Positions 1 to 64,000 of a stretch of DNA of 64,000 nt are shown here, one piece after another. The DNA lies in contig NZ_CP109009.1 in the NCBI RefSeq assembly GCF_036226685.1, positions 3,348,001 to 3,412,000 of the forward strand. The letters run 5' to 3'. The DNA comes from Streptomyces sp. NBC_00690. Its GTDB lineage: Bacteria > Actinomycetota > Actinomycetes > Streptomycetales > Streptomycetaceae. How positions within the stretch are numbered: the stretch's first letter is position 1; every line of letters begins with the position of its first letter. The notes under the pieces were generated by a model, which had not been told where the DNA came from, made no database searches, and was given only the letters and a program-made list of their open reading frames with translations. The position numbers and the translations under genes are program-made.

Positions 1-41
1 AAGAGACCATGCAGATCGCCCTTGGGGGACAGAAGAAATGA
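1..41 (+). CDS. cslA: 3' end of CslA-like glycan synthase (partial)
   Basis: The third reading frame is open from the window edge and stops at TGA 39-41, leaving the C-terminal residues ETMQIALGGQKK. The stop overlaps the ATG of glxA as ATGA, so the two genes are probably translationally coupled. In Streptomyces, glxA lies directly downstream of cslA, the cellulose-synthase-like glycosyltransferase that makes a beta-glucan at hyphal tips. The identity is inferred from that order and overlap, because too little protein is present to recognise a domain. Confidence 0.6.
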   Translation, partial: ETMQIALGGQKK

Positions 42-1990
42 GTAGGCAGCCCGCTGTGACGAACTACCGCAAGAGACGCGCCCGTCGCATCGCGATCGGT
101 GCGGCGGTGGTCGTCGCGGTGGCCGGGATGAACGGACCTGCGCTCTGGCGCTTCGGTGCGGAGAAGTACCACGACTACGAGATCAACCAGCCGGAGTACA
201 AGGCGGACAAGGGCCACTGGTCCTTCCTCGACATCCCGTCCGAGTACCAGGTCAACGGTGTGCACGCCGCGGTGCTGCACACCGGCAAGGTCCTGCTCAT
301 CGCGGGCTCCGGCAACAACCAGAAGAACTTCGACGCCAAGAAGTTCGAGACCGTCCTGTGGGACCCGAAGACCGAGGACTTCAAGCACATACCCACGCCC
401 AAGGACCTGTTCTGCTCCGGTCACACCCAACTGCCCGACGGCAAGTTGCTGGTGGCGGGGGGCACCAAGCGGTACGAGAAGCTCCAGGGTGACGTCACCA
501 AGGCCGGTGGGCTGATGATCGTCCACAACGAGGACCCGGACGAACCCAAGACGCTCCCCGCGGGCACCAAGTTCACCTCCAAGAAGAGCGGCAAGACTTT
601 CGTCTCGATGGACTCGCTGCTAGTGGAGAAGGCCAAGAAGGTCTTCGACCCCAAGACGGGCAAGGTCCTGCGCACCGAGAGCGGGCGCGGTCGGGTCTAC
701 GTCGAGGCGGAGAAGGCGGGGAAGAAGTTCGAGACGGGCGCCCAGGAGAACTTCCGGGTCCAGGGCCTCACCGGAGCCGACGCCCGCAATGTGTACGGCA
801 TGGCCCAGAAGCTCGCCCTGGACAAGAAGGACTTCCAGGGGATCAAGGACACCTATGAGTTCGACCCGGTCGCGGAGAAGTACATCCCGGTCGACCCCAT
901 GAACGAGGCCCGCTGGTACCCGACGCTCGCCACCCTGGAGGACGGCAAGGTGCTCGCGGTCTCCGGGCTGAACGACATCGGCGAACTGGTCCCCGGCAAG
1001 AACGAGATCTTCGACCCGGCGACCAAGAAGTGGGAGTACGCGAAGAAGCTGCGGAAGTTCCCCACGTACCCCTCACTGTTCCTGATGGACAACGGCAAGC
1101 TGTTCTTCACCGGCTCCAACTCCGGGTACGGCCTCGCCGACGAGGGGCGCGAGCCGGGCATCTGGGACGTGGAGACCGACGCCTTCCAGAAGGTGCCCGG
1201 GATGAGCGACCCCGACCAGTTGGAGACCTCTGCGTCCGTGATGCTGCCGCCCGCCCAGGACCAGCGGTTCATGGTCATCGGTGGCGGTGGGATCGGCGAG
1301 TCCGAGGAGTCGAGCGAGAAGTCCCGGCTCATCGACCTCAAGGAGCCCAAGCCGCGCTTCAAGGACGGTGCGACGCTGGAGAAGGGCACCCGCTACCCGA
1401 GCGCTTCGCTGCTGCCCGACGACTCCGTCCTCGTCACCGGCGGCTCCGAGGACTACCGCGGGCGCGGCGGCACCAACATCCTCCAGGCACGCACCTACGA
1501 CCCGAGCAGCGGCACCTACAAGCGGGTCGCGGACCCGAACGTGGGCCGCAACTACCACTCCGGTTCGGTGCTGCTGCCCGACGGACGGGTGATGATCTTC
1601 GGTTCGGACTCGCTGTACGGGGACAAGGCCAACACCAAGCCGGGCGTCTTCGAGCAGCGGATCGAGATCTACAAGCCCGCGTACCTCTTCGCCGACTCCC
1701 GGCCCGAGGTGACCGGGGGGCCGAAGAGGATCGCCCGGGGTGGCACGGGAACGTTCGAGGTCACCAGCGAGAAGCCGCTGAAGACGGCGAAGCTGATGCG
1801 GCCGAGCGCGGTCACCCACGTCACGGATGTCGACCAGCGCACGATCGCGCTGAAGACCACGCGGACGGAAGGCGGCATCGAGGTCACGGTGCCCACGAAC
1901 CGGGCGCTGGTCCCGGCCGGCTGGTACATGCTCTTCGTCACCGATGACCAGGGGACGCCGTCGGAGGCGGTGTGGGTCGAGGTGCCGTAG
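38..1990 (+). CDS. glxA: GlxA-type radical copper (glyoxal/galactose) oxidase
   Basis: A 650-aa secreted or membrane-tethered mono-copper oxidase of the galactose/glyoxal oxidase family. An N-terminal hydrophobic segment (about residues 18-30) follows a basic stretch. Kelch-type beta-propeller repeats then appear, with recurring GKVLL.AG and PDG..L..GG patterns, followed by a C-terminal Ig-like DUF1929-type domain. Visible active-site elements are a Cys in LFCSGHTQ (about 126), the RWYPT tryptophan (about 293) and the NYHSGS Tyr-His pair (about 506). In Streptomyces, GlxA acts with CslA in depositing glycan at growing tips and is needed for morphogenesis. The ATG overlaps the upstream stop, and a GGGGGA ribosome site lies about 8 bases before it. 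Confidence 0.93.
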   Translation: MSRQPAVTNYRKRRARRIAIGAAVVVAVAGMNGPALWRFGAEKYHDYEINQPEYKADKGHWSFLDIPSEYQVNGVHAAVLHTGKVLLIAGSGNNQKNFDAKKFETVLWDPKTEDFKHIPTPKDLFCSGHTQLPDGKLLVAGGTKRYEKLQGDVTKAGGLMIVHNEDPDEPKTLPAGTKFTSKKSGKTFVSMDSLLVEKAKKVFDPKTGKVLRTESGRGRVYVEAEKAGKKFETGAQENFRVQGLTGADARNVYGMAQKLALDKKDFQGIKDTYEFDPVAEKYIPVDPMNEARWYPTLATLEDGKVLAVSGLNDIGELVPGKNEIFDPATKKWEYAKKLRKFPTYPSLFLMDNGKLFFTGSNSGYGLADEGREPGIWDVETDAFQKVPGMSDPDQLETSASVMLPPAQDQRFMVIGGGGIGESEESSEKSRLIDLKEPKPRFKDGATLEKGTRYPSASLLPDDSVLVTGGSEDYRGRGGTNILQARTYDPSSGTYKRVADPNVGRNYHSGSVLLPDGRVMIFGSDSLYGDKANTKPGVFEQRIEIYKPAYLFADSRPEVTGGPKRIARGGTGTFEVTSEKPLKTAKLMRPSAVTHVTDVDQRTIALKTTRTEGGIEVTVPTNRALVPAGWYMLFVTDDQGTPSEAVWVEVP

Positions 1991-2007
1991 GAACGGCGGA
2001 TGCGACA

Positions 2008-2034
2008 GGGCCCCGGTCGATTCGGCCGGGGCCC
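2008..2034 (+). terminator. Intrinsic terminator after glxA
   Basis: A perfect inverted repeat (GGGCCCCGG, 9-base loop, CCGGGGCCC) is followed by a pyrimidine-rich TTCCTCTGCTCTC tract. It sits 18 bases after the glxA stop and before the convergent GH6 gene, so it may work in both directions. Confidence 0.8.
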
Positions 2035-2070
2035 TTCCTCTGCTCTCTACGGAGGCGGCTCCACCGACGG

Positions 2071-2117
2071 CCGACCAGCGGCGGCTGGGGCTCGGCAGCC
2101 GACCAGCGGCGGCTGGG
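2071..2117. repeat. 19-bp direct repeat, two copies
   Basis: CCGACCAGCGGCGGCTGGG occurs at 2071-2089 and again at 2099-2117, in the gap between the convergent glxA and GH6 genes. No coding role is seen. It is probably a local duplication. Confidence 0.7.
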
Positions 2118-2131
2118 ACCTCGGCGGTCGG

Positions 2132-3139
2132 CTATCGGCCGCTGGCGAGACCGAGCGCGTACTCCGCCCACCAGTCGCCCGCCTTCGGCCCGCCCTTGCA
2201 GTCGCCGTCCGACTCCCCCGGGCGCTTGATCCATAGATAGGCGTCCACCTGGGGATCGCCGGTCTTGACGGTCGGTGCGTCACCGAGCGCCCGCCCTGGC
2301 GGGTTGCACCAGTTCTCCTTGGGATCGCCGCCGGTGAAGGGGCCGTTGCCGTTCCTGCTGGTGTCGATGACGAACGGCTTGCCGCCGACCTTCTCGGAGA
2401 GCCGCTTGCCGAAGTCCTTGCTGGCGGCGGTGGGATAGAAGTTGGAGACGTTCACGGAGAAGCCGTCGGCGTGGTCGATTCCGGCCCGGCGCAACGGCTC
2501 GTGCAGGGCGTCGGGCTGTGACCAGGCCGCGTTCCCCGCATCGAGGTAGACCTTGGTGTTGGGCTGCTGCTTGAGCCGCTGGACGGCTTCCTTGAGCAGG
2601 TGGTAACGCTCGTCGTGGAACTCCTGCGGGGTGCAGCTGTCGACGAGGTGGAGTACGGCGTCCGGTTCCAGGATCACCGTGGCCTTGCGGTCCCCGATGC
2701 CCTTGGCCACCTTGTCGACCCAGGCCCGGTAGGCGTCGCCGTCAGCGGCGCCGCCCTTGGAGAACTGTCCGCAGTCCCGGTGCGGAATGTTGTAGAGCAC
2801 CAGGAGGGCTTCCCGATCGGCCTTGGTGGCCTTCTTGGTGAGCTCCTCGGTCCGTTCCTCGGGCCGGTCGAGACCGATCCATTCAGCGACGGGCTGGCCG
2901 GCTATCTTCATGATCAGATCGGCGGACTTCTTGCCGCTGTCCGTGCCCTCCTTGCGGTACGTACCGACCTGACGGGCCGCGTTCCCCTCCGGGTTGACCC
3001 AGTACGGTACGGATTCCTTGGGGCGCTGGGTCACATCCGCCGTATCGTCGCCACTGTCGGACGAACATCCCGCGGCCAGCAGCACCGCACCCGCCACCGC
3101 CAGCCGCATACCGGCACGACGGCCCAGACTCCCGAACAT
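2132..3139 (-). CDS. cslZ: GH6 endoglucanase/cellobiohydrolase-type lipoprotein
   Basis: A 335-aa predicted lipoprotein with a lipobox (LAAGC, Cys about 25) and a glycoside hydrolase family 6 catalytic domain. GH6 hallmarks are the YNIPHRDCG motif (Asp about 122) and VILEPDAV with the general-acid Asp about 160. The WCNPPGR and DAYLWIKRPGESDG motifs that close the active site are also present. In Streptomyces this gene sits beside cslA-glxA and is thought to trim the CslA glucan. The ATG at 3139 is preferred over the one at 3160 because GGGGGAG lies just before it. Confidence 0.9.
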   Translation of the reverse strand: MFGSLGRRAGMRLAVAGAVLLAAGCSSDSGDDTADVTQRPKESVPYWVNPEGNAARQVGTYRKEGTDSGKKSADLIMKIAGQPVAEWIGLDRPEERTEELTKKATKADREALLVLYNIPHRDCGQFSKGGAADGDAYRAWVDKVAKGIGDRKATVILEPDAVLHLVDSCTPQEFHDERYHLLKEAVQRLKQQPNTKVYLDAGNAAWSQPDALHEPLRRAGIDHADGFSVNVSNFYPTAASKDFGKRLSEKVGGKPFVIDTSRNGNGPFTGGDPKENWCNPPGRALGDAPTVKTGDPQVDAYLWIKRPGESDGDCKGGPKAGDWWAEYALGLASGR

Positions 3140-3334
3140 TCCACTCCCCCTCGGCCGCATAGTTCACCGGTCGTCCAGGGCCTCCCCGCCGTTGGACAAG
3201 ACCGGTACCGGCCATCCTGACACAACCGATCAACGTGCCACGAGACTTGCCCCACTCTCCCCAACCGGACCGCGACCGACGGCCGTACGAACCTGTGGTG
3301 GTGCCTTCTTACGGTGGTGAGTCGGGGACAGGCG

Positions 3335-4006
3335 TCAGCCCGCGCGACGAACAGCGGTGAGATAGGCGGAGACGACGACGTTGGCCGCATAGCTGTCCGT
3401 CGCCCGGTCGAAGGCACCGCCACAGGTGATCAGCCGCAACTCCGCCCGGCCGTCCCGTCGCTGACCGTACGCCTTGCGGTCGTCGAACCGGTCCCGCCCG
3501 AAGACCTGTACGTCGTCGATGGTGAACTCGGCCACCGATCCATCGGCCCTGGTGACCCGCACCTTCTGACCGGGTCGGGCCGCGCTGAGACCGTAGAAGA
3601 CGGCCGGTGCGGTCCGGGTGTCCACATGACCGACCAGCAGGGACGCCCCCGGAGCGCCCGGCCGGGTACCGGCTCCGTACCAGCCGACGGTCTGCGCGCT
3701 CGCGTACGGGGGCGGGTCGATCGCCCCGGCCGCATCCAGACCGCGGGGCACGATCGGGGCGGCGACACCGATCGAGGGGATCTCCACCCGCTGCGGTCTG
3801 GCCGGTTCCAAGGGGGGATGGGCGGGCGGCAGCGGAACGGCCCGGGGCCGGCCGACAGCCGCTACATCACCGGTGGTGGGGCCCGATGCGGCACCGAGGC
3901 CGCCGGTGTCCTCACGCCCCCACAGCCAGAGCCCGAGCAGCAGCACCGCCCAGGCCACTCCCATCAGGAGTCGGCCGGAACTCGCCGGTCGGTCGGAGGT
4001 GGGCAT
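3335..4006 (-). CDS. Class F sortase
   Basis: A 223-aa sortase-fold protein with an N-terminal membrane anchor (about residues 10-28) and a C-terminal catalytic domain. The catalytic signature is complete: His in LLVGHVDT, Cys in RLITCGGAF and Arg in AELRL. The small domain and TCGG motif fit the actinobacterial class F group better than class A or E. The start at 4006 follows the upstream stop by one base, so it is probably co-translated with the membrane-anchored gene at 4008-4760. A longer in-frame extension upstream is only overlap with that gene. The substrate is unknown. Confidence 0.88.
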   Translation of the reverse strand: MPTSDRPASSGRLLMGVAWAVLLLGLWLWGREDTGGLGAASGPTTGDVAAVGRPRAVPLPPAHPPLEPARPQRVEIPSIGVAAPIVPRGLDAAGAIDPPPYASAQTVGWYGAGTRPGAPGASLLVGHVDTRTAPAVFYGLSAARPGQKVRVTRADGSVAEFTIDDVQVFGRDRFDDRKAYGQRRDGRAELRLITCGGAFDRATDSYAANVVVSAYLTAVRRAG

Positions 4007-4007
4007 C

Positions 4008-4760
4008 TCAGTCGGAGCCGGGACGGCGACGACGGGAGCTACGGACGGCCACCGCGACGGCCGCCACTCCGGCGAGGACGAGTCCGATGATGGTGTGCGG
4101 GGTGCCGGGGCCGTCCGTGTCCTGCTGTCGGCGCTCTTCGGCGGCCAGTACGGCGGTGCCGCCCCCACCGGCCCGGACGGGGGCCACGGGTGAGGGGTGG
4201 GCAGGCCGCGCGTGCTCCCCTGCTCCCCCGACGACGTGGACCGTGCCGGCCGCCCGGTGGTCATGGCCGTCGCAGCGGACCGTAACGACATGGCTCCCAG
4301 GGCTCAGCCGCGCCTTGATGACGGTGTGGCCATGGAGCGCGGAGTCGCCCCGGCTGCCGGGGGAGCCCGAACCGTCAGCCCGCCCGTGGGACCCGGTGTC
4401 CGGGGCGCCGCCCGTGGTGCCTTCAGGGCCTGCGCCCCGGTCCGGGGACACCGCGTCGGGTGGTCGCCAGACACCTCCGGTGTCCCGTGCCTCGGCTCGC
4501 CCCGCGTCTTGGGAATCCGATCGCCGCAACTCCGCCGGGCCGCTGAACGCCCGCGAGGTCGCCAGGCCCGTACCGCTTCGACAGCCGTGCACCCGGATCT
4601 CCACCCGGTCCCCCGCTTCGACCCGGGCCGGGGAGACGGTGGCGGTCACGGAGTCATGGGCGTGGGCGGGGCCTGCCGCGGGAGCCATCAGCAGGGTGGC
4701 GACCACCCCTGCGGCACCCGCGGCCCCTGCCGCACGGAAAGCGATCGAGCTGGTACGCAT
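4008..4760 (-). CDS. Secreted, C-terminally anchored partner of class F sortase
   Basis: A 250-aa protein with a Sec signal peptide (ending near AGPAHA, about residue 34), an extracellular region rich in Gly, Ser, Asp and Arg, then one hydrophobic segment (IIGLVLAGVAAVAVAV) and an RRRR tail. This is the general shape of a sortase substrate. However, no LPxTG or LAxTG motif precedes the membrane segment; the residues there are GPGTPH. It is the first gene of a pair with the sortase. The extracellular part resembles a small beta-rich domain (TVSPARVEAGDRVEIRVHGC). Function unknown. Confidence 0.75.
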   Translation of the reverse strand: MRTSSIAFRAAGAAGAAGVVATLLMAPAAGPAHAHDSVTATVSPARVEAGDRVEIRVHGCRSGTGLATSRAFSGPAELRRSDSQDAGRAEARDTGGVWRPPDAVSPDRGAGPEGTTGGAPDTGSHGRADGSGSPGSRGDSALHGHTVIKARLSPGSHVVTVRCDGHDHRAAGTVHVVGGAGEHARPAHPSPVAPVRAGGGGTAVLAAEERRQQDTDGPGTPHTIIGLVLAGVAAVAVAVRSSRRRRPGSD

Positions 4761-4856
4761 CGTGAACCTCCTGGTACCGCAAGGTTCACGCGTGGTGGTC
4801 GATCACGCATCCTCAGTGGGGTCATCGGGTGACGCCCACTCGGCGACCGGGTGGCG

Positions 4857-5636
4857 TCAGATCCGGTCGACGAGGTCCGCGATGGAGTCGACGACGCTGG
4901 ACGGGCGGAACGGGTAGCGGTCGATGCCCGCCGGGGTGGTCACACCGGTCAGCACCAGGAAGGTCTCCATCCCGGCCTCCAGACCTGCGAGGACATCGGT
5001 GTCCATCCGGTCGCCGATCATGGCGCTGGTCTCGGAGTGGGCGCCGATCGCGTTCAGTCCGGTGCGCATCATCAGCGGGTTGGGCTTCCCGGCAAAGTAC
5101 GGGTCCTTGCCGGTGGCCTTGGTGATCAGGGCGGCGACCGATCCCGCGGCGGGCAGCGGGCCCTCGGTGGACGGTCCGGTCTCGTCCGGGTTGGTGCAGA
5201 TGAACCGGGCCCCGCCGTTGATCAGGCGGATCGCCTTGGTGAGGGCTTCGAAGCTGTAGGTCCGGGTCTCGCCGAGCACCACGTAGTCGGGGTCGTGGTC
5301 GGTGAGGACGTAGCCGATGTCGTGGAGTGCGGTGGTGAGGCCGGCCTCTCCGATGACGTAGGCGGTGCCACCGGGCCGCTGGTCGTCCAGGAACCGGGCG
5401 GTGGCGAGCGCGGAGGTCCAGATGTTCTGCACGGGAACGTCGAGGCCCATGCGGGCGAGGCGGGCGTGCAGGTCACGGGCGGTGTAGATGGAGTTGTTGG
5501 TGAGGACGAGGAAGGGCCGCTCGGTCTCCCTCAGCTTCCTGATGAAGGCGTCCGCGCCCGGGATCGGCACACCCTCGTGGATCAGGACACCGTCCATGTC
5601 GGTCAGCCAGGATTCAATCGGCTTGCGCTCTGCCAT
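4857..5636 (-). CDS. HAD-IIA family phosphatase (NagD-like)
   Basis: A 259-aa cytoplasmic HAD hydrolase with all four motifs: DMDG (Asp 13 nucleophile, Asp 15), VLTNNS, the Lys of AGKPNP and MIGDRMDTD. The cap between motifs II and III is the C2 type of NagD, p-nitrophenyl phosphatase and related sugar- or nucleotide-phosphate phosphatases. The exact substrate cannot be read from sequence. The ATG at 5636 has GGAG eight bases upstream; a longer in-frame start (5687) would run into the A/T-rich repeat that probably belongs to the promoter. Confidence 0.88.
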   Translation of the reverse strand: MAERKPIESWLTDMDGVLIHEGVPIPGADAFIRKLRETERPFLVLTNNSIYTARDLHARLARMGLDVPVQNIWTSALATARFLDDQRPGGTAYVIGEAGLTTALHDIGYVLTDHDPDYVVLGETRTYSFEALTKAIRLINGGARFICTNPDETGPSTEGPLPAAGSVAALITKATGKDPYFAGKPNPLMMRTGLNAIGAHSETSAMIGDRMDTDVLAGLEAGMETFLVLTGVTTPAGIDRYPFRPSSVVDSIADLVDRI

Positions 5637-5667
5637 CAACGGGGCTCCTGCCGTGCTGCGGCGTACG

Positions 5668-5694
5668 AAAATACGCGAATTACGCAAATTACGC
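5668..5694 (-). promoter_or_regulatory. Three 9-bp A/T-rich direct repeats upstream of HAD gene
   Basis: On the plus strand, AAAATACGC, GAATTACGC and AAATTACGC follow each other without gaps. On the gene strand this reads as three in-phase copies of GCGTAWTTY, ending 32 bases before the ATG. The block is much more A/T-rich than its surroundings and probably includes the promoter or a regulator site. The binding protein is unknown. Confidence 0.45.
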
Positions 5695-5944
5695 GGGTAC
5701 TGGTGCCGGAGGCACGGCTCTGTGTCACCCCGACACCAATAGCCTAGTCAGGAAGTCCTGATCTTGACCCAGCACGGTCGGCGGGGCGGCCCGGGGCCAT
5801 GGTCGCCGACTCTGCGGCACAGCGGCCCTGGGCTGCGGCGGGGGACGCTGGGAAGGAGTCCGGCCGGGCCGCGGCGGCCTTTTCGGGCAGCGATCCACTA
5901 GGCCGATCAGTGGCCGAAACTGGTGCAGTCGGGGCATGGCCGGG

Positions 5945-6691
5945 TCAGCGGCGGCGCGGGCGCAGCCGTCGGGACACGAGTGCCAGGACCGCCCCGCCGA
6001 GCAGGACGGTCCCCAGTGCCACCGCGAGGCGGGTGAGCGAGGTGGAGCCGGTGGTGGCGAGTTCTTCGCGGGTGATCGTGGCGCCGTCGCCGGGGTCGTC
6101 GAGGACCGCGAAGCGGTAGTCGTCGGACTCCCCTACCCAATCGCCGTCGCCGCCGCGGCGCTGGACGACGGCGGCTTTGACCGTGACCTGGTTGGGCGGG
6201 GTGTCGGTGGTCACCGAGAGCCGCACCCGTACGGTCAGGGTGGCCTTTGCGGGGACGGTGAAGCCGCCCTGGTCACCCCGGGCCCCGTCGCTGTCGAGCA
6301 CACCGATCAACTCGTCCTCGGAGGTCGACTCCAGGGGTGCGGGCTGCCACCGGGCTCGTCTGTCGTCGTAGAACTCCAACATCAGTCGGGAGGGGTTCAG
6401 TCCGCGGTCCCGCGCGGCAAAGACGATCACCGGATGAATGTTCCGACAGGCCCGGGCCGTGCTGTTGGTCAGATCGACCGACCACTGTTCGAAACCGCCG
6501 CCCGGGTGGTGGACCATCGGGCCGCCGTGGATGCGGGTTCCGATGGGGAAGTCCTTGCCGGACGGTGTGCCGCAGCGGGGTTGCCGGGCAGCGGACGCGG
6601 AGTCGGCGGTGGCGCTCTCGACCGCTCCGAGGGGGAGCAAGATGGCGGCTGCGGCGACGCCGCCGCTGGTGAGGACAGTGCGCGTGCGCAT
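5945..6691 (-). CDS. LAxTG-type sortase-anchored surface protein
   Basis: A 248-aa protein with a signal peptide (cleavage near ATADSASA), an extracellular domain of about 170 residues and a C-terminal cell-wall sorting signal. The signal consists of ELATTGS, a hydrophobic span (LAVALGTVLLGGAVLALV) and an RRLRPRRR tail. LAxTG is the motif used by class E housekeeping sortases of Streptomyces, so the protein is probably linked to peptidoglycan by SrtE encoded elsewhere, rather than by the class F sortase 2 kb away. Two cysteines (RCGTP and ACRNIH) could form a disulfide. Role unknown. Confidence 0.82.
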   Translation of the reverse strand: MRTRTVLTSGGVAAAAILLPLGAVESATADSASAARQPRCGTPSGKDFPIGTRIHGGPMVHHPGGGFEQWSVDLTNSTARACRNIHPVIVFAARDRGLNPSRLMLEFYDDRRARWQPAPLESTSEDELIGVLDSDGARGDQGGFTVPAKATLTVRVRLSVTTDTPPNQVTVKAAVVQRRGGDGDWVGESDDYRFAVLDDPGDGATITREELATTGSTSLTRLAVALGTVLLGGAVLALVSRRLRPRRR

Positions 6692-7081
6692 GGGGCGGCC
6701 TTTGCTGCTCGTACTGCTGCGGGCAGGTGGTGGCGGGGCGGAGTGCCCGGGGCCGGGTGAGGCGTCCGGGGCCGGATGGGTGGACGAGACGCTGGCACGG
6801 GTGGACGCGACGGTGGGGGTGCCACGTCCGTGGGGTGTACGAAGAAGCTCGGAAATCCCCCCTATTAGCGTATTTTCTGATCAATGGGAGGGGAGCGCAC
6901 CCGCTGGGACCCGGATGCCGACCATCACCGCTCCCTGCGGGCGCGAATGCACAGTGCGGCCCGTGCCGGTCCGGAGGTGGAGCGGCGGTCGACGACCACC
7001 CCCGCGCCCAGGCCGGCGAAGGGCGGCCCGCACGCCGCAGCCGCCACGCAGCGCGGGCCCGTCCCTGCTTAAGTGGGAGGC
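6692..7081. other. Divergent intergenic region (390 bp)
   Basis: It separates the starts of the LAxTG protein (minus) and the oxidoreductase (plus). No gene is supported. A locally A/T-rich patch near 6862-6885 (CTATTAGCGTATTTTCTGAT) is the likeliest promoter area. The rest is G/C-rich with no clear repeat. Confidence 0.5.
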
Positions 7082-8167
7082 ATGACAGCCACGGCCAGCC
7101 CCCTGCGCGTCGGACTGATCGGCTACGGAGTCGCGGGCTCCTTCTTCCACGCGCCCCTGATCGCGGCCACACCGGACCTGACCCTGGACACGATCGTGAC
7201 CTCGGACCCGGAACGACGCGAGCGAGCCGCCGCGGAATTCCCCGGTGTGCGCTTCGCCGCCGGCGCCGACGAATTGTGGGACCGCCCCGACACCCTCGAC
7301 CTCCTGGTGATCGCCTCCCCCAACAAGACCCATGTGCCCCTCGCGACCGAAGCCCTCGGTCGAGGGCTCCCGGTCGTGGTCGACAAGCCGCTCGCCGGCA
7401 CGGCCGCCGAGGCCAGGGCACTCGCCGCCCTCGCCGACGAACGCGGACTGCTGCTCTCGGTCTTCCAGAACCGGAGGTGGGACGCCGACTTCCTGACGCT
7501 GCGCAAGCTGATCGAGGACGGCGCACTCGGAGACGTACAGCGCTGTGAGTCCCGATTCGAACGCTGGCGCCCCCAGCCCAAGGGCGGATGGCGGGAGTCC
7601 GGGGACCCGCAGGAGATCGGCGGTCTCCTCTTCGACCTCGGCAGTCATCTCGTCGACCAGGTGCTCACCCTGTTCGGCCCGGCGGTGCGGGTGTACGCGG
7701 AGACAGACGTCCGCCGACCGGGCGCCGAAGCCGATGACGACACCTTCATCGCCCTCACCCATGCCTCGGGGGTCCGTTCGCATCTGTCCATGAGCGCCAC
7801 AGCCGCCCAACTCGGCCCGCGCTTTCGCGTGCTCGGCAGCACCGCTGGCTTCGTGAAGTACGGGCTCGACCCGCAGGAGGGCGAACTCCGCGCGGGCAGG
7901 CGTCCCGTCCCCGGCACCCCCTGGGGAGTGGAGGACACCGCCCACTGGGGGCGCACGGGCGCCGGCGAGTCACCACTGACCGGCGGCGGCACCCCGGTGG
8001 AGACTCTCCCGGGCGACTATCCCGCCTACTACACGGCGATCGCCCGCGCCCTGCGGGACGGCACTGCTCCCCCGGTGACCGCGACCCAAGCGGCTGCCAC
8101 GCTCGACGTACTGGAGGCGGCAGGGCACTCGGCCCGCGAAGGGGTCACCGTCACCCTGCGGAGCTAG
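7082..8167 (+). CDS. Gfo/Idh/MocA family NAD(P)-dependent oxidoreductase
   Basis: A 361-aa cytoplasmic dehydrogenase. An N-terminal Rossmann fold has the dinucleotide motif GYGVAGSFFH (about residues 15-24), and the EKP-equivalent Lys is in VVDKPLAGT. The C-terminal part matches the Gfo/Idh/MocA beta-sheet domain, with GGLLFDLGSHLVDQ carrying the conserved Asp and His. Family members oxidise or reduce sugars, inositols or pyrroles; the substrate here cannot be deduced. The ATG at 7082 is chosen because the in-frame GTG at 7073 is itself part of the GTGGGAGG ribosome-binding site. Confidence 0.9.
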   Translation: MTATASPLRVGLIGYGVAGSFFHAPLIAATPDLTLDTIVTSDPERRERAAAEFPGVRFAAGADELWDRPDTLDLLVIASPNKTHVPLATEALGRGLPVVVDKPLAGTAAEARALAALADERGLLLSVFQNRRWDADFLTLRKLIEDGALGDVQRCESRFERWRPQPKGGWRESGDPQEIGGLLFDLGSHLVDQVLTLFGPAVRVYAETDVRRPGAEADDDTFIALTHASGVRSHLSMSATAAQLGPRFRVLGSTAGFVKYGLDPQEGELRAGRRPVPGTPWGVEDTAHWGRTGAGESPLTGGGTPVETLPGDYPAYYTAIARALRDGTAPPVTATQAAATLDVLEAAGHSAREGVTVTLRS

Positions 8168-8312
8168 TGCCGTGACCGGGTCGTTTCGCCTGCTTGGCGG
8201 ACGAGCTGAGGTGTTCACGAAAAGGGCAGTCGTCGCCATCGCCGGGCGCCATCAGCGGCGGCCTGATCGGACACCCCATCGCAGTGCGCCCACTGGGGCA
8301 GAGATCCGAGAC

Positions 8313-8969
8313 CTACGCTCGGGGTGTGCTGTCCCAGCGCCAAGTGGTCGGACGAGGACGCCCGGGCAGATCGGCGCGTCCGGTGGCCCACAACAGGGTG
8401 GGCCACCGATCCGTGGACCCCGGGGCATGCGGGAACAGCCGGTCGAGCACCCGCGAGCACAGATCGGCGGGTGGGCTCCAGGCCAGCCCGAGTCCTTGCG
8501 CCAGGTCATGCGTGTGCACCAGGGTCTCCACGATCCCCATCGCGGCGAAGCCCTCGGCATCCGAGACGCCGTGCACGTGGTAGGCGCGCACCTGCGGCGA
8601 CGTGGTGCGCACCATCGCGACCAGCAGCGCCCCACTGGCCTCCAGCACCTGTAGCAGCCCGGCGGGCCCCGCCGTACGGTCCGCGTGAACGACATTCGCC
8701 GGGCCGCCGGGCCGTCGGCTCTCCCATACGAAGGGCACCTCGCCCTCCAAGGGCGGTGTCCTGGGACCCATCTGGGCGGCATACGCGAAGAGGTCGTCGC
8801 TGAGGTGCTCGACGGTCTCCCAGCAGTCCCATTCCAGTGAACCGGCCTTGCCGCCCCACGCCAGCGGGGGCGCCCCGCGAAGGACTGCCACCGCTAGCTG
8901 CACCGCACGGTCGAGATCGTCCGCGGTGACGGGGTGCCGGACAGGGCCAATCGCAGCTGATCGGGACAT
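8313..8969 (-). CDS. DinB/mycothiol-dependent maleylpyruvate isomerase-like protein
   Basis: About 218 aa, with a four-helix DinB-like N-terminal region. It carries WDCWETVEHLSDDLFAYAAQ and, further on, GIVETLVHTHDLAQGLGL, which holds the histidine-rich metal site (HTHD) of the maleylpyruvate isomerase/DUF664 group. Many actinobacterial members use mycothiol, but none of that can be verified here. It starts at the ATG at 8969 or at 9005. It converges with the oxidoreductase. Substrate unknown. Confidence 0.75.
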   Translation of the reverse strand: MSRSAAIGPVRHPVTADDLDRAVQLAVAVLRGAPPLAWGGKAGSLEWDCWETVEHLSDDLFAYAAQMGPRTPPLEGEVPFVWESRRPGGPANVVHADRTAGPAGLLQVLEASGALLVAMVRTTSPQVRAYHVHGVSDAEGFAAMGIVETLVHTHDLAQGLGLAWSPPADLCSRVLDRLFPHAPGSTDRWPTLLWATGRADLPGRPRPTTWRWDSTPRA

Positions 8970-9080
8970 GGCGAGACCGTACCGCGCCCCGTCGACGGCC
9001 CTCAACGATCACGGGCGGGCAACCCGGCGCATCCATCCGCCCCACACCACTGGTCACCGGGGACCCGGCCGGTGCCCGCC

Positions 9081-9818
9081 TCACAGGACGGAGTTCACGG
9101 CGCCCGCCACCGGGGCGTCCCGGTAGAGCACGGCGCGTTCCACCGCGGACCACAGGGTGGAGGTGACGACGTACAGCGCGGCGGCCAACGGCACCACCGC
9201 CACCGTGATCAGCGTCGCGAAGGACAGCAGGGGCAGCACCGAGCTCATGGCGCCCATCCCGGGCAGCGCGTCCTGTTGCGCGGGTGCCGCCGCCAACTGC
9301 TGCTTGGTGCGGCGGTAGTTGAACACGGAGACCGCGGTGACGATCGCGAAGAGGACGAGATAGACCAGCCCGGCGTCCCCCCAGGGACCGCCCTGCCCCA
9401 GAGCGTCGCTCCAGCGGTCGGCGAGCGGTGCGGCCAGCAGTGTGTGACTCAGCAGTCCATTGGGTTCGCCGCCGATGTGGGAGCTGGAGAACAGGTAGTA
9501 CATCAGGAAGAACGCGGGCAGTTGGAGCAGGCTGGGCAGGCAGCCGGCCAGCGGAGAGGTCCCCTCCTGCGCGTACAGCTTGGTCAGGGCCTCTTGCAGC
9601 CGCTCCGGGTTCTTCGCATGCCGGGTGCGCAGTTCGGCGATGCGCGGGGCAAGTTTGACCTTGGCCTGCTGGCCGCGGGCGGCGGCGCGGGACAGGGGAT
9701 GGACCGCGAGCCGCACCAGAGCCGTGAAGAGGATGATCGCGGCGGCCGTGGCCGAGGTGTGGAACAACGGTTGCAGCAGGTCGGCCAAGCGCTCGACCAA
9801 GCTGGCGAAAACGGACAT
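9081..9818 (-). CDS. YidC/Oxa1/Alb3 family membrane insertase, second copy type
   Basis: A 245-aa membrane protein with the 60-kDa-inner-membrane-protein core: an N-terminal hydrophobic segment (AAIILFTALVRLAVHPLS) with the conserved Arg, then a charged cytoplasmic loop (KVKLAPRIAELRTRH), the LQLPAFFLMYYLF segment and C-terminal helices. It lacks a long periplasmic domain, as in Gram-positive YidC. Streptomyces carry a main yidC near oriC; this is a paralogue away from the rpmH-rnpA cluster. It is followed on the opposite side by a DUF6412 gene on the same strand, 93 bases upstream, suggesting an operon of two. Confidence 0.9.
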   Translation of the reverse strand: MSVFASLVERLADLLQPLFHTSATAAAIILFTALVRLAVHPLSRAAARGQQAKVKLAPRIAELRTRHAKNPERLQEALTKLYAQEGTSPLAGCLPSLLQLPAFFLMYYLFSSSHIGGEPNGLLSHTLLAAPLADRWSDALGQGGPWGDAGLVYLVLFAIVTAVSVFNYRRTKQQLAAAPAQQDALPGMGAMSSVLPLLSFATLITVAVVPLAAALYVVTSTLWSAVERAVLYRDAPVAGAVNSVL

Positions 9819-9911
9819 GGGGGAGCCCTCCGAGGGGTCTCGTCGTGCCGGAAGTGATGGCTGTCGGCAGGACGAACCGCGTAGGGGGAAAGACGAGGAA
9901 CCGTGGAGCTG

Positions 9912-10238
9912 CTACGCGGCCGTCGGAAGGGCGCGCCCCGGGGCCCGGGGCCTGGTGCGCCCCTTGGCGTCGGGATCACGCTGCGGCAGGAAGGCGGTCC
10001 GCTGCTCTCGATCGCGCAGGGCCGTCCGCACCCGAGTACGGGGGACGACCGGGGCGCAGCGTGCGCTGATGACGGCGCACACGACGAGGGCTGAGCCGGC
10101 CGCTGCGGTGGCGGTCGCGGCCAGGGCGACGGTGGCGGAGAGGCTGCTGCCGTCCGCGATCAAGAACTCCAGGACGAACAGGAGGGCCAGTACCGCGGGC
10201 TGGAGTTGGCGTGCGGAACGACGGATGACACCGTTCAC
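9912..10238 (-). CDS. DUF6412-type small membrane protein
   Basis: A 108-aa protein with two hydrophobic spans (AVLALLFVLEFLIA and VALAATATAAAGSALVVCAVI) and a basic C-terminal tail ending in RTRVRTALRDREQRTAFLPQRDPDAKG. This matches a short actinobacterial family found next to the second YidC copy. It lies upstream of, and on the same strand as, the insertase, so the two probably act together. The cytoplasmic tail could contact ribosomes or the insertase. No enzymatic motif is visible. Confidence 0.7.
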   Translation of the reverse strand: MNGVIRRSARQLQPAVLALLFVLEFLIADGSSLSATVALAATATAAAGSALVVCAVISARCAPVVPRTRVRTALRDREQRTAFLPQRDPDAKGRTRPRAPGRALPTAA

Positions 10239-10575
10239 ACCTGCCTCCTCCGCTGCTCGTCGTACTGCCCGTTATACAGGACCCTGATGAGGGCGGGCAG
10301 GTTGCCCGACTCCCATCGCCCTCGCCGCGGTCATCGGTGGGGCCGCTCACCACGGAGAGCCGGTGTGACCGCGGTGCTTCCGCGCCCGGTGTGCACACCC
10401 TGGCCCCCGCCCGGTGTGGAAGGAGGTGGGCCCATCCGCCCGGCCCGCCGGGAATGGTGTCCCCTGCAACGTATGGGACGGGGGTGATAGCACTGAAGTC
10501 AACACCCGTGCACCTCCCCGGGGGAGTGCCCTACGCCACTCCTCCCCACCCCCGTACGGCAGTACGGTGTTCAGC
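10239..10575. other. Divergent intergenic region (337 bp)
   Basis: It separates the DUF6412/YidC pair (minus) from the SEC-C protein (plus). A minus-strand -10-like TATAAC (plus positions 10271-10276) is the only visible promoter element. No gene is supported. Confidence 0.4.
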
Positions 10576-11583
10576 ATGCGCCCCGACACGCCCGCCGATC
10601 ACACTGCCGAAGCCGAGCGCCTGCTGCGTACCGCGACGCAGTACCCGCAGGACAACGAACCGCTCCTCCTCCATGCCGCAGCCCATTTGGAACTGGCCGG
10701 GGACCGCGAACGTGCCTCCACCCTCTACGACAGCCTCCTGGCGTCCGGGCCCGAGCACCCCCTGCTGGTGAAGGCGTTCCAGGCGGCGAACCTCTGGGAG
10801 TACGGGCACGAGGCCGAGGCCCGGGCCCTGATCGCGGGCATCCGCGCCGCCGCTCCCAGCGATCCGGCACCGTGGGAGATCGTGGCGGAGACACTGGAGA
10901 CCCACGACGAACTCGAAGCGTCACACGACTGCTTCACCACCGCTCTGACCCTGCTCCTCACCCCGGACGAGGAGGAAGTCCCGTACGAGATGCAGGCCCT
11001 GCTCAACGGCCGTCATCGGGTCCGCCGGCTGCTGGGTCGCCCCCATGACGAATGGGACCTGCTCGCGGACCGGGTGCACACGGCCCAGGCGCCCATCTCC
11101 CTCGACGAGCTGCACGACCCCAAACGCCTGTGGTCCCTGGGCTCGGAGAACCCCGCCGAACTACGCGCCGAGATCGCCCGACTCCGCTCCGAGCTCGGCT
11201 CCTACCGGTCGGCGCTCTCGCGGCCCTTCCCGGTGGCCGTACTGCACTGGCCGGAGGCGGAGTTGCGGGAGTTGCTGACGGGCTACCCGGTCCTGACGGT
11301 GGAGTATCCGACGCACGCGGACCATCTGACGGGCATCGAGGCGTCGCTGCGTGACTTGGCGTCGACGGGCACGGGCAATCTCGGCATCGTGACGGGCACG
11401 GTCCCCTCGTACGAGGCGTTCGCCGCATCCGAACAGTCGTCGCCGGCCCATGCGGACCTGCTGCCGCAGTACGCGACGACGCTGGCCGCCCGGGGGCGCG
11501 CGGTGGCCTGGCCGCCCGCGAAGGGTGCCTCCTGCTGGTGCGGCTCGACCGTGGCGTACCGGGAGTGTCACGGCGCGCAGTAG
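10576..11583 (+). CDS. TPR-like protein with C-terminal SEC-C zinc motif
   Basis: A 335-aa soluble protein. Residues 1-150 contain helix pairs of tetratricopeptide type (HAAAHLELAGDRERASTLYDSLLA). The C-terminus carries a SEC-C motif, CWCGSTVAYRECHG, the zinc-binding pattern also found at the end of SecA. The middle region (about 180-300) is unique to actinobacterial homologues. The SEC-C motif suggests binding to another protein or nucleic acid, but no function is established. The ATG at 10576 is chosen over upstream GTG starts because the family begins near MRPDTPADH. Confidence 0.8.
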   Translation: MRPDTPADHTAEAERLLRTATQYPQDNEPLLLHAAAHLELAGDRERASTLYDSLLASGPEHPLLVKAFQAANLWEYGHEAEARALIAGIRAAAPSDPAPWEIVAETLETHDELEASHDCFTTALTLLLTPDEEEVPYEMQALLNGRHRVRRLLGRPHDEWDLLADRVHTAQAPISLDELHDPKRLWSLGSENPAELRAEIARLRSELGSYRSALSRPFPVAVLHWPEAELRELLTGYPVLTVEYPTHADHLTGIEASLRDLASTGTGNLGIVTGTVPSYEAFAASEQSSPAHADLLPQYATTLAARGRAVAWPPAKGASCWCGSTVAYRECHGAQ

Positions 11584-11851
11584 TCCTGCGCGCCGAGGCG
11601 ACCGCGATCGAACGGTGGCGGGGCGGGTGCTCACACCGCGGCCGGGCGATGAGTAACGGCTCGTTCGGGCCGCCCGCCACCAGCGCTCAACCCGCCATCA
11701 ACGCTCAACGCGGCGGCTGGTCGGGCGGCCCGCCACCGGCGCTGAGCACGGCCGTGCGCCCTTGGCGTACTCCGGGGCACCTTCCTTGGTAGCCGGGTGC
11801 GTGGTCGATGTCGGGACGGCCGACGAACGTCGGTCACGCACGCGGCAGCCC

Positions 11852-13534
11852 TCAGCCGCCCAGTGCGTGCGCGACCGAATAGATCACCAGCCCGGCCAGG
11901 GCACCCACCACCGTGCCGTTGATCCGGATGAACTGGAGGTCCCGGCCGATGTGGGCCTCGATCTTCCGGGAGGTGTGCTCGGCGTCCCAACCGGCGACGG
12001 TGTCGGAGATCAACGAGGTGATCTCGCCGCGGTAGGTCGTCACCACGTACACCGCGGCGTCCTCGACCCATCCGTCCACCTTGCGCTGGAGCCGCTCGTC
12101 CGTCGCCAACCGGGCGCCCAGGGAGAGCAGCGAGGCCCGCGCCCTCAGCCGCAACTCGCTGCGGTCGTCCTCCGCAGCCGAGATGATCATGGCGCGTACG
12201 GAGGACCACGCGGAGGCGATCACGTCCTGCACCTCGGAGCGGGCGAGCAGGTCCGACTTCATCCGCTCCACGCGGGCGCGGGTGTCCGTGTCCGACTGGA
12301 GGTCCGAAGCGAAGTCCGTCAGGAAACGGTCGATCGCACCACGGGCCGGATGGCCCGGCATGTCACGCATCTCGGTCACGAAGCGCAGCAATTCCCGGTA
12401 GACCCGCTCGCCCACCTTGCGATCGACGAAGCGCGGGGTCCAACCAGGGGCCCCGCCCTCCACCGCGTCCATCACCGAGTCCGAGTGGGTGACCAGCCAG
12501 TCATGGGCACGGGCGCAGATCAGGTCCACCGCGCGGTGATGGGCACCGTCCGCGACGACCTTCTCCAGGGTCTTGCCGACGCCGGGGGCGACCTCGACGC
12601 TGTTGGCTCGCCGGGTGATGGCCTCGCCGACCACCGCCTGCACATCGGAGTCGCGAAGGACCGTCAGTGCGCCGCGCAGGGCGGTGGAGACCTCGGCCGT
12701 CACCCGGTCCGCGTGGGCGGGCTCGGCGAGCCAGGCACCGAGCCGAGCGCCGATGCCGACGGCACGCAGCCGGGCGCGCACCACGTCCTCCGAGAGGAAG
12801 TTCTCCCCGACGAAGGAGCCGAGCGAGGCGCCGAGCTGGTCCTTCTTGTTCGGGATGATCGCCGTGTGGGGAATGGGGATGCCCAGGGGGTGGCGGAACA
12901 GCGCCGTGACCGCGAACCAGTCGGCGAGCGCGCCGACCATGCCGGCCTCCGCGGCGGCTGCGACATAGCCCGCCCAGGGGCCGGCGCCCGAGTTCTTCGC
13001 CCAGGTGGCGAGCGCGAAGACGACGGCGACGAGGACCAGCAGACCGGTGGCGGTCACCTTCATCCGCCGCACTCCGCGCTGCTTCTCCTCGTCGGCCTCG
13101 GTGTACGCGAAGGAGGGCAGACCGCTGCGACGCGGCGCACCCCCGGTGGCCTTGTTCGCGGCGGGTGGCGCCGCTGCTGCTGTCGCCCCTGAAGACCCAG
13201 ACGGCTCAGACGGCTCAGACGGTCCAGACGGCGCCGAAGGACCAGGCGCCCCCGAAGAACCAGGCGGCGGTTCACCACCCGTACCCCGACGGGCGTCCGG
13301 AGCGGAACCCTCGACTGCCCGGGGTTCACCCGGCCGACCCGGAACCGCCATGGATTCTTGACCAGAACCAGAACCAGAACCAGAACCGGAGTCCGCAGAT
13401 GGGTCCGGACCGGATTGCGTCGGGTCACCCCCGTCGCGCTCTCGCCGGCCGGAGTTCTCACCCGCCCCGGGCGACTCAGCCGCCCCCTCCGACGCCGGAT
13501 CCGGATCCGGTTCTTCCCGATCTGTGCTGTTCAT
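11852..13534 (-). CDS. DUF445 membrane protein with long disordered N-terminus
   Basis: About 560 aa. Residues 1-150 are low-complexity and rich in Gly, Ser, Pro, Glu and Asp, including GSGSGSGSGQ and a run of PSEP/SGSS units. A membrane segment (ATGLLVLVAVVFALATWA) and the DUF445 domain follow: GALADWFAVTALFRHPLGIPIPHTAIIPNKK, extended helices, and a final hydrophobic span. The family is widespread and uncharacterised. The encoding DNA for the disordered part holds short tandem repeats (for example CAGAAC units at 13361-13386), so its length may vary between strains. The ATG at 13534 follows GTGGAG. Confidence 0.85.
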   Translation of the reverse strand: MNSTDREEPDPDPASEGAAESPGAGENSGRRERDGGDPTQSGPDPSADSGSGSGSGSGQESMAVPGRPGEPRAVEGSAPDARRGTGGEPPPGSSGAPGPSAPSGPSEPSEPSGSSGATAAAAPPAANKATGGAPRRSGLPSFAYTEADEEKQRGVRRMKVTATGLLVLVAVVFALATWAKNSGAGPWAGYVAAAAEAGMVGALADWFAVTALFRHPLGIPIPHTAIIPNKKDQLGASLGSFVGENFLSEDVVRARLRAVGIGARLGAWLAEPAHADRVTAEVSTALRGALTVLRDSDVQAVVGEAITRRANSVEVAPGVGKTLEKVVADGAHHRAVDLICARAHDWLVTHSDSVMDAVEGGAPGWTPRFVDRKVGERVYRELLRFVTEMRDMPGHPARGAIDRFLTDFASDLQSDTDTRARVERMKSDLLARSEVQDVIASAWSSVRAMIISAAEDDRSELRLRARASLLSLGARLATDERLQRKVDGWVEDAAVYVVTTYRGEITSLISDTVAGWDAEHTSRKIEAHIGRDLQFIRINGTVVGALAGLVIYSVAHALGG

Positions 13535-13663
13535 CCGCTCCACCCGTCCGCGCGTACCCGGTACGCATTGTCCCTACCTGAGGTACTCCCGGAGCGCATC
13601 CTGAGTTCCCGAGACCCACCGGGCGAACAACGGCACCGCCCCACCACCGGTGACGACGGAACC

Positions 13664-14359
13664 TCAGCCCAGCTCCTTGCGGGGGCGGTCCTCGCCGCCG
13701 CCCTGCTCCAGCCGCTCGCGCTCGGCGGCGCGCTCCGCCTTCAGCCGCTGCTTCTCGGCCTTCGTCCGCTTCCGCTCCACACCGACCCCGCCCATCAGCG
13801 CGAACCCGGTGATCCGCACCCGTGGCGCCGAGGGATCGGGAGCCTGATCACCGCCGTGCTCACCAAAACCACCCATGAAGCCGAAGCCGTTGACCTCGAC
13901 ATTGAGGTCCGGCGGCACGACGACACTCACCCCACCCATGATCGCGAAGCAGCGGATCACCACATCGCGGTCCTCGAAATGCGCTTCGCGCAGATCGAGC
14001 TCACCGCCCCCCATCAAGGTGAAGGTGGTGAACAGCCGCGGCACCGTCCACGCCCCGCGCCGCCCGAACCCGCCCCAGAGCGCGAACGCGAACCTGGACG
14101 GGTCGACCGTACCGCCGATCCGCTCGGACCAGGACAGGGCACCCGACGACGCCACCGGGGCCACCACCGCGCCTGACGCGGACGGCAGATCGCTGACCAA
14201 CGGCTCCAACTCGCCGTGGGTACGCGCCCGATAGGCCGCGTCCAAACGCTCCTCGAACTCCTCCATCGTGAGACGCCCTTCCGCGACCGCCTCACGCAAC
14301 CGCTCGGCGACCCGCTCGCGCTCACTGTCCGAGGCCCGCATCTCAGGGAGTTCACTCAT
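13664..14359 (-). CDS. DUF1707 SHOCT-like protein with LiaF-type C-terminal domain
   Basis: A 231-aa protein. The N-terminal DUF1707 domain (ASDSERERVAERLREAVAEGRLTMEEFEERLDAAYRARTHGEL) is followed by a beta-helical domain. That domain repeats the FALMGG / FTLMGGGELDLREA pattern of the cell-wall-active antibiotic response (LiaF/VraT-like) family. The C-terminus is a charged helix (KRTKAEKQRLKAERAAERERLE). Such proteins are often linked to envelope stress sensing, though its own role is unproven. It lies 74 bases downstream of the ABC exporter operon on the same strand and could be its last gene. Confidence 0.82.
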   Translation of the reverse strand: MSELPEMRASDSERERVAERLREAVAEGRLTMEEFEERLDAAYRARTHGELEPLVSDLPSASGAVVAPVASSGALSWSERIGGTVDPSRFAFALWGGFGRRGAWTVPRLFTTFTLMGGGELDLREAHFEDRDVVIRCFAIMGGVSVVVPPDLNVEVNGFGFMGGFGEHGGDQAPDPSAPRVRITGFALMGGVGVERKRTKAEKQRLKAERAAERERLEQGGGEDRPRKELG

Positions 14360-14433
14360 ATGCACCAGTTTAGAGCCCGGCCCCGTACGGCCTCCGAGCG
14401 AACCGCACCCGTGCGATGAGGTTCCGCTCCCGG

Positions 14434-15405
14434 TCAACGCACCGTACGTTCCGAGTACATCTTGGCGATCACGGCCTCGATGTCCGGCTCGCGGATCGAC
14501 AGGTCCACCACCGGATACCGGGCGGCGAGCGCGGCCACCAACGGCGCCGCCGACTGGGCCGCCGGAAACGCCAACCACTGCCGGGGCCCCTCCACCCGTA
14601 CCGTCCGGGCCGCCTCGATCACCACCGGCGGCAACTCCCGCTCCAGATCGACCACCAGTGTCCGTTCGCTCTCGCCCACCTCGTGCAGACCCGCGAGAGC
14701 CCCGTCGTACATCAGCCGCCCGTGGTCGATCACCATCACCCGTCGGCACAGCTGCTCGATGTCGGTGAGGTCATGGGTGGTCAGCAGCACCGTCGTCCCG
14801 CGCTCGGCATTCAGGTCCCGCAGGAAGTCCCGAACCTTCGCCTTGGAGACCACATCGAGCCCGATCGTCGGCTCGTCGAGGTACAGCACCTCCGGATCGT
14901 GCAGCAGCGCCGCCGCGATGTCACCGCGCATCCGCTGGCCGAGCGACAACTGCCGCACCGGAACGTCCAGCAGCTCCCCCAGGTCCAGCAGCTCCACACA
15001 GCGGTCCATATTCTCCTTGAACCGCTGGTCCTCGATCCGATACATCCGGTGCATCAACCGGTAGGAGTCCTTCAGCGGAAGGTCCCACCACAGCGTCGTC
15101 CGCTGCCCGAACACCACCCCGATCCGTCGGGCCAAGCGGGTGCGCTCCCGCGCCGGGTCGATGCCCGCCACCCGCAGCCGCCCACCGCTCGGGGTGAGGA
15201 TCCCGGTCAGCATCTTGATCGTCGTCGACTTCCCCGCGCCATTGGGCCCGATGTAGCCCACCATCTCCCCCCGGGCCACGGTGAAAGTGATCCCGTCCAC
15301 CGCGCGCACCTGCTTCTTCTCCCGGCGCAGCAGACCGGCACGGCGGAAGGTGTCGAAGACCTTCTCCACCCCGTCCAACTCGATCAAAGCGTCCATGCTC
15401 GGCAT
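14434..15405 (-). CDS. ABC-2 exporter ATP-binding protein
   Basis: A 323-aa ATPase with Walker A GPNGAGKST, signature LSLGQRMRG, Walker B VLYLDEPTIGLD and the switch His in LLTTHD. The FGQRTTLWWDLP Q-loop is typical of the subfamily paired with two 6-TM permeases. It drives export of an unknown substrate through the permeases encoded immediately upstream. The ATG at 15405 overlaps the stop of the preceding gene as TGATG, which supports this start and implies translational coupling. Confidence 0.92.
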   Translation of the reverse strand: MPSMDALIELDGVEKVFDTFRRAGLLRREKKQVRAVDGITFTVARGEMVGYIGPNGAGKSTTIKMLTGILTPSGGRLRVAGIDPARERTRLARRIGVVFGQRTTLWWDLPLKDSYRLMHRMYRIEDQRFKENMDRCVELLDLGELLDVPVRQLSLGQRMRGDIAAALLHDPEVLYLDEPTIGLDVVSKAKVRDFLRDLNAERGTTVLLTTHDLTDIEQLCRRVMVIDHGRLMYDGALAGLHEVGESERTLVVDLERELPPVVIEAARTVRVEGPRQWLAFPAAQSAAPLVAALAARYPVVDLSIREPDIEAVIAKMYSERTVR

Positions 15406-16322
15406 CAGCTCCCTGTACTGCGGTACGAACGAAGGCCGGCCCGCCACGCCAGCAGGGCGAGCCAGCAGCAGACGGCCGCGACCAGCGGCGGCAGATAGGC
15501 CACCCAGTGCGGCACGTCGAGCGGATAAGGCCGCTCCAGCACCGCCAGAGCGGGCAACCAGTTGACGAAGGCGAGCGGCACCACGAAGGTCACCCCCCGC
15601 ACCAGATCCCCGCCGAAGACCGTCGGCGGGTACTGAAGGATGGTGTTGCCGCCGTAGGTGACGGCGTTCTGCACCTCGGACGCGTCCTGCGCCCAGAACT
15701 GGAAGGCCGCACCGGCGACGAACACCGCGGAGAAGATCACCGCCCCGCTGAGCACCATCATCGGAACCATCAGCACCTTCAACGGGGACCAGTCCACGTC
15801 CACCGACGCCAGGCCATAGCCGAGGACCACCAACCCCTGGGTGATCCGACCGACCCTGCGCAGCGCGAACCGGTCGGCCGCCACCTGCGCGAGCACGGGC
15901 GCGGGCCGCACCAACAACGTGTCCAACGTGCCGTCCCGCACCCGCCGCCCGAGGCGCTCCGTCGATCCCATGAACAGGTCCGACAGACCGAAGGACGTCG
16001 CCGCGGCACCGTAGAGGAAGGCGATCTCCGCCAACCCGTAGCCGCCGAGGGAATCGATGTGCACGAACATCAGCAAGATGGCGAGGAAATCAAAACCGGT
16101 GATCGCGAAGCTGGTGATCACCGTCAGCACGAAGGACGCCCGGTACGCCATCGTCGAACGCACCCACATCGCCACGATCAACCAGTAGGCGCGCAGCCCA
16201 TCGACCGCCCCAGCCCACCGCCCCTGCCGCTCCCACGGATCCAAGGGCCCCAGGGACGCCCGTACGTCTTCGTCCTCGTCCTCCGGGCCGAGGACGAGCG
16301 ACGTCCGCGACGACTCACCCAC
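15405..16322 (-). CDS. ABC-2 family permease subunit 1
   Basis: A 305-aa integral membrane protein with about six hydrophobic segments after a charged N-terminus (EDEDEDVRASLGPLDPWERQG). The region RVRDGTLDTLLVRPAPVLAQVAADRF matches the conserved cytoplasmic loop of ABC-2 type permeases of this actinobacterial set. The GTG at 16322 starts within the end of the upstream permease gene (8-base overlap GTGGGTGA). An ORF open further upstream is only that gene in another frame. It pairs with the other permease and the ATPase. Confidence 0.87.
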   Translation of the reverse strand: MGESSRTSLVLGPEDEDEDVRASLGPLDPWERQGRWAGAVDGLRAYWLIVAMWVRSTMAYRASFVLTVITSFAITGFDFLAILLMFVHIDSLGGYGLAEIAFLYGAAATSFGLSDLFMGSTERLGRRVRDGTLDTLLVRPAPVLAQVAADRFALRRVGRITQGLVVLGYGLASVDVDWSPLKVLMVPMMVLSGAVIFSAVFVAGAAFQFWAQDASEVQNAVTYGGNTILQYPPTVFGGDLVRGVTFVVPLAFVNWLPALAVLERPYPLDVPHWVAYLPPLVAAVCCWLALLAWRAGLRSYRSTGS

Positions 16323-17115
16323 CCTGCACCACCACCCTGCGCGTCGCCGCCGTCTGCACCAACCGCCCGAGCGCCAGCAGGGCCAACGCCCAACCCGCCT
16401 GGAACGCGTACGCCTCCACCACGCCCCAACCGGTGCGCTGGCCGAGGAACACATCGGCCGGCACCTGCAACAGCGCCGACCAGGGCAGCGCCCGCGCCAC
16501 CTCGCCCAACACCCCGGGAAAGAGGGTCAGCGGCAGCAGCATCCCGGAGAAGAACATGCCCGCGAGCCAACTGAGCTGGGCCACCCCCGCACCGTCAAGC
16601 AGCCAGAACGCCGACAGCGCCACCAGGAACCGAAGGGCGAAGCTGACCACCAGAGCCAGGGCCACGCACCCCGAGAACGCCACCCAGGTCAACACCGAAC
16701 CGGGAAGCGCCAGATCGAACGCGAGAGCGCCGATCGCCATCGGAATGACCCCCCGGCCCACGAGCTGGAACAGCCCCCGACCGAGGTCGCACGCCAACCA
16801 CCACAGCTGGAGGTCGGCGGGCCGGTACAGATCGATGGCGATGTCACCCGTACGGATGCGCTCGATCAGCTCAACCTCGAACCCGCCGCCCATCAGGGCA
16901 CCCGCCGCCAGGAGCGCCTGCCCCAACCAGACATAGGTCACCGCCTGCGACACGTCGTACCCGCCCAACTGGGGACGCTCGTCCCACAGCGCGATGTAGG
17001 CGTACGCCATGATGAATCCGAAGACGGTATTGGTGAACACCCCCGCGGCCGTCGCCATGCGATAGGTCGCATATCGCCGAAACCAACCGACCAGAACGAC
17101 CCCGTAGAGTCGCAC
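16315..17115 (-). CDS. ABC-2 family permease subunit 2
   Basis: A 266-aa integral membrane protein with about six hydrophobic helices and the loop ERIRTGDIAIDLYRPADLQLWWLA, homologous to the VRDGTLDTLLVRP loop of its neighbour. The likely start is GTG 17115, preceded by GAGGGGTGAGGGC. It is first in the three-gene operon (permease, permease, ATPase), divergent from the PBP gene at 17250. No substrate can be assigned. Confidence 0.87.
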   Translation of the reverse strand: MRLYGVVLVGWFRRYATYRMATAAGVFTNTVFGFIMAYAYIALWDERPQLGGYDVSQAVTYVWLGQALLAAGALMGGGFEVELIERIRTGDIAIDLYRPADLQLWWLACDLGRGLFQLVGRGVIPMAIGALAFDLALPGSVLTWVAFSGCVALALVVSFALRFLVALSAFWLLDGAGVAQLSWLAGMFFSGMLLPLTLFPGVLGEVARALPWSALLQVPADVFLGQRTGWGVVEAYAFQAGWALALLALGRLVQTAATRRVVVQGG

Positions 17116-17249
17116 GCCCTCACCCCTCTTCCGTACGGCCTCAGCGCACGACACCAAAGCGCAAGACCGTAGCCCAATCGGGCCGACCGCCGCGACGCAA
17201 TAACGACGACGGTCCGGGAGATATCCGACTGAAAGTGCACTATGGGCAT

Positions 17250-19670
17250 ATGAGTCAGGAGCCCCAGCAGGGTTGGACCCCCCGGGACGAGACCGTCTCG
17301 GCACCCGGGCAGCCGCAACCGCGCGGGAACCGGCCCCGACGCACCGGCTGGCGGCGCCTCGTACCCACCTGGCGGGCCGTCATCGGCGCGATCCTGCTGA
17401 TCGCACTCCTCCTGATCGGCGGATTCGCGGCCGGATACCTGCTCGTCGACATCCCGCCCGCCAACGCCACCGCAACCGCCCAGTCCAACGTGTACCTCTA
17501 CGCGGACGGCACCCAGATCGCCCGGGACGGCGAAGTCAACCGGGAGAACGTCCAACTCGCCCAGGTCCCCCTGACGGTGCAACGCGCCGTCCTGGCCGCA
17601 GAAGACCGCAACTTCTACTCCGAACGGGCCGTCGACCCCAAAGCCATGGTCCGCGCCGCCTGGAACACCCTCACCGGAAAGGGCAAACAATCCGGCTCCA
17701 CCATCACCCAGCAGTACGTCAAGAACTACTACCTCGGCCAGGAGCAGACCCTCTCCCGGAAATGGAAGGAATTCTTCATCTCGATCAAGCTCAGCCGTGA
17801 GCAGAGCAAGACCGAAATCCTCCAGGGATACCTCAACACCAGCTACTTCGGACGCAACGCCTATGGAATCCAGGCCGCGGCCCAGGCGTACTACGGCAAG
17901 GACATCGAGGACGTCGACACCGCCGAAGGCGCCTACCTCGCATCCCTCCTGAACGCGCCCAGCGCCTACGACGTCACCACCCACCCCGAGAACCGGAGCT
18001 CAGCCCTCGGCCGCTGGAACTACACCCTCGACGGCATGGTCAAGGAAGGCTGGCTCAGCGAGGCCGAACGGGCGGCGATGACCTTCCCCGCACCGCAGGA
18101 GGCCAAGCCCGCCATCGGGCTCTCCGGACAGCGCGGCTATGTCGTCCAAGCCGTCGAGGAGTACGTGACCAGCCACGACATCATCGACGAGAACACCCTG
18201 GCCGCCGGCGGCTACCGCCTCACCACCACTCTCCAGCGCGCCAAGCAGGACGCGTTCGTCGAAGCCGTCGACGACCAGGTGACATCCCGACTCGACCAGG
18301 ACCGCAAGGCCGACCGCAACGTACGCGTCGGCGGCGCGGCCATCGACCCCGAAACCGGCAGGGTCGTCGCCCTGTACGGCGGCATCGACTACACCCGCCA
18401 GTACGTCAACAACGCGACCCGCCGCGACTACCAGGTCGGCTCCACATTCAAACCCTTCGTCTTCACCTCAGCGGTGGAGAACGACTCACGAACCCAGAAC
18501 GGCCGCCGCATCACCCCCGAAACCATCTACGACGGCACCGACCGACGACCCGTCCGCGGCTGGAGCGGAGGCCGCTACGCCCCCGAAAACGAGGACGGCA
18601 TCTCCTACGGACCCATCACCGTCCGCGAAGCCACCGACCGTTCCGTGAACTCCGTGTACGCCCAGATGGCAGTCGACGTGGGCCCCACCCAGGTCCGCCA
18701 GACCGCGATCGACCTCGGCATCCCGGCCACCACCCCGGACCTGACCGCCAGCCCCTCCATCGCACTGGGACCCGCGACGGCCAGCGTGCTCGACCTGGCC
18801 GAGGCGTACGCCACCCTCGCCAACCACGGCCGCCACGGCACCTACGCCCTCGTCAGCAAAATCACCAAAGATGGCACGGCCGTACGACTCCCCCCGACCG
18901 ACACCCGACAGGCCGTCAGCCGAGAAGCCGCCGACACCACCACCTCCATCCTCCAGAGCGTCGTCGACGACGGCACCGGCACCGCCGCCCAATCAGCGGG
19001 ACGCCCGGCAGCAGGCAAGACCGGCACCGCCGAAGAGGACAAGGCAGCCTGGTTCGCCGGCTACACCCCCCAGCTCGCCACCGTCGTCGCCGTCATGGGC
19101 CAGGACCCGGAAACCGGTGCGCAAAAACCCCTGTACGGGGCGCTCGGCCTCCCGCGGATCAACGGCGGCGGGGCACCCGCACGCATCTGGGGACAGTTCA
19201 CCGGAATGGCACTGGAAGGCACGGAGATCACCGAGTTCGACCTGGAACTAGAACCCGGCGCAAACGAACCGGAACCTATGCCCGAATCACCCGACGAGGA
19301 CTCGTCCCCACCCCCGTCCGAGCCCGACGACGACAGCCCATCGCCCGAACCCAGCGAAGAAAGCCCCGACGAGAGCCGCGCACCGAGCGAAAACCCCTCA
19401 GCAGACGACACGGGCACCGCGGACACCGGGGACGGCGACACAGGCGGGGGCGACAGCAGCGCACCTCAGGGAACCGGACCGGCAGGCCCCGGCCACGATC
19501 CGCGCCCCGGCGGCCATCGCGACGGCCCCGGCGACCACAGCAGATTCCAGGACACCGGCCCGGGAGCGCGAAGGCCCGACGGCCGCACGGGAGAAGAGCA
19601 GCCGGGCGCACCGCCACCGAACCACCACAACGCGCCGATGCCTCAGGGCCGGGCCAACGAGAAGGGGTGA
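17250..19670 (+). CDS. Class A penicillin-binding protein (GT51 + transpeptidase)
   Basis: An 806-aa bifunctional peptidoglycan synthase. A cytoplasmic N-terminus and one membrane anchor (about residues 37-62) precede a GT51 glycosyltransferase domain (AEDRNFYSE with the catalytic Glu; SGSTITQQYVKN). A penicillin-binding transpeptidase domain follows, with SxxK at STFK (Ser about 398), SVN, and KTGT (Lys about 590). The last 150 residues are an acidic Pro/Glu/Ser/Asp and Gly-rich tail with no fold. It builds the cell wall on the outer face of the membrane. The ATG at 17250 is preferred, but GTG at 17235 in the same frame cannot be excluded. Confidence 0.93.
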   Translation: MSQEPQQGWTPRDETVSAPGQPQPRGNRPRRTGWRRLVPTWRAVIGAILLIALLLIGGFAAGYLLVDIPPANATATAQSNVYLYADGTQIARDGEVNRENVQLAQVPLTVQRAVLAAEDRNFYSERAVDPKAMVRAAWNTLTGKGKQSGSTITQQYVKNYYLGQEQTLSRKWKEFFISIKLSREQSKTEILQGYLNTSYFGRNAYGIQAAAQAYYGKDIEDVDTAEGAYLASLLNAPSAYDVTTHPENRSSALGRWNYTLDGMVKEGWLSEAERAAMTFPAPQEAKPAIGLSGQRGYVVQAVEEYVTSHDIIDENTLAAGGYRLTTTLQRAKQDAFVEAVDDQVTSRLDQDRKADRNVRVGGAAIDPETGRVVALYGGIDYTRQYVNNATRRDYQVGSTFKPFVFTSAVENDSRTQNGRRITPETIYDGTDRRPVRGWSGGRYAPENEDGISYGPITVREATDRSVNSVYAQMAVDVGPTQVRQTAIDLGIPATTPDLTASPSIALGPATASVLDLAEAYATLANHGRHGTYALVSKITKDGTAVRLPPTDTRQAVSREAADTTTSILQSVVDDGTGTAAQSAGRPAAGKTGTAEEDKAAWFAGYTPQLATVVAVMGQDPETGAQKPLYGALGLPRINGGGAPARIWGQFTGMALEGTEITEFDLELEPGANEPEPMPESPDEDSSPPPSEPDDDSPSPEPSEESPDESRAPSENPSADDTGTADTGDGDTGGGDSSAPQGTGPAGPGHDPRPGGHRDGPGDHSRFQDTGPGARRPDGRTGEEQPGAPPPNHHNAPMPQGRANEKG

Positions 19671-19712
19671 CGAACGCCCTCGGCGCCGCCACCCCCACTC
19701 ACCAATACGACC

Positions 19713-20033
19713 TCAGTGACCGGACGTCGCCTTCAGTCCGACCACGGCGACCAGCAGCAGCGAGACAAAGAAGATACGGGCTGCCGTCACCGGCTCGTTC
19801 AGGGCCACCATGCCCACGATCGCCGCACCGGCAGCACCGATACCGACCCACACGCCGTACGCCGTGCCGATCGGCAGCGTCTTCGCCGCCTGCGCCAGCA
19901 AGAACATGCTCGCGACAATGCCCGCGCCCGTGAAAACACTGGGCCAGAGCTTGGTGAAACCATCGGTGAACTTCATACCGATCGACCAGCCGACCTCAAG
20001 CACACCGGCGATGATCAAAAGAACCCAGGCCAT
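19713..20033 (-). CDS. gdx: SMR-family guanidinium exporter (Gdx/SugE type)
   Basis: A 106-aa protein with four transmembrane helices. The first holds the essential glutamate (IIAGVLEVGWSIGMKFTDGFTKL). The GW.IGMKYT/DGFT pattern is the signature of the SugE/Gdx branch of small multidrug resistance proteins, which work as guanidinium/proton antiporters, rather than of the EmrE/Qac branch. A guanidine-III-like aptamer sits in its leader, which independently supports the assignment. The ATG at 20033 has GGAGG at a good distance. It converges with the PBP gene. Confidence 0.9.
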   Translation of the reverse strand: MAWVLLIIAGVLEVGWSIGMKFTDGFTKLWPSVFTGAGIVASMFLLAQAAKTLPIGTAYGVWVGIGAAGAAIVGMVALNEPVTAARIFFVSLLLVAVVGLKATSGH

Positions 20034-20065
20034 GACGGCACCTCCGAGAGACACGATTTCAACGG

Positions 20066-20109
20066 GGTGCGTCGTCTTTGCCAGCCCGGTACGGCGCGTC
20101 TCGTCGGGG
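20066..20109 (-). ncRNA. Guanidine-III (ykkC-III) riboswitch aptamer
   Basis: The transcript strand carries the conserved ykkC-III elements in order: CCCGACGAGAC, GCGCCGUACCGGG and CAAAGACGACGC. They match, from memory, the core of the crystallised Thermobifida fusca aptamer (ACGAG, GCGCCGUACC, AAGACG). CCCG can pair with CGGG (P1), and GCGCCGU with ACGACGC (P2 pseudoknot helix), with a single C-A mismatch. It ends 32 bases before the gdx ATG and close to the GGAGG site, fitting control of translation initiation by guanidine. Confidence 0.78.
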
Positions 20110-20140
20110 TTGGTTCCACCGTAGCAAATCAACGGCGGAA

Positions 20141-20166
20141 GGGCTGGTGAGATCAGTCACCAGCCC
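20141..20166 (-). terminator. Hairpin between groES-like gene and gdx leader
   Basis: A perfect 10-bp inverted repeat (GGGCTGGTGA, loop GATCAG, TCACCAGCCC) lies downstream of the GroES-like gene and upstream of the gdx leader, on the same transcript strand. There is no T-tract. It may end transcription of the former gene or be a regulator site for the latter. Confidence 0.5.
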
Positions 20167-20275
20167 CCATGGGCCACCGGAACCGCAGCCGGAGCAGAGC
20201 AGAAAAGTGCAGGCCAGCGAGGGGCACAGCGCAGGTCGACCCGGATCGGCAGGGGACAGCAGGTGCCAATCCGGG

Positions 20276-20632
20276 TCAGAGGTAGAGCCCGGTGGAATCC
20301 TCGGAACCCTGGAAACGATCAGCGGCCACCGCATGCAGATCGCGCTCCCGCATCAGCACGTACGCCACGCCCCGGACCTCGACCTCGGCCCGGTCCTCAG
20401 GGTCGTACAACACCCGGTCACCGACCTCCACCGTCCGCACGTTCTGTCCGACCGCAACCACCTCGGCCCAGGCGAGGCGCCGGCCGACCGCCGCGGTCGC
20501 CGGGATCACAATGCCGCCCGTGGAACGACGCTCGCCCTCCGGACCGTCGGTGCGCACCAACACGCGGTCGTGCAGCATGCGAATGGGCAGCTTGTCGTGC
20601 TGGGTGCCGTGCTCATGACTGTTGGGGCTCAC
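20276..20632 (-). CDS. GroES-like (Cpn10 fold) protein
   Basis: A 118-aa protein with the chaperonin-10 layout: PIRMLHDRVLVRTDGPEGERRSTGGIVIPATA at the N-terminus and VAVGQNVRTVEVGDRVLYDPEDRAEVEVRGVAYVLMRERDLHAV after it. The mobile loop is recognisable (RRSTGGIVIP). The C-terminal extension beyond the fold is short. It is not next to a groEL, so it is a diverged paralogue of GroES rather than the main co-chaperonin. Partner unknown. Confidence 0.82.
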   Translation of the reverse strand: MSPNSHEHGTQHDKLPIRMLHDRVLVRTDGPEGERRSTGGIVIPATAAVGRRLAWAEVVAVGQNVRTVEVGDRVLYDPEDRAEVEVRGVAYVLMRERDLHAVAADRFQGSEDSTGLYL

Positions 20633-20675
20633 CCGATGAACCTACCTGCCCCCGGGCGGTTCACCCGCCCACGGG

Positions 20676-20999
20676 TCACCGACGGCGCTTGCGTCCGGTG
20701 GAAACGGCCATCAGCCCCACCAATCCGACCACGGCCACCGCCAGTGGCACCAGCCGTTCCAGTCGCGGTGCGCCGTCGGCCGAGACGAACACTGCCCGTA
20801 CGTCCGACACCTTGCCGTTGACCGTGGCGAAGGCCCGTCCCGCGGTCCGATCGACCGTGGAAGCCGCCTTGGCCTTCGCATCGCCGATGATCGTCTTGGG
20901 GTGCACCCGCACCCCGATCTCGTCGAGCGTCTCGGCAAGCTGGTCGCGCCTGCGGACGATGTCCGCCTCGATCTGCGCAGGGGTCCTCGCGTCCGACAC
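20676..20999 (-). CDS. DUF3618 small membrane protein
   Basis: A 107-aa protein. The N-terminal motif RTPAQIEADIVRRRDQLAETLDEI is diagnostic of DUF3618. An amphipathic helical middle is followed by one C-terminal membrane segment (LVPLAVAVVGLVGLMAVS) and a basic tail (GRKRRR). In Streptomyces, DUF3618 proteins often sit with phage-holin-like DUF1469 proteins and are thought to be peripheral envelope proteins. No activity is known. Confidence 0.85.
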   Translation of the reverse strand: MSDARTPAQIEADIVRRRDQLAETLDEIGVRVHPKTIIGDAKAKAASTVDRTAGRAFATVNGKVSDVRAVFVSADGAPRLERLVPLAVAVVGLVGLMAVSTGRKRRR

Positions 21000-21127
21000 C
21001 GCGCTGCCTCCGTGGTCGTGTCCAGTGTGTTCTTCGTCGACAGTCTGTCAGCTCTGCCGCGCACCTACCCGCCGGCACCCCTATTACGCTCGACGGCGTA
21101 CACCCGCACGGCTTGACGAGGAGAACC

Positions 21128-21595
21128 ATGAGCGAGCGACTTAAGCCCGGCGATCCGGCCCCCGACTTCACCCTCCCCGACGCGGACGGCAACGAGGTGT
21201 CGCTCGCGTCCCACAAGGGCCGCAAGGTGATCGTGTACTTCTACCCGGCGGCCCTCACCCCCGGCTGCACCAAGCAGGCGTGCGACTTCACGGACAACCT
21301 TGAGCTGCTGGCCGGCGCGGGTTACGACGTGATCGGCGTGTCGCCGGACAAGCCGGAGAAGCTGGCCAAGTTCCGGGACAAGGAGGACCTCAAGGTCACC
21401 CTGGTCGCGGACCCGGACAAGGAAGTCCTGACCGCGTACGGGGCGTACGGCGAGAAGAAGTTGTACGGAAAGGTCGTCACGGGGGTCATCCGGTCCACGG
21501 TGGTGGTGGACGAGGAGGGCAAGGTGGAGCATGCGCTCTACAACGTGAAGGCGACCGGGCATGTCGCAAAGATCATCAAGGATCTGGGCATCTGA
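21128..21595 (+). CDS. bcp: Thioredoxin-dependent thiol peroxidase (Bcp/PrxQ)
   Basis: A 155-aa peroxiredoxin of the Bcp/PrxQ class, which reduces hydrogen peroxide and organic peroxides with thioredoxin. The N-terminal APDFTLPDADG is followed by the peroxidatic site YFYPAALTPGCTKQACDF, with peroxidatic Cys 47 and resolving Cys 52 five residues on, as in atypical two-cysteine PrxQ enzymes. The ATG at 21128 follows GAGGAGAACC. An in-frame start 15 bases upstream lacks a ribosome site. Confidence 0.94.
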   Translation: MSERLKPGDPAPDFTLPDADGNEVSLASHKGRKVIVYFYPAALTPGCTKQACDFTDNLELLAGAGYDVIGVSPDKPEKLAKFRDKEDLKVTLVADPDKEVLTAYGAYGEKKLYGKVVTGVIRSTVVVDEEGKVEHALYNVKATGHVAKIIKDLGI

Positions 21596-21780
21596 ACCCC
21601 GCCCCGGGCCAGGGGCCTCCTTCGATGACCGGCTCTGGTTCGACCATCTGACGGCGTCCGAAGGGCCCCAATCTTTCGACCAAAGCGGGAGCGGCAACTC
21701 CACATTTCGCACGTAACCGCTTCGAATATCGGTTCGTTAGTCCGTTCGGGTCGCAGAACCGCGATCCGGACGGAGGAACC

Positions 21781-22455
21781 ATGGGCAAGAGCCCCTATAC
21801 AGAGGATCGCCTCGCCGCAGCGGCACAATCTTCGCGAACGCTGACCCAGGCACTGGTCCACCTCGAAATCGACCCGAAGAGTCCAACGCGCAAGTACATC
21901 AGCGAGCGGATGAAGCGGCTCGGAATATCCACCGACCATTTCGAACGTGAAGGGGCACGGTGGACGCGAGACATCCTTGAACCGGCTGTGGCGGCTTCGA
22001 CCAGCGTGTACGAGGTACTGCGGTGGCTGGGCATCGAGGCTGTGGGAGGTCACCACACGAACATCAGCCGCCGTATCAAAGCTTATGGAATCGACACCTC
22101 CCACTTCCGGCCCCCGCCGCCCAGCGGAAGGGCTCGACGGCGCGCGCCGGGATCGCTGCTGGTGGAACAGCCCCCTCAGGGCGCTCGGCGCATCCGGGGC
22201 GAGCGTCTCAAACGCGCCCTCGCGGCCACCGGCGTGCCCAACCGATGTGTTCTGTGCGGGACCGGCCCGTTGTGGCGCGGGCGCCCCCTTCCGCTGGAGG
22301 TCGATCACATCGATGGTGACTGGCGCAACAACCGGATCGAGAATCTACGTATCCTCTGCCCCAACTGTCATTCGGCCACGGACAACTACCGAGGTCGTGG
22401 AAAGGGCGGGCGAACAGCCGTCGCCCAGTGCGCTGAGGCCAGGACGACCGAATGA
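21781..22455 (+). CDS. HNH endonuclease with N-terminal helical repeats (first of a pair)
   Basis: A 224-aa protein. Two similar 45-residue helical units (RLAAAAQSSRTLTQALVHLEI..., then ILEPAVAASTSVYEVLRWLGI...) resemble helix-turn-helix DNA-reading modules, each ending in a GI-T/D-HF pattern. The C-terminal HNH domain has the zinc CxxC (RCVLCG), the catalytic LEVDHIDGD and the LRILCPNCHS half. It has a good ribosome site (GGAGGAACC). The stop overlaps the next gene as ATGA. Target and role are unknown; it may be a free-standing nuclease or a mobile-element remnant. Confidence 0.82.
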   Translation: MGKSPYTEDRLAAAAQSSRTLTQALVHLEIDPKSPTRKYISERMKRLGISTDHFEREGARWTRDILEPAVAASTSVYEVLRWLGIEAVGGHHTNISRRIKAYGIDTSHFRPPPPSGRARRRAPGSLLVEQPPQGARRIRGERLKRALAATGVPNRCVLCGTGPLWRGRPLPLEVDHIDGDWRNNRIENLRILCPNCHSATDNYRGRGKGGRTAVAQCAEARTTE

Positions 22456-23153
22456 GTTCGGCCGCCAGGCGCTATACGCCCGCAGAACTGAGGACAGCAG
22501 CGCAGCAGTGCACGAGCCTGGACGAGGTCATCGCATTCTTCGGCACGTCCCCCTACGAAGGACTGAAGCGCCATCTGCTCCGCTGTTTCGAACAGAACGG
22601 CATCGACGTCTCACATTTTCCGCGACGCCGACGCAGCGGACCGCGGCCCTCAAGCGCCGAACTGCGCACGGCGGTGGCGGCCTCAAGCTCCTTGGCTGAA
22701 GCGCTGAGGCGACTCGATCGGCGGGACAACGGTGTTCAACGGGCGGCTTTGCGCAACTGGATAGCGGAAGAAGCCCTCCCGACATCCCATTTCCTGGGCC
22801 AGGCACAGGGACGGGGAAAGCCATCCACCACGCCGAGGGCGAACGCGGTGCATGTACTCACCAGGCGCAGAGGCGGCCACCGAACGAAGACGGCCCGGTT
22901 GCGTCAGGCTCTGCGTGATCTCGGGTTGCCGGAGCAGTGCGCCGGCTGTGGCACTGGACCTGCGTGGCAGGGTCGGACGATGACGCTGGAGATCGACCAC
23001 ATCAATGGCGATCCACTGGACGATCGTGCGGAGAACCTTCGACTGCTGTGCCCCAACTGCCATGCGGTCACCAGTACATGGTGCCGGGGCGGCAGGCCCC
23101 GAGACGCACGGGCAAACGAGGGCGCCGAAACGTCGGAGCAGCCGCTACCATAA
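22452..23153 (+). CDS. HNH endonuclease with N-terminal helical repeats (second of a pair)
   Basis: A 233-aa paralogue of the preceding gene, with the same plan. Two helical units (ELRTAAQQCTSLDEVIAFFG..., then ELRTAVAASSSLAEALRRLD...) each end near DVSHF or TSHF. A C-terminal HNH domain follows, with QCAGCG, LEIDHINGD and LRLLCPNCHA. It begins within the stop of the first copy (ATGA), so the two are made together. The pair ends only 10 bases before a tRNA gene. The coupled expression suggests they may act as a heterodimer, but that is inference. Confidence 0.82.
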   Translation: MSSAARRYTPAELRTAAQQCTSLDEVIAFFGTSPYEGLKRHLLRCFEQNGIDVSHFPRRRRSGPRPSSAELRTAVAASSSLAEALRRLDRRDNGVQRAALRNWIAEEALPTSHFLGQAQGRGKPSTTPRANAVHVLTRRRGGHRTKTARLRQALRDLGLPEQCAGCGTGPAWQGRTMTLEIDHINGDPLDDRAENLRLLCPNCHAVTSTWCRGGRPRDARANEGAETSEQPLP

Positions 23154-23163
23154 CGGTGGGCTG

Positions 23164-23247
23164 GCGGCCGTGGCGGAATTGGCCTACGCGCGACATTTAG
23201 GATGTCGTGGGAGAAATCCCTTGAGGGTTCGAGTCCCTCCGGCCGCA
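23164..23247 (+). tRNA. tRNA-Leu (anticodon UAG)
   Basis: An 84-nt cloverleaf with a long class II variable arm. The acceptor stem is GCGGCCG/CGGCCGC, and the D-arm contains TGGCGGAATTGGC. The anticodon stem is CGACA/TGTCG around the loop TTTAGGA, giving anticodon TAG, which reads CUA. The T-arm is GAGGGTTCGAGTCCCTC. The discriminator is A, and CCA is not encoded. Confidence 0.95.
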
Positions 23248-23256
23248 CACCTTGGA

Positions 23257-23298
23257 AACGAAGGCACGCTTCTCGGTAGTCGAGGGCGTGCCTTCGTT
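23257..23298 (+). terminator. Terminator after tRNA-Leu, shared with rdgB
   Basis: A perfect 13-bp inverted repeat (AACGAAGGCACGC, 16-base loop, GCGTGCCTTCGTT) is followed by CTTTCC. It lies between the tRNA and the convergent rdgB gene and probably works in both directions. Confidence 0.8.
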
Positions 23299-23316
23299 CT
23301 TTCCATCCGGGCGCTC

Positions 23317-23919
23317 TCAGGCCAGCAGTTCCCCGATGGCCGGGACCAGGGCCCGGAATGCCTTGCCGCGGTGGCTGATCGCGTTCTTCTCCGCCGGGCT
23401 CAGCTCCGCCGCCGTACGGGTCTCGCCCTCCGGCTGGAGGATCGGGTCGTAGCCGAAGCCGTTCGTACCGGCCGGGCGGGCGCGCAGGGTTCCGAGCATC
23501 CGCCCCTCGACGACCCGTTCCGTGCCGTCGGGGAGTGCGAGCGCCGCAGCGCAGAAGAAGTGGGCTCCGCGGTGCTCCGGCGCGATGTCGGACAGTTGGG
23601 CGAGGAGCAGATTGAGGTTGGCGGTGTCGTCGCCGTGTGTTCCGGCCCAGCGGGCGGAGAAGATTCCGGGTGCGCCGCCGAGGACGTCGACGCAGAGGCC
23701 GGAGTCGTCGGCGACGGCTGGCAGGCCGGTCGCTTGTGCGAGCGCGTGTGCTTTGAGCAGGGCGTTCTGGGCGAAGGTGACCCCGGTTTCCTTGACGTCG
23801 GGGATCTGGGGGTAGGCATCCGCGCCGACGAGTTCGTGCGGCAGTTCCGCGTCGGCGAGGATGGCCCTCAGTTCGGTGATCTTCCCGGCGTTGCGGGTGG
23901 CAAGGATGAGTCGGGTCAT
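23317..23919 (-). CDS. rdgB: XTP/dITP pyrophosphatase (RdgB/HAM1)
   Basis: A 200-aa cytoplasmic enzyme that hydrolyses dITP, XTP and other non-canonical purine triphosphates to monophosphates, keeping them out of DNA and RNA. It has the N-terminal LATRNAGKITEL motif, the catalytic GLPAVADDSGLCVDVLGGAPGIFSARW block, the purine-binding GFGYDPI and the terminal SHRGKAF. Length is normal for the family. It lies in the same-strand group as the lipoprotein and rph, which flank it upstream. Confidence 0.95.
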   Translation of the reverse strand: MTRLILATRNAGKITELRAILADAELPHELVGADAYPQIPDVKETGVTFAQNALLKAHALAQATGLPAVADDSGLCVDVLGGAPGIFSARWAGTHGDDTANLNLLLAQLSDIAPEHRGAHFFCAAALALPDGTERVVEGRMLGTLRARPAGTNGFGYDPILQPEGETRTAAELSPAEKNAISHRGKAFRALVPAIGELLA

Positions 23920-23968
23920 ACACCGATTATCGGCGAGTGCCGTGTGGGGGTGGACCCGGGTGGTCGGG

Positions 23969-24352
23969 TCAGGGGCTGCAGACCTTGCCGATCTCGGAGG
24001 CGGCGTCGGTGACGGGCTTGAGGTCGGGGGTGGCGTCGCCGCCTTCGATGGCCTTGCGGACGTTGGCGACGCCGGCGTTCAGATCGTCGACGGCCTTGGT
24101 GAGGTCGGCGTTGTCGGTCTTGTCGCTGAGGCTGTCGAGCTCTTTGTCGATGTCGTCGAGTGCCTGGCGGGCCTGGGCGGGGTTCTCGGTCGCGTTGGAG
24201 GCGGCTTCGGTGAGCTTGTCGACGCTGGTCGCGATGGCCTCGGCGGTCTCCACGCAGTCGAGGGCCTTGTCGATGGCGCTACAGCCCACGGTGATCGGGA
24301 TGATCAGGGCGGTGGTAGCGAGCGTGAGTGCGATACGGCGGCGCGCAGACAT
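23969..24352 (-). CDS. Small putative lipoprotein
   Basis: A 127-aa protein with a signal peptide and lipobox ITVGC (Cys about 24). A helical, acidic mature part is predicted to form coiled coils (DKLTEAASNATENPAQARQALDDIDKELDSLSDK). It ends VCSP, so a disulfide with another cysteine (LDCVETAEA) is possible. No known domain. The ATG at 24352 is preferred over one 33 bases upstream because the lipobox spacing is then standard. It lies between rdgB and rph on the same strand. Confidence 0.75.
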   Translation of the reverse strand: MSARRRIALTLATTALIIPITVGCSAIDKALDCVETAEAIATSVDKLTEAASNATENPAQARQALDDIDKELDSLSDKTDNADLTKAVDDLNAGVANVRKAIEGGDATPDLKPVTDAASEIGKVCSP

Positions 24353-24632
24353 GGAACGGTCCCTCCCGGATACGGCCGGGCGCACGGTTTGGCCCGTGCG
24401 CCCGTGTCCTTAACGACGCCCGCTGGGGCGTTCTTGGTTGCTTCTTTACCCAGTCGGCGGGCCGGGTACTGGAGTGCCGGTCCGGTGGAGGCTTTCCCCG
24501 TACTGAAGAGGGGTGAGGAAGCGAGCCGCCCGGGTGCCGGGGTGCGGCGGGGCGGTTTAGGCCGGTGCCCGTCGCTGGGCGAGGGTCATGACCGATGCGT
24601 TCGCCGCCGCGGGGCCGGGCGGCAGGTGCGGG

Positions 24633-25373
<741 letters not shown>

Positions 25374-25481
25374 GAGGGTGAGCCTATCGGCTGTGCGGAA
25401 GGGCCCCGTCCCCTGGTTTTCGCCGTGGGGAGGAGGCCCTTTCGCATGTCTGTGCCAGGGTTGGGCTGAGGGGCGGTCAGC

Positions 25482-25715
25482 TCACATCATGTCTTCGATG
25501 TCGGCGGCGATCGGGTCGGCGTCGGTGCCGATGACGACCTGGATCGCGTTGCCCATCTTGACGACTCCGTGGGCGCCGGCGGCCTTGAGGGCGGCTTCGT
25601 CGACCTTGGCCGGGTCGATGACTTCGGTGCGGAGGCGGGTGATGCAGCCTTCGATCTCCTCGATGTTCTCGATGCCGCCGAGGCCGGCGACGATCTTCTC
25701 AGCCTTGCTGGCCAT
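25482..25715 (-). CDS. nagF: PTS glucose-type EIIB component for N-acetylglucosamine
   Basis: A 77-aa single-domain EIIB. It carries IVAGLGGIENIEEIEGCITRLRTEV, in which the cysteine accepts phosphate from EIIA (Crr), and it ends with VVIGTDADPIAADIEDMM. It passes phosphate to the EIIC permease encoded divergently (25998-27299). The start MASKAEK has GGGAGAGAAC upstream; the longer frame to 25820 is not needed. In Streptomyces this locus is controlled by DasR. Confidence 0.92.
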   Translation of the reverse strand: MASKAEKIVAGLGGIENIEEIEGCITRLRTEVIDPAKVDEAALKAAGAHGVVKMGNAIQVVIGTDADPIAADIEDMM

Positions 25716-25939
25716 GTTCTCTCCCTGCGTTCCTAGGGCGCCTTGGGTGGTCGCCCGGTGCTGCGTCGGCCCACCAATGGCCCGCTTTGTCACGTTAACG
25801 CACGGTTGGCCCAACTTCACGGGCGAGTGACCGGTTCATCGCTCAAGATAACGATCACCGGCGTTCCGTAGATGACCGAGGACACGGGCCCCGACCGAGG
25901 GCGCGACATCAGTCATGGGTGACCCGGAGCCTTGCCGCA

Positions 25940-25955
25940 ACTGGTCTACACCAGT
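25940..25955. promoter_or_regulatory. DasR-responsive element (dre) between nagF and nagE1
   Basis: ACTGGTCTACACCAGT matches the near-palindromic DasR operator (ACTGGTCTAGACCAGT type), with only the central bases asymmetric. It lies 42 bases upstream of the nagE1 ATG in the divergent nagF-nagE1 spacer. DasR is the GntR-family repressor that responds to glucosamine-6-phosphate. Confidence 0.88.
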
Positions 25956-25997
25956 CTGCAACACCTGCCAACCGGGCCAGTTCCAGGAGGGACGTCG

Positions 25998-27299
25998 ATG
26001 AGCTCCGAGAGCGCCGCCGCCGCCAGATCGCAGCCGTCCTGGGGCAGCAAATTGTTCCAGGGGCTACAGAAGATGGGGCGCAGCCTTCAGCTCCCCATTG
26101 CTGTGCTGCCCGCGGCCGGCATTCTCAATCGCCTCGGCCAGCCCGATGTCTTCGGTTCGGAGGGGCTGGGCTGGAACGACGTGGCGAAGGTGATGGCGGG
26201 CGCGGGTGGCGCCCTGTTGGACTCCAACATCGGTCTGCCGCTGCTGTTCTGCGTGGGTGTCGCCATCGGCATGGCGAAGAAGTCGGACGGTTCGACGGCG
26301 CTGGCTGCGGTGGCGGGCTTCCTCGTCTACTACAACGTGCTGCGGCAGTTCCCGGAGGACTGCCCCGATCAGGCGCAGGCCGTGGCGACGGGGTGTCAGG
26401 CGCCGGACAATTCGGTGGCGGCCTTCACCTATCAGAACCCCGGGGTCTTCGGCGGCATCGTGATGGGCCTGCTGGCTGCGTACTTCTGGCAGCGTTTCCA
26501 CCGGACGAAGCTGGTGGACTGGTTGGGCTTCTTCAATGGCCGCCGACTGGTGCCGATCATCATGGCGTTCGTCGGCATCGGCATTGCGGTGATCTCCCTG
26601 TGGGTCTGGCCGCCGGTGGGCCGGGGTCTGGAGAGCTTCAGCGACTGGTTGGTGGAGTTGGGTCCGTGGGGTTCGGGCATCTTCGGGGTCACCAACCGGG
26701 CCTTGTTGGTGATCGGCCTGCATCAGTTCTTGAACGTGCCGATCTGGTTCCAGTTGGGCAGTTACACCAAGCCGGACGGCACGGTGGTGCACGGTGACAT
26801 TTCGATGTTCTTGGCGGGTGACCCCGATGCGGGTCAGTTCACGACGGGGTTCTTCCCCATCATGATGTTCGCCTTGCCCGCGGCGGCTTTGGCCATCACC
26901 CATTGCGCGCGACCTCATCGGCGCAAGGAGATCGGCGGGTTGATGCTGTCGGTCGCCCTGACGTCGTTCGTCACGGGGATCACGGAGCCGCTGGAGTATT
27001 CGTTCCTCTTCGTGGCGCCGGCGCTGTATGCGGTGCATGCGGTGCTGACGGGTGTCTCGATGGCGGTGACATGGGCGTTGGGGGTGAAGGACGGCTTCAG
27101 TTTCTCCGCCGGTCTGATCGACTACGTCATCAACTGGTCCTTGGCGACCAAACCTTGGCTGATCATTCCGATCGGGCTCGGTTTCGCCTTGGTGTACTAC
27201 GTGGTGTTCCGGTTCGCGATCATCAAATTCAACATCCAGACGCCGGGGCGTGAACCGGAGGAAGTCGGCGATGAGATGGAACGCGAGAATGTGAAGTAG
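25998..27299 (+). CDS. nagE1: PTS EIIC permease for N-acetylglucosamine, first copy
   Basis: A 433-aa membrane protein of the glucose/GlcNAc EIIC family with about ten hydrophobic segments. Conserved features are MGRSLQLPIAVLPAAGILNRLG near the start, GMAKKSDGSTALAA, and the sugar-binding ITEPLEYSF with its essential Glu. The ATG at 25998 follows AGGAGGGACGTCG. It takes up N-acetylglucosamine together with NagF and Crr. Being under a dre site fits the known link between GlcNAc uptake and development. Assignment of copy number 1 rests on order relative to nagF. Confidence 0.9.
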   Translation: MSSESAAAARSQPSWGSKLFQGLQKMGRSLQLPIAVLPAAGILNRLGQPDVFGSEGLGWNDVAKVMAGAGGALLDSNIGLPLLFCVGVAIGMAKKSDGSTALAAVAGFLVYYNVLRQFPEDCPDQAQAVATGCQAPDNSVAAFTYQNPGVFGGIVMGLLAAYFWQRFHRTKLVDWLGFFNGRRLVPIIMAFVGIGIAVISLWVWPPVGRGLESFSDWLVELGPWGSGIFGVTNRALLVIGLHQFLNVPIWFQLGSYTKPDGTVVHGDISMFLAGDPDAGQFTTGFFPIMMFALPAAALAITHCARPHRRKEIGGLMLSVALTSFVTGITEPLEYSFLFVAPALYAVHAVLTGVSMAVTWALGVKDGFSFSAGLIDYVINWSLATKPWLIIPIGLGFALVYYVVFRFAIIKFNIQTPGREPEEVGDEMERENVK

Positions 27300-27494
27300 C
27301 AGCACATCCGCGACGGCATTCTTCCGGTGCGGGCACAGGGAATGGGGCGGGTTTCCCGGGCCCATTCAGGTTGGCCGGGAGGGCGAATTCGCCGCCTCGG
27401 ACGGCTGACAGGATGGGCCGGTCCGCGTGTGTCCGGTCGGTGCTGGGTGGTAGAAGGGCGGGTTTGAGGGCGGGAAGCCTCGATGGCTTCCCGC

Positions 27495-27562
27495 GCTTGT
27501 TCTGTTGTCGGGCTTGTTCTGTTGTCGGGCTTGTTCTGTTGTCGGGCTTGTTCTCTTGTCCG
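27495..27562 (+). repeat. 17-bp tandem repeat, four copies
   Basis: GCTTGTTCTGTTGTCGG is repeated head to tail three times exactly (27495-27545), followed by one diverged copy (27546-27562). There is no matching spacer pattern, so it is not CRISPR. Confidence 0.85.
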
Positions 27563-27746
27563 GGCCGCGCGGTCGGTGCCGGGTTTCGTCGTGTCTCGCA
27601 GTGGCTGCCGTTCCCACCGGCGATTTCCGACGCCCGGGTCGTTGTGCTGCGCTTTCCCCAGTGTCATGAGTGGCTTCGAGCAGCTCCGCCGGACGCTCGA
27701 CGTGGGTGCGGGTTCCGATCGCCGCGGTGCCGGTCCTGCGCCTTTC

Positions 27747-27801
27747 CGATGCGTTCCCGATGCGTTCCCGATGCGTTCCCGATGGGTTCCCAGTGCGTTC
27801 C
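27747..27801 (+). repeat. 11-bp tandem repeat, five copies
   Basis: CCGATGCGTTC is present three times exactly and twice with small changes (CCGATGGGTTC, CCAGTGCGTTC), without spacers. One further T-rich stretch separates it from the nagE2 operator. Confidence 0.8.
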
Positions 27802-27928
27802 GACCCCCCGTATTCATGATCGAATCCATTCACCCACGACGCCCGCTCGGCGGTGTTGGAATTCACATATCGCACGCCACATTCGATGCTTTTCCCCTGT
27901 TCCTCATCGACTCCCCTCATGTTAAAAA

Positions 27929-27955
27929 GGTCTACACCACTTAGTGGTGTAGACC
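27929..27955. promoter_or_regulatory. Double, overlapping dre site before nagE2
   Basis: GGTCTACACCACT, a single T and AGTGGTGTAGACC form a perfect 27-bp inverted repeat. Each arm matches the DasR operator half-form AGTGGTGTAGACCA. The symmetric arrangement suggests two adjacent DasR dimers or one very strong site. It lies 82 bases before the nagE2 ATG. Confidence 0.88.
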
Positions 27956-28036
27956 ATGCGGATCGCCGCACCCCCTTGTAGACGCCGCCTCCCCGCTTCT
28001 CGTCCTCGCGGCGCCTTGCTCCCCTGGAGGAAGTTG

Positions 28037-29302
28037 ATGTCCACCGCCAGCACCGCCCCGGCGGATCGGAAAAAGTGGGGCGCGGGCGCGATGGCCGTCA
28101 TGCAGCGCATTGGCCGCAGCCTGATGCTCCCCGTCGCCGTACTTCCCGCCGCCGCGCTCCTCGTTCGACTCGGCAATGACGACATGCTCGGCCGTGAGTC
28201 GTTCCCGTCCTTCCTCACCGAGATAGCCGGCTATATGCACGCCGGCGGCAACGCGATCCTCGACAATATGGCGTTGTTGTTCGCTGTCGGCATCGCCATC
28301 GGCTTCGCCAAGAAATCCGACGGCTCGACCGCGCTCGCGGCCGTCACCGGCTATCTGGTCTTCAAGAGCGTGCTCGGTACGTTCACCGATAAGAACCTGC
28401 CGAAGGTCGCCGAAGTCGTGGACGGCGCCATCGTGATGCGGGAAGCACCCGTGGACGCCAAAGTCCTCGGCGGTGTGGTGATGGGCCTGGTGGTCGCCCT
28501 GCTCTACCAGCGTTTCTACCGCACCAAACTGCCCGACTGGGCCGGCTTCTTCGGCGGTCGACGGCTGGTTCCGATACTGTCCGCCTTCGCCGGACTGCTG
28601 ATCGGCATCGCCTTCGGATTCCTCTGGCCGGTGCTCGGCACGGCCCTGCACAACACCGGTGAGTGGCTGGTCGGCTCCGGCGCGGTGGGTGCGGGCATCT
28701 TTGGTGTCGCCAACCGCGCGCTCATCCCGGTCGGCATGCACCATCTCCTGAACTCGTTCCCCTGGTTCCAGGCGGGTTCCTACGACGGTAAGAGCGGCGA
28801 CATCGCCCGCTTCCTGGCCGGTGACCCGACGGCCGGGCAGTTTATGACCGGCTTCTTCCCGATCATGATGTTCGCCCTGCCCGCGGCCTGTCTGGCAATC
28901 GTCCACTGTGCCCGCCCGGAGCGGCGCAAGGTGGTGGGCGGAATGATGTTCTCGCTGGCGCTGACGTCGTTCGTGACCGGTGTGACGGAGCCGATCGAGT
29001 TCACCTTCATGTTCATCGCGCCGGTGCTCTACGCCGTGCACGCGGTACTCACCGGGGTCTCCCTGGCGCTCACCTGGGGTCTGGGGATGAAGGACGGTTT
29101 CGGCTTCTCGGCCGGTGCGGTCGACTTCCTGCTGAATCTGGGGATCGCGTCCAATCCCTGGGGCCTGGCACTCGTGGGGCTGTGTTTCGCCGTCGTCTAC
29201 TACGTGGTGTTCCGCTGGGCCATCACCCGGTTCAATCTGCCGACTCCGGGGCGGGAGTCGGACGAGGAACTGGCTGACCTCATGAAGGCGGAGGCCAAAT
29301 AG
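28037..29302 (+). CDS. nagE2: PTS EIIC permease for N-acetylglucosamine, second copy
   Basis: A 421-aa EIIC permease paralogous to the preceding one, with the same landmarks: MQRIGRSLMLPVAVLPAAALLVRLG, GFAKKSDGSTALAAV, NRALIPVGMHHLLN and VTEPIEFTFMF. In S. coelicolor, NagE2 is the main GlcNAc permease; here the strong double dre in front is consistent with an inducible role. The ATG at 28037 follows GGAGGAAGTTG. Confidence 0.92.
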   Translation: MSTASTAPADRKKWGAGAMAVMQRIGRSLMLPVAVLPAAALLVRLGNDDMLGRESFPSFLTEIAGYMHAGGNAILDNMALLFAVGIAIGFAKKSDGSTALAAVTGYLVFKSVLGTFTDKNLPKVAEVVDGAIVMREAPVDAKVLGGVVMGLVVALLYQRFYRTKLPDWAGFFGGRRLVPILSAFAGLLIGIAFGFLWPVLGTALHNTGEWLVGSGAVGAGIFGVANRALIPVGMHHLLNSFPWFQAGSYDGKSGDIARFLAGDPTAGQFMTGFFPIMMFALPAACLAIVHCARPERRKVVGGMMFSLALTSFVTGVTEPIEFTFMFIAPVLYAVHAVLTGVSLALTWGLGMKDGFGFSAGAVDFLLNLGIASNPWGLALVGLCFAVVYYVVFRWAITRFNLPTPGRESDEELADLMKAEAK

Positions 29303-29513
29303 GCCGCTCACCACCTCCGCCCGTGCCCCTGGTTGCCGCGATGGAACCGGGGGCTTCGGCCTGTATGACCGCCTGTCATGAACAGCCGCGGCCGGCCCCG
29401 GACGCATGTCCGGCAACGGGGTGCGGCCTCCGCGGGCCGGCAGATCGGCCGCGCCCGGCGGCCTCGCCTTCGGCCGGCGGCTGTCCGCGGGCGGCGAGCG
29501 ACGGGCGGCCGGC

Positions 29514-30266
29514 TCAGACCTCGTACACGGCGCCCGGTACGGCGATCTCCGCAGGTCCCCGGTACTCGGCGCGGGCATCGGCGAGATTGCGCTGCCCGTC
29601 CGTCCACGGCGGTACGTGCGTCAGTACCAGCCGACCGGCCCCCGCCCGCTGTGCGTGGGCGCCCGCTTCCCTGCCGTTGAGATGGAGATCGGGCACGTCT
29701 TCCTTGCCATAGGTGAAGGACGCCTCGCACAGGAAGAGGTCCGCCCCTTCGGCCAACTCGTCCAGCGCATCGCAGACGCCCGTGTCGCCCGAGTACGTCA
29801 GTGTCCTGCCGCCGTGCTCCAGCCTGATGCCGAACGCCTCGACGGGATGGGCCACCCGTTCCGTTCGCACGGCGAAGGGCCCGATGTCGAAGCTGCCGGA
29901 CTTCAGGGTGTGGAAGTCGAAGACCTCGCTCATCGAGGACGGCGAGGGGGTGTCCGCGTACGCCGTGGTCAATCGCTGCTCGGTGCCTTCGGGGCCGTAC
30001 ACGGGCAGCGCTGGGCAGCGACCGCCGTCGTGCCGGTAGTAGCGCGCGACGAAGTACGCGCACATGTCGATGCAGTGATCGGCGTGGAGATGGCTGAGGA
30101 AGATGGCGTCGAGGTCATAGAGACCGACGTGGCGCTGCAACTCGCCGAGGGCGCCATTGCCCATGTCGAGGAGCAGCCGGAAGCCGTCGGCCTCTACGAG
30201 GTAGCTCGAACAGGCCGATTCCGCGGACGGGAACGACCCCGAGCAGCCGACGACGGTGAGCTTCAT
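29514..30266 (-). CDS. MBL-fold metallo-hydrolase (RNase Z / phosphodiesterase-like)
   Basis: A 250-aa metallo-beta-lactamase-fold enzyme. The metal motif is FLSHLHADHCID, and further ligands are in HPVEAFGIRLEHGGRTLTYSGDTG and near the end in LTHVPPW. The N-terminal GCSGSFPSAESACSSYLVEADGFRLLLDMGNGALGEL is typical of the RNase Z/cAMP phosphodiesterase branch. The substrate cannot be decided; actinobacterial members near cysM and murI are annotated as 3',5'-cyclic-nucleotide phosphodiesterase-like. Confidence 0.85.
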   Translation of the reverse strand: MKLTVVGCSGSFPSAESACSSYLVEADGFRLLLDMGNGALGELQRHVGLYDLDAIFLSHLHADHCIDMCAYFVARYYRHDGGRCPALPVYGPEGTEQRLTTAYADTPSPSSMSEVFDFHTLKSGSFDIGPFAVRTERVAHPVEAFGIRLEHGGRTLTYSGDTGVCDALDELAEGADLFLCEASFTYGKEDVPDLHLNGREAGAHAQRAGAGRLVLTHVPPWTDGQRNLADARAEYRGPAEIAVPGAVYEV

Positions 30267-30757
30267 GGAGCCTGAACCTCCGTTGACGGGGAGGGCTGGG
30301 GTGGGGGGCGTGCGGTGGATCGAGCGTAAAGCGCAAAAGGGGGCACCGCTCCTTCGGGGAGGGGGGGTGTGGGGGAACTCACCTGCGCTGTCACCGATTC
30401 GGAGGGCGCGCGGGGCGCAAGGGTGGGAGCGCACGGGGCGTGAGGGTGGCGAAAAGCCCCGATCCCTTGGTAAAGGGACCGGGGCTCATGGACGGTCGAT
30501 CTGCTCGTTCCGCTGGCTCGGGGGTGGCCCGGGAGCGTTCGAGCGGTGGTGTGGGGTCCGGCTGCTTCGGTGCCCCGGCCCGCGTCGTCGGTGAGGGTGC
30601 GGTGCCGCGGTGGTCCGGGCGGTTGTCGCCGTCCGTCTGGCAGCTGGGCTGCTGTGATCGGGCGGCTCGGCCGCGTGGTTCGGACGGACGGCGACAGGTG
30701 GACGGCGACGGGTGGAGGCCGGGGCTCGGTCGGCTGGGGCTCGGGTCGGCTGGGGGT
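30267..30757. other. Spacer between cysM and MBL gene (491 bp)
   Basis: No gene is supported. It holds the cysM terminator (30455-30486) and, on the minus strand, the presumed promoter of the MBL gene. The rest is G-rich without a repeat. Confidence 0.5.
30455..30486 (-). terminator. Rho-independent terminator of the cysO-cysM operon
   Basis: AGCCCCG/CGGGGCT and TCCCTT/AAGGGA form one long hairpin with a GGTA-type loop. On the transcript strand it is followed by TTTTC. It lies 270 bases downstream of the cysM stop. Confidence 0.82.
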
Positions 30758-32028
<1,271 letters not shown>

Positions 32029-32071
32029 GGTGTGGGCTCCTGTCGGGACGGTGGCTCAGGGCGCGCGTCTG

Positions 32072-32089
32072 ACCCCCGCGCGAGGGGGT
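32072..32089 (-). promoter_or_regulatory. Hairpin between leader peptide and cysO
   Basis: ACCCCC-GCGCGA-GGGGGT forms a perfect 6-bp stem in the 109-base spacer between the leader peptide stop and the cysO start. There is no T-tract. It may be part of an attenuation or translation-control switch driven by the leader. Confidence 0.45.
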
Positions 32090-32137
32090 GGTGCTCGTAC
32101 GGTCGCGCTCGGCCTGGCGGTGCGGTTCGGGCCTCGG

Positions 32138-32254
32138 TCAGGGCGCGGTCCGGGCCGTACACATCGCGCTTGCGAGGCGGCACAGGTCGACGTGCAGCCG
32201 CGCCACGAGCAGGACTGTGCTCGGCGTCTTGTCGCTCACGTCATGGGGAACCAT
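32138..32254 (-). CDS. Putative cysteine-responsive leader peptide
   Basis: A 38-codon ORF beginning MVPHDVSDKTPSTVLLVAR, with the core RLHVDLCRLASAMC and TGA at 32138. The HVDLCR..S..C pattern is the hallmark of short leader peptides placed before sulfur-assimilation and cysteine genes in Streptomyces, thought to sense Cys-tRNA through their cysteine codons. It stands alone upstream of cysO-cysM. It is not a stand-alone enzyme and should be read as a cis-regulatory element. No strong ribosome site was picked out. Confidence 0.8.
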   Translation of the reverse strand: MVPHDVSDKTPSTVLLVARLHVDLCRLASAMCTARTAP

Positions 32255-32388
32255 GCGGTCATCGTATCGATTCCCGGTCCGGATTCTGGAGTGTGATCTC
32301 AGATGATGGATGCATTCTGCTCACAGTGCGGGCACTGTCCGGCGCGGGACAGTGTTTCGGGCCTGTTGCGGGGTGCTGGAGGACCGGC

Positions 32389-32811
32389 TCAGTAGCTCTC
32401 CACGACCTTGATCTCTTCCTCGGTGATCACGCCGTCCACGATGCGGTACGAGCGGAACTGGAAGGGGCCCTCCTCGTCCTTGTCGGCGGTGGAGACCAGG
32501 ACGTAGTGGGCGCCGGGCTCGTTGGCGTAGGAGACGTCGGTGCGGGAGGGGTACGCCTCGGTCGCGGTGTGCGAGTGGTAGATGATGACCGGCTCTTCGT
32601 CGTTGTCGTCCATCTCCCGGTACAGCTTGAGGAGGTCCGCGGAGTCGAACTCGTAGAAGGTGGGCGATCGGGCGGCGTTGAGCATGGGGATAAACCGCTC
32701 GGGGCGGCCCTCGCCGACGGGTCCGGCGACGACGCCGCACGCCTCGTCGGGGTGGTCGGCGCGGGAGTGGGCGACGATCTGGTCATAGAGGGCCTGGGTG
32801 ATAGTCAGCAT
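32389..32811 (-). CDS. mec: M67 (JAMM/Mec) metalloprotease for sulfur carrier
   Basis: A 140-aa Zn protease with the JAMM signature: Glu early (DEACGVVAG), IIYHSHTATEAYPSRTDV (H-x-H-x10-D) and supporting Ser. It corresponds to mycobacterial Mec+, which releases cysteine from the CysO-cysteine adduct, and in some systems trims the carrier tail. It is the first gene of the mec-leader-cysO-cysM string on the minus strand. The ATG at 32811 is used; the longer upstream frame has the composition of repeat DNA. Confidence 0.9.
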   Translation of the reverse strand: MLTITQALYDQIVAHSRADHPDEACGVVAGPVGEGRPERFIPMLNAARSPTFYEFDSADLLKLYREMDDNDEEPVIIYHSHTATEAYPSRTDVSYANEPGAHYVLVSTADKDEEGPFQFRSYRIVDGVITEEEIKVVESY

Positions 32812-33073
32812 GCCGATCAGGATAAGCAGCCCGTCCCAACCGGCTCGGGGCAGCGGCTCCCGGTGGGCCCGGGCACGGCACGGGCACGGCACGGGCACGG
32901 TACGGGGCCACAGCACTGGCACGGGGTCAGGACCCGGGCACGCTCTGGCCAACCGGTGGTACGAAGCGGCCGGGAGCAGTCGTCCGCTCCCGGCCGGTCA
33001 GTACCGGGCCAGTCCGATCGTGTCCGGTCAGCTCCTGGCCAGTCCGATCGTGCGACGGTGTCGTGGAACGCCG

Positions 33074-34537
33074 TCAGCGTTTGGCGAAGGCGCTGCCCTG
33101 CGGATTGCGCTTCTTGAGTGAGCGATAGCTGACGAGCAGTCCGAGCGCCCACAGGGGAGCGCAGTAGAGGGAGATCCGCGCTTCCTCGTCGATGCCCATC
33201 ATCACGATGACCATGGCGATGAAGGCGAGCGCGAACCAACTGGTCCAGGGTGCACCGGGGGCCTTGAAGGAGGACTGCGGCACTTCGCCGCGGTCGGCCT
33301 TGGCCCGGTACCGGAGCTGGCTGATGAGGATCATGATCCAGGCCCACATGCCGGAGATGGTGGCGAAGGAGACGACCTTGTTGAATGCCTCTCCCGGCCA
33401 CTGGTAGTTGATCCAGACGCCGATCATCATCAGTCCGGCCGAGAAGGTGGTGCCGATGAGCGGGGTGCCGTTCTTGGTGAGCCGGGTGAAGAGGGCGGGG
33501 CCCTGGTTGTTGAGGGCGAGGTCGCGCAGCATCCGGCCGGTGGAGTACATGCCCGAGTTGCAGGACGACAGGGCTGCGGTGAGGACGACGAAGTTCACGA
33601 TGCCCGCGCCGACGGCGAGGCCCATCTTGTCGAAGGCGGCGACGAAGGGGGAGACGCCGGGCTGGAAGTTCGTCCAGGACACCACGGAGAGGATCATGAT
33701 GAGTGCGCCGATGTAGAAGACGGCGATCCGCCAGGGCACGGTGTTGATGGCCTTGGGCAGGGTCTTCTCGGGGTCCTTGGACTCGCCCGCGGTGACGCCG
33801 ACCAACTCGACGGCGAGGAAGGCGAACATCACGATCTGAAGGGTCATCAAGGTGCCGCCGATGCCCTTGGGGAAGAATCCGCCGTCGCTCCACAACAGGG
33901 AGACGGACGCGGAGTCACCGGCGTCGGAGAAGCCGAGGGTGAGGATGCCGATGCAGATGAGGATCATGCCGACGATGGCGGTGACCTTGATCATCGAGAA
34001 CCAGAACTCCAGCTCGCCGAAGAGCTTCACGGAGATCAGGTTGGCCCCGTACAGCACGAGGGTGAAGACCAGTGCGGAGATCCACTGGGGTATGTCGAAC
34101 CAGTAGGTCATGTACTGGGCAGCGGCGGTCACCTCGGTCATCCCGGTGACGACCCAGAACAGCCAGTACGTCCAGCCGGTGGCGAAGCCGGCGAAGGGGC
34201 CGATGAACTCGCGGGCGTACTCCGAGAAGGAACCGGCCACGGGGCGGTACATCAGCAGTTCGCCGAGGGCCCGCATGATGAAGAAGATGACCAGGCCCGC
34301 GATGGCGTACGCGAGGATGAGGCTGGGGCCGGCTTTGGAGATGGCCTTGCCCGCGCCGAGGAAGAGTCCGGTCCCGATGGCGCCGCCGATGGCGATCATC
34401 TGGATCTGTCGGGCCCCGAGTCCGCGGTGATATCCCTGGTCCGACTCGTCCCGGTGGGGTGTTCCGGTGTCCGGTGGGGTGACGACTGCGTTGGGGCCGC
34501 CCGGCCCGTTCTCGTCGCCTACCTGCACTGAAGTCAT
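33074..34537 (-). CDS. APC-family amino-acid permease (CycA/GabP-like)
   Basis: A 487-aa permease with twelve hydrophobic segments. It has a hydrophilic N-terminus, then GLGARQIQMIAIGGAIGTGLFLGAGKAI, the signature substrate-binding loop of the AAT family. MRALGELLMYRPVAGSFSEYAREFIGP and VELVGVTAGESKDPEKTLPKAI are also present. Candidates are D-serine/D-alanine/glycine, GABA or aromatic amino acids; sequence alone does not choose. A palindromic site lies in its leader (34594-34610). The ATG at 34537 has GGAGAAAGG upstream. Confidence 0.88.
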   Translation of the reverse strand: MTSVQVGDENGPGGPNAVVTPPDTGTPHRDESDQGYHRGLGARQIQMIAIGGAIGTGLFLGAGKAISKAGPSLILAYAIAGLVIFFIMRALGELLMYRPVAGSFSEYAREFIGPFAGFATGWTYWLFWVVTGMTEVTAAAQYMTYWFDIPQWISALVFTLVLYGANLISVKLFGELEFWFSMIKVTAIVGMILICIGILTLGFSDAGDSASVSLLWSDGGFFPKGIGGTLMTLQIVMFAFLAVELVGVTAGESKDPEKTLPKAINTVPWRIAVFYIGALIMILSVVSWTNFQPGVSPFVAAFDKMGLAVGAGIVNFVVLTAALSSCNSGMYSTGRMLRDLALNNQGPALFTRLTKNGTPLIGTTFSAGLMMIGVWINYQWPGEAFNKVVSFATISGMWAWIMILISQLRYRAKADRGEVPQSSFKAPGAPWTSWFALAFIAMVIVMMGIDEEARISLYCAPLWALGLLVSYRSLKKRNPQGSAFAKR

Positions 34538-34593
34538 GTGGTTTGCGCCCTTTCTCCATCTGATCCGCCCCGCTGCGGCTGGCGCGCGGGCGC

Positions 34594-34610
34594 GGATCAG
34601 GTCCTGATCC
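34594..34610 (-). promoter_or_regulatory. Palindrome in the permease leader
   Basis: GGATCAG-GTC-CTGATCC is a perfect 7-bp inverted repeat around a 3-base centre, 57 bases before the permease ATG. A third half-site CTGATCC lies at 34560-34566. The arrangement suggests a transcription-factor operator (for example GntR type), but the factor is unknown. Confidence 0.5.
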
Positions 34611-34962
34611 CCCCGGATGTGGATGGAGTGCCACCGGCGGTCGGCCGGCTCAAGCGCCGCAAGGGGCCGTGGGTGGGGTCCCTGGCGGTCGTGAAGATCT
34701 ATCACGGCCGTTTTGACGATCGTCGACGGCGAGTGTGGGGCACACCACAAGCAGAAGGGGAGAAAGGTCCCTTGGCGCGGCAAACGGGACCGTTCAGGTG
34801 ACGTGATCGTTATTCGGATTTGAGGGTGCGCTGAGCGTACGGGGGACGTGGGTCGGGGCCTCGCACACTGGTCCGGCGGTTGCGGGGGCGTCGATGACTC
34901 CCGGGTCCGATGGCGATTGCCGGGCCGGACGGCGGCACCCGGGTCCGACGGCCCTCGAACGG

Positions 34963-35008
34963 CGATCGGCCCCGCACCCCTCCGGTGGGAGGAGCACGGG
35001 GCCGGTCG
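34963..35008 (-). terminator. Terminator after the clpS-DUF2017 operon
   Basis: CGATCGGCCCCG and CGGGGCCGGTCG pair over 12 bases with one G-T pair, around a 22-base loop that can itself fold (CCTCC/GGAGG). It lies about 65 bases downstream of the DUF2017 stop. Confidence 0.65.
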
Positions 35009-35072
35009 TGCATCGGTGGGTCTGCCGGGTCGCAGCGGGGCTGCCGGGGCAGGTCAGGTCAGGCGTCGGGCA

Positions 35073-35672
35073 TCAGGCGTCGGGCATCAGGGTCTCGACG
35101 AGCGTCTCCTGTAGCGCGCCGAGCCAGAGGTAGGCCATCACCATCGGCTTGCGCGGATCGTCGTCGGGGAGGTGGTAGAGGTCGTCGCTCTCGTCATCGT
35201 CGGAGACATCGAGCCGGGTTCCGATGGTGATGCGCAGGTCGTTGAGGGCGCCGAGCCAGTTGTGGCACTCGTCGGCGGTCAGTTTGAGGACCGCCCCGCC
35301 TTCACCGCCGACCGTGAGCTCGTCGAGGGTGCGGACGACGCAGAGGACGTCGGTGCGCTTGCGGGAGCGCAGGTCGTTCTCGGTGAACCGTCTGAACTCG
35401 GCCGAGGCGGCTTGCAGCTCGTCGGTCTGGTCGGTGACGTCGGGGCCGGTGTACGCCTCGGGGAAGAGCCGGGCGAGCGCCGGGTCACTGGGCGGCTCGG
35501 ACGGTCCGTTGGTGAACAGCGCCGCAAGCGGGTCCTCGCCCTCCACCGGCTCTTCGCCGGGCCCGATCAGCTCCAGGAGCTGTACGGCCAGGGAGCGCAG
35601 GATGGAGATCTCGACCTCGTCGAGGGCGACCGCGGCCCCGCCGCCACCGATGGCTTCGAACTGTCCCGCCAT
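35073..35672 (-). CDS. DUF2017 protein
   Basis: A 199-aa acidic, helical cytoplasmic protein of the DUF2017 family. It has the N-terminal AALDEVEISILRSLAVQLLELIG-type helix and C-terminal helices ending near LWLGALQETLVETLM. The ATG overlaps the clpS stop as TGATG, so the two are coupled. The steady pairing with clpS in actinobacteria suggests a role in Clp proteolysis or N-degron handling, but no activity is demonstrated. Confidence 0.88.
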   Translation of the reverse strand: MAGQFEAIGGGGAAVALDEVEISILRSLAVQLLELIGPGEEPVEGEDPLAALFTNGPSEPPSDPALARLFPEAYTGPDVTDQTDELQAASAEFRRFTENDLRSRKRTDVLCVVRTLDELTVGGEGGAVLKLTADECHNWLGALNDLRITIGTRLDVSDDDESDDLYHLPDDDPRKPMVMAYLWLGALQETLVETLMPDA

Positions 35673-35986
35673 CAGTTGCGGTCCTGGGAGAGGGTCGCCC
35701 ACAGACCGTAGCCGTGCATGGCCTGGACGTCGCGCTCCATCTCCTCGCGACTGCCGCTGGAGACCACGGCACGGCCCTTGTGATGGACGTCGAGCATCAG
35801 TTTGCGCGCCTTGTCCTTGGAATAGCCGAAGTATGCCTGGAAGACATAGGTGACATAGCTCATCAGATTGACCGGGTCGTTGTGGACGAGCGTCACCCAC
35901 GGCACGTCCGGCTCGGGGACAGCGAAAGGCTTCTCCGCGGACTCGGTGCGTTCGATCTCAGTGGGAGCAACACTCACCTGGTCCAT
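35672..35986 (-). CDS. clpS: ATP-dependent Clp protease adaptor ClpS
   Basis: A 104-aa adaptor that binds N-degron substrates and delivers them to ClpA/ClpC. A flexible N-terminus precedes the fold [48 protein letters not shown], which carries the conserved NDP and the HHKG motifs of the substrate pocket. The start [11 protein letters not shown] is preferred; a frame reaching 36013 exists. It is first in a two-gene operon with DUF2017 and divergent from pncB. Confidence 0.95.
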
Positions 35987-36130
35987 GCTGCCACTCACAG
36001 GGCCTCGACGCACAAACGGCCCCCGCGTCCCAGCCAGTCTCTCGCCCTCGGGAGCGCCTCCCGGCCGGCACGGGGACAGGGGGTCACGACGGAAATCCAG
36101 CAGGTCACGGAAGCTGACCGAAAGGCCATC

Positions 36131-36145
36131 TCGTCAGATTGACGA
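36131..36145. promoter_or_regulatory. Palindrome between clpS and pncB
   Basis: TCGTCA-GAT-TGACGA, a 6-bp inverted repeat, is located 82 bases before the pncB start. A TAGCAT -10-like element follows at 36155-36160. It may be an operator for NAD-salvage genes. No known regulator consensus is matched. Confidence 0.4.
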
Positions 36146-36226
36146 AATGTGGGGTAGCATCCTGGCCATGGCTGGATCGCCCGGGGTCTTCCGGGCTCCG
36201 ACGATGACAGAGCGAGGTTGAGTGCC

Positions 36227-37555
36227 GTGAACACTGCGGACCTGGGGCTCCCGGTGGATGTCCCCTCGACGGCCCTCTTTACCGATCAGTACGAGTACAC
36301 GATGGTCCAGGCGGCCCTCAAGGCCGGCACCGCCGACCGCCGCTCGGTCTTCGAGGTCTTCACCCGCAGACTGCCCGGCGGGCGGCGCTACGGAGTGGTG
36401 GCCGGTACGGGCCGGGTGCTGGACGCCGTGGAGAACTTCCGCTTCGACGCGGGAGTGCTCGGCTTCCTGCGCGAGCAGCGGATCGTCGATGAACCCACCT
36501 TGGAGTGGCTGGCCTCCTACCGCTTCAGCGGCGACATCTGGGGCTACCCAGAGGGCGAGGTGTACTTCCCCGGCTCTCCGCTGATGCGGGTGGAGGGGTC
36601 CTTCGCCGAGTGCGTGCTGCTGGAGACCGTGATTCTCTCCATCCTCAACCACGACTCGGCGATCGCCGCAGCCGCCTCACGGATGTCCGCAGCCGCGGGC
36701 GGGCGGCGACTGATCGAGATGGGCGCCAGGCGCACCCACGAGCTGTCCGCGGTGGCCTCGGCGCGCGCGGCCTACGTCGGGGGATTCGACTCCACCTCCG
36801 ACCTCGCGGCGGGCTTCCGGTACGCGATTCCGACCGTCGGAACCAGCGCCCACGCCTTCACCCTGCTCCACGACAGCGAGCGGGACGCCTTCCGGGCCCA
36901 GGTCGACTCGCTGGGCCGCGGCACCACCTTGCTGGTCGACACCTACGACGTGACCGAAGCAGTCCGTACGGCGGTCGAGATCGCCGGGCCGGAGCTCGGC
37001 GCGGTCCGGATCGACTCCGGTGATCTGCTGCTCGTCGCCCACCGGGTGCGTCAGCAGCTCGACGAGCTCGGGGCGCAGAACACCAAGATCGTGGTCACTT
37101 CCGACCTGGACGAATACGCCATCGCCTCCCTGGCAGCCGCACCGGTGGACGCCTACGGAGTCGGTACGCAGCTGGTCACCGGCAGTGGCCATCCGACCTG
37201 CTCCATGGTCTACAAGCTGGTCGCCCGCGCCCGGTCCGCCGAGCCGGACGCCCCGCTGGAGCCGGTGGCGAAGAAGTCCCTCGGTGCGAAGTCCTCGATC
37301 GGCGGTCGCAAGTGGGCGGCGCGCCGGGTGGACGACGAGGGCGTCGCGGAGGCGGAGGTGGTGGGCCTCGGTCCGGTGCCCGCCGACCTCGTCGAGCGCC
37401 AACTGCTCGTCGAGCTGGTCAAGGGCGGCGAGGTCATCGGCCGGGAGCCGCTGGAAGCAGCTCGACAGCGGCACATCACGGCCCGGACCGGGCTGCCGAT
37501 GTCGGCCATCCAGCTCTCCCGGGGTGAGCCCGTCCTCCCGACGGAGTATGTATGA
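36227..37555 (+). CDS. pncB: Nicotinate phosphoribosyltransferase
   Basis: A 442-aa enzyme of the Preiss-Handler pathway, making nicotinate mononucleotide from nicotinate and PRPP with ATP. It has ALFTDQYEYTM at the N-terminus, FEVFTRRLPGGRRYGV, the phosphorylated His region GTSAHAF, VRIDSGDL and the PRPP-binding end YGVGTQLVTG. The start is taken as GTG 36227, nine bases after GAGG; TTG 36218 in frame is the alternative. It is followed by pncA, so the two form a nicotinamide salvage unit. Confidence 0.94.
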   Translation: MNTADLGLPVDVPSTALFTDQYEYTMVQAALKAGTADRRSVFEVFTRRLPGGRRYGVVAGTGRVLDAVENFRFDAGVLGFLREQRIVDEPTLEWLASYRFSGDIWGYPEGEVYFPGSPLMRVEGSFAECVLLETVILSILNHDSAIAAAASRMSAAAGGRRLIEMGARRTHELSAVASARAAYVGGFDSTSDLAAGFRYAIPTVGTSAHAFTLLHDSERDAFRAQVDSLGRGTTLLVDTYDVTEAVRTAVEIAGPELGAVRIDSGDLLLVAHRVRQQLDELGAQNTKIVVTSDLDEYAIASLAAAPVDAYGVGTQLVTGSGHPTCSMVYKLVARARSAEPDAPLEPVAKKSLGAKSSIGGRKWAARRVDDEGVAEAEVVGLGPVPADLVERQLLVELVKGGEVIGREPLEAARQRHITARTGLPMSAIQLSRGEPVLPTEYV

Positions 37556-37693
37556 CGTACGTATGAACTGCTTGTCGGTGGGGAGCCTCTTCCCATGCGG
37601 CGGACCGGGTGACGGGGCTCGGCTGCGCCGCAGCAGCCCTGCCATCACCCGTCCGCCGAGCAGTACGCCCAGCACTCCCTAAGGACAGCCGCC

Positions 37694-38287
37694 ATGCACC
37701 GCGCCTTGATCGTCGTCGACGTTCAGAACGACTTCTGCGAAGGCGGCAGCCTCGCGGTGAAGGGAGGTGCCGACGTCGCCGCGGCCATCACCGACCTCAT
37801 CGGCCAGACCGTGCCCGCGGGCTACCGCCATGTCGTCGCCACCCGCGACCACCACATCGATCCGGGCGACCACTTCTCCGAGACGCCCAACTTCGTGACG
37901 AGTTGGCCGCGGCACTGCGTCGCCGGCACCGAGGGCGTCGGCTTCCACCCGAACTTCGCGCCCGCTGTGGCGTCCGGAGCGATCGACGCGGTCTTCGACA
38001 AGGGCGCGTATGAGGCGGCCTACAGCGGCTTCGAGGGCGCCGACGAGAACGGCATGACGCTGGCGCAGTGGCTGCGCGACCACGACGTCACCGAGGTGGA
38101 TGTCGTGGGCATCGCGACCGACCACTGTGTGAAGGCGACCGCGCTGGACGCCGCCCGTGAGGGCTTCACCACCCAGGTGCTGCTGGATCTGACGGCGGCG
38201 GTCTCCCCCGCGACGACGGCACAGGCGCTGAAGGACCTGCGCGCTGCCGGAGTCGAGATGTCGGGCAAGCCGGTGGACTTGGCCTGA
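37694..38287 (+). CDS. pncA: Nicotinamidase
   Basis: A 197-aa isochorismatase-fold enzyme that converts nicotinamide to nicotinate for pncB. Catalytic residues are visible: Asp 9 in IVVDVQNDFCEGGSL, Lys in FDKGAYEAAYSGF and Cys in IATDHCVKATA. The metal-binding TRDHHIDPGDHF motif is intact. It has an AAGGA ribosome site and a spacing of 138 bases from pncB. Confidence 0.95.
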   Translation: MHRALIVVDVQNDFCEGGSLAVKGGADVAAAITDLIGQTVPAGYRHVVATRDHHIDPGDHFSETPNFVTSWPRHCVAGTEGVGFHPNFAPAVASGAIDAVFDKGAYEAAYSGFEGADENGMTLAQWLRDHDVTEVDVVGIATDHCVKATALDAAREGFTTQVLLDLTAAVSPATTAQALKDLRAAGVEMSGKPVDLA

Positions 38288-38311
38288 GTCCGCTCCGGGC
38301 GCACCCGGTGG

Positions 38312-38328
38312 GGGCCCGCAGCGGGCCC
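38312..38328 (+). terminator. Short G/C hairpin after pncA
   Basis: GGGCCCGC and GCGGGCCC stand almost back to back, 25 bases after the pncA stop. There is no T-tract, so it is a weak candidate terminator. Confidence 0.4.
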
Positions 38329-38351
38329 GGCCAGGTGCGTCCTAGCCGCTT

Positions 38352-38711
38352 CTAGGCGGACGTGGGGGCCGGGACGGCCTCTCCGCCCGGCAGCGGTGCC
38401 CAGTGGGCCCGCTCCCTCAGGCGGGTGCGTATCGGGTGCCAGAGCTCCGCTCCGCTCCCGGGCTGGGTGCGCCACAGCAGACCGTCCGGGTGGTGGAGCA
38501 CCGCGGTGATCTCGTCCGGGGTGGGGGGTTCCGCGTTCCCCCGCAGATACACCGCCCGCAGCCCCAGGTTCCGTAGCCGGGTCAGCGCCCGCGCTCGGTT
38601 CGGCGCGTGCACCAGGAAGCGGGCCGGGCTCCCGTCGCCCAGCGGACTGGGCAGGCTGAGCGCGACGACCACGCTGCCGCTCGGCAGCTTGCTGAAACCT
38701 CCGCCTGGCAT
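38352..38711 (-). CDS. Conserved hypothetical protein
   Basis: A 119-aa basic soluble protein with no recognised domain. It begins MPGGGFSKLPSGSVVVALSLP and contains a tyrosine/arginine patch (RNLGLRAVYLRGN) and a W-rich part (GLLWRTQPGSGAELWHP). The coding pattern is strong, and homologues are remembered from other Streptomyces, but no function is known. The start at 38711 is uncertain because a longer frame exists to 38765. Confidence 0.6.
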   Translation of the reverse strand: MPGGGFSKLPSGSVVVALSLPSPLGDGSPARFLVHAPNRARALTRLRNLGLRAVYLRGNAEPPTPDEITAVLHHPDGLLWRTQPGSGAELWHPIRTRLRERAHWAPLPGGEAVPAPTSA

Positions 38712-38773
38712 GGCGAACCACTCCCCCGTGAGATGGCGTGTCAATAACGGTCTGGCACCACGCACCTAAACAC

Positions 38774-38809
38774 GATCGGCCGCTGCCCGCCAGGGGGCAA
38801 CGGCCGATC
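38774..38809 (-). terminator. Terminator after the M6 metalloprotease
   Basis: GATCGGCCG pairs perfectly with CGGCCGATC, and an inner TGCCC/GGGCA pair extends the hairpin. It lies 27 bases downstream of the protease stop. Confidence 0.75.
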
Positions 38810-38835
38810 ATGCTCTGACCTGGACTTATTATCTT

Positions 38836-41262
38836 CTACTTGGTGGAGGGGCCGACCTTCACCGTGATCGTCGAGCCGGTCCGCGACTCCTTGACGATCG
38901 AGATCTTGGTGTTGGTGTCAGTTACCTTCACACCGGCGGTCGGGTTCTCCGGGTACCAGTAGACGCCCTTGCGGTCATCGAAGATCGGGTTGCCCGACTT
39001 CGTCTTGATCGTCGTCGGGGCGTCCGCGCGGTGCAGCGTGAGCGCATCGGTACGGAAGGTGCTGAAGGTGGAGTCGAACGCCTGGATGCGGTTGCGCATC
39101 AGGGTGCCGTCCGCCCACTTCAGCGGGGTGGCGTTGGCGTCGATCGGCAGCACGCGACCCGCTCCCGGGTGGGCGCTGGTGTTGTTGTCGCGCTGCGAGG
39201 TGTCCCACAGCCAGACCAGCAGACCGTTCTGGTACGGGTAGTGCTCGACCCAGGAGTCCTTCGGCGCCTTGAACCCGAAGTTGTACGGGCCGACCTTGAG
39301 GGTCTTGTCGTACGAGACGTACTGGCGGTTCTCCGCCAGGTAGTACTGCTCGTACTCCTGGGTGAAGGACTCGCCTATGCGGGAGAAGCCCTTCGCGGTC
39401 CAGGCCGCGTCGGTCGCCTCGGCGTTGTCGGTGAACAGCGCGGTGCCGTCCGCCTTGACCGTGATCTCGTCGGCCGCGAAGCCCTTGCCGCCGGCGCCGC
39501 CGTCCGTCTGGTAGCGGAAGCGGACGTCGACCTTCTTGCCCGCGTAGGCGTCGAGCGGGTAGACGAGCTTCTTGTGGGCGCCCGACACGTCGGTCAGCGC
39601 GGGTGCGTTGCTGGCGTCGCGGGTCAGGGGCGCGCCGTCGGCCGTGCCGTCGAGCGCGGTCCAGTTGGCTCCGCCGTCCGTCGACACCTCGGTGTAGAGG
39701 TAGTCGTACCCCTTCTCGATCTCCCACCAGCCGGAGAGTTCGAGGGAGGCGCTGGACTTGCCGGTCAGGTCGACCTGGCGGGAGAGCGTGTTCTTCAGGT
39801 TGTCGCCCTGGTTGCTCCACCACTGGCCGGTGCCCTGGGCGGGCTTGACGATCGTCCGCGTGACGGGCTTCTTCGGCAGTTCGACGATCAGCGCCTGCGG
39901 CCGGGTGGTGTTGTAGGCGGCCACGCCGAGGGTGTGCGTCGACTTGGTCGCCGCCTTGCCCTTGGTGTAGTTGAGCCAGCCGAGTTGGAGCTTGTCCCAG
40001 GCGGTCATGTCGCCGGGGAGGTCGCCGATGGAGTCCTTGCCGTTGCCGAGCCAGGAGCCGGACGACATCAGGGTCCAGAAGCCGGTCGAGTTCTCGCCGC
40101 GGCCCGAGGTGTCGTAGTGGTCGGGCAGACCGAGGTCGTGGCCGTACTCGTGGGCGAAGACGCCGAGGCCGCCGTTCTCGGGCTGCATCGTGTAGTCGCC
40201 GACCCAGATGCCGGTGTCACCGATCTGGGTGCCGCCGGCCCTGTTGTGGGCCGGTCCGGTCTGCCCGGCGTCGGTGCCGTACGCGTACCAGCGGTGCGCC
40301 CACAGGGCGTCCGTGCCCTGGGCGCCGCCGCCTGCGGACTCGTCCTCACCGGCGTGCACGATCTGGAAGTGATCGATGTAGCCGTCGGCCTCGTTGAAGT
40401 TGCCGTCGCCGTCGAAGTCGTAGCGGTCCCAGAGGTCGTACTGGGCGATGTCGGCCTTGATCTGGGCGTCCGTGCGGCCCTTGGCGCGCTGGTCGGCGAC
40501 CCAGGCGGTGACTCCGTCGCGGACGGTGTCCCAGACGTTGTCGCAGTTGGAGTCGCCGCAGTAGTTGGAGCCGTAGCGGGCCTCGTTGTGCTCGACCTTG
40601 ACCCAGTCGGAGACCGTGCCGGCGACCGAGTAGCGGCCCGATGAGGTCTTCTCGTAGTAGGTCTTCAGGGACTCCTTGGGCTTGCCGGCGGTGTCCTTGC
40701 CGGAGCCGAAGTAGAGGTCCTGGAAGTGCTGACGGTTGTAGTCGGCCTGCCAGGCCGTGGAGTTGTCGACCGCGCGATCGGGCTTGGCGATCGCGTTGTG
40801 CAGCGGACCCGGGGTGCCGCCGTACTTCTTGACCGGGGGCTGAGGGCCGCCGGGGCCGTCCGGGTCGTACACCGTGGTGTCGTCGACCTTGTCGCCGAAC
40901 TCGACCAGGATGGTGAAGATCTTGTCGGTCTTCTCCCGGCCCAGCTCGACGTACTTCTTGTCGTCGAGCTTGACGACCTTGGACCCACCGCGCTGCTGCA
41001 CGGTCGCGTCCCCGGCTATGACCTGCTCCAGCGCCGCCTGGCGCTCCATCTCCTGTTGCTTGCTGAACGGGCCGTCGAGATCGTGCTCGACATGACCCTT
41101 GTGCGGAGCCGGGTCGTGGCGCTCGATGGCTGTCGGCGCCGCCTTGGCGTGGGACCCCTGATCCCCCGCCTGTGCGGTGCTGAACGCCGAGGCCGTGGCG
41201 GTGGTCGCGGCAAGCGCGACGAGCACCGCGGACGCTCTGATCGTCCGTCGTCTGGTGGTCAC
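38836..41262 (-). CDS. Secreted immune-inhibitor-A-type M6 metalloprotease
   Basis: An 808-aa exported protease. A basic N-terminus and hydrophobic signal (ASAVLVALAATTATASA) precede a propeptide, then the M6 catalytic domain with the zinc motif HEYGHDLGLPD (His about 371). A C-terminal beta-rich region of about 350 residues follows, with carbohydrate-binding or VPS10/CUB-like folds (SLELSGWWEIEKGYDYLYTEVS). Family members degrade host or environmental proteins. A GTG start at 41262 follows AGGGGAGG; the longer ORF starting at 41349 lacks such a site. Confidence 0.92.
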   Translation of the reverse strand: MTTRRRTIRASAVLVALAATTATASAFSTAQAGDQGSHAKAAPTAIERHDPAPHKGHVEHDLDGPFSKQQEMERQAALEQVIAGDATVQQRGGSKVVKLDDKKYVELGREKTDKIFTILVEFGDKVDDTTVYDPDGPGGPQPPVKKYGGTPGPLHNAIAKPDRAVDNSTAWQADYNRQHFQDLYFGSGKDTAGKPKESLKTYYEKTSSGRYSVAGTVSDWVKVEHNEARYGSNYCGDSNCDNVWDTVRDGVTAWVADQRAKGRTDAQIKADIAQYDLWDRYDFDGDGNFNEADGYIDHFQIVHAGEDESAGGGAQGTDALWAHRWYAYGTDAGQTGPAHNRAGGTQIGDTGIWVGDYTMQPENGGLGVFAHEYGHDLGLPDHYDTSGRGENSTGFWTLMSSGSWLGNGKDSIGDLPGDMTAWDKLQLGWLNYTKGKAATKSTHTLGVAAYNTTRPQALIVELPKKPVTRTIVKPAQGTGQWWSNQGDNLKNTLSRQVDLTGKSSASLELSGWWEIEKGYDYLYTEVSTDGGANWTALDGTADGAPLTRDASNAPALTDVSGAHKKLVYPLDAYAGKKVDVRFRYQTDGGAGGKGFAADEITVKADGTALFTDNAEATDAAWTAKGFSRIGESFTQEYEQYYLAENRQYVSYDKTLKVGPYNFGFKAPKDSWVEHYPYQNGLLVWLWDTSQRDNNTSAHPGAGRVLPIDANATPLKWADGTLMRNRIQAFDSTFSTFRTDALTLHRADAPTTIKTKSGNPIFDDRKGVYWYPENPTAGVKVTDTNTKISIVKESRTGSTITVKVGPSTK

Positions 41263-41668
41263 TTGGTGGTGTCCTCCCCTGCGTTCCTTCGCCGCGGACC
41301 GATGTGGGGTTGTTGTCCGCGGGAGGCGTCGCGTCACAAGTGACGGCATTCGACCGTAGTGGAGGAAGAAAAGACAGACCTTGACACGGACATTCCAACT
41401 GCACTATGCAGACGCTCAGTTCCGATTTTCGGACATGACGGCTGCGCAAAACCGGCGCATGGAACAGGCCAAGTCTTGCCCTGTATGAATCCGTGCGCCC
41501 CCTATGCACCGACCCCTGACCTGCGCCGGGTCAGGTGACGCTTACCCCAGGTTCCGTCCGGGCATCGAGCACCGTAGAGTCTTCTGTCAGTGCGATTGCG
41601 TTGTGTCAGACCCTCGACCGTTTCCCGACCACCATGCCTCCCGGCATAGCCCCAGGACGGATACCGTC
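41263..41668. other. Divergent intergenic region with plus-strand promoter-like sequence
   Basis: 406 bases lie between the protease (minus) and a small membrane protein (plus). A TTGACA at 41381 with TATGCA 18 bases later (41405) resembles a housekeeping-sigma promoter on the plus strand. The region 41370-41450 is A/T-rich. No gene is supported. Confidence 0.45.
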
Positions 41669-41986
41669 ATGCCTCGTCCGACTGCCGCACAGCTCGCCTC
41701 CGGTTCGGCCACCGTCGTGCTCTGCGCACTGGCCCTGCTGCTGCTCACCGAAGCCACCGGCCTCCTCGCGATCGCGGCCATCGGCCTCGGTTCGATGGTG
41801 CTGGGACTGACCGTCGCGGTGGCGGTCCCCATCGGCCGGGCAGCACGGGCGGCCAAGGCCGCCGGGACGGCCCGCTCGCTCTCCGCGAGCTACCGCGCCG
41901 CAGCCGGCCGCACCACGTCGGCACCCTCCGCCGACGGTCTGACCACCCAGGTCCGCTCCTCGCGCGAGCACTCGCTGCGCCGCTGA
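41669..41986 (+). CDS. Small hypothetical membrane protein
   Basis: A 105-aa protein with two hydrophobic spans (ATVVLCALALLLLTEATGLLAIAAIGLGSMVLGLTVAVAVPI) and a basic, Ser/Ala-rich cytoplasmic tail. No family was recognised. The ATG at 41669 has AGGACGG upstream. It converges with the first RDD gene. Possibly an actinobacterial-specific envelope protein. Confidence 0.6.
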   Translation: MPRPTAAQLASGSATVVLCALALLLLTEATGLLAIAAIGLGSMVLGLTVAVAVPIGRAARAAKAAGTARSLSASYRAAAGRTTSAPSADGLTTQVRSSREHSLRR

Positions 41987-42033
41987 CGCCGACCCATCGC
42001 TGTGGCCGGCGCCTCCAGCGCCCCGGACCGGGC

Positions 42034-42825
42034 TCACCCCGCGGTCACCGGGGGCGCCGCGACCACCACCGTCTTGCCGGCCTTGTCGTGCAGCCCCTGT
42101 TTGTAGGGCTTGTCGGCAAGGATCGTGGCGATGATGACGATCCACCAGACGCAGAAGCAACACACCAGCGCCGGCACCCAGAGCACCGCGGCCCGAAGCA
42201 GCGAGGAGCGGGTGTCCGGGGTGCTGCCGTCGTTCAGCATCGCCACCCGGATCTTCAACAGCCGCTTGCCGATGGTCTGGCCGGACTTCTTCACCATCCA
42301 GGTGTCGTAGCCGACATAGGCGATGAGGGAGATCGCGGACCAGATCCACTGCCGTCCGGTGTTCACGTCGTTGGCGATGTCGTCCCACCCGTCGCCGCTG
42401 TCTCCGTTCACGTTCCAGCCGCCGAAGATCAGCGACAGCAGGAACAGCGGGATGAAGATGATCAGGGCATCGATGACCCGGGCACTGAACCGCTTGCCGA
42501 ACTCGGCGAGCGGCGGCATTCCGGCAAGCGGATCGGGTCCGCCGCCATAGGGCCCGCCGTAGGCGTTGGGGTCGTACGGGGGCGGCGTTCCGCCCCCGCC
42601 TCCGTAGGGGCCGCCGCCCTGCCCCGGGCCCTGCCCGCCGTACGGAGAACCCTGGCCTGCGCCGCCCTGTCCGCCGTACGGAGAACCCCCGGGCGGGGGC
42701 GGAGGCGGCGGGGGCGGTTGATCACCACTGCCCGCGCCGCCCTGCGGAGGCTGCTGCGGCTTCTTCAGGAAGGGATCGTCGTCGGGGCTTCCCGGGCCGG
42801 GGGGCGGAGGCTGATCGTTACTCAT
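42034..42825 (-). CDS. RDD family membrane protein with Pro/Gly-rich N-terminus
   Basis: A 263-aa protein. Residues 1-105 are a disordered Pro/Gly/Gln/Tyr tail with repeated PYGG and GPGQGG units. An RDD domain follows, with the opening FGKRFSARVIDALII holding the Arg-Asp-Asp elements, then KKSGQTIGKRLLKIRV and ASLLRA-type segments with three or four hydrophobic helices. The family is thought to include small-molecule or ion transporters and assembly factors. It is followed 84 bases upstream on the same strand by a second RDD gene. Confidence 0.88.
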   Translation of the reverse strand: MSNDQPPPPGPGSPDDDPFLKKPQQPPQGGAGSGDQPPPPPPPPPGGSPYGGQGGAGQGSPYGGQGPGQGGGPYGGGGGTPPPYDPNAYGGPYGGGPDPLAGMPPLAEFGKRFSARVIDALIIFIPLFLLSLIFGGWNVNGDSGDGWDDIANDVNTGRQWIWSAISLIAYVGYDTWMVKKSGQTIGKRLLKIRVAMLNDGSTPDTRSSLLRAAVLWVPALVCCFCVWWIVIIATILADKPYKQGLHDKAGKTVVVAAPPVTAG

Positions 42826-42909
42826 GAGGGCAGTGCATCGCGCCCCGGAGAAGTCCGCAAAAGCTGACACGCCGTTCGGGGGACCCGTTGCTGATGACGG
42901 GTCAGCCGG

Positions 42910-44361
42910 TCAGGCCCGGGTGACGAAGGTGTGCGCCGCCTTGTCGTGCCAGCACTGCCGCCACGGACGGTCGAACAGGCACCACAGCACATTGAGCACG
43001 CCGATGGCGAGCAGCCCGAGTCCGCTGTAGAGGAGCCAGCGGCGCAGGGCGCCGCCGAAGGTCGGCGGACCGTGGGACTCGATGTCCACCACGGCCAGCC
43101 CGCAGACCTTCTTGCCGAGCGTGCGACCCCACTTGGCCGTGGGAACGGCCTCGTAGACCACGCCCAGCAGGAGGAGCGCGCCGAGCACGATGGCCAGGTG
43201 GACCCCCGTGGTGCCGTCCAGCAGCCAGACGGTGACGGTCTGCCCGGACTGCTTCGCCGCCTCGATCTTGTCGTCGATGTGGGCGAGGGACTGGGTGCCC
43301 ACCGGTACGGCGACCCCGCCCACGAGCGCCCCGAGCACCACGGTGTCGATCAGCCGGGCGATCAGTCGCTTGCCGAGCGGAGCGGGCCGGGCGGCGGCGT
43401 GTGCTTGGGCCGCCTGGAGGAAGGGGTCGTCGACCGGGGGCTTCCACGGGACGACCGGAGGGTCACCGACGGTGCTGCCCTGGGCGAGTTGGTGGACCTG
43501 CTGCGGCCAGGAGGCGGAACCGCCACCGGCACCGGACGCGACCGTCGTCTGCGGCGGGAAGTCGGAGCCGCGCGACTGGGCGGGTGGGTTCATCGAGCGG
43601 GAAGTCAGGGGCTGCTCGGTCTGCGCCGCCGACTGCTGGGCACTTGCGGGTGCCCCCTGTCGACTCTGCGGCACCTGCTGCCCGGGCCGCCCCTGGGACT
43701 GCGGGGGCTGCTGACCCTGGGGTGAGGGGGAAGCCTGTCGGCCCGGACTCGCGTCCGCCTTCTTCTGGGCGACCCTGGCGCGCAGCGCACGAATGGCCAT
43801 GGTGCTCTCGACGGAGGGCTGGGGCTCCGGACCCTCGGTGTTCCTGCGCTGCCGAACCGGCAGACCCGTGACCGGTGCCGGATCCGGAGCCGTACTGCTG
43901 GACCGCACCCCGGGCAGGGCGCCACCGGAGGGGTCGCCCTGGGCGGGATCGGCGGCCGGGGACTGGTCCTGGGCGGGTGGGCGCTGGCCCTGCTCGCCGC
44001 CCCACGAGACCAGATTGTCGCGTTCGCCGCCGAATCCGGTCTGCCGGGAGGTGTCGGCCTGCCAGACGCTCGCGGGTTCCTGACGCACGGGCTCGGCGGG
44101 CGGGTCCTCGTCGAGGAAGACCGGACCGGTCTCCTCCACGCGTGTCTCGGGGGACGGTGCGGAGCGTTGCTGCGGCGGGACCGCTGCGGAACCGGACGCG
44201 CCCTGCCCCGGCCCTGCGGGCATGGCCTCGCCGTCCTTGGGCGCGGGCCGACTCGTACCGGGCACCCAGGCGGCGCCGTTCCAGTACCGGACGTAGCCGG
44301 GAATGGAGGGGTCCGGGTAGAAGCCCTGCGCTGGGCTGCCGTCACCTGGAGGAGTAGCCAA
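42910..44361 (-). CDS. RDD family membrane protein with long Gln/Pro-rich N-terminus and DUF2510 start
   Basis: A 483-aa protein. The N-terminal QGFYPDPSIPGYVRYWNGAAWVPGT is a DUF2510-type WYxDPxG/RWWDG peptide motif. Residues 40-310 are disordered and rich in Gln, Pro, Ser and Glu. The RDD membrane domain is at the end (GKRLIARLIDTVVLGALVGG, KWGRTLGKKVCGLAVVDI). The start is a TTG (44361) nine bases after GGAG; an upstream open frame is spurious. Paralogue of the neighbour. Function unknown; the disordered tail may recruit partners. Confidence 0.82.
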   Translation of the reverse strand: MATPPGDGSPAQGFYPDPSIPGYVRYWNGAAWVPGTSRPAPKDGEAMPAGPGQGASGSAAVPPQQRSAPSPETRVEETGPVFLDEDPPAEPVRQEPASVWQADTSRQTGFGGERDNLVSWGGEQGQRPPAQDQSPAADPAQGDPSGGALPGVRSSSTAPDPAPVTGLPVRQRRNTEGPEPQPSVESTMAIRALRARVAQKKADASPGRQASPSPQGQQPPQSQGRPGQQVPQSRQGAPASAQQSAAQTEQPLTSRSMNPPAQSRGSDFPPQTTVASGAGGGSASWPQQVHQLAQGSTVGDPPVVPWKPPVDDPFLQAAQAHAAARPAPLGKRLIARLIDTVVLGALVGGVAVPVGTQSLAHIDDKIEAAKQSGQTVTVWLLDGTTGVHLAIVLGALLLLGVVYEAVPTAKWGRTLGKKVCGLAVVDIESHGPPTFGGALRRWLLYSGLGLLAIGVLNVLWCLFDRPWRQCWHDKAAHTFVTRA

Positions 44362-44678
44362 TGCCCCCAACTCCGTTCGTTCACTACCTCTGTGGGCCGC
44401 CCGCGATGCCGGACACGTGCACGGGCCGTGCGACCTACGACACCCGGCATGGGAGCGGATGCCCCCGGCTGTCCTCCGGCTGTCCAAGGAGGACAGTAAC
44501 GAAGAACGGGGGGCGCTGAAGAAGGAGACCGCGAGATTGGGCGCGTTCGAGGGACGGAGTACGGCGGATTGGAGGCACGCGCGAAAGTCCTGGGCTCCGG
44601 CCAGACGGCTTCGCGCGTAGTCCGCCCCGGCCTCGGGGGTTGACGGCCGGGAGCGGGACGGGACTTCGAAGATCGGAC
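44362..44678. other. Spacer upstream of second RDD gene (317 bp)
   Basis: No gene is supported. It contains a 9-bp inverted repeat CTGTCCTCC / GGAGGACAG (44469-44496, 10-base loop) about 110 bases before the RDD start on its transcript strand, the only structured element seen. Confidence 0.45.
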
Positions 44679-45089
44679 CTAGGTCGATCTGGGGAGGGTC
44701 AGTTCGGCCCAGACGACTTTGCCGGGGCCGTGGCGAGGGGTGACACCCCAGGCGTCGGACAGTTCTTCGACCAGCGGCAGTCCGCGTCCGCCAGTGGAGT
44801 CGAGGCCGGCGGGTACGACCCGGGGCAGGAGGTGGGAGGCGTCGTGCACTTCGATCCGTACACCGCGCCACAGCGGCGCGTACCGGGTCTCGATCTCCCG
44901 TCCGGGCACCTTGGCGTGCCGTACGGCGTTGGTGAACAGTTCGGACAGCACGATCAACGCGGACGCCTCCACCGGGGCGAGGCCCCAGCCGTCGAGGGCT
45001 TTGCGCAGTTCGGCACGGGCCAGCCCCACACTCCGAGGGCTCTGCGGCCACCGGTACACCACGGGCCCATTGCTGCACGATTGCGTCAT
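44679..45089 (-). CDS. GHKL ATPase, anti-sigma-factor (SpoIIAB/RsbW) type
   Basis: A 136-aa protein with the ATP-binding fold of anti-sigma kinases: N-box ALIVLSELFTNAVRHAKVP and G-boxes GVRIEVHDAS and DSTGGRGLPLVEEL. It is small, with no sensor region. Such proteins in Streptomyces often sit with an XRE/DUF397 system; here the XRE gene is 220 bases upstream on the same strand. The ATG at 45089 overlaps the end of a possible 27-codon ORF by ATGA. Confidence 0.85.
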   Translation of the reverse strand: MTQSCSNGPVVYRWPQSPRSVGLARAELRKALDGWGLAPVEASALIVLSELFTNAVRHAKVPGREIETRYAPLWRGVRIEVHDASHLLPRVVPAGLDSTGGRGLPLVEELSDAWGVTPRHGPGKVVWAELTLPRST

Positions 45090-45169
45090 CGAACCGCACC
45101 CGTCGTTCGCGGCGGAGTTAAATCCCCTTCTCTCGATGGTTCGAAGAAATGAACGAGAACGTCTGCCAT
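45086..45169 (-). CDS. Possible 27-aa ORF between XRE and ATPase genes
   Basis: ATG at 45169 follows AGAGGTGCCGAT at a good distance. The predicted peptide is MADVLVHFFEPSREGDLTPP followed by seven residues, and it ends in TGA that overlaps the ATPase start as ATGA. The arrangement looks like coupled translation. Homology cannot be tested here, and the sequence may be only a leader, so this is tentative. Confidence 0.35.
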   Translation of the reverse strand: MADVLVHFFEPSREGDLTPPRTTGAVR

Positions 45170-45312
45170 ATCGGCACCTCTTCAGCTGCGCAGGAGAAAG
45201 TCCGCGATCGACCAAGCGATCGCGGCGGTACGTCTGAGCTGCATCGTGCCGATGGACAAGGGCCGGAAGTATCAGAGGTCATTAATAGCGCGGGCCAGGA
45301 ATTCACTGGGAG

Positions 45313-46497
45313 TCACATTCCGAGCCAGGCACCAAAACTGTTGAGTGTCTCGGGCATCCGTCGCTTCGCAGATTCAAGAGCAATGTAGGTCTCCCGTACG
45401 GTGGGGCTGTAGCGGGTCTGTTGCGGTGCGAGCTTGCGAGCACGGCGGAGGTTCGCGAAGGCTTCTCCGGTGTTCCCGGTCCACAGTTGTGCCTGTGCTA
45501 GTTCGGCGTGGTGGTGGGCCAGTCGGGACGGCGGCCAGTCACTCGGGAATCTCAGACCGGCAGCGGTCTGGACCGCCTCCGGATACCTGTCCAATTCTGC
45601 GAGGACGCTCATTCGGTGGGCTCCCACGTTCGCGGGGCCAAAGGAAAGCCAGTGCACCTTTTCGGCAGGTCCGGTCAACTCGGCCAGTCGCTGCGCCTCG
45701 GCAAGGTGGTCCATGGCCAGAGCCTCGCTCTTGCTTCGTGCAGCCAATACCGCCGCGCCCAGATGAATTTGACCGGTGACGACATCGCGTTCCTGTCCGG
45801 CAACGGCCAGCCCGAGTTGCTGGAGTCCGATCTGAACCAGCCGCGCCCCCGTTCGGTAGTCACTGGCTCGTAGATACGCAAGCGCCCGCAAATACTGGCG
45901 CATTCCTCCTATGACCGGGTCCGACGCCCGTTGAGCTGCCCAATCCATGCGATCGAGGGCGACCATGCACAGATCCTGGAATCCGAGCTTCGTGGTCACG
46001 TCATAGGCCGTGCGGTACGCGCCTGCGAGCAGCCGCCAATTGCGGTCCTCCGGTCGGCGGTGGGCCACGGTGGTCGCTTCGGCGATCAGCGCGGGCAACT
46101 CGATCGCCACCTGCTTGATGTTGCTCTCCCGCACGAGCGCGCACAGTCGCTCGGACTGCGCTTCGAGCCGTTCCGGCGGTCGCGGGGTGAGATCGGGATC
46201 GGCGCCGAGGTCATAGAGGTTGAGGGCCTCACGGATTGGTTGGATGAGGCCGTCGAGTTGATCCCGTCGCAGTTCCTCCAGATAGGGCTGCCCGGTCAGG
46301 TGGGTCACCGGGACCGCAAGCGCCCGGGCGAGGGCGCCGAGCACCGACGGACTGGCGGGGATCGCACCCTGCTCGACCTTGGTCAGGGTGCTGTAGGAGA
46401 CGTGCGACAGATCGGCCAACTCGCGCTGGGTCAGCATCCGCGCCTTGCGATTGTGGGCGATTCGCGAGCCTGCGTGGTCGTTGAGGGACGGTGTCAT
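45313..46497 (-). CDS. XRE-family regulator with TPR-like domain
   Basis: A 394-aa protein. The N-terminal helix-turn-helix (about residues 8-65) is NRKARMLTQRELADLSHVSYSTLTKVEQGAIPASPSVLGALARAL. A long helical domain follows, with repeated tetratricopeptide-like pairs. This matches the large Streptomyces group of XRE regulators encoded beside small anti-sigma-type ATPases. They act in morphogenesis and antibiotic control in the cases studied. The ATG at 46497 follows CAGGAGGTCTCCCCC. Ligand unknown. Confidence 0.88.
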   Translation of the reverse strand: MTPSLNDHAGSRIAHNRKARMLTQRELADLSHVSYSTLTKVEQGAIPASPSVLGALARALAVPVTHLTGQPYLEELRRDQLDGLIQPIREALNLYDLGADPDLTPRPPERLEAQSERLCALVRESNIKQVAIELPALIAEATTVAHRRPEDRNWRLLAGAYRTAYDVTTKLGFQDLCMVALDRMDWAAQRASDPVIGGMRQYLRALAYLRASDYRTGARLVQIGLQQLGLAVAGQERDVVTGQIHLGAAVLAARSKSEALAMDHLAEAQRLAELTGPAEKVHWLSFGPANVGAHRMSVLAELDRYPEAVQTAAGLRFPSDWPPSRLAHHHAELAQAQLWTGNTGEAFANLRRARKLAPQQTRYSPTVRETYIALESAKRRMPETLNSFGAWLGM

Positions 46498-46849
46498 GGG
46501 GGAGACCTCCTGATCCATGACCGACGGTACCCACATTCCCAAGACCATGGCTCATGGTCCGGTACCGCAAGCACCCACCGGCCGCAGCCTCTACGAGGGG
46601 ACTCTGCAAGCGAGTTCGGGAGCGGCAACCGGTGCGTCGGGCGGTACCGGGCCGCCCACGAGGCAAGCGTCACTCTCTGCTACTAAATAAATACAGAAAG
46701 TTCTTACCCGAAGTCGCGTCATAGTCGTGTGACCTGTCGCTCTCTTCTCACAGGGCTCACCCAAGGGCCTCAAAACAGGGTCGCCCGTACGTATACGTGC
46801 ACACACGGACTCGTACGGACGGGACACAGAAGAGAAGAGGGCCGTTGCT
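46498..46849. other. Divergent promoter region of XRE gene and ssgG (352 bp)
   Basis: No gene. It contains an A/T-rich patch (46681-46705, TACTAAATAAATACAGAAAG), unusual for this genome, probably part of the ssgG promoter. Nothing else is recognised. Confidence 0.45.
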
Positions 46850-47356
46850 ATGCACTCGATGGTGGAACGCGAGCTTGAGTTGAAACTGGTGCTGTCGCCG
46901 GAGCGGAGCATCCTGGTGCCCGCCCTGCTGACCTACCGTTCGGATGATCCTTTTGCCGTCCACGTCACCTTTCACATCGGGTCGGAGAACCCGGTGAAGT
47001 GGACCTTCGCCCGTGAGCTGCTGGTGGAAGGGGTGTTCCGGCCGTGTGGGCAGGGTGACGTGCGGATCTGGCCGACCAAGGTGGACAGTCGCAACGTCGT
47101 GCTGATCGCGTTGAGTTCTCCCGATGGGGATGCCCTGCTGGAGGCGTCGGCCGCGATCGTCTGCGCCTGGGTGGAGCGGACCCTGCGGTTGGTGCCGCCC
47201 GGGACGGAGTCGGGACAGCTCGGCATCGACACCGCACTGGCGGACCTGCTCGCACCTCGCCGTGCGGACGGTCTGTGGGCGCGCGGGCACCACCCCGCGG
47301 GCGGCAAGGACGTGCCGGGACCGCTGGATGATGCCCAGGACGGCGATGGCTGCTGA
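46850..47356 (+). CDS. ssgG: SsgA-like sporulation protein (SALP), SsgG type
   Basis: A 168-aa member of the SsgA-like family, which is confined to morphologically complex actinomycetes and controls septum placement and cell-wall remodelling in sporulation. It shows ELKLVLSPERSILVPALLTYRSDDPFAVHVTFHIGSENPVKWTFARELLVEGVFRPCGQGDVRIWPTK and ERTLRLVPPGTE, the typical SALP spacing. The C-terminal tail beyond residue 140 is unstructured. Identity as SsgG rests on its position between nagE/clpS and hpd, remembered from S. coelicolor. GAAGAGG precedes the ATG. Confidence 0.88.
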   Translation: MHSMVERELELKLVLSPERSILVPALLTYRSDDPFAVHVTFHIGSENPVKWTFARELLVEGVFRPCGQGDVRIWPTKVDSRNVVLIALSSPDGDALLEASAAIVCAWVERTLRLVPPGTESGQLGIDTALADLLAPRRADGLWARGHHPAGGKDVPGPLDDAQDGDGC

Positions 47357-47378
47357 CGATCGGTCCCGCGCCGGAGAG

Positions 47379-47441
47379 TGTCGTCGAAGTCCCGTCGCCC
47401 GCCCGGAGGACCGGCAACGGGCGGACGGGGCTTCGACGACA
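47379..47441. terminator. Bidirectional terminator between ssgG and VOC gene
   Basis: TGTCGTCGAAGTCCCGTC and GACGGGGCTTCGACGACA pair over 18 bases with one mismatch, and inner CGCCCG/CGGGCG can continue the stem. It lies in the 90-base gap of two convergent genes. Confidence 0.75.
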
Positions 47442-47445
47442 CGGC

Positions 47446-47823
47446 CTACGGGGCGTCCGCGGTCAGGAACTCCAACAGATGTCCGTCGGGGTCGTCGATG
47501 TACACCCCGTGACTTCCGGGGCGGCGGAAGATCTCCCCCGATGTCTGCCGGGCCGGGTCGGCCCAGTAGGTGATCTTCCGCTCGACGATCCTGGCGAAGA
47601 TGCCGTCGAACTCCTCATCGGAGACCCGGAAGGCCAGGTGCTGCGAGGGCTGGGGGCCCTCGCGCTCATCGAGGTAGTCGAGGGTCACATCGCCGTCCAG
47701 GGTGAGGGCGACGAAGGGGCCGTTCTTCACGGGTTCGGGTCCACCGAGGAGTTCGGAGAGGAAGCGAGCTCCGGCGAAGCGGTCGGACACGTGGACGATG
47801 GTGTGGTCGAGACGGGCGGGCAT
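47446..47823 (-). CDS. VOC/glyoxalase-fold protein
   Basis: A 125-aa vicinal-oxygen-chelate protein. It has the opening DHTIVHVSDRFAGARFLSELLG, the middle LAFRVSDEEFDGIFARI and the ending GVYIDDPDGHLLEFLT, with candidate metal ligands His and Glu. Two beta-alpha-beta-beta-beta units are complete. Enzyme activity (isomerase, lyase or resistance protein) cannot be told. The ATG at 47823 follows GGGAGGATCC. Confidence 0.88.
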   Translation of the reverse strand: MPARLDHTIVHVSDRFAGARFLSELLGGPEPVKNGPFVALTLDGDVTLDYLDEREGPQPSQHLAFRVSDEEFDGIFARIVERKITYWADPARQTSGEIFRRPGSHGVYIDDPDGHLLEFLTADAP

Positions 47824-47996
47824 GGATCCTCCCGGGAGGTTGCTCGAAAGCACCGCAGTGCGTGGTGAGTTCACCCTAGGAAGGGACGCCGCGCCCAGGC
47901 ATCGGGCGAAGGCCCTAGAACCGGGGGCATCCGTCGTAGGCCCCAGGTCGGCACCCCCACCGGTCCGACGAACGAGTCGCATTCGAGCCAGTTGGC

Positions 47997-49364
47997 TCAG
48001 AAAACCTTGCCGGGGTTGAGGATGCCCAGCGGATCGAACGTCCGTTTGATGCCCTGCTGCAACTCCACACCCACCGGGCCCAGTTCCCGTGCGAGCCATT
48101 CCTTCTTCAGCACCCCGACGCCGTGTTCTCCGGTGATCGTGCCGCCGAGGGAGAGGCCGAGCGCCATGATCTCGTCGAAGGACTCACGGGCGCGGCGGGA
48201 CTCGTCGGGGTCGGCGTGGTCGAAGCAGACCACGGGGTGGGTGTTGCCGTCGCCGGCATGGGCGCAGACGCCGATCGTCAGGTCGTACTTCTTCGCGATG
48301 GCGGCCGTGCCGTCGAGCATGGCGCCCAGTCGGGAGCGCGGGACGCAGACGTCATCGATCATCGTGGCCGTCCTGACGGCCTCCAGGGCGTTGAGGGAGA
48401 TCCTGCGGGCCTGGAGGAGCAGTTCCGATTCGGCGGGGGTGTCGGCGGGGACGACCTCGGTGGCGCCGTGGGCCCGGCACACCTCGGCGACCAGGGCCAG
48501 ATCGGCAGCCGGATCGGGGGTGTCGAAGGCCGCGAGCAGCAGGGCTTCCGTGGACTCGGGCAGACCCATCTGGGCGAGGGCGTTGACGGCCCGTACGGTC
48601 GTGCCGTCCATGAGTTCCAGCAGCGAGGGGGTGTGGCCGCCTTCCATGATCGCGCACACTGCGGCACAGGCCGCCGCTGACGAGTCGAACTCGGCGGCGA
48701 GCACCAACTGCTGGGGCGGCTTGGGCTTCAGGGCGAGCACGGCCCGGACGACGACGCCGAGGCTGCCTTCGGAGCCGACGAACAATCGGGTCAGGTCGTA
48801 GCCGGCGACTCCCTTCGCGGTACGACGGCCGGTGGTGAGGAGGCGTCCGTCGGCGAGGACGACATCGAGGCCCAGTACGTACTCGGCGGTCACTCCGTAC
48901 TTGACGCAGCACAGCCCACCGGATGCGGTGCCGATGTTCCCGCCGATGGTGCAGGTCTCCCAGCTGGAGGGGTCGGGCGGATAGTGCAGCCCGTGCTTGT
49001 TCACCTCGCGGGAGAGGACGGCGTTGATCACTCCCGGTTCGACGACGGCGATCCGGTCGACGGGGCTGATCTCCAGGATGCGGTCCATCTTGATGAGCGA
49101 GAGGACGATACAGCCGTCGGAGGCGTTGGCGGCGCCGGACAGACCGGTGCGGGCGCCCTGCGGAACGACGGGGACGCGCAGGGCGGTGGCCGTGCGCATC
49201 ACGTGCTGGACCTGTTCGACCGTGCGCGGCAGGACGACGACGGCCGGCAGGCCCGCGTCGCAGAAGCTCGCCATGTCCCGGCCGTAGGAGACCATGATGT
49301 CCGGGTCGCTGATCAGGGCCTCGGCGGGGAGCCCGGCGCGCAGCCGTTCTAGGAGATCGTCCAT
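47997..49364 (-). CDS. FAD-linked oxidase (GlcD/D-lactate dehydrogenase type)
   Basis: A 455-aa flavoprotein. The PCMH-type FAD domain has VVVLPRTVEQVQHVM, VPVVPQGARTGLSGAANASDGCIVLSL, GGNIGTASGGL and KGVAGYDLTRLFVGSEGSLGVV. The FAD-oxidase C-domain ends in HAGDGNTHPVV and GTITGEHGVG.LK, the GlcD/LutB-like pattern. It oxidises a 2-hydroxyacid such as glycolate or D-lactate; the exact substrate is not visible. It has no partner GlcE/F here. The ATG at 49364 has no strong ribosome site, but the family begins there. Confidence 0.9.
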   Translation of the reverse strand: MDDLLERLRAGLPAEALISDPDIMVSYGRDMASFCDAGLPAVVVLPRTVEQVQHVMRTATALRVPVVPQGARTGLSGAANASDGCIVLSLIKMDRILEISPVDRIAVVEPGVINAVLSREVNKHGLHYPPDPSSWETCTIGGNIGTASGGLCCVKYGVTAEYVLGLDVVLADGRLLTTGRRTAKGVAGYDLTRLFVGSEGSLGVVVRAVLALKPKPPQQLVLAAEFDSSAAACAAVCAIMEGGHTPSLLELMDGTTVRAVNALAQMGLPESTEALLLAAFDTPDPAADLALVAEVCRAHGATEVVPADTPAESELLLQARRISLNALEAVRTATMIDDVCVPRSRLGAMLDGTAAIAKKYDLTIGVCAHAGDGNTHPVVCFDHADPDESRRARESFDEIMALGLSLGGTITGEHGVGVLKKEWLARELGPVGVELQQGIKRTFDPLGILNPGKVF

Positions 49365-49472
49365 GCTGCCAGCGTCGCACCCGGGGCCATCGGTGTGAAC
49401 CCGTACGCCTTCCGACTCACACCGCGGGGAGCGTTCTTCGTATAGACCGACCGCTGACGCAGAGTGAACGCC

Positions 49473-51227
49473 ATGAGCGGTGCGTCCGGTAGAAGCGGTA
49501 AGAGCGGTAGAAGCGGTGAACTCCTTGAGACCAGTGGCCTCAGCGGCAGCGGCACTGGTGGGCGTCGGCTGAACGCGACGATCGGCGCTTTGGTCGCCGC
49601 CGCCCTGGTCGGCGGAGTGTGCGCCATGGTGGTCGGCGGGGGCGAAGCCCCACCCCCTGCTCCGGGCCCGGTCGCCCGGGCACAGAGCGCAGCGGCCATG
49701 GGGGCGCCGGCCGCGCTGAGCGACCTCGACGCCTTGATCGCCGATCGTTCCGGGTGGCTGCGCGAGCACCCCCGGGACGAGGAGTCCTGGGCGGTCCTGG
49801 GCACCGCGCAGATCGAAAGAGCCCTCCGGCTCGCCGACTGGGACGCGCTGTCCGAGGCGGAGGGCGCGCTGGAACGTTCGCTGGAGATCGTGTCGGCGGA
49901 CGCGGGCAACACCGAGGCGCTCCTCGGGCTGGCGACCCTCGCGAACACCCGGCAGGACTACACCGCGGCACGCGATTGGGCCCGGCAGGCACAGAAGCAG
50001 AAACCGCGGCGCTGGACGGTCTACCCGGTGCTGATCGAGGCGTACACCGGGCTGGGCGACTACAAGTCGGTCGGCAAGGCGCTGGAGACGTTGCACAAGC
50101 TGTACGCGGGGTCGCAGGCGCGGGTCGTCACCGCCCGGGTCTACCGGGACCGGGGTTGGCGGGAGGACGCGTCCGCCAATGCGGAGGACGCGGTGGGCAG
50201 CGCGGACGGCGCCGCGGAGAAGGCGGCGGCGCTGTATGCGCTCGGGGAGCTGGCCTGGGAGCGGGGTGAGCCGCAGGAGGCGATCAAGCGGTACGACCTG
50301 GCACTGCGGCTCGCCCCCGACCACCATCCTTCGCTCGCGGCGCGCGGGCGGGCACTGACCGCGCTGGGCCGAACGGAGGCGGCGCTGCGCGACTACCAGT
50401 CGGCGCTGGCCAAGCGACCCCTGGCGGAGTACGCCTTGGAGGCGGGCGAGTTGAACGAGTCGCTGGGGCTCGACGGCGATGCCGACACCCAGTACGAGTT
50501 GGTGGGCGAACTGGCGCGGAAGGCGACGGCGGGCGGCCGGAACGAGGAACTGGTGGTGGGGCGGTACGAAGCCGACCACGGCGATCCGCAGGACGCGGTC
50601 GAGTTGTTGCAGGCCGAATGGGACGAGGGTCGGCGCAGCATCCAGATCGCGGACGCCCTGGGGTGGGCGCTGTTCCGGGCGGGCCGGGTGAAGGAGGCCC
50701 TGCCGTACGCGAAGAAGGCGACGGACGAGGGGCTGCGCAGTCCGCTGTTCGCGTACCACCGGGGCGAGATCGAGCGGGCGTTGCAGCGGTACGGGCCGGC
50801 CCGTCGGTACCTCGGTCAGGCGCTGCGGATCAATCCCCACTTCTCCCCGCTGCTGGCGCCTGCTGCACGGGACGCGCTCGATGCACTGGGGCAGCCGCCG
50901 CCCGGTGGACCGCGGAAGGTGACGGGGAAGGAGGGGATGGCGGTCAAGCCGAAGCCGAAAGCGGGCGGGGGCGCGGTGAACCCGGGCGGTGGCGGAACGC
51001 CGTCGGGTGCGGGACAGGGGCGTGGCGCGGCGTCGGGGGCCGTGGGCTCTTCGCCTGCCAGACCGGCCGAACCAGCCGAACCAGCTGCACCGGCGGAACC
51101 GGTCAAGCCTGCTAAGCCTGTGGAGCCGCAAGCGCAGCCCCGGCCGGTACGTCCCGCGGCGTCCGGTCAGCCCGCGGGATCCGGCGGGGTGGGCACATCG
51201 ACGGGCGGGGGTACGGGTCGGGAGTGA
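49473..51227 (+). CDS. Membrane-anchored TPR-repeat protein
   Basis: A 584-aa protein. It has a Gly/Ser-rich cytoplasmic N-terminus with SGRSGKSGRSG repeats, one membrane segment (ATIGALVAAALVGGVCAMVV) and then about eight tetratricopeptide helices (ALLGLATLANTRQDYTAARDWARQAQKQ, AALYALGELAWERGEPQEAIKRYDLALRLAP). The tail of about 110 residues is Pro/Ala/Gly-rich with PAEPAEPAAPAEPVKPAKP. It probably scaffolds an outside or membrane complex. It is the only plus-strand gene in this stretch; a long minus-strand ORF opposite it is an artefact. GTG 49464 is an alternative start. Confidence 0.82.
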   Translation: MSGASGRSGKSGRSGELLETSGLSGSGTGGRRLNATIGALVAAALVGGVCAMVVGGGEAPPPAPGPVARAQSAAAMGAPAALSDLDALIADRSGWLREHPRDEESWAVLGTAQIERALRLADWDALSEAEGALERSLEIVSADAGNTEALLGLATLANTRQDYTAARDWARQAQKQKPRRWTVYPVLIEAYTGLGDYKSVGKALETLHKLYAGSQARVVTARVYRDRGWREDASANAEDAVGSADGAAEKAAALYALGELAWERGEPQEAIKRYDLALRLAPDHHPSLAARGRALTALGRTEAALRDYQSALAKRPLAEYALEAGELNESLGLDGDADTQYELVGELARKATAGGRNEELVVGRYEADHGDPQDAVELLQAEWDEGRRSIQIADALGWALFRAGRVKEALPYAKKATDEGLRSPLFAYHRGEIERALQRYGPARRYLGQALRINPHFSPLLAPAARDALDALGQPPPGGPRKVTGKEGMAVKPKPKAGGGAVNPGGGGTPSGAGQGRGAASGAVGSSPARPAEPAEPAAPAEPVKPAKPVEPQAQPRPVRPAASGQPAGSGGVGTSTGGGTGRE

Positions 51228-51306
51228 CGCGGCGCAGGGCCCGATCCGGCCCGTCGAAGGGCCGGTGCGCGGGCGTTCCCGGGCCGGCCTGTCCAAGGCC
51301 GCGGGC

Positions 51307-51924
51307 TCAGCCCAAGGTCGCGTAGACGATGAGGTTGTCGACCGTGTGGCCTTCGGCGTCGTAGGCGCCGGAGCAGGTGACCAACCGCAGCTCACGGCCG
51401 TTGGTCGGGCCGTAGACCCTCTTCGTCGGAAACGCCTTCTTCTTCACCGACTCGGTCCCGGTGACGGTGAAGCGGTTGGTGGCGCCCGAGGCGCTGCGCA
51501 CGGCGATCTCCGCCCCTTTGCGGAGCTTTCCGAGGTCCTGGAAGACCGCGGGGCCCGACTTGGTCTCGTTATGGCCGATGATCACCGATGCGCCGGGTTC
51601 GCCCGGGACGGCCCCGCCCGTGTACCAGCCCGCCGTCATTCCCTTCTCCGCTGGTGGGACCTCGACCGTGCCGTCGCCGTTGAGCCCCAGCCGCATCAGT
51701 TGGCTGTCGACGCCGATCGAGGGGATCGAGACATGAACCGGGTTCTGGACCTTGGCATCGGCCGCGGGTGCGGCGGCACCGGCCGGAGTGTTCGGGGCGG
51801 CCTTCGTCTCCTCCTTGCGCTCCGGGTCCTGCTCGCCCGAGCAGCCGGAGAGCGCGAGCGTCAGGCAGACGGCGAGGGCCGTGAGGGCGGGGGCGCCACG
51901 GTGGCGGACGGGTGCGGTGATCAT
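51307..51924 (-). CDS. Class F sortase with lipoprotein-type leader
   Basis: A 205-aa sortase. A signal with lipobox-like ALSGCSGEQ places it on the outside of the membrane. Catalytic residues are His in IIGHNET, Cys in RLVTCSGAYD and Arg nearby in GRELRL. The fold and spacing match the first sortase in this window. It follows a small membrane-anchored gene on the same strand (80 bases), repeating the partner-then-sortase order of the 4-kb locus. Substrate unknown. Confidence 0.87.
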   Translation of the reverse strand: MITAPVRHRGAPALTALAVCLTLALSGCSGEQDPERKEETKAAPNTPAGAAAPAADAKVQNPVHVSIPSIGVDSQLMRLGLNGDGTVEVPPAEKGMTAGWYTGGAVPGEPGASVIIGHNETKSGPAVFQDLGKLRKGAEIAVRSASGATNRFTVTGTESVKKKAFPTKRVYGPTNGRELRLVTCSGAYDAEGHTVDNLIVYATLG

Positions 51925-52004
51925 GACGGCTCCTGGGAGGGACGTGGGACCGCAGTGGCACCGGTCGGCCGGTGCCACTGCGGAAGGAGGGTGCTTCAGG
52001 GGTG

Positions 52005-52388
52005 TCAGACCCGGCCGTCGACGGTATTGCGGCGGCGGATCACGAGGACGCCCGCACCGGCCAGGAGCACACCGGTGGAGGCCGCCAGCAGCGGCATGCT
52101 CACACTGCTGTCGTCGCCGGCCGCTGCGGTGGGCTGCTCACCGGCGGCCACTCCGCCGCGCGGCATGACCGTGGGGCGCGTGACCTCGGGGCGGCTCTCG
52201 GATGTGCCGGACTCGGCGAGGGGGACGCGCTTGACCTTCTCGGAAGGCGACGGTGTGACGGTGGCGTCCAAGGAGACGACCGGCGTGGGGCTGGAGTCGG
52301 CCACCGCCACGGCGGCGGGGGCCAGCAGGGCGCCGGCCGCCGTGACGACGACGGCGAGAGCACGCAGGGACAGGCGAGGGGACGACAT
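52005..52388 (-). CDS. Small secreted, C-terminally anchored partner of class F sortase
   Basis: A 127-aa protein with a signal peptide (ending near AVAVADS), a short Ser/Thr/Pro-rich extracellular part (SSPTPVVSLDATVTPSPSEKVKRVPLAESG), one membrane segment (PLLAASTGVLLAGAGVLVI) and an RRRNTVDGRV tail. It has the anchor form of a sortase substrate but no LPxTG or LAxTG. It is encoded just before the class F sortase, as in the 4-kb locus. Function unknown. The ATG at 52388 has GGAG upstream. Confidence 0.72.
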   Translation of the reverse strand: MSSPRLSLRALAVVVTAAGALLAPAAVAVADSSPTPVVSLDATVTPSPSEKVKRVPLAESGTSESRPEVTRPTVMPRGGVAAGEQPTAAAGDDSSVSMPLLAASTGVLLAGAGVLVIRRRNTVDGRV

Positions 52389-52526
52389 AGAGATGGCTCC
52401 ATTCCAGTTCATTGCGTGAGCACCCGGGCCGCTCGAAGGCGGCGCCCGTGCAGCCCGGCCGGCCGTGCCGTGCTGCGGAAGTGCTCCGTATGTCCGTAAG
52501 GCTGGACTGGAGATATGAAGAACCTG

Positions 52527-54482
52527 TCAGATCGTTGTGATCCGGGGATCAGGGCCTTCCACCGGGTCGGCGGCGGCCGTCGGAAGCCGCAGGGTGAACG
52601 TGGAGCCCTCCCCCACCCGACTGCGGGCATCGACCGTGCCGCCGTGGGCCTCGGCCAACTTCCGTACGATCGCCAGCCCCAGACCGCTGCCTCCGGTCCT
52701 GCGGTTGCGGGACTTCTCCGCCCGCCAGAACCGGTCGAAGACATGCGGCAGGTCTGCGGCGGGGATGCCGGCGCCGGTGTCGCTGACCGCCACGTCGAGC
52801 CGGTCGGCGGACCCCCGCGCCCGGAGGGTGACCGAGCCGCCGCGCGGAGTGTGACGCACGGCGTTGGAGACCAGATTGCCGACCGCCTGACGCAATCGCA
52901 CCGGATCGGCGAGCAGCGTCGGAACGTTCGGGTCCACGCGGACGTGCAGGGCGACGCCCTCCGATTCGGCCCGTGCCTGGTGGGCTGCGGCGACCTGGCC
53001 GAGGAGTTCGTCGATCCGTACCGGTTCGGGGTGGAGCCGCAGTGCCCCCGCGTCGGCTTCGGCCAGGTCCTGGAGGTCGTCGATGATGTGTTGGAGCTGT
53101 ACCGCCTCTTCGAGGAGCGAGGAGACGAACGCCGGATCAAGGTCGGCGATTCCGTCCTGGGCGCCCTCCAGCCAGCCGCGGATGTTGCTCAGCGGAGTGC
53201 GCAGTTCATGGGCGACGTCGCTCACCATCGCCCGGCGCTGTGCTTCGAGGAGGGCGCGATGGGCGGCCATGTCGTTGAAGGCGACGGCCAGCCGGCCGAT
53301 CTCGTTGTCCGTGGTGACGGGCACGGGAGCGGTCCGCTCGCCGTCCTTCATCCGCTGGGCGGCTCCGGTGAGTGCGAGTAGGGGCCGGACCAGTCGGGTG
53401 GCGGCGAGCACGGAGGCACCCACGGTCAGTGCGAGCACCAGCGCGGCGACACCCGCGATCTGGACGGTGTTCGCCGGTGAGAGGTCGAAGCCGGGAGGTT
53501 CGGCTCCCACCGGATCGTCGATGAACAGGAGCGCGGGCGGCGAGACATGGGCGCGGAGCTGCGCTTTGCGGGCGGTGTTCACACAGGTGGCGGTGTCACG
53601 ATCCGCGGTGCTCTCCAGCTGTCCGGGTGGGCTCGGCATGGGTGATGCGATGGTGATCACGGGCGTGCGTGTTTTGAACAGGATGTCCTTCGGGCCGCGC
53701 TGCCAGGAGAGGTCGAGGTCGACGTTCACCGGTCCATGGCCCTTGTCCTTGAGGCACTGTGTGGCCAGTTCATTGAGTGCGGCGAGCGCCGTGCGTTCCG
53801 TACGGGTGGGGGCGTCCAACTCGTCGAGCCCGATGACGGCGCAGCGAATGCCGTGCACGCGTTCACCGTCCTGGCCGACGACCTCGATGCTCGGGCGTCC
53901 GCTGGGGGTGGGGACCACATCCGCGGCGACACCGTTGTCGGACAGACAGCTGACGATCCGCTTGGCGATCTTCTCCAACTTGGTGCTCTCAGGCGCCGTC
54001 AACCGGAAGGGGCCGACGGCCCGGGGGTCGATGCCGTCGGTCGTGTCCGCTCCGGTCCTGCTGGTGGCGAGCCCGGTGTCGGCGGCGAGCGGATTCAGGA
54101 CGGCAGCGTTCCGGATGGGGAGCTCGGCCGGCTGGGCGGCGGCTTCGGCGGAGTCGGCGATGGGCTGCCGGTTCTGGGTGGTGAGCACGATCCGGCGGTC
54201 GTACTTGCCCGCGAGGGTCTGCACGGTGTTCTGGACACCGTCCCACCGCGGATGGGTGGCGGCGTAGGCGAGAAGGGTGTCGTAGATGTCGGTGTCGTCG
54301 GTGAGGTTCTGGCCCTGCTGCTCCTTGATGGCGCCGGACGTGCTCTGGACGGCGAGCCAGGCGGTGGCGGCCACCGAGCAGGCGGCGACCAGGGTGGAGA
54401 CGGCGAGCAGCCTGCCGAGGAGGCTCTTGCGCAGGGGCAGTCTGGTGCGGCCCTCGCGCGAGGGGGCTTTACGACCGCGCAT
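52527..54482 (-). CDS. Sensor histidine kinase of two-component system
   Basis: A 651-aa kinase. Membrane segments near residues 24-46 and 340-362 flank an extracellular sensor of about 290 residues with three cysteines. HAMP, HisKA (VSDVAHELRTPLSNIRG, phospho-His about 425) and HATPase domains follow (N-box NLVSNAVRHTPRGG, G-boxes DTGAGIP and GGSGLGLAI). The signal is unknown. The start overlaps the end of the response regulator gene by 14 bases, so the pair is co-translated. Confidence 0.93.
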   Translation of the reverse strand: MRGRKAPSREGRTRLPLRKSLLGRLLAVSTLVAACSVAATAWLAVQSTSGAIKEQQGQNLTDDTDIYDTLLAYAATHPRWDGVQNTVQTLAGKYDRRIVLTTQNRQPIADSAEAAAQPAELPIRNAAVLNPLAADTGLATSRTGADTTDGIDPRAVGPFRLTAPESTKLEKIAKRIVSCLSDNGVAADVVPTPSGRPSIEVVGQDGERVHGIRCAVIGLDELDAPTRTERTALAALNELATQCLKDKGHGPVNVDLDLSWQRGPKDILFKTRTPVITIASPMPSPPGQLESTADRDTATCVNTARKAQLRAHVSPPALLFIDDPVGAEPPGFDLSPANTVQIAGVAALVLALTVGASVLAATRLVRPLLALTGAAQRMKDGERTAPVPVTTDNEIGRLAVAFNDMAAHRALLEAQRRAMVSDVAHELRTPLSNIRGWLEGAQDGIADLDPAFVSSLLEEAVQLQHIIDDLQDLAEADAGALRLHPEPVRIDELLGQVAAAHQARAESEGVALHVRVDPNVPTLLADPVRLRQAVGNLVSNAVRHTPRGGSVTLRARGSADRLDVAVSDTGAGIPAADLPHVFDRFWRAEKSRNRRTGGSGLGLAIVRKLAEAHGGTVDARSRVGEGSTFTLRLPTAAADPVEGPDPRITTI

Positions 54483-55254
54483 CGCGCCCGCCCGAAACCG
54501 GTCGTATGGGCCGCGCGGGTGCTACGGCCCCACCGCCGCGCGAGACCGCGGACGGTTTGGGGGCGGACAGTTTGTAGCCCACCCCGAAGACGGTCACCAG
54601 CCGCTGGGGCCGTCGTGGCTCGGGTTCGATCTTCTTTCTGAGGTTCATGATGTGGACGTCGACCGTCCGGTCCCCGATGTACCGGGTGAACCCGTGCAGC
54701 TCCTCCAGCAGTTGCTGTCGGGTGAAGACCCGGCCCGGCTCGGCTGCCATCGCCGCCAGGATGCGGAACTCCCCCGGGGTGCACTCCACGTACACGCCGT
54801 CGACGGTGACTTCATGGCGCTCGGGATCGACCGCCAGGGCACCCACGGTCAGCGTCGTTCCGGTCTTCGGCTCGGCCGGGTCCGGCACTCGGTTGCGGCG
54901 CAGCAGCGTCCTCACCCGGGCCATCAGTTCACGGGGGCTGTACGGCTTGGTCATGTAGTCGTCCGCCCCGAGGTCCAGTCCCAGCAGGAGATCGTCCTCG
55001 GTGGAACGGGCGGTGAGCATCAGGACCAGGAGGTCGAACCCCTCGGCCCGCAGGATGCGCAGCACGTCGAGACCATCGCACTTGGGCATCATCACATCGA
55101 GGATGAGCAGGTCGGGCGGCTGTCGGCGCACCAGGTCGATGGCGGCGCGCCCGTCGCGTACGACCGTGGCGGTGTGCCCTTCCCGTTCGAGATAGCGGCG
55201 GACCAGCTCGGCCTGCTTCTCGTCGTCCTCAGCGATCGTCACATGTGCGCACAC
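54469..55254 (-). CDS. OmpR/PhoB-family response regulator
   Basis: About 261 aa. The receiver domain has Asp pocket AEDDE, phospho-acceptor Asp about 53 in LLILDVMMP, and Lys in DYMTKPYSP. A winged-helix DNA-binding domain follows (ECTPGEFRILAAMAAEPGRVFTRQQLLEELHG; TVDVHIMNLRKKI). A Pro/Arg tail ends the protein. The start is not certain: two GTG codons (55254, 55272) lie close together and neither has a good ribosome site. It partners the histidine kinase downstream. Confidence 0.92.
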   Translation of the reverse strand: MCAHVTIAEDDEKQAELVRRYLEREGHTATVVRDGRAAIDLVRRQPPDLLILDVMMPKCDGLDVLRILRAEGFDLLVLMLTARSTEDDLLLGLDLGADDYMTKPYSPRELMARVRTLLRRNRVPDPAEPKTGTTLTVGALAVDPERHEVTVDGVYVECTPGEFRILAAMAAEPGRVFTRQQLLEELHGFTRYIGDRTVDVHIMNLRKKIEPEPRRPQRLVTVFGVGYKLSAPKPSAVSRGGGAVAPARPIRPVSGGRDARS

Positions 55255-55288
55255 ACGGCCGATCGTATGCACCCGCGTCGAACGGGAC

Positions 55289-55320
55289 GGTGGGCGGGAC
55301 CCTCACAGGTCCCGCCCACC
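55289..55320 (-). terminator. Perfect hairpin after hpd
   Basis: GGTGGGCGGGACC, loop CTCACA and GGTCCCGCCCACC give a perfect 13-bp stem 44 bases after the hpd stop. No T-tract follows. Probably the hpd terminator. Confidence 0.65.
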
Positions 55321-55364
55321 GGTGCCGTACGGCCGGAAGGCGCCGGGCGCCCGCCGGTCGGCCG

Positions 55365-56552
<1,188 letters not shown>

Positions 56553-56643
56553 TCACAACGCTAGGCAATCTGCACTACCAGGGTCCACGATGGTCCCGCT
56601 TTCTGTACAGGATGACCACCCAAAGGCCCCATGGGAGTGCAGT

Positions 56644-57153
56644 GTGGCGATCGATCATTTGGACGGCCGACTGATCGTGCTGTTGGCACGTGAACCGAGG
56701 ATCGGCGTACTGGAGGCATCGCGTCGGCTCGGAGTTGCCCGGGGGACCGTACAGGCGCGGCTCGACCGGCTGCGCACCCATGGTGTGCTGCGCGGCTTCG
56801 GGCCCGACGTGGACCCGGCCGCGCTGGGGTACCCGGTCACGGCCTTCGCCACCTTGGAGATCAAGCAGGGGCAGGGGGCGGACGTCAGGGCGCATCTGGC
56901 CACCGTTCCTGAGGTGTTGGAGTTGCACACCACCACCGGACAGGGGGACATGTTGTGCCGGCTGGTGGCACGGTCCAACGCCGACCTCCAGCGGGTGATC
57001 GATCGCGTGGTCGGGTTCGAGGGGATCATGCGCGCTTCCACGGCGATCGTGATGGAGAACCCGGTGCCGCTGCGGATCATCCCGCTGGTGGAACAGGCGG
57101 CCAGGGAGGGTGGCCGGCCGGGGCCCGGGAGGCCCGAGGAGCCGTCCACCTAG
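56644..57153 (+). CDS. Lrp/AsnC family transcriptional regulator
   Basis: A 169-aa regulator with an N-terminal helix-turn-helix (LIVLLAREPRIGVLEASRRLGVARGTVQARLDRLRTHGVLRGFG) and a C-terminal RAM effector domain (VTAFATLEIKQGQGADVRAHLATVPEVLELHTTTGQGDMLCRLVARSNADLQRVIDRVV). It is divergent from hpd, 133 bases apart, so tyrosine or a related ligand is a fair guess. The GTG at 56644 with GGGAG upstream is chosen; ATG 56590 is an alternative. Confidence 0.88.
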   Translation: MAIDHLDGRLIVLLAREPRIGVLEASRRLGVARGTVQARLDRLRTHGVLRGFGPDVDPAALGYPVTAFATLEIKQGQGADVRAHLATVPEVLELHTTTGQGDMLCRLVARSNADLQRVIDRVVGFEGIMRASTAIVMENPVPLRIIPLVEQAAREGGRPGPGRPEEPST

Positions 57154-57200
57154 GGAGACCATTGCACGGCTCTCGCGGTGGCGTGTGACGCAAAAACAAT

Positions 57201-57224
57201 GCTTGCAAAGCTTTATTTGCAAGC
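57201..57224 (+). promoter_or_regulatory. Palindromic operator before the ArsR gene
   Basis: GCTTGCAAA, six bases, TTTGCAAGC is a perfect 9-bp inverted repeat. A further TTTGCA half-site lies at 57230-57235, next to the start codon. The whole block is A/T-rich for this genome. It is placed to repress the ArsR-MFS operon by its own regulator. Confidence 0.7.
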
Positions 57225-57237
57225 ATATCTTTGCACT

Positions 57238-57984
57238 ATGCACGAGCCGCAGCCGGATTCCCGCTACCGCCCCCTGGACCCGCGGTCCCTGCGGGGCATC
57301 GCCCACCCCCTGCGGCTGCGACTGCTCACCGCGTTGCGCCACGACGGGCCGGCGACCGCATCACAACTGGCGCATTCCCTGGGCGAGTCCAGCGGTGCCA
57401 CGAGCTACCACCTGCGCCAACTCGCGGCGCACGGCTTCGTCGAAGACGCCCCCGACCTCAACAAGGGGCGCGAGCGCTGGTGGCGGGCTTCCGCCGAGGG
57501 CACGAGCATCGACCATTCGATGTTCCACAGCGAGGACCCGGCCGTCCGTGGAGCCGCCGGCCTGTTCATCCAGGAGGTCGCGGCCCAGCACGCGGAGGAG
57601 GTCAGCGGCTGGCTCGACACCGCCGACGAATGGCCAAAGGAGTGGCGTCGGGCATCGGACCTCAGCGACTTCACCCTGCGACTGACACCGGAAGCGGCCA
57701 GGGAGCTGAACCGAAAGGTCCATGCACTGATCGAGAGCTACCGGGACCATGAACCCGCACCCAAGGACACGGACGAACCCGACCCGGAGCACCGCGAGAA
57801 CCCCCCGCACCCCGAAGTGCCCAGCAATCCCGAAGGCTCCACCCGCCCCGCCCCGGCCACCGCACGAACGGATGCCGATCGAGCCGCCCAGGTGCGCATC
57901 CACCTCCATGCCTTCCCCCGCACCCCTCGCACGGCCCGCGCCCCTCGCGCCCCCGGGTCAGCAACCGAAGGGACCCCGCCATGA
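57238..57984 (+). CDS. ArsR-family regulator with disordered tail
   Basis: A 248-aa protein. Residues 15-90 form a winged helix typical of ArsR/PadR-like Streptomyces regulators (HPLRLRLLTALRHDGPATASQLAHSLGESSGATSYHLRQLAAHGFVEDA). The middle resembles DUF4180-like helical parts. The last 85 residues are Pro/Glu/Arg-rich and unstructured. No metal-binding cysteine pair is visible, so it probably senses an organic compound. The ATG overlaps an A/T-rich operator and has no ribosome site, so the mRNA may be leaderless. It overlaps the MFS gene start by ATGA. Confidence 0.85.
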   Translation: MHEPQPDSRYRPLDPRSLRGIAHPLRLRLLTALRHDGPATASQLAHSLGESSGATSYHLRQLAAHGFVEDAPDLNKGRERWWRASAEGTSIDHSMFHSEDPAVRGAAGLFIQEVAAQHAEEVSGWLDTADEWPKEWRRASDLSDFTLRLTPEAARELNRKVHALIESYRDHEPAPKDTDEPDPEHRENPPHPEVPSNPEGSTRPAPATARTDADRAAQVRIHLHAFPRTPRTARAPRAPGSATEGTPP

Positions 57985-59378
57985 CCGCCGGAGAGACCCC
58001 GACCGAAGCAACAGAATCACCCGAAACACCAGAAGGGCCCGGCCCAACCGGGAGCGACGCGATCCCGGGGGGCCCTCGTCGACGCGGCCCGCTCGCCCAT
58101 GTCCTGGCGGCCAACGCCGTTTCCATCACCGGTAATTCGCTCACCCTGGTCGGCGTGCCCTGGTTCGCCCTGGAGACCACCGGCAGCCCCGCCAAAGCTG
58201 GTCTGGTCGCCTTCTGCGCCACCCTGCCCGTCGTCGTGGCAGCGATCGCGGGCGGCCCCATCATCGACCGCACGGGCCGCCGCCGGATCAGCATCATCTC
58301 GGACACCGTCTGCGCGATCTCCGTCGCGACGATCCCCTTACTTCACTACGCGGACCTCCTCCACTTCTGGATGCTGTGCGCCCTGATGGCGGTGACGGGC
58401 CTCTTCCACGCCCCCGGCGAAACCGCGCGCTACGTCCTGCTGCCCCAACTCGCCGTGATCGCGGGCACCCCGATCCCCCGGGCCGCGAGCATCTTCGACG
58501 CGGTGTCGCGCGGTGCGCGCATGGCCGGCGCCGCCCTCGCGGGCGTACTGATCGCCCTCACCGGCGCGGAGACCGTCCTGCTCCTCGACGCCCTGACCTT
58601 CGCCGGCTCGGCCCTGCTGATCTACTTCGGCGTACGGAACGTCGCCGCTGCGGAACCCAGCAAGAACACCCGCCCCGTCTCGCTGCGCACCTATACGGGC
58701 GAACTGCGCGAGGGATACTCCTTCCTGCTGCGCGACCCCCTGCTGTTCGGCATCACCCTGATGGTGATGCTCACCAACGGCCTCGACCAGGCATGGAGCG
58801 CCGTACTCCTGCCCGTGCACGCCAAGGAGAACCTCGGCGGGGCCGGTGAACTGGGCATGCTGGTCGCGCTCTTCGCCGGCTGCGCCCTGCTCGGAGCACT
58901 GCTGTACGGGGCGATAGGCGAGCGGTTCCCGCGGCGGGTGGTGTTCACGGTGGCGTTCATGATCGCCGGAGCACCGAAGTACGTGGGAGCAGCGCTGACC
59001 GACGGGACCGTACCGCTGGCACTGATCCTGGCGGCCGGCGGGATCGGCGCCGGAATGATCAACCCGATCCTCACCACCGTCGTGTACGAGCGGGTCCCGG
59101 ACGCGCTGCGCAGCAGGGTCGCGGGCGTCACGGTGGCCGGAGCCCTGTTGACCACTCCCCTGGGCGGACTCGCGGCCGGCTTCCTCATCGAACAGGTGGG
59201 GCTGTGGACGACCCTGTGGGTCCTCGGAGGGACCTACTTCGCGGCGAACCTGGCGCCCGCGATCTTCCCCTGTTGGCGGGAGCTGAACTCGACCCCCGTG
59301 GACGCACTCAGCAAGACGGCACCTTCCCCCCGGCGTCCAGCGCGCGAAGGGACTCCACGGCGCCCTGGAGGGAAGTGA
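57981..59378 (+). CDS. MFS drug-efflux type transporter
   Basis: A 465-aa permease with a disordered N-terminus of about 45 residues and twelve hydrophobic segments. The MFS loop is GGPIIDRTGRRRISIISD. It is of the enterobactin/ multidrug efflux branch (NAVSITGNSLTLVGVPWFALETTG). It is coupled to the ArsR regulator (ATGA), so it should be derepressed when that regulator binds its ligand. Its last 71 bases overlap the convergent protease gene on the other strand. Confidence 0.88.
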   Translation: MTAGETPTEATESPETPEGPGPTGSDAIPGGPRRRGPLAHVLAANAVSITGNSLTLVGVPWFALETTGSPAKAGLVAFCATLPVVVAAIAGGPIIDRTGRRRISIISDTVCAISVATIPLLHYADLLHFWMLCALMAVTGLFHAPGETARYVLLPQLAVIAGTPIPRAASIFDAVSRGARMAGAALAGVLIALTGAETVLLLDALTFAGSALLIYFGVRNVAAAEPSKNTRPVSLRTYTGELREGYSFLLRDPLLFGITLMVMLTNGLDQAWSAVLLPVHAKENLGGAGELGMLVALFAGCALLGALLYGAIGERFPRRVVFTVAFMIAGAPKYVGAALTDGTVPLALILAAGGIGAGMINPILTTVVYERVPDALRSRVAGVTVAGALLTTPLGGLAAGFLIEQVGLWTTLWVLGGTYFAANLAPAIFPCWRELNSTPVDALSKTAPSPRRPAREGTPRRPGGK

Positions 59379-60096
59379 CCGGGATCAGTCGCAGCTCCTT
59401 GGGGGCCTCGGCCAGGGCGTCCGAACACTCACCCTCCGGCACCAGGAAGACGGTTGCGCCGTCCCGGGCCGCGGCCTGCGTCTTCAGCGACACCCCGCCG
59501 ACCTGGCCGACCTTGCCGTTCGGGGAGATCGTGCCCGTACCCGCGATGCTGCGGCCACCGGTGAGATCGCCCCCCTCGCCGTTGCCGTCGAGTTTGTCGA
59601 CGATGCCGAGCGAGAACAACAGTCCGGCGCTGGGACCACCGATATCGGCGAGCCGCAGGGTGACCTTGACCTTCGCGGGGTCCTCGTCCAAGTAGGCGAG
59701 CGCGGCCAAGGTGGCGTCGTGCTGCGATTCCGTCATGTCCTTGAGGTTCCGCTCGGCGACTTCCCCGGTGGACTTGCCGCTGGGGTAGACGGAATCCCGC
59801 GGCAGCACCGAACGGTCGGTGCGGAACCAACCGTCGACCACCTCGCCGACGCGGATGTCGGCGGCCGGACCCGTGGCGAGGATCGTGGTCATCCGCAGGG
59901 CGCCCTCGGGGGTGCGGACCGGGGCGCCGCTGATAGAGATCACGGGCGTGCCCTTGTGCGTGCCCAACACATTTGCGGTGTCCCCGGGCTGCGCGATGAC
60001 GTACGGCAGCGGTGCGAAACCGACGACGCCGAAGAGGGCCACGAGGGGAACGGCGCTGAGGATGAGCGCCCGCGGGCGCGAGAGACGGGAGAGCAC
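59308..60096 (-). CDS. YlbL-type membrane-anchored Lon-like (S16) serine protease
   Basis: A 262-aa protein with one N-terminal membrane segment (ALILSAVPLVALFGVVGF), a PDZ-like part (GTPVISISGAPVRTPEGALRMTT) and a Lon-type S16 domain. The S16 domain has the Ser in LADIGGPSAGLLFSLGIVDKL and the Lys in KVGQVGGVSLKTQAA as a Ser-Lys dyad. YlbL in Bacillus degrades a cell-division inhibitor; here the target is unknown. Its end overlaps the MFS gene by 71 bases, tail to tail. Confidence 0.88.
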   Translation of the reverse strand: MLSRLSRPRALILSAVPLVALFGVVGFAPLPYVIAQPGDTANVLGTHKGTPVISISGAPVRTPEGALRMTTILATGPAADIRVGEVVDGWFRTDRSVLPRDSVYPSGKSTGEVAERNLKDMTESQHDATLAALAYLDEDPAKVKVTLRLADIGGPSAGLLFSLGIVDKLDGNGEGGDLTGGRSIAGTGTISPNGKVGQVGGVSLKTQAAARDGATVFLVPEGECSDALAEAPKELRLIPVTSLQGAVESLRALDAGGKVPSC

Positions 60097-60189
60097 CGAC
60101 CCAATCTATCCGGGCCGGGCGGAGTGCCGGGACCGCACAGGGCGCCGCCCGCACCCATCGAGCGCACGGCCCTACGGGCAGGGGAAGGA

Positions 60190-60831
60190 TCAGCGCAGGG
60201 CGTCGGCGACCTCGCGGGCGGCGTCGACCACCCGTGGGCCCACTCGCTCGGGAACCGAGTCGGCGAGCATCACCACACCCACGCTCCCCTCTATCCCGGT
60301 GACTCCCACGAGCGGTGCAGCCGCTCCGCTGGCACCGGCCTCCAACTCGCCGTGGGTCAGGGTGTAGCCGGGATCGTCGGCGTGGCCCAGTCGCGCGGCC
60401 AGTATCGCCTTGCCCGCCGCGCCCCGGTCCAACGGATGGCGGAAACCGGCCCGATAGGCGACGTGGTAGTCCGTCCAGGTGGGCTCAACGACGGCGACCG
60501 CGAGGGCCTCCGCACCGTCCACCAGGGTGAGGTGCGCGGTCGCCCCGATGTCTTCGGCGAGGGCCCGCAACGCGGGCATCGCCGCCTCGCGCACCAGCGG
60601 GTGGACTTGTCGACCGAGCCTGAGCACACCGAGGCCGACCCTGGCACGTCCGCCCAAGTCCCTACGGACCAGGGCGTGTTGTTCCAGGGTGGCCAGCAGA
60701 CGGTAGACCACGGTCCGGTTGACACCGAGCTTGTTGGACAGCTCGGTGACGGTCAACCCGTGATCGGTGTCGGCGAGCAGCTTGAGGACGCGCAGTCCTC
60801 GGTCGAGCGTCTGGGAGGTTTCCGCGGTCAC
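60190..60831 (-). CDS. IclR-family transcriptional regulator
   Basis: A 213-aa regulator with an N-terminal winged helix (SQTLDRGLRVLKLLADTDHGLTVTELSNKLGVNRTVVYRLLATLEQHALVRRD) and an IclR effector domain (MPALRALAEDIGATAHLTLVDGAEALAVAVVEPTWTDYHVAYRAGFRHPLDRGAAGKAILA). The GTG at 60831 follows AAGGAGAG. It has no metabolic gene beside it, so its targets are not obvious. A long spacer lies upstream. Confidence 0.88.
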   Translation of the reverse strand: MTAETSQTLDRGLRVLKLLADTDHGLTVTELSNKLGVNRTVVYRLLATLEQHALVRRDLGGRARVGLGVLRLGRQVHPLVREAAMPALRALAEDIGATAHLTLVDGAEALAVAVVEPTWTDYHVAYRAGFRHPLDRGAAGKAILAARLGHADDPGYTLTHGELEAGASGAAAPLVGVTGIEGSVGVVMLADSVPERVGPRVVDAAREVADALR

Positions 60832-61579
60832 GACGCCCTCTCCTTCGGAGTGAGTGACGGCGGATCCTCGCGGTCGTATCCGCGGTGCCGGTCGCGTCGG
60901 CACCGCACCCAGAGGCCGCCGGCAGGCCATGGCACACCGGCTGGGCTCCGCGGCTCGTGCTGCCACGGAAGCAGTTGTATTGCCCGGACAGTAGCGATCC
61001 GGTCCGCTCAGCGGAAGACCTCGTCCAGAATCCGGATGCCCACCCGTGATATTGGGTGGGTTGGCAATCGTTCGAACACTACATCCGCCCCCGACCCGCT
61101 CATACCGGATTGCGCCAACAAGTACCTGAGCGCGGCTCATCGCCCCATGTGCTCGGGAGAAGTGGGGGTGAACCGGGTCGAGGGGCCTGGGCAAGGGGGC
61201 TCGAAGGGGCGAACCACCGCCCGTGTACGAGGTCGATCGCGGCAGTGTGCCCAGTCGATCGTTGGCCTGTGCGGCGGGTCGCCGTTGTGGGCCGTGTGCA
61301 GGGTCGCCCGCTGCCGGGCGGTCGAGGTGGGTCCTGGCGTCCCGGCCGGACGGGCACCTCGCATGGGCAGCCATCGCCGCCGCACCCGGGGCGCACCCGT
61401 ACCCGGATCCAGATGCCATCAGATGCCATCAGACGTCCGCAGACGTTGGCAGATGTCCGCACCGGCCGGGACCAGCGGACCTTCCCCGCGGGAACGGCAC
61501 ATCTGCCGTGACGTACGGCAGGCACCGCACGCCCGTCGAGCGTGCGCCGGGAGCGCCTCCGCGGTCCCGGACGGTCACA
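60832..61579. other. Long spacer between IclR and helicase genes (748 bp)
   Basis: No gene is supported in 748 bases; ORFs here are short or have the composition of antisense shadows. It contains a hairpin (CCCACCC / GGGTGGG at 61039-61060) in an A/T-richer part and five in-phase 10-bp units near 61411-61460. The first could be an IclR operator or promoter element. Confidence 0.55.
61411..61460 (+). repeat. 10-bp tandem units, five copies
   Basis: AGATGCCATC twice exactly, then AGACGTCCGC, AGACGTTGGC and AGATGTCCGC, all in 10-base phase. It is a microsatellite-like patch with no known function. Confidence 0.65.
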
Positions 61580-63370
61580 TCAACGCATCCGTGTGGCCCA
61601 CTCCTGGACCTTCTTGATCCGCTCACGGATCTGTCCGGCCGTCGCCTCCGCGCTCGGCGGCCCGCCACACACCCGGCGCAACTCGGTGTGGATCACACCG
61701 TGTGGCTTGCCGCTCTGATGGACGTAGGCGCCCACCATCGTATTCAACTGCTTCCGCAGTTCCAGCAGTTCCTTGTGCGAGATCACCGGACGGCGCTCGG
61801 CCGGCAGCTCCAGAAGATCGGCCTCGGCATCGGGCTTCTTGCGACTGTGGGCGATCTGCCGCGCCTGACGCTTCTGCAACAGCAACTGGACCTGCTCGGG
61901 CTCCAGCAACCCGGGGATGCCGAGGTAGTCCTGCTCCTCCGCGCTGCCCGGATGGGCCTGCATCCCGAACTCGGCCCCGTTGTACATCACCCGGTCGAAG
62001 ACGGCGTCCGACTCCAGCGCCTCGAAGGGCAGCATGTCCTGGTCGCCGGTGTCCTCGTCCTGCTCCCGGTTGGCCTCGTCCATCTCCTTCTCGGAGTCGG
62101 CGTACGGGTCCTCCTCGCCGTCCTTCTTCGGCCGGTCGAGCACATGATCACGCTCGACCTCCATCTCATTGGCGAAGGTGAGCAGCGCGGGGATGGTGGG
62201 CACGAAGACCGACGCGGTCTCGCCCCGCCTTCTGGACCGTACGAAACGGCCCACGGCCTGGGCGAAGAACAGGGGGGTCGAAATGGTGGTGGCGTACACG
62301 CCGACGGCCAGCCGGGGCACGTCCACGCCCTCGGAGACCATCCGGACCGCGACCATCCAGCGGTCCTCGTTCTCGCTGAAGTCGTCGATGCGTTGTGAGG
62401 CACCGGTGTCATCGGAAAGGACGACGGTCGCCTTGGACCCGGTGATCTCACGGATGAGCTTGGCATAGGCGCGGGCCGAGTCCTGGTCGGAGGCGATCAC
62501 CAGGCCGCCTGCGTCCGGGATGGACTTGCGCACCTCGGTGAGCCGTTGATCGGCCGCCCGCAGCACATTGGGCATCCACTCGCCGCGCGGGTCGAGCGCG
62601 GTGCGCCACGCCTGCGAGATGGCGTCCTTGGTCATGGGCTCACCGAGGCGGGCGGCGATCTCGTCCCCGGCCTTGGTGCGCCAGCGCATGTTGCCGCTGT
62701 AGCTGAGGAAGATGACGGGCCGCACGACGCCGTCGCCGAGGGCGTTGCCGTAGCCGTAGGTGTAGTCGGCGGCGGATCGTCGGATGCCGTCGTTGCCCTC
62801 CTCGTAGGTGACGAAGGGGATCGGGTTGGTGTCCGACCTGAAGGGCGTACCGGTCAGGGTGAGCCGACGCGTCGCCGGGTCGAAGGCTTCGAGGCACGCC
62901 TCACCCCAGGACTTGGAATCACCGGCGTGATGGATCTCGTCCAGGATGACGAGGGTCTTGCGCTGCTCGCAGCGGTTGCGGTGGAGCATGGGGCGTACGC
63001 CGACACCCGCGTAGGTGATCGCGACGCCGTGGTACTCCTTGCTGAGCGGGCCCGCGCTGTAGTCGGGGTCCAGCTTGATCCCTATCCGCGCGGCTGCCGC
63101 GGCCCACTGCTTCTTCAGGTGCTCGGTGGGCGCGACGACGGTCACCTGCTGGACCACATGGTGGTGCAGCAGCCAGGAGGCGAGGGTGAGCGCGAAGGTG
63201 GTCTTCCCCGCGCCGGGGGTGGCGACGGCCAGGAAGTCGCGGGGCTGTTCCTGGAGGTATCTCTCCATCGCCCCTTGCTGCCAGGCACGCAGCTTGCTGG
63301 CGGTACCCCAGGGGGCCCGGCCTGGGAAGGCGGGCGAGAGGTGGTGGGAGTGGGAGGCGGTAGTAGTCAC
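61580..63370 (-). CDS. SF2 DEAD/DEAH-box helicase (type III restriction-subunit-like)
   Basis: A 596-aa ATPase with helicase motifs Q/I (LRAWQQGAMERYL; ATPGAGKTTFAL), Ia (VVAPTEHLKKQW), II (LVILDEIHHAGD), III (LTLTGTPFRSD), V (VRMVSEGVDVPRL) and VI (QAVGRFVRSRR). The C-terminal third is charged and helical. It is widespread in actinobacteria as a stand-alone helicase, with no restriction partner here. DNA repair or RNA work is possible. The GTG at 63370 follows GGAGACC. Confidence 0.9.
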   Translation of the reverse strand: MTTTASHSHHLSPAFPGRAPWGTASKLRAWQQGAMERYLQEQPRDFLAVATPGAGKTTFALTLASWLLHHHVVQQVTVVAPTEHLKKQWAAAAARIGIKLDPDYSAGPLSKEYHGVAITYAGVGVRPMLHRNRCEQRKTLVILDEIHHAGDSKSWGEACLEAFDPATRRLTLTGTPFRSDTNPIPFVTYEEGNDGIRRSAADYTYGYGNALGDGVVRPVIFLSYSGNMRWRTKAGDEIAARLGEPMTKDAISQAWRTALDPRGEWMPNVLRAADQRLTEVRKSIPDAGGLVIASDQDSARAYAKLIREITGSKATVVLSDDTGASQRIDDFSENEDRWMVAVRMVSEGVDVPRLAVGVYATTISTPLFFAQAVGRFVRSRRRGETASVFVPTIPALLTFANEMEVERDHVLDRPKKDGEEDPYADSEKEMDEANREQDEDTGDQDMLPFEALESDAVFDRVMYNGAEFGMQAHPGSAEEQDYLGIPGLLEPEQVQLLLQKRQARQIAHSRKKPDAEADLLELPAERRPVISHKELLELRKQLNTMVGAYVHQSGKPHGVIHTELRRVCGGPPSAEATAGQIRERIKKVQEWATRMR

Positions 63371-63640
63371 GGTCTCCGCTTCGACGCTCGTCCAGGGCAC
63401 GACGCGGCGGGGGGTGCCACGGGTGGTGTACGGGTATGACAACCGGGCCACCCTACCTGTGTGACCACGCCGGTCCGCTCCGGACGACGCCCCCGCGGAC
63501 GGTGAGATGGACCTCACGGGCATCCGCCCCGACGGCCCACTTCACCCTCATCGGGGCATTCCTCCCGGGTGTCGACCACTCCCCCGGGTGGCGACGACCA
63601 CCGCGGGGAGAGGGTCGGGAGCCGGGGTCGTCGATCCGTG

Positions 63641-64000
63641 TCACACGGGTTCTTGGACCCGCACCCGCGTCGACACCCACGCTCCGACCAGGGCGACCAG
63701 CGCCATGGGCAGGAAGACCACCACGAAGGCGGCCGGGTGCGAGGCGCCGGCCTCGGTGATCGCGCCGTGGCCGGCCACCGAGGCGCCGCCGAGCGCTGCG
63801 AAGGCCGCGCCGCCGCCGGCGAGCAGGATGACGTTCGACAGCCCGTCCGAGATCTGGAGGGCCGCCGAGTTCGACCCGGCCTCCTCGGGCTCCGAGAGCT
63901 TGAGCAACATCACGCTGGTCGACGCGATCACCATGCCCATGCCGAAGCAGCCGATGGCCCAGGAGACGGCCACGATCCACACCGGCATCCAGTCGATCAG
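63641..64000 (-). CDS. MFS transporter, C-terminal part (partial)
   Basis: The frame is open at the window end and stops at 63641. Visible are the last transmembrane helices (WIVAVSWAIGCFGMGMVIASTSVMLLKLSEP, SNVILLAGGGAAFAALGG, FVVVFLPMALVALVGAWV) of a major-facilitator permease with the usual GMGM..AS loop. The N-terminal part lies beyond 64000. Substrate unknown. Confidence 0.82.
   Translation of the reverse strand: MIDWMPVWIVAVSWAIGCFGMGMVIASTSVMLLKLSEPEEAGSNSAALQISDGLSNVILLAGGGAAFAALGGASVAGHGAITEAGASHPAAFVVVFLPMALVALVGAWVSTRVRVQEPV

Follow-up and report, generated by a model that had tools for sequence, protein, structure and literature searches.

On the minus strand of the 64,000-nucleotide stretch analysed here (the window), an RNA element matching the guanidine-III family lies 32 nt 5' of the start codon of a 106-amino acid SMR exporter gene of the Gdx type. 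Both the riboswitch and the exporter are encoded entirely on this strand, a refinement to the first-pass annotation, and the exporter ORF starts with an ATG at 20033. Its product matches PF00893 with 92.3 bits (cut-off, 23.7), and the five Gdx-Clo pocket residues are all present (E13, W16, S42, Y59, and W62). Among solved relatives, Gdx-Clo is the closest, at 120.6 bits. Gdx-Clo (PDB 6wk5) is a guanidinium exporter of the SMR family from another lineage than that of our predicted exporter, and the two share their length class and the end GLKATS as well as the pocket residues. SMR multidrug exporters of the EmrE/Qac type have the Pfam family in common with the protein, although the match is far weaker (EmrE entries score at most 46 bits). 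Position 16 is Trp in the window's exporter, as is conserved in Gdx proteins, whereas Qac proteins have Gly or Ala there, according to the accessible part of a published account (PMC7695847). The view that the protein has Gdx rather than EmrE landmarks, taken earlier from the sequence, is thus upheld by W16 and by the scores against solved relatives. The NCBIfam SugE equivalog NF008512 scores 113.8 bits on the exporter, below its cut-off of 126, and this model alone does not define the Gdx subtype. Judged by its residues and relatives, the 106-amino acid protein probably exports guanidinium. There are two further SMR genes in the genome, of which the search pattern picked up L236 and not L234. 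In L236, position 16 is Phe, and CGTACC is absent from the 120 nt upstream of the gene.

The Rfam covariance scan placed Guanidine-III (RF01763) at 20125 to 20066 on the minus strand, where it scores 42.4 bits and so exceeds the gathering score of 36; the E value is 1.8 × 10−5 for the 64-kb window and 6.2 × 10−7 for the genome. This is the single RF01763 match in the 9.17-Mb genome at E ≤ 0.001, and the guanidine-I and guanidine-II models had no match in the genome at the same threshold. The first-pass annotation had proposed a guanidine-III riboswitch before a Gdx-type exporter, and the scan sustains that proposal, with a significant score over the 20066 to 20109 interval. As far as identity alone is concerned, we regard it as almost certain from the sequence that the element is a guanidine-III riboswitch. 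This offers a firm label (guanidinium exporter under guanidine control) for a gene that is perhaps annotated merely as a multidrug SMR or SugE protein. A guanidine-III switch before a small pump is an ordinary, textbook arrangement, and the family, its gene association, and its proposed translational control are already published; the original guanidine-III validation is reportedly that of Sherlock and Breaker in 2017. In the accessible portions of the literature, ykkC-III is described as preceding emrE and speB genes in Actinobacteria and delta-Proteobacteria (PMC2864571), the ligand and a predicted translational role are given for guanidine-III (PMC12186494, PMC7266159, and PMC5696562), and earlier annotation of SMR genes had already recorded guanidine riboswitches close by, those of class III among them (PMC7695847).

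Table 1. Features of the riboswitch-exporter locus (window coordinates; numbering of aptamer nucleotides follows T. fusca).
Feature	Position	Strand	Basis
gdx-type SMR exporter, 106 aa (stop codon included)	19713..20033	-	PF00893 92.3 bits; Gdx residues; best solved relative Gdx-Clo
Shine-Dalgarno GGAGG	20041..20045	-	sequence
P2 3' strand and tail GACGACGCACCCC, proposed anti-Shine-Dalgarno strand	20064..20076	-	duplex with 20050-20031, −15.9 kcal/mol
Rfam Guanidine-III (RF01763), whole match	20066..20125	-	42.4 bits, gathering score 36
Minimal pseudoknot aptamer	20069..20108	-	sequence placed on T. fusca numbering of PMC5696562 (accessible part)
P1	20108-20105/20088-20085	-	sequence; 4/4 standard pairs
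Core ACGAG	20104-20100	-	sequence
Third strand AC	20099-20098	-	sequence
P2	20097-20091/20075-20069	-	sequence; 6/7 standard pairs
C15 of P2 mismatch (partner A38 at 20072)	20094	-	sequence; C·A in 17/29 gene-selected loci
AAG	20078-20076	-	sequence
Probable −10 box TACGGT (in TTTGCTACGGT)	20118..20123	-	recurrent box before ACGAG in relatives
Inverted repeat GGGCTGGTGA-CTGATC-TCACCAGCCC, between Cpn10-like gene and riboswitch	20141..20166	-	sequence

Read on the minus strand from 20108, the leader runs CCCG-ACGAG-AC-GCGCCGU-ACC-GGG...AAG-ACGACGC and continues with ACCCC, a spacer, GGAGGUGCCGUC, and the AUG. The conserved elements stand in the order first described for them (CCCGACGAG at 20108 to 20100, GCGCCGTACC at 20097 to 20088, and AAGACG at 20078 to 20073), and the P1 pairing CCCG/CGGG claimed with them is present. 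Against the T. fusca aptamer, the window's aptamer differs in P1 (CCCG/CGGG versus CCGG/CCGG), in third-strand nt 10-11 (AC versus GU), in the nucleotide opposite C15 (A38 versus G38), and in the loop end (GGCAAAG versus GGACAAG). The conserved core of ACGAG, CGUACC, and AAGACG is present and the ligand contacts C6, G7, and G17 are unchanged; these features, the P1/P2 H-type pseudoknot, and an SMR gene downstream are shared with the T. fusca structure as set out in the accessible part of its report (PMC5696562).

In the genus, 168 of 199 genomes have a Guanidine-III match (163 above the cut-off); in the class sample, which takes in members of the genus, the figure is 124 of 296 (118 above the cut-off). 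The RNA search yielded 201 loci, picked non-randomly from the listed hits; after removal of L033, a short duplicate of L052, 172 of 200 could be parsed, and several of the 28 unparsed loci lacked a clear core on inspection. Sets for the masking and folding analyses were limited to loci with a start codon 8 to 80 nt past the aptamer, giving 170 loci (137 non-redundant) for swaps, 165 for folding, and 150 for the segment test. Note that the Trp found three residues after Glu in all 143 linked SMR proteins is a product of the search pattern and was not used as evidence. To avoid choosing loci by their RNA, we also selected them by the exporter protein in 61 family genomes, 60 of which had a protein match. 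For each of the best 30 protein matches (L237 to L266, the first being the window's own), the 160 nt upstream were searched for the aptamer pattern ACGA(G/C)..CGTACC, tolerating a single substitution. It was found in 29, hereafter the gene-selected loci, and AAGAC was also present in 25 of these. The exception was the most distant of these 30 matches (50% identity), which is without the pattern in that interval. By these sequence comparisons, the linkage between aptamer and exporter is more than chance.

The aptamer probably lies close to the start of its transcript. Among the 94 parsed loci with an AC linker, a box T(T/C)GCTANNNT ends 10 to 15 nt before ACGAG in 79 (in 1 it lies at 34 nt, and 14 are without it), and none of 846 background windows, taken 120 to 500 nt upstream of the same aptamers, contains the box. 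A similar box is present in 19 of the 29 gene-selected loci. A sigma-70 consensus scan of 19600 to 20700 found no promoter. Going by the box, the RNA probably starts at about 20111-20110, just before the aptamer. Should the box be a −10 element, transcription would begin near 20111, which would leave the Rfam model's 5' hairpin inside the promoter; the stretch aligned to that hairpin (about 20125 to 20110) is probably promoter rather than RNA. The hairpin (model positions 6 to 20) aligned with gaps and with one pair flagged as a bad mismatch, and it overlaps the −10-like box. It also falls outside the 41-nt crystallised aptamer described in the accessible part of PMC5696562.

Further upstream, the inverted repeat listed in Table 1 is possibly the terminator of the Cpn10-like gene. 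The Cpn10/GroES-like protein (118 amino acids; 20276 to 20632, minus strand) matches PF00166 with 69.7 bits but reaches none of the cut-offs of the 12 listed NCBIfam GroES models. On the plus strand, two overlapping ORFs (21781 to 22455 and 22452 to 23153) are apparent tandem paralogues. They carry what we take to be an HNH-like motif, E(V/I)DHI(D/N)GD...LCPNCH.

We propose that the element acts as a translational ON switch for guanidine: while the ligand is absent, the ribosome-binding site is masked by the 3' strand of P2 together with its tail. The transcript would begin immediately 5' of the aptamer. In the guanidine-free state, translation would be kept low by a duplex between the GACG..GCACC strand and GGUGC..CGUC, the sequence surrounding the ribosome-binding site. 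Guanidinium would bind the Hoogsteen edges of G7 (20102) and G17 (20092) and lock the P1/P2 pseudoknot, which would draw the P2 3' strand off the ribosome-binding site and allow the pump to be made. The pump would then swap guanidinium for protons. Because the masking duplex uses P2's own strand, the two structures would be mutually exclusive, as an ON switch requires. The accessible text of the structural report likewise proposes that ligand binding exposes the ribosome-binding site (PMC5696562), and that of a review gives the class a predicted translational control together with mRNA stabilisation (PMC12186494).

In the window's duplex, GACG pairs with CGUC and GCACCCC with GG-A-GGUGC, at −15.9 kcal/mol. 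We tested the corresponding ten-base segment, nt 37-46 (GACGCACCCC, 20073 to 20064), against the 17 nt ending with the start codon. Across 79 linker-AC loci, its mean duplex energy was −12.24 kcal/mol (shuffled, −7.52), it beat its own shuffles in 76 of the 79, and its energy was the lowest of eight aptamer segments tried. The segment nt 34-43 reached −9.12 kcal/mol (shuffled, −6.13) and was better than its shuffles in 70 of the 79 loci. The 5' leader segment showed moderate complementarity in 61 of the 79 and is therefore a possible alternative masking partner. No excess complementarity was seen in these loci for the other five segments (two from the core, the P2 5' strand, the P1 3' strand, and the post-tail stretch). 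Loci without the AC linker gave no clear masking excess, with nt 37-46 beating its shuffles in 28 of 63 and nt 34-43 in 34 of 63. When ribosome-binding sites were swapped between loci, the observed mean was reached in 53 of 2000 swaps for the 137 loci, in 26 of 2000 for linker-AC loci, and in 109 of 2000 outside them. The masking pairing is conserved rather than shown by covariation.

A thermodynamic switch model, folding leaders with and without P2 held and with no pseudoknot term, was tried and set aside, as it did not separate the states. In the window's leader, the pairing of GGAGG was 0.82 free versus 0.78 with P2 held. With P2 held, 10 of 93 linker-AC loci had the site freed by >0.2 and 7 had it buried by >0.2; the site was freed in 1 and buried in 28 of 64 other loci, and freed in 3 and buried in 0 of 8 loci linked to genes for metallo-β-lactamase (MBL)–fold proteins. 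We put the translational reading at about 0.7, because the swaps cost little, the 63 other loci are without a clear excess, and folding frees few sites. Identity and translational ON mechanism taken jointly are held with good confidence, reduced by the results in loci without the AC linker.

An alternative, compatible with the ON switch, is that the aptamer mainly shields the mRNA from nucleases, the ligand-bound 5' end blocking their scanning and translation being secondary. Nuclease protection is ascribed to guanidine-III in the accessible part of a review citing Richards and Belasco 2021 (PMC12186494), and the −10-like box so close to ACGAG places the aptamer at the extreme 5' end. However, some other cause would have to be found for the strong complementarity that the P2 tail shows to the ribosome-binding site in linker-AC loci, and we consider shielding unlikely to be the main role.

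Within the aptamer, the C-A mismatch in P2 had been called the weak point of the assignment, a worry that the relatives do not bear out. Among the 29 gene-selected loci, pair 15-38 is C·A in 17, A·A in 3, G·G in 1, C-G in 3, U-G in 3, and U-A in 2; it is standard in 8 and non-standard in 21. The other six P2 pairs are standard in all 29, three of them being fixed by the search pattern. In both the parsed and the gene-selected loci, pairs 16-37, 17-36, and 18-35 are set by the search patterns, and only pairs 12-41 to 15-38 are informative. Among the 172 parsed loci, the combination of AC with GCGCCGU/ACGACGC (C15·A38) occurs in 93 of the 94 linker-AC loci, and a purine stands at nt 38 in 170 of the 172 parsed and 29 of the 29 gene-selected loci. 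The Infernal alignment carries a bad-pair mark only at the 5' hairpin and none at pair 15-38, which we take to mean that the Rfam model scores C·A favourably. Since C·A is unmarked and the pair is non-standard in most relatives, sequence comparison indicates that the mismatch is a clade feature and the commonest state in relatives. A mismatch of this kind is no ground for discarding such guanidine-III hits.

The same counts bear on the reading that the aptamer has decayed or altered and lost guanidine sensing. C20094 and A20072 cannot pair in the standard manner and the score is modest (42.4 versus 69.2 bits for the top genus match), as that reading would expect, but a state shared by nearly all parsed linker-AC loci, a pair that is non-standard in most gene-selected loci while its six neighbours hold throughout, and intact ligand-contacting C6, G7, and G17 make it very improbable. 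Transcriptional attenuation, by a leader terminator that guanidine prevents, is scarcely credible here: it is known for the guanidine-I and guanidine-IV classes in the accessible part of PMC12186494, but a terminator scan requiring a T-run found no site in 19600 to 20700, and no T-run lies between the aptamer and the start codon.

In the crystal, as far as the accessible text describes it, C15-G38 is contacted by the third-strand G10 (PMC5696562). Given this contact, the triplex side of nt 38 may be the feature that is kept. Strict covariation of nt 10 with nt 38, as a base triple changing as a unit, was considered on the strength of A10 occurring with A38 in 103 of 103 A10 loci (172 parsed) and later dropped: a tree of the 143 linked SMR proteins has only 2 changes at nt 10 and 5 at nt 38, and C15·A38 occurs with G10 in three gene-selected loci (L259, L261, and L265). 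As a tentative and on the whole doubtful suggestion, the clade may hold pair 15-38 off Watson-Crick as a tuning element. Nt 38 would stay a purine, held by the third strand on its triplex side, and in the absence of guanidine the weakness of the pair would allow the 3' strand of P2 to move to the ribosome-binding site; with the aptamer at the extreme 5' end, one change of fold would control the access of both ribosome and nuclease.

The searches also returned variant forms of guanidine-III and other downstream genes. A pattern with CACG in place of AAG was found in 11 of 392 genus genomes (L202 to L212), where it lies about 111-119 nt 5' of an Ohr-type (organic hydroperoxide) gene; 8 of these loci were read through to the gene. 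In named genomes, 15 of 21 exact matches to the CACG form precede an Ohr-like start, by eye (L213, L216 to L222, L224 to L227, L230, L232, and L233), and no Ohr start was seen at L223. One Ohr protein downstream of the CACG form was tested and matches TIGR03561 with 135.5 bits. Among the literature matches listed for the Ohr-type association, the term guanidine riboswitch was absent. A separate ligand class for the CACG form before Ohr-type genes (L046, L047, L092, L093, L094, L105, L106, and L107) is not favoured, because the form also precedes SMR-like genes in L215, L228, and L229 (a Myxococcaceae bin, a bin labelled Bifidobacterium breve, and Conexibacter arvalis). In two actinobacterial bins (L214 and L231), the protein downstream of the CACG form is presumably isochorismatase-like.

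In L135, L173, and L183, the gene immediately after the guanidine-III aptamer encodes a small membrane protein of the CBU_0592 family (NF047864; all three tested are above the cut-off), and L184, L187, L189, and L194 show, by eye, the same arrangement with a CBU_0592-like small membrane protein. Among the literature matches listed, the family name was absent; the protein is a candidate for a membrane protein with a guanidine-related role. In eight loci (L034, L039, L049, L075, L097, L181, L182, and L201), the aptamer has a linker of four bases and precedes an MBL-fold hydrolase of 262-263 amino acids, with PF00753 in the one tested. Seven aptamers before SMR-like genes (L024, L146, L155, L158, L159, L168, and L169) have ACGACGG(A/T)TCAGTACC...AAGACTGGCC, with A-U at pair 16-37 and C at nt 9. 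The core containing nt 9 and pair 16-37 is given as >97% conserved in the accessible part of PMC5696562. Last, guanidine-III precedes agmatinase-like ureohydrolases in L113, L115, L116, and L122 (PF00491 in the one tested), which is the known speB-type association.
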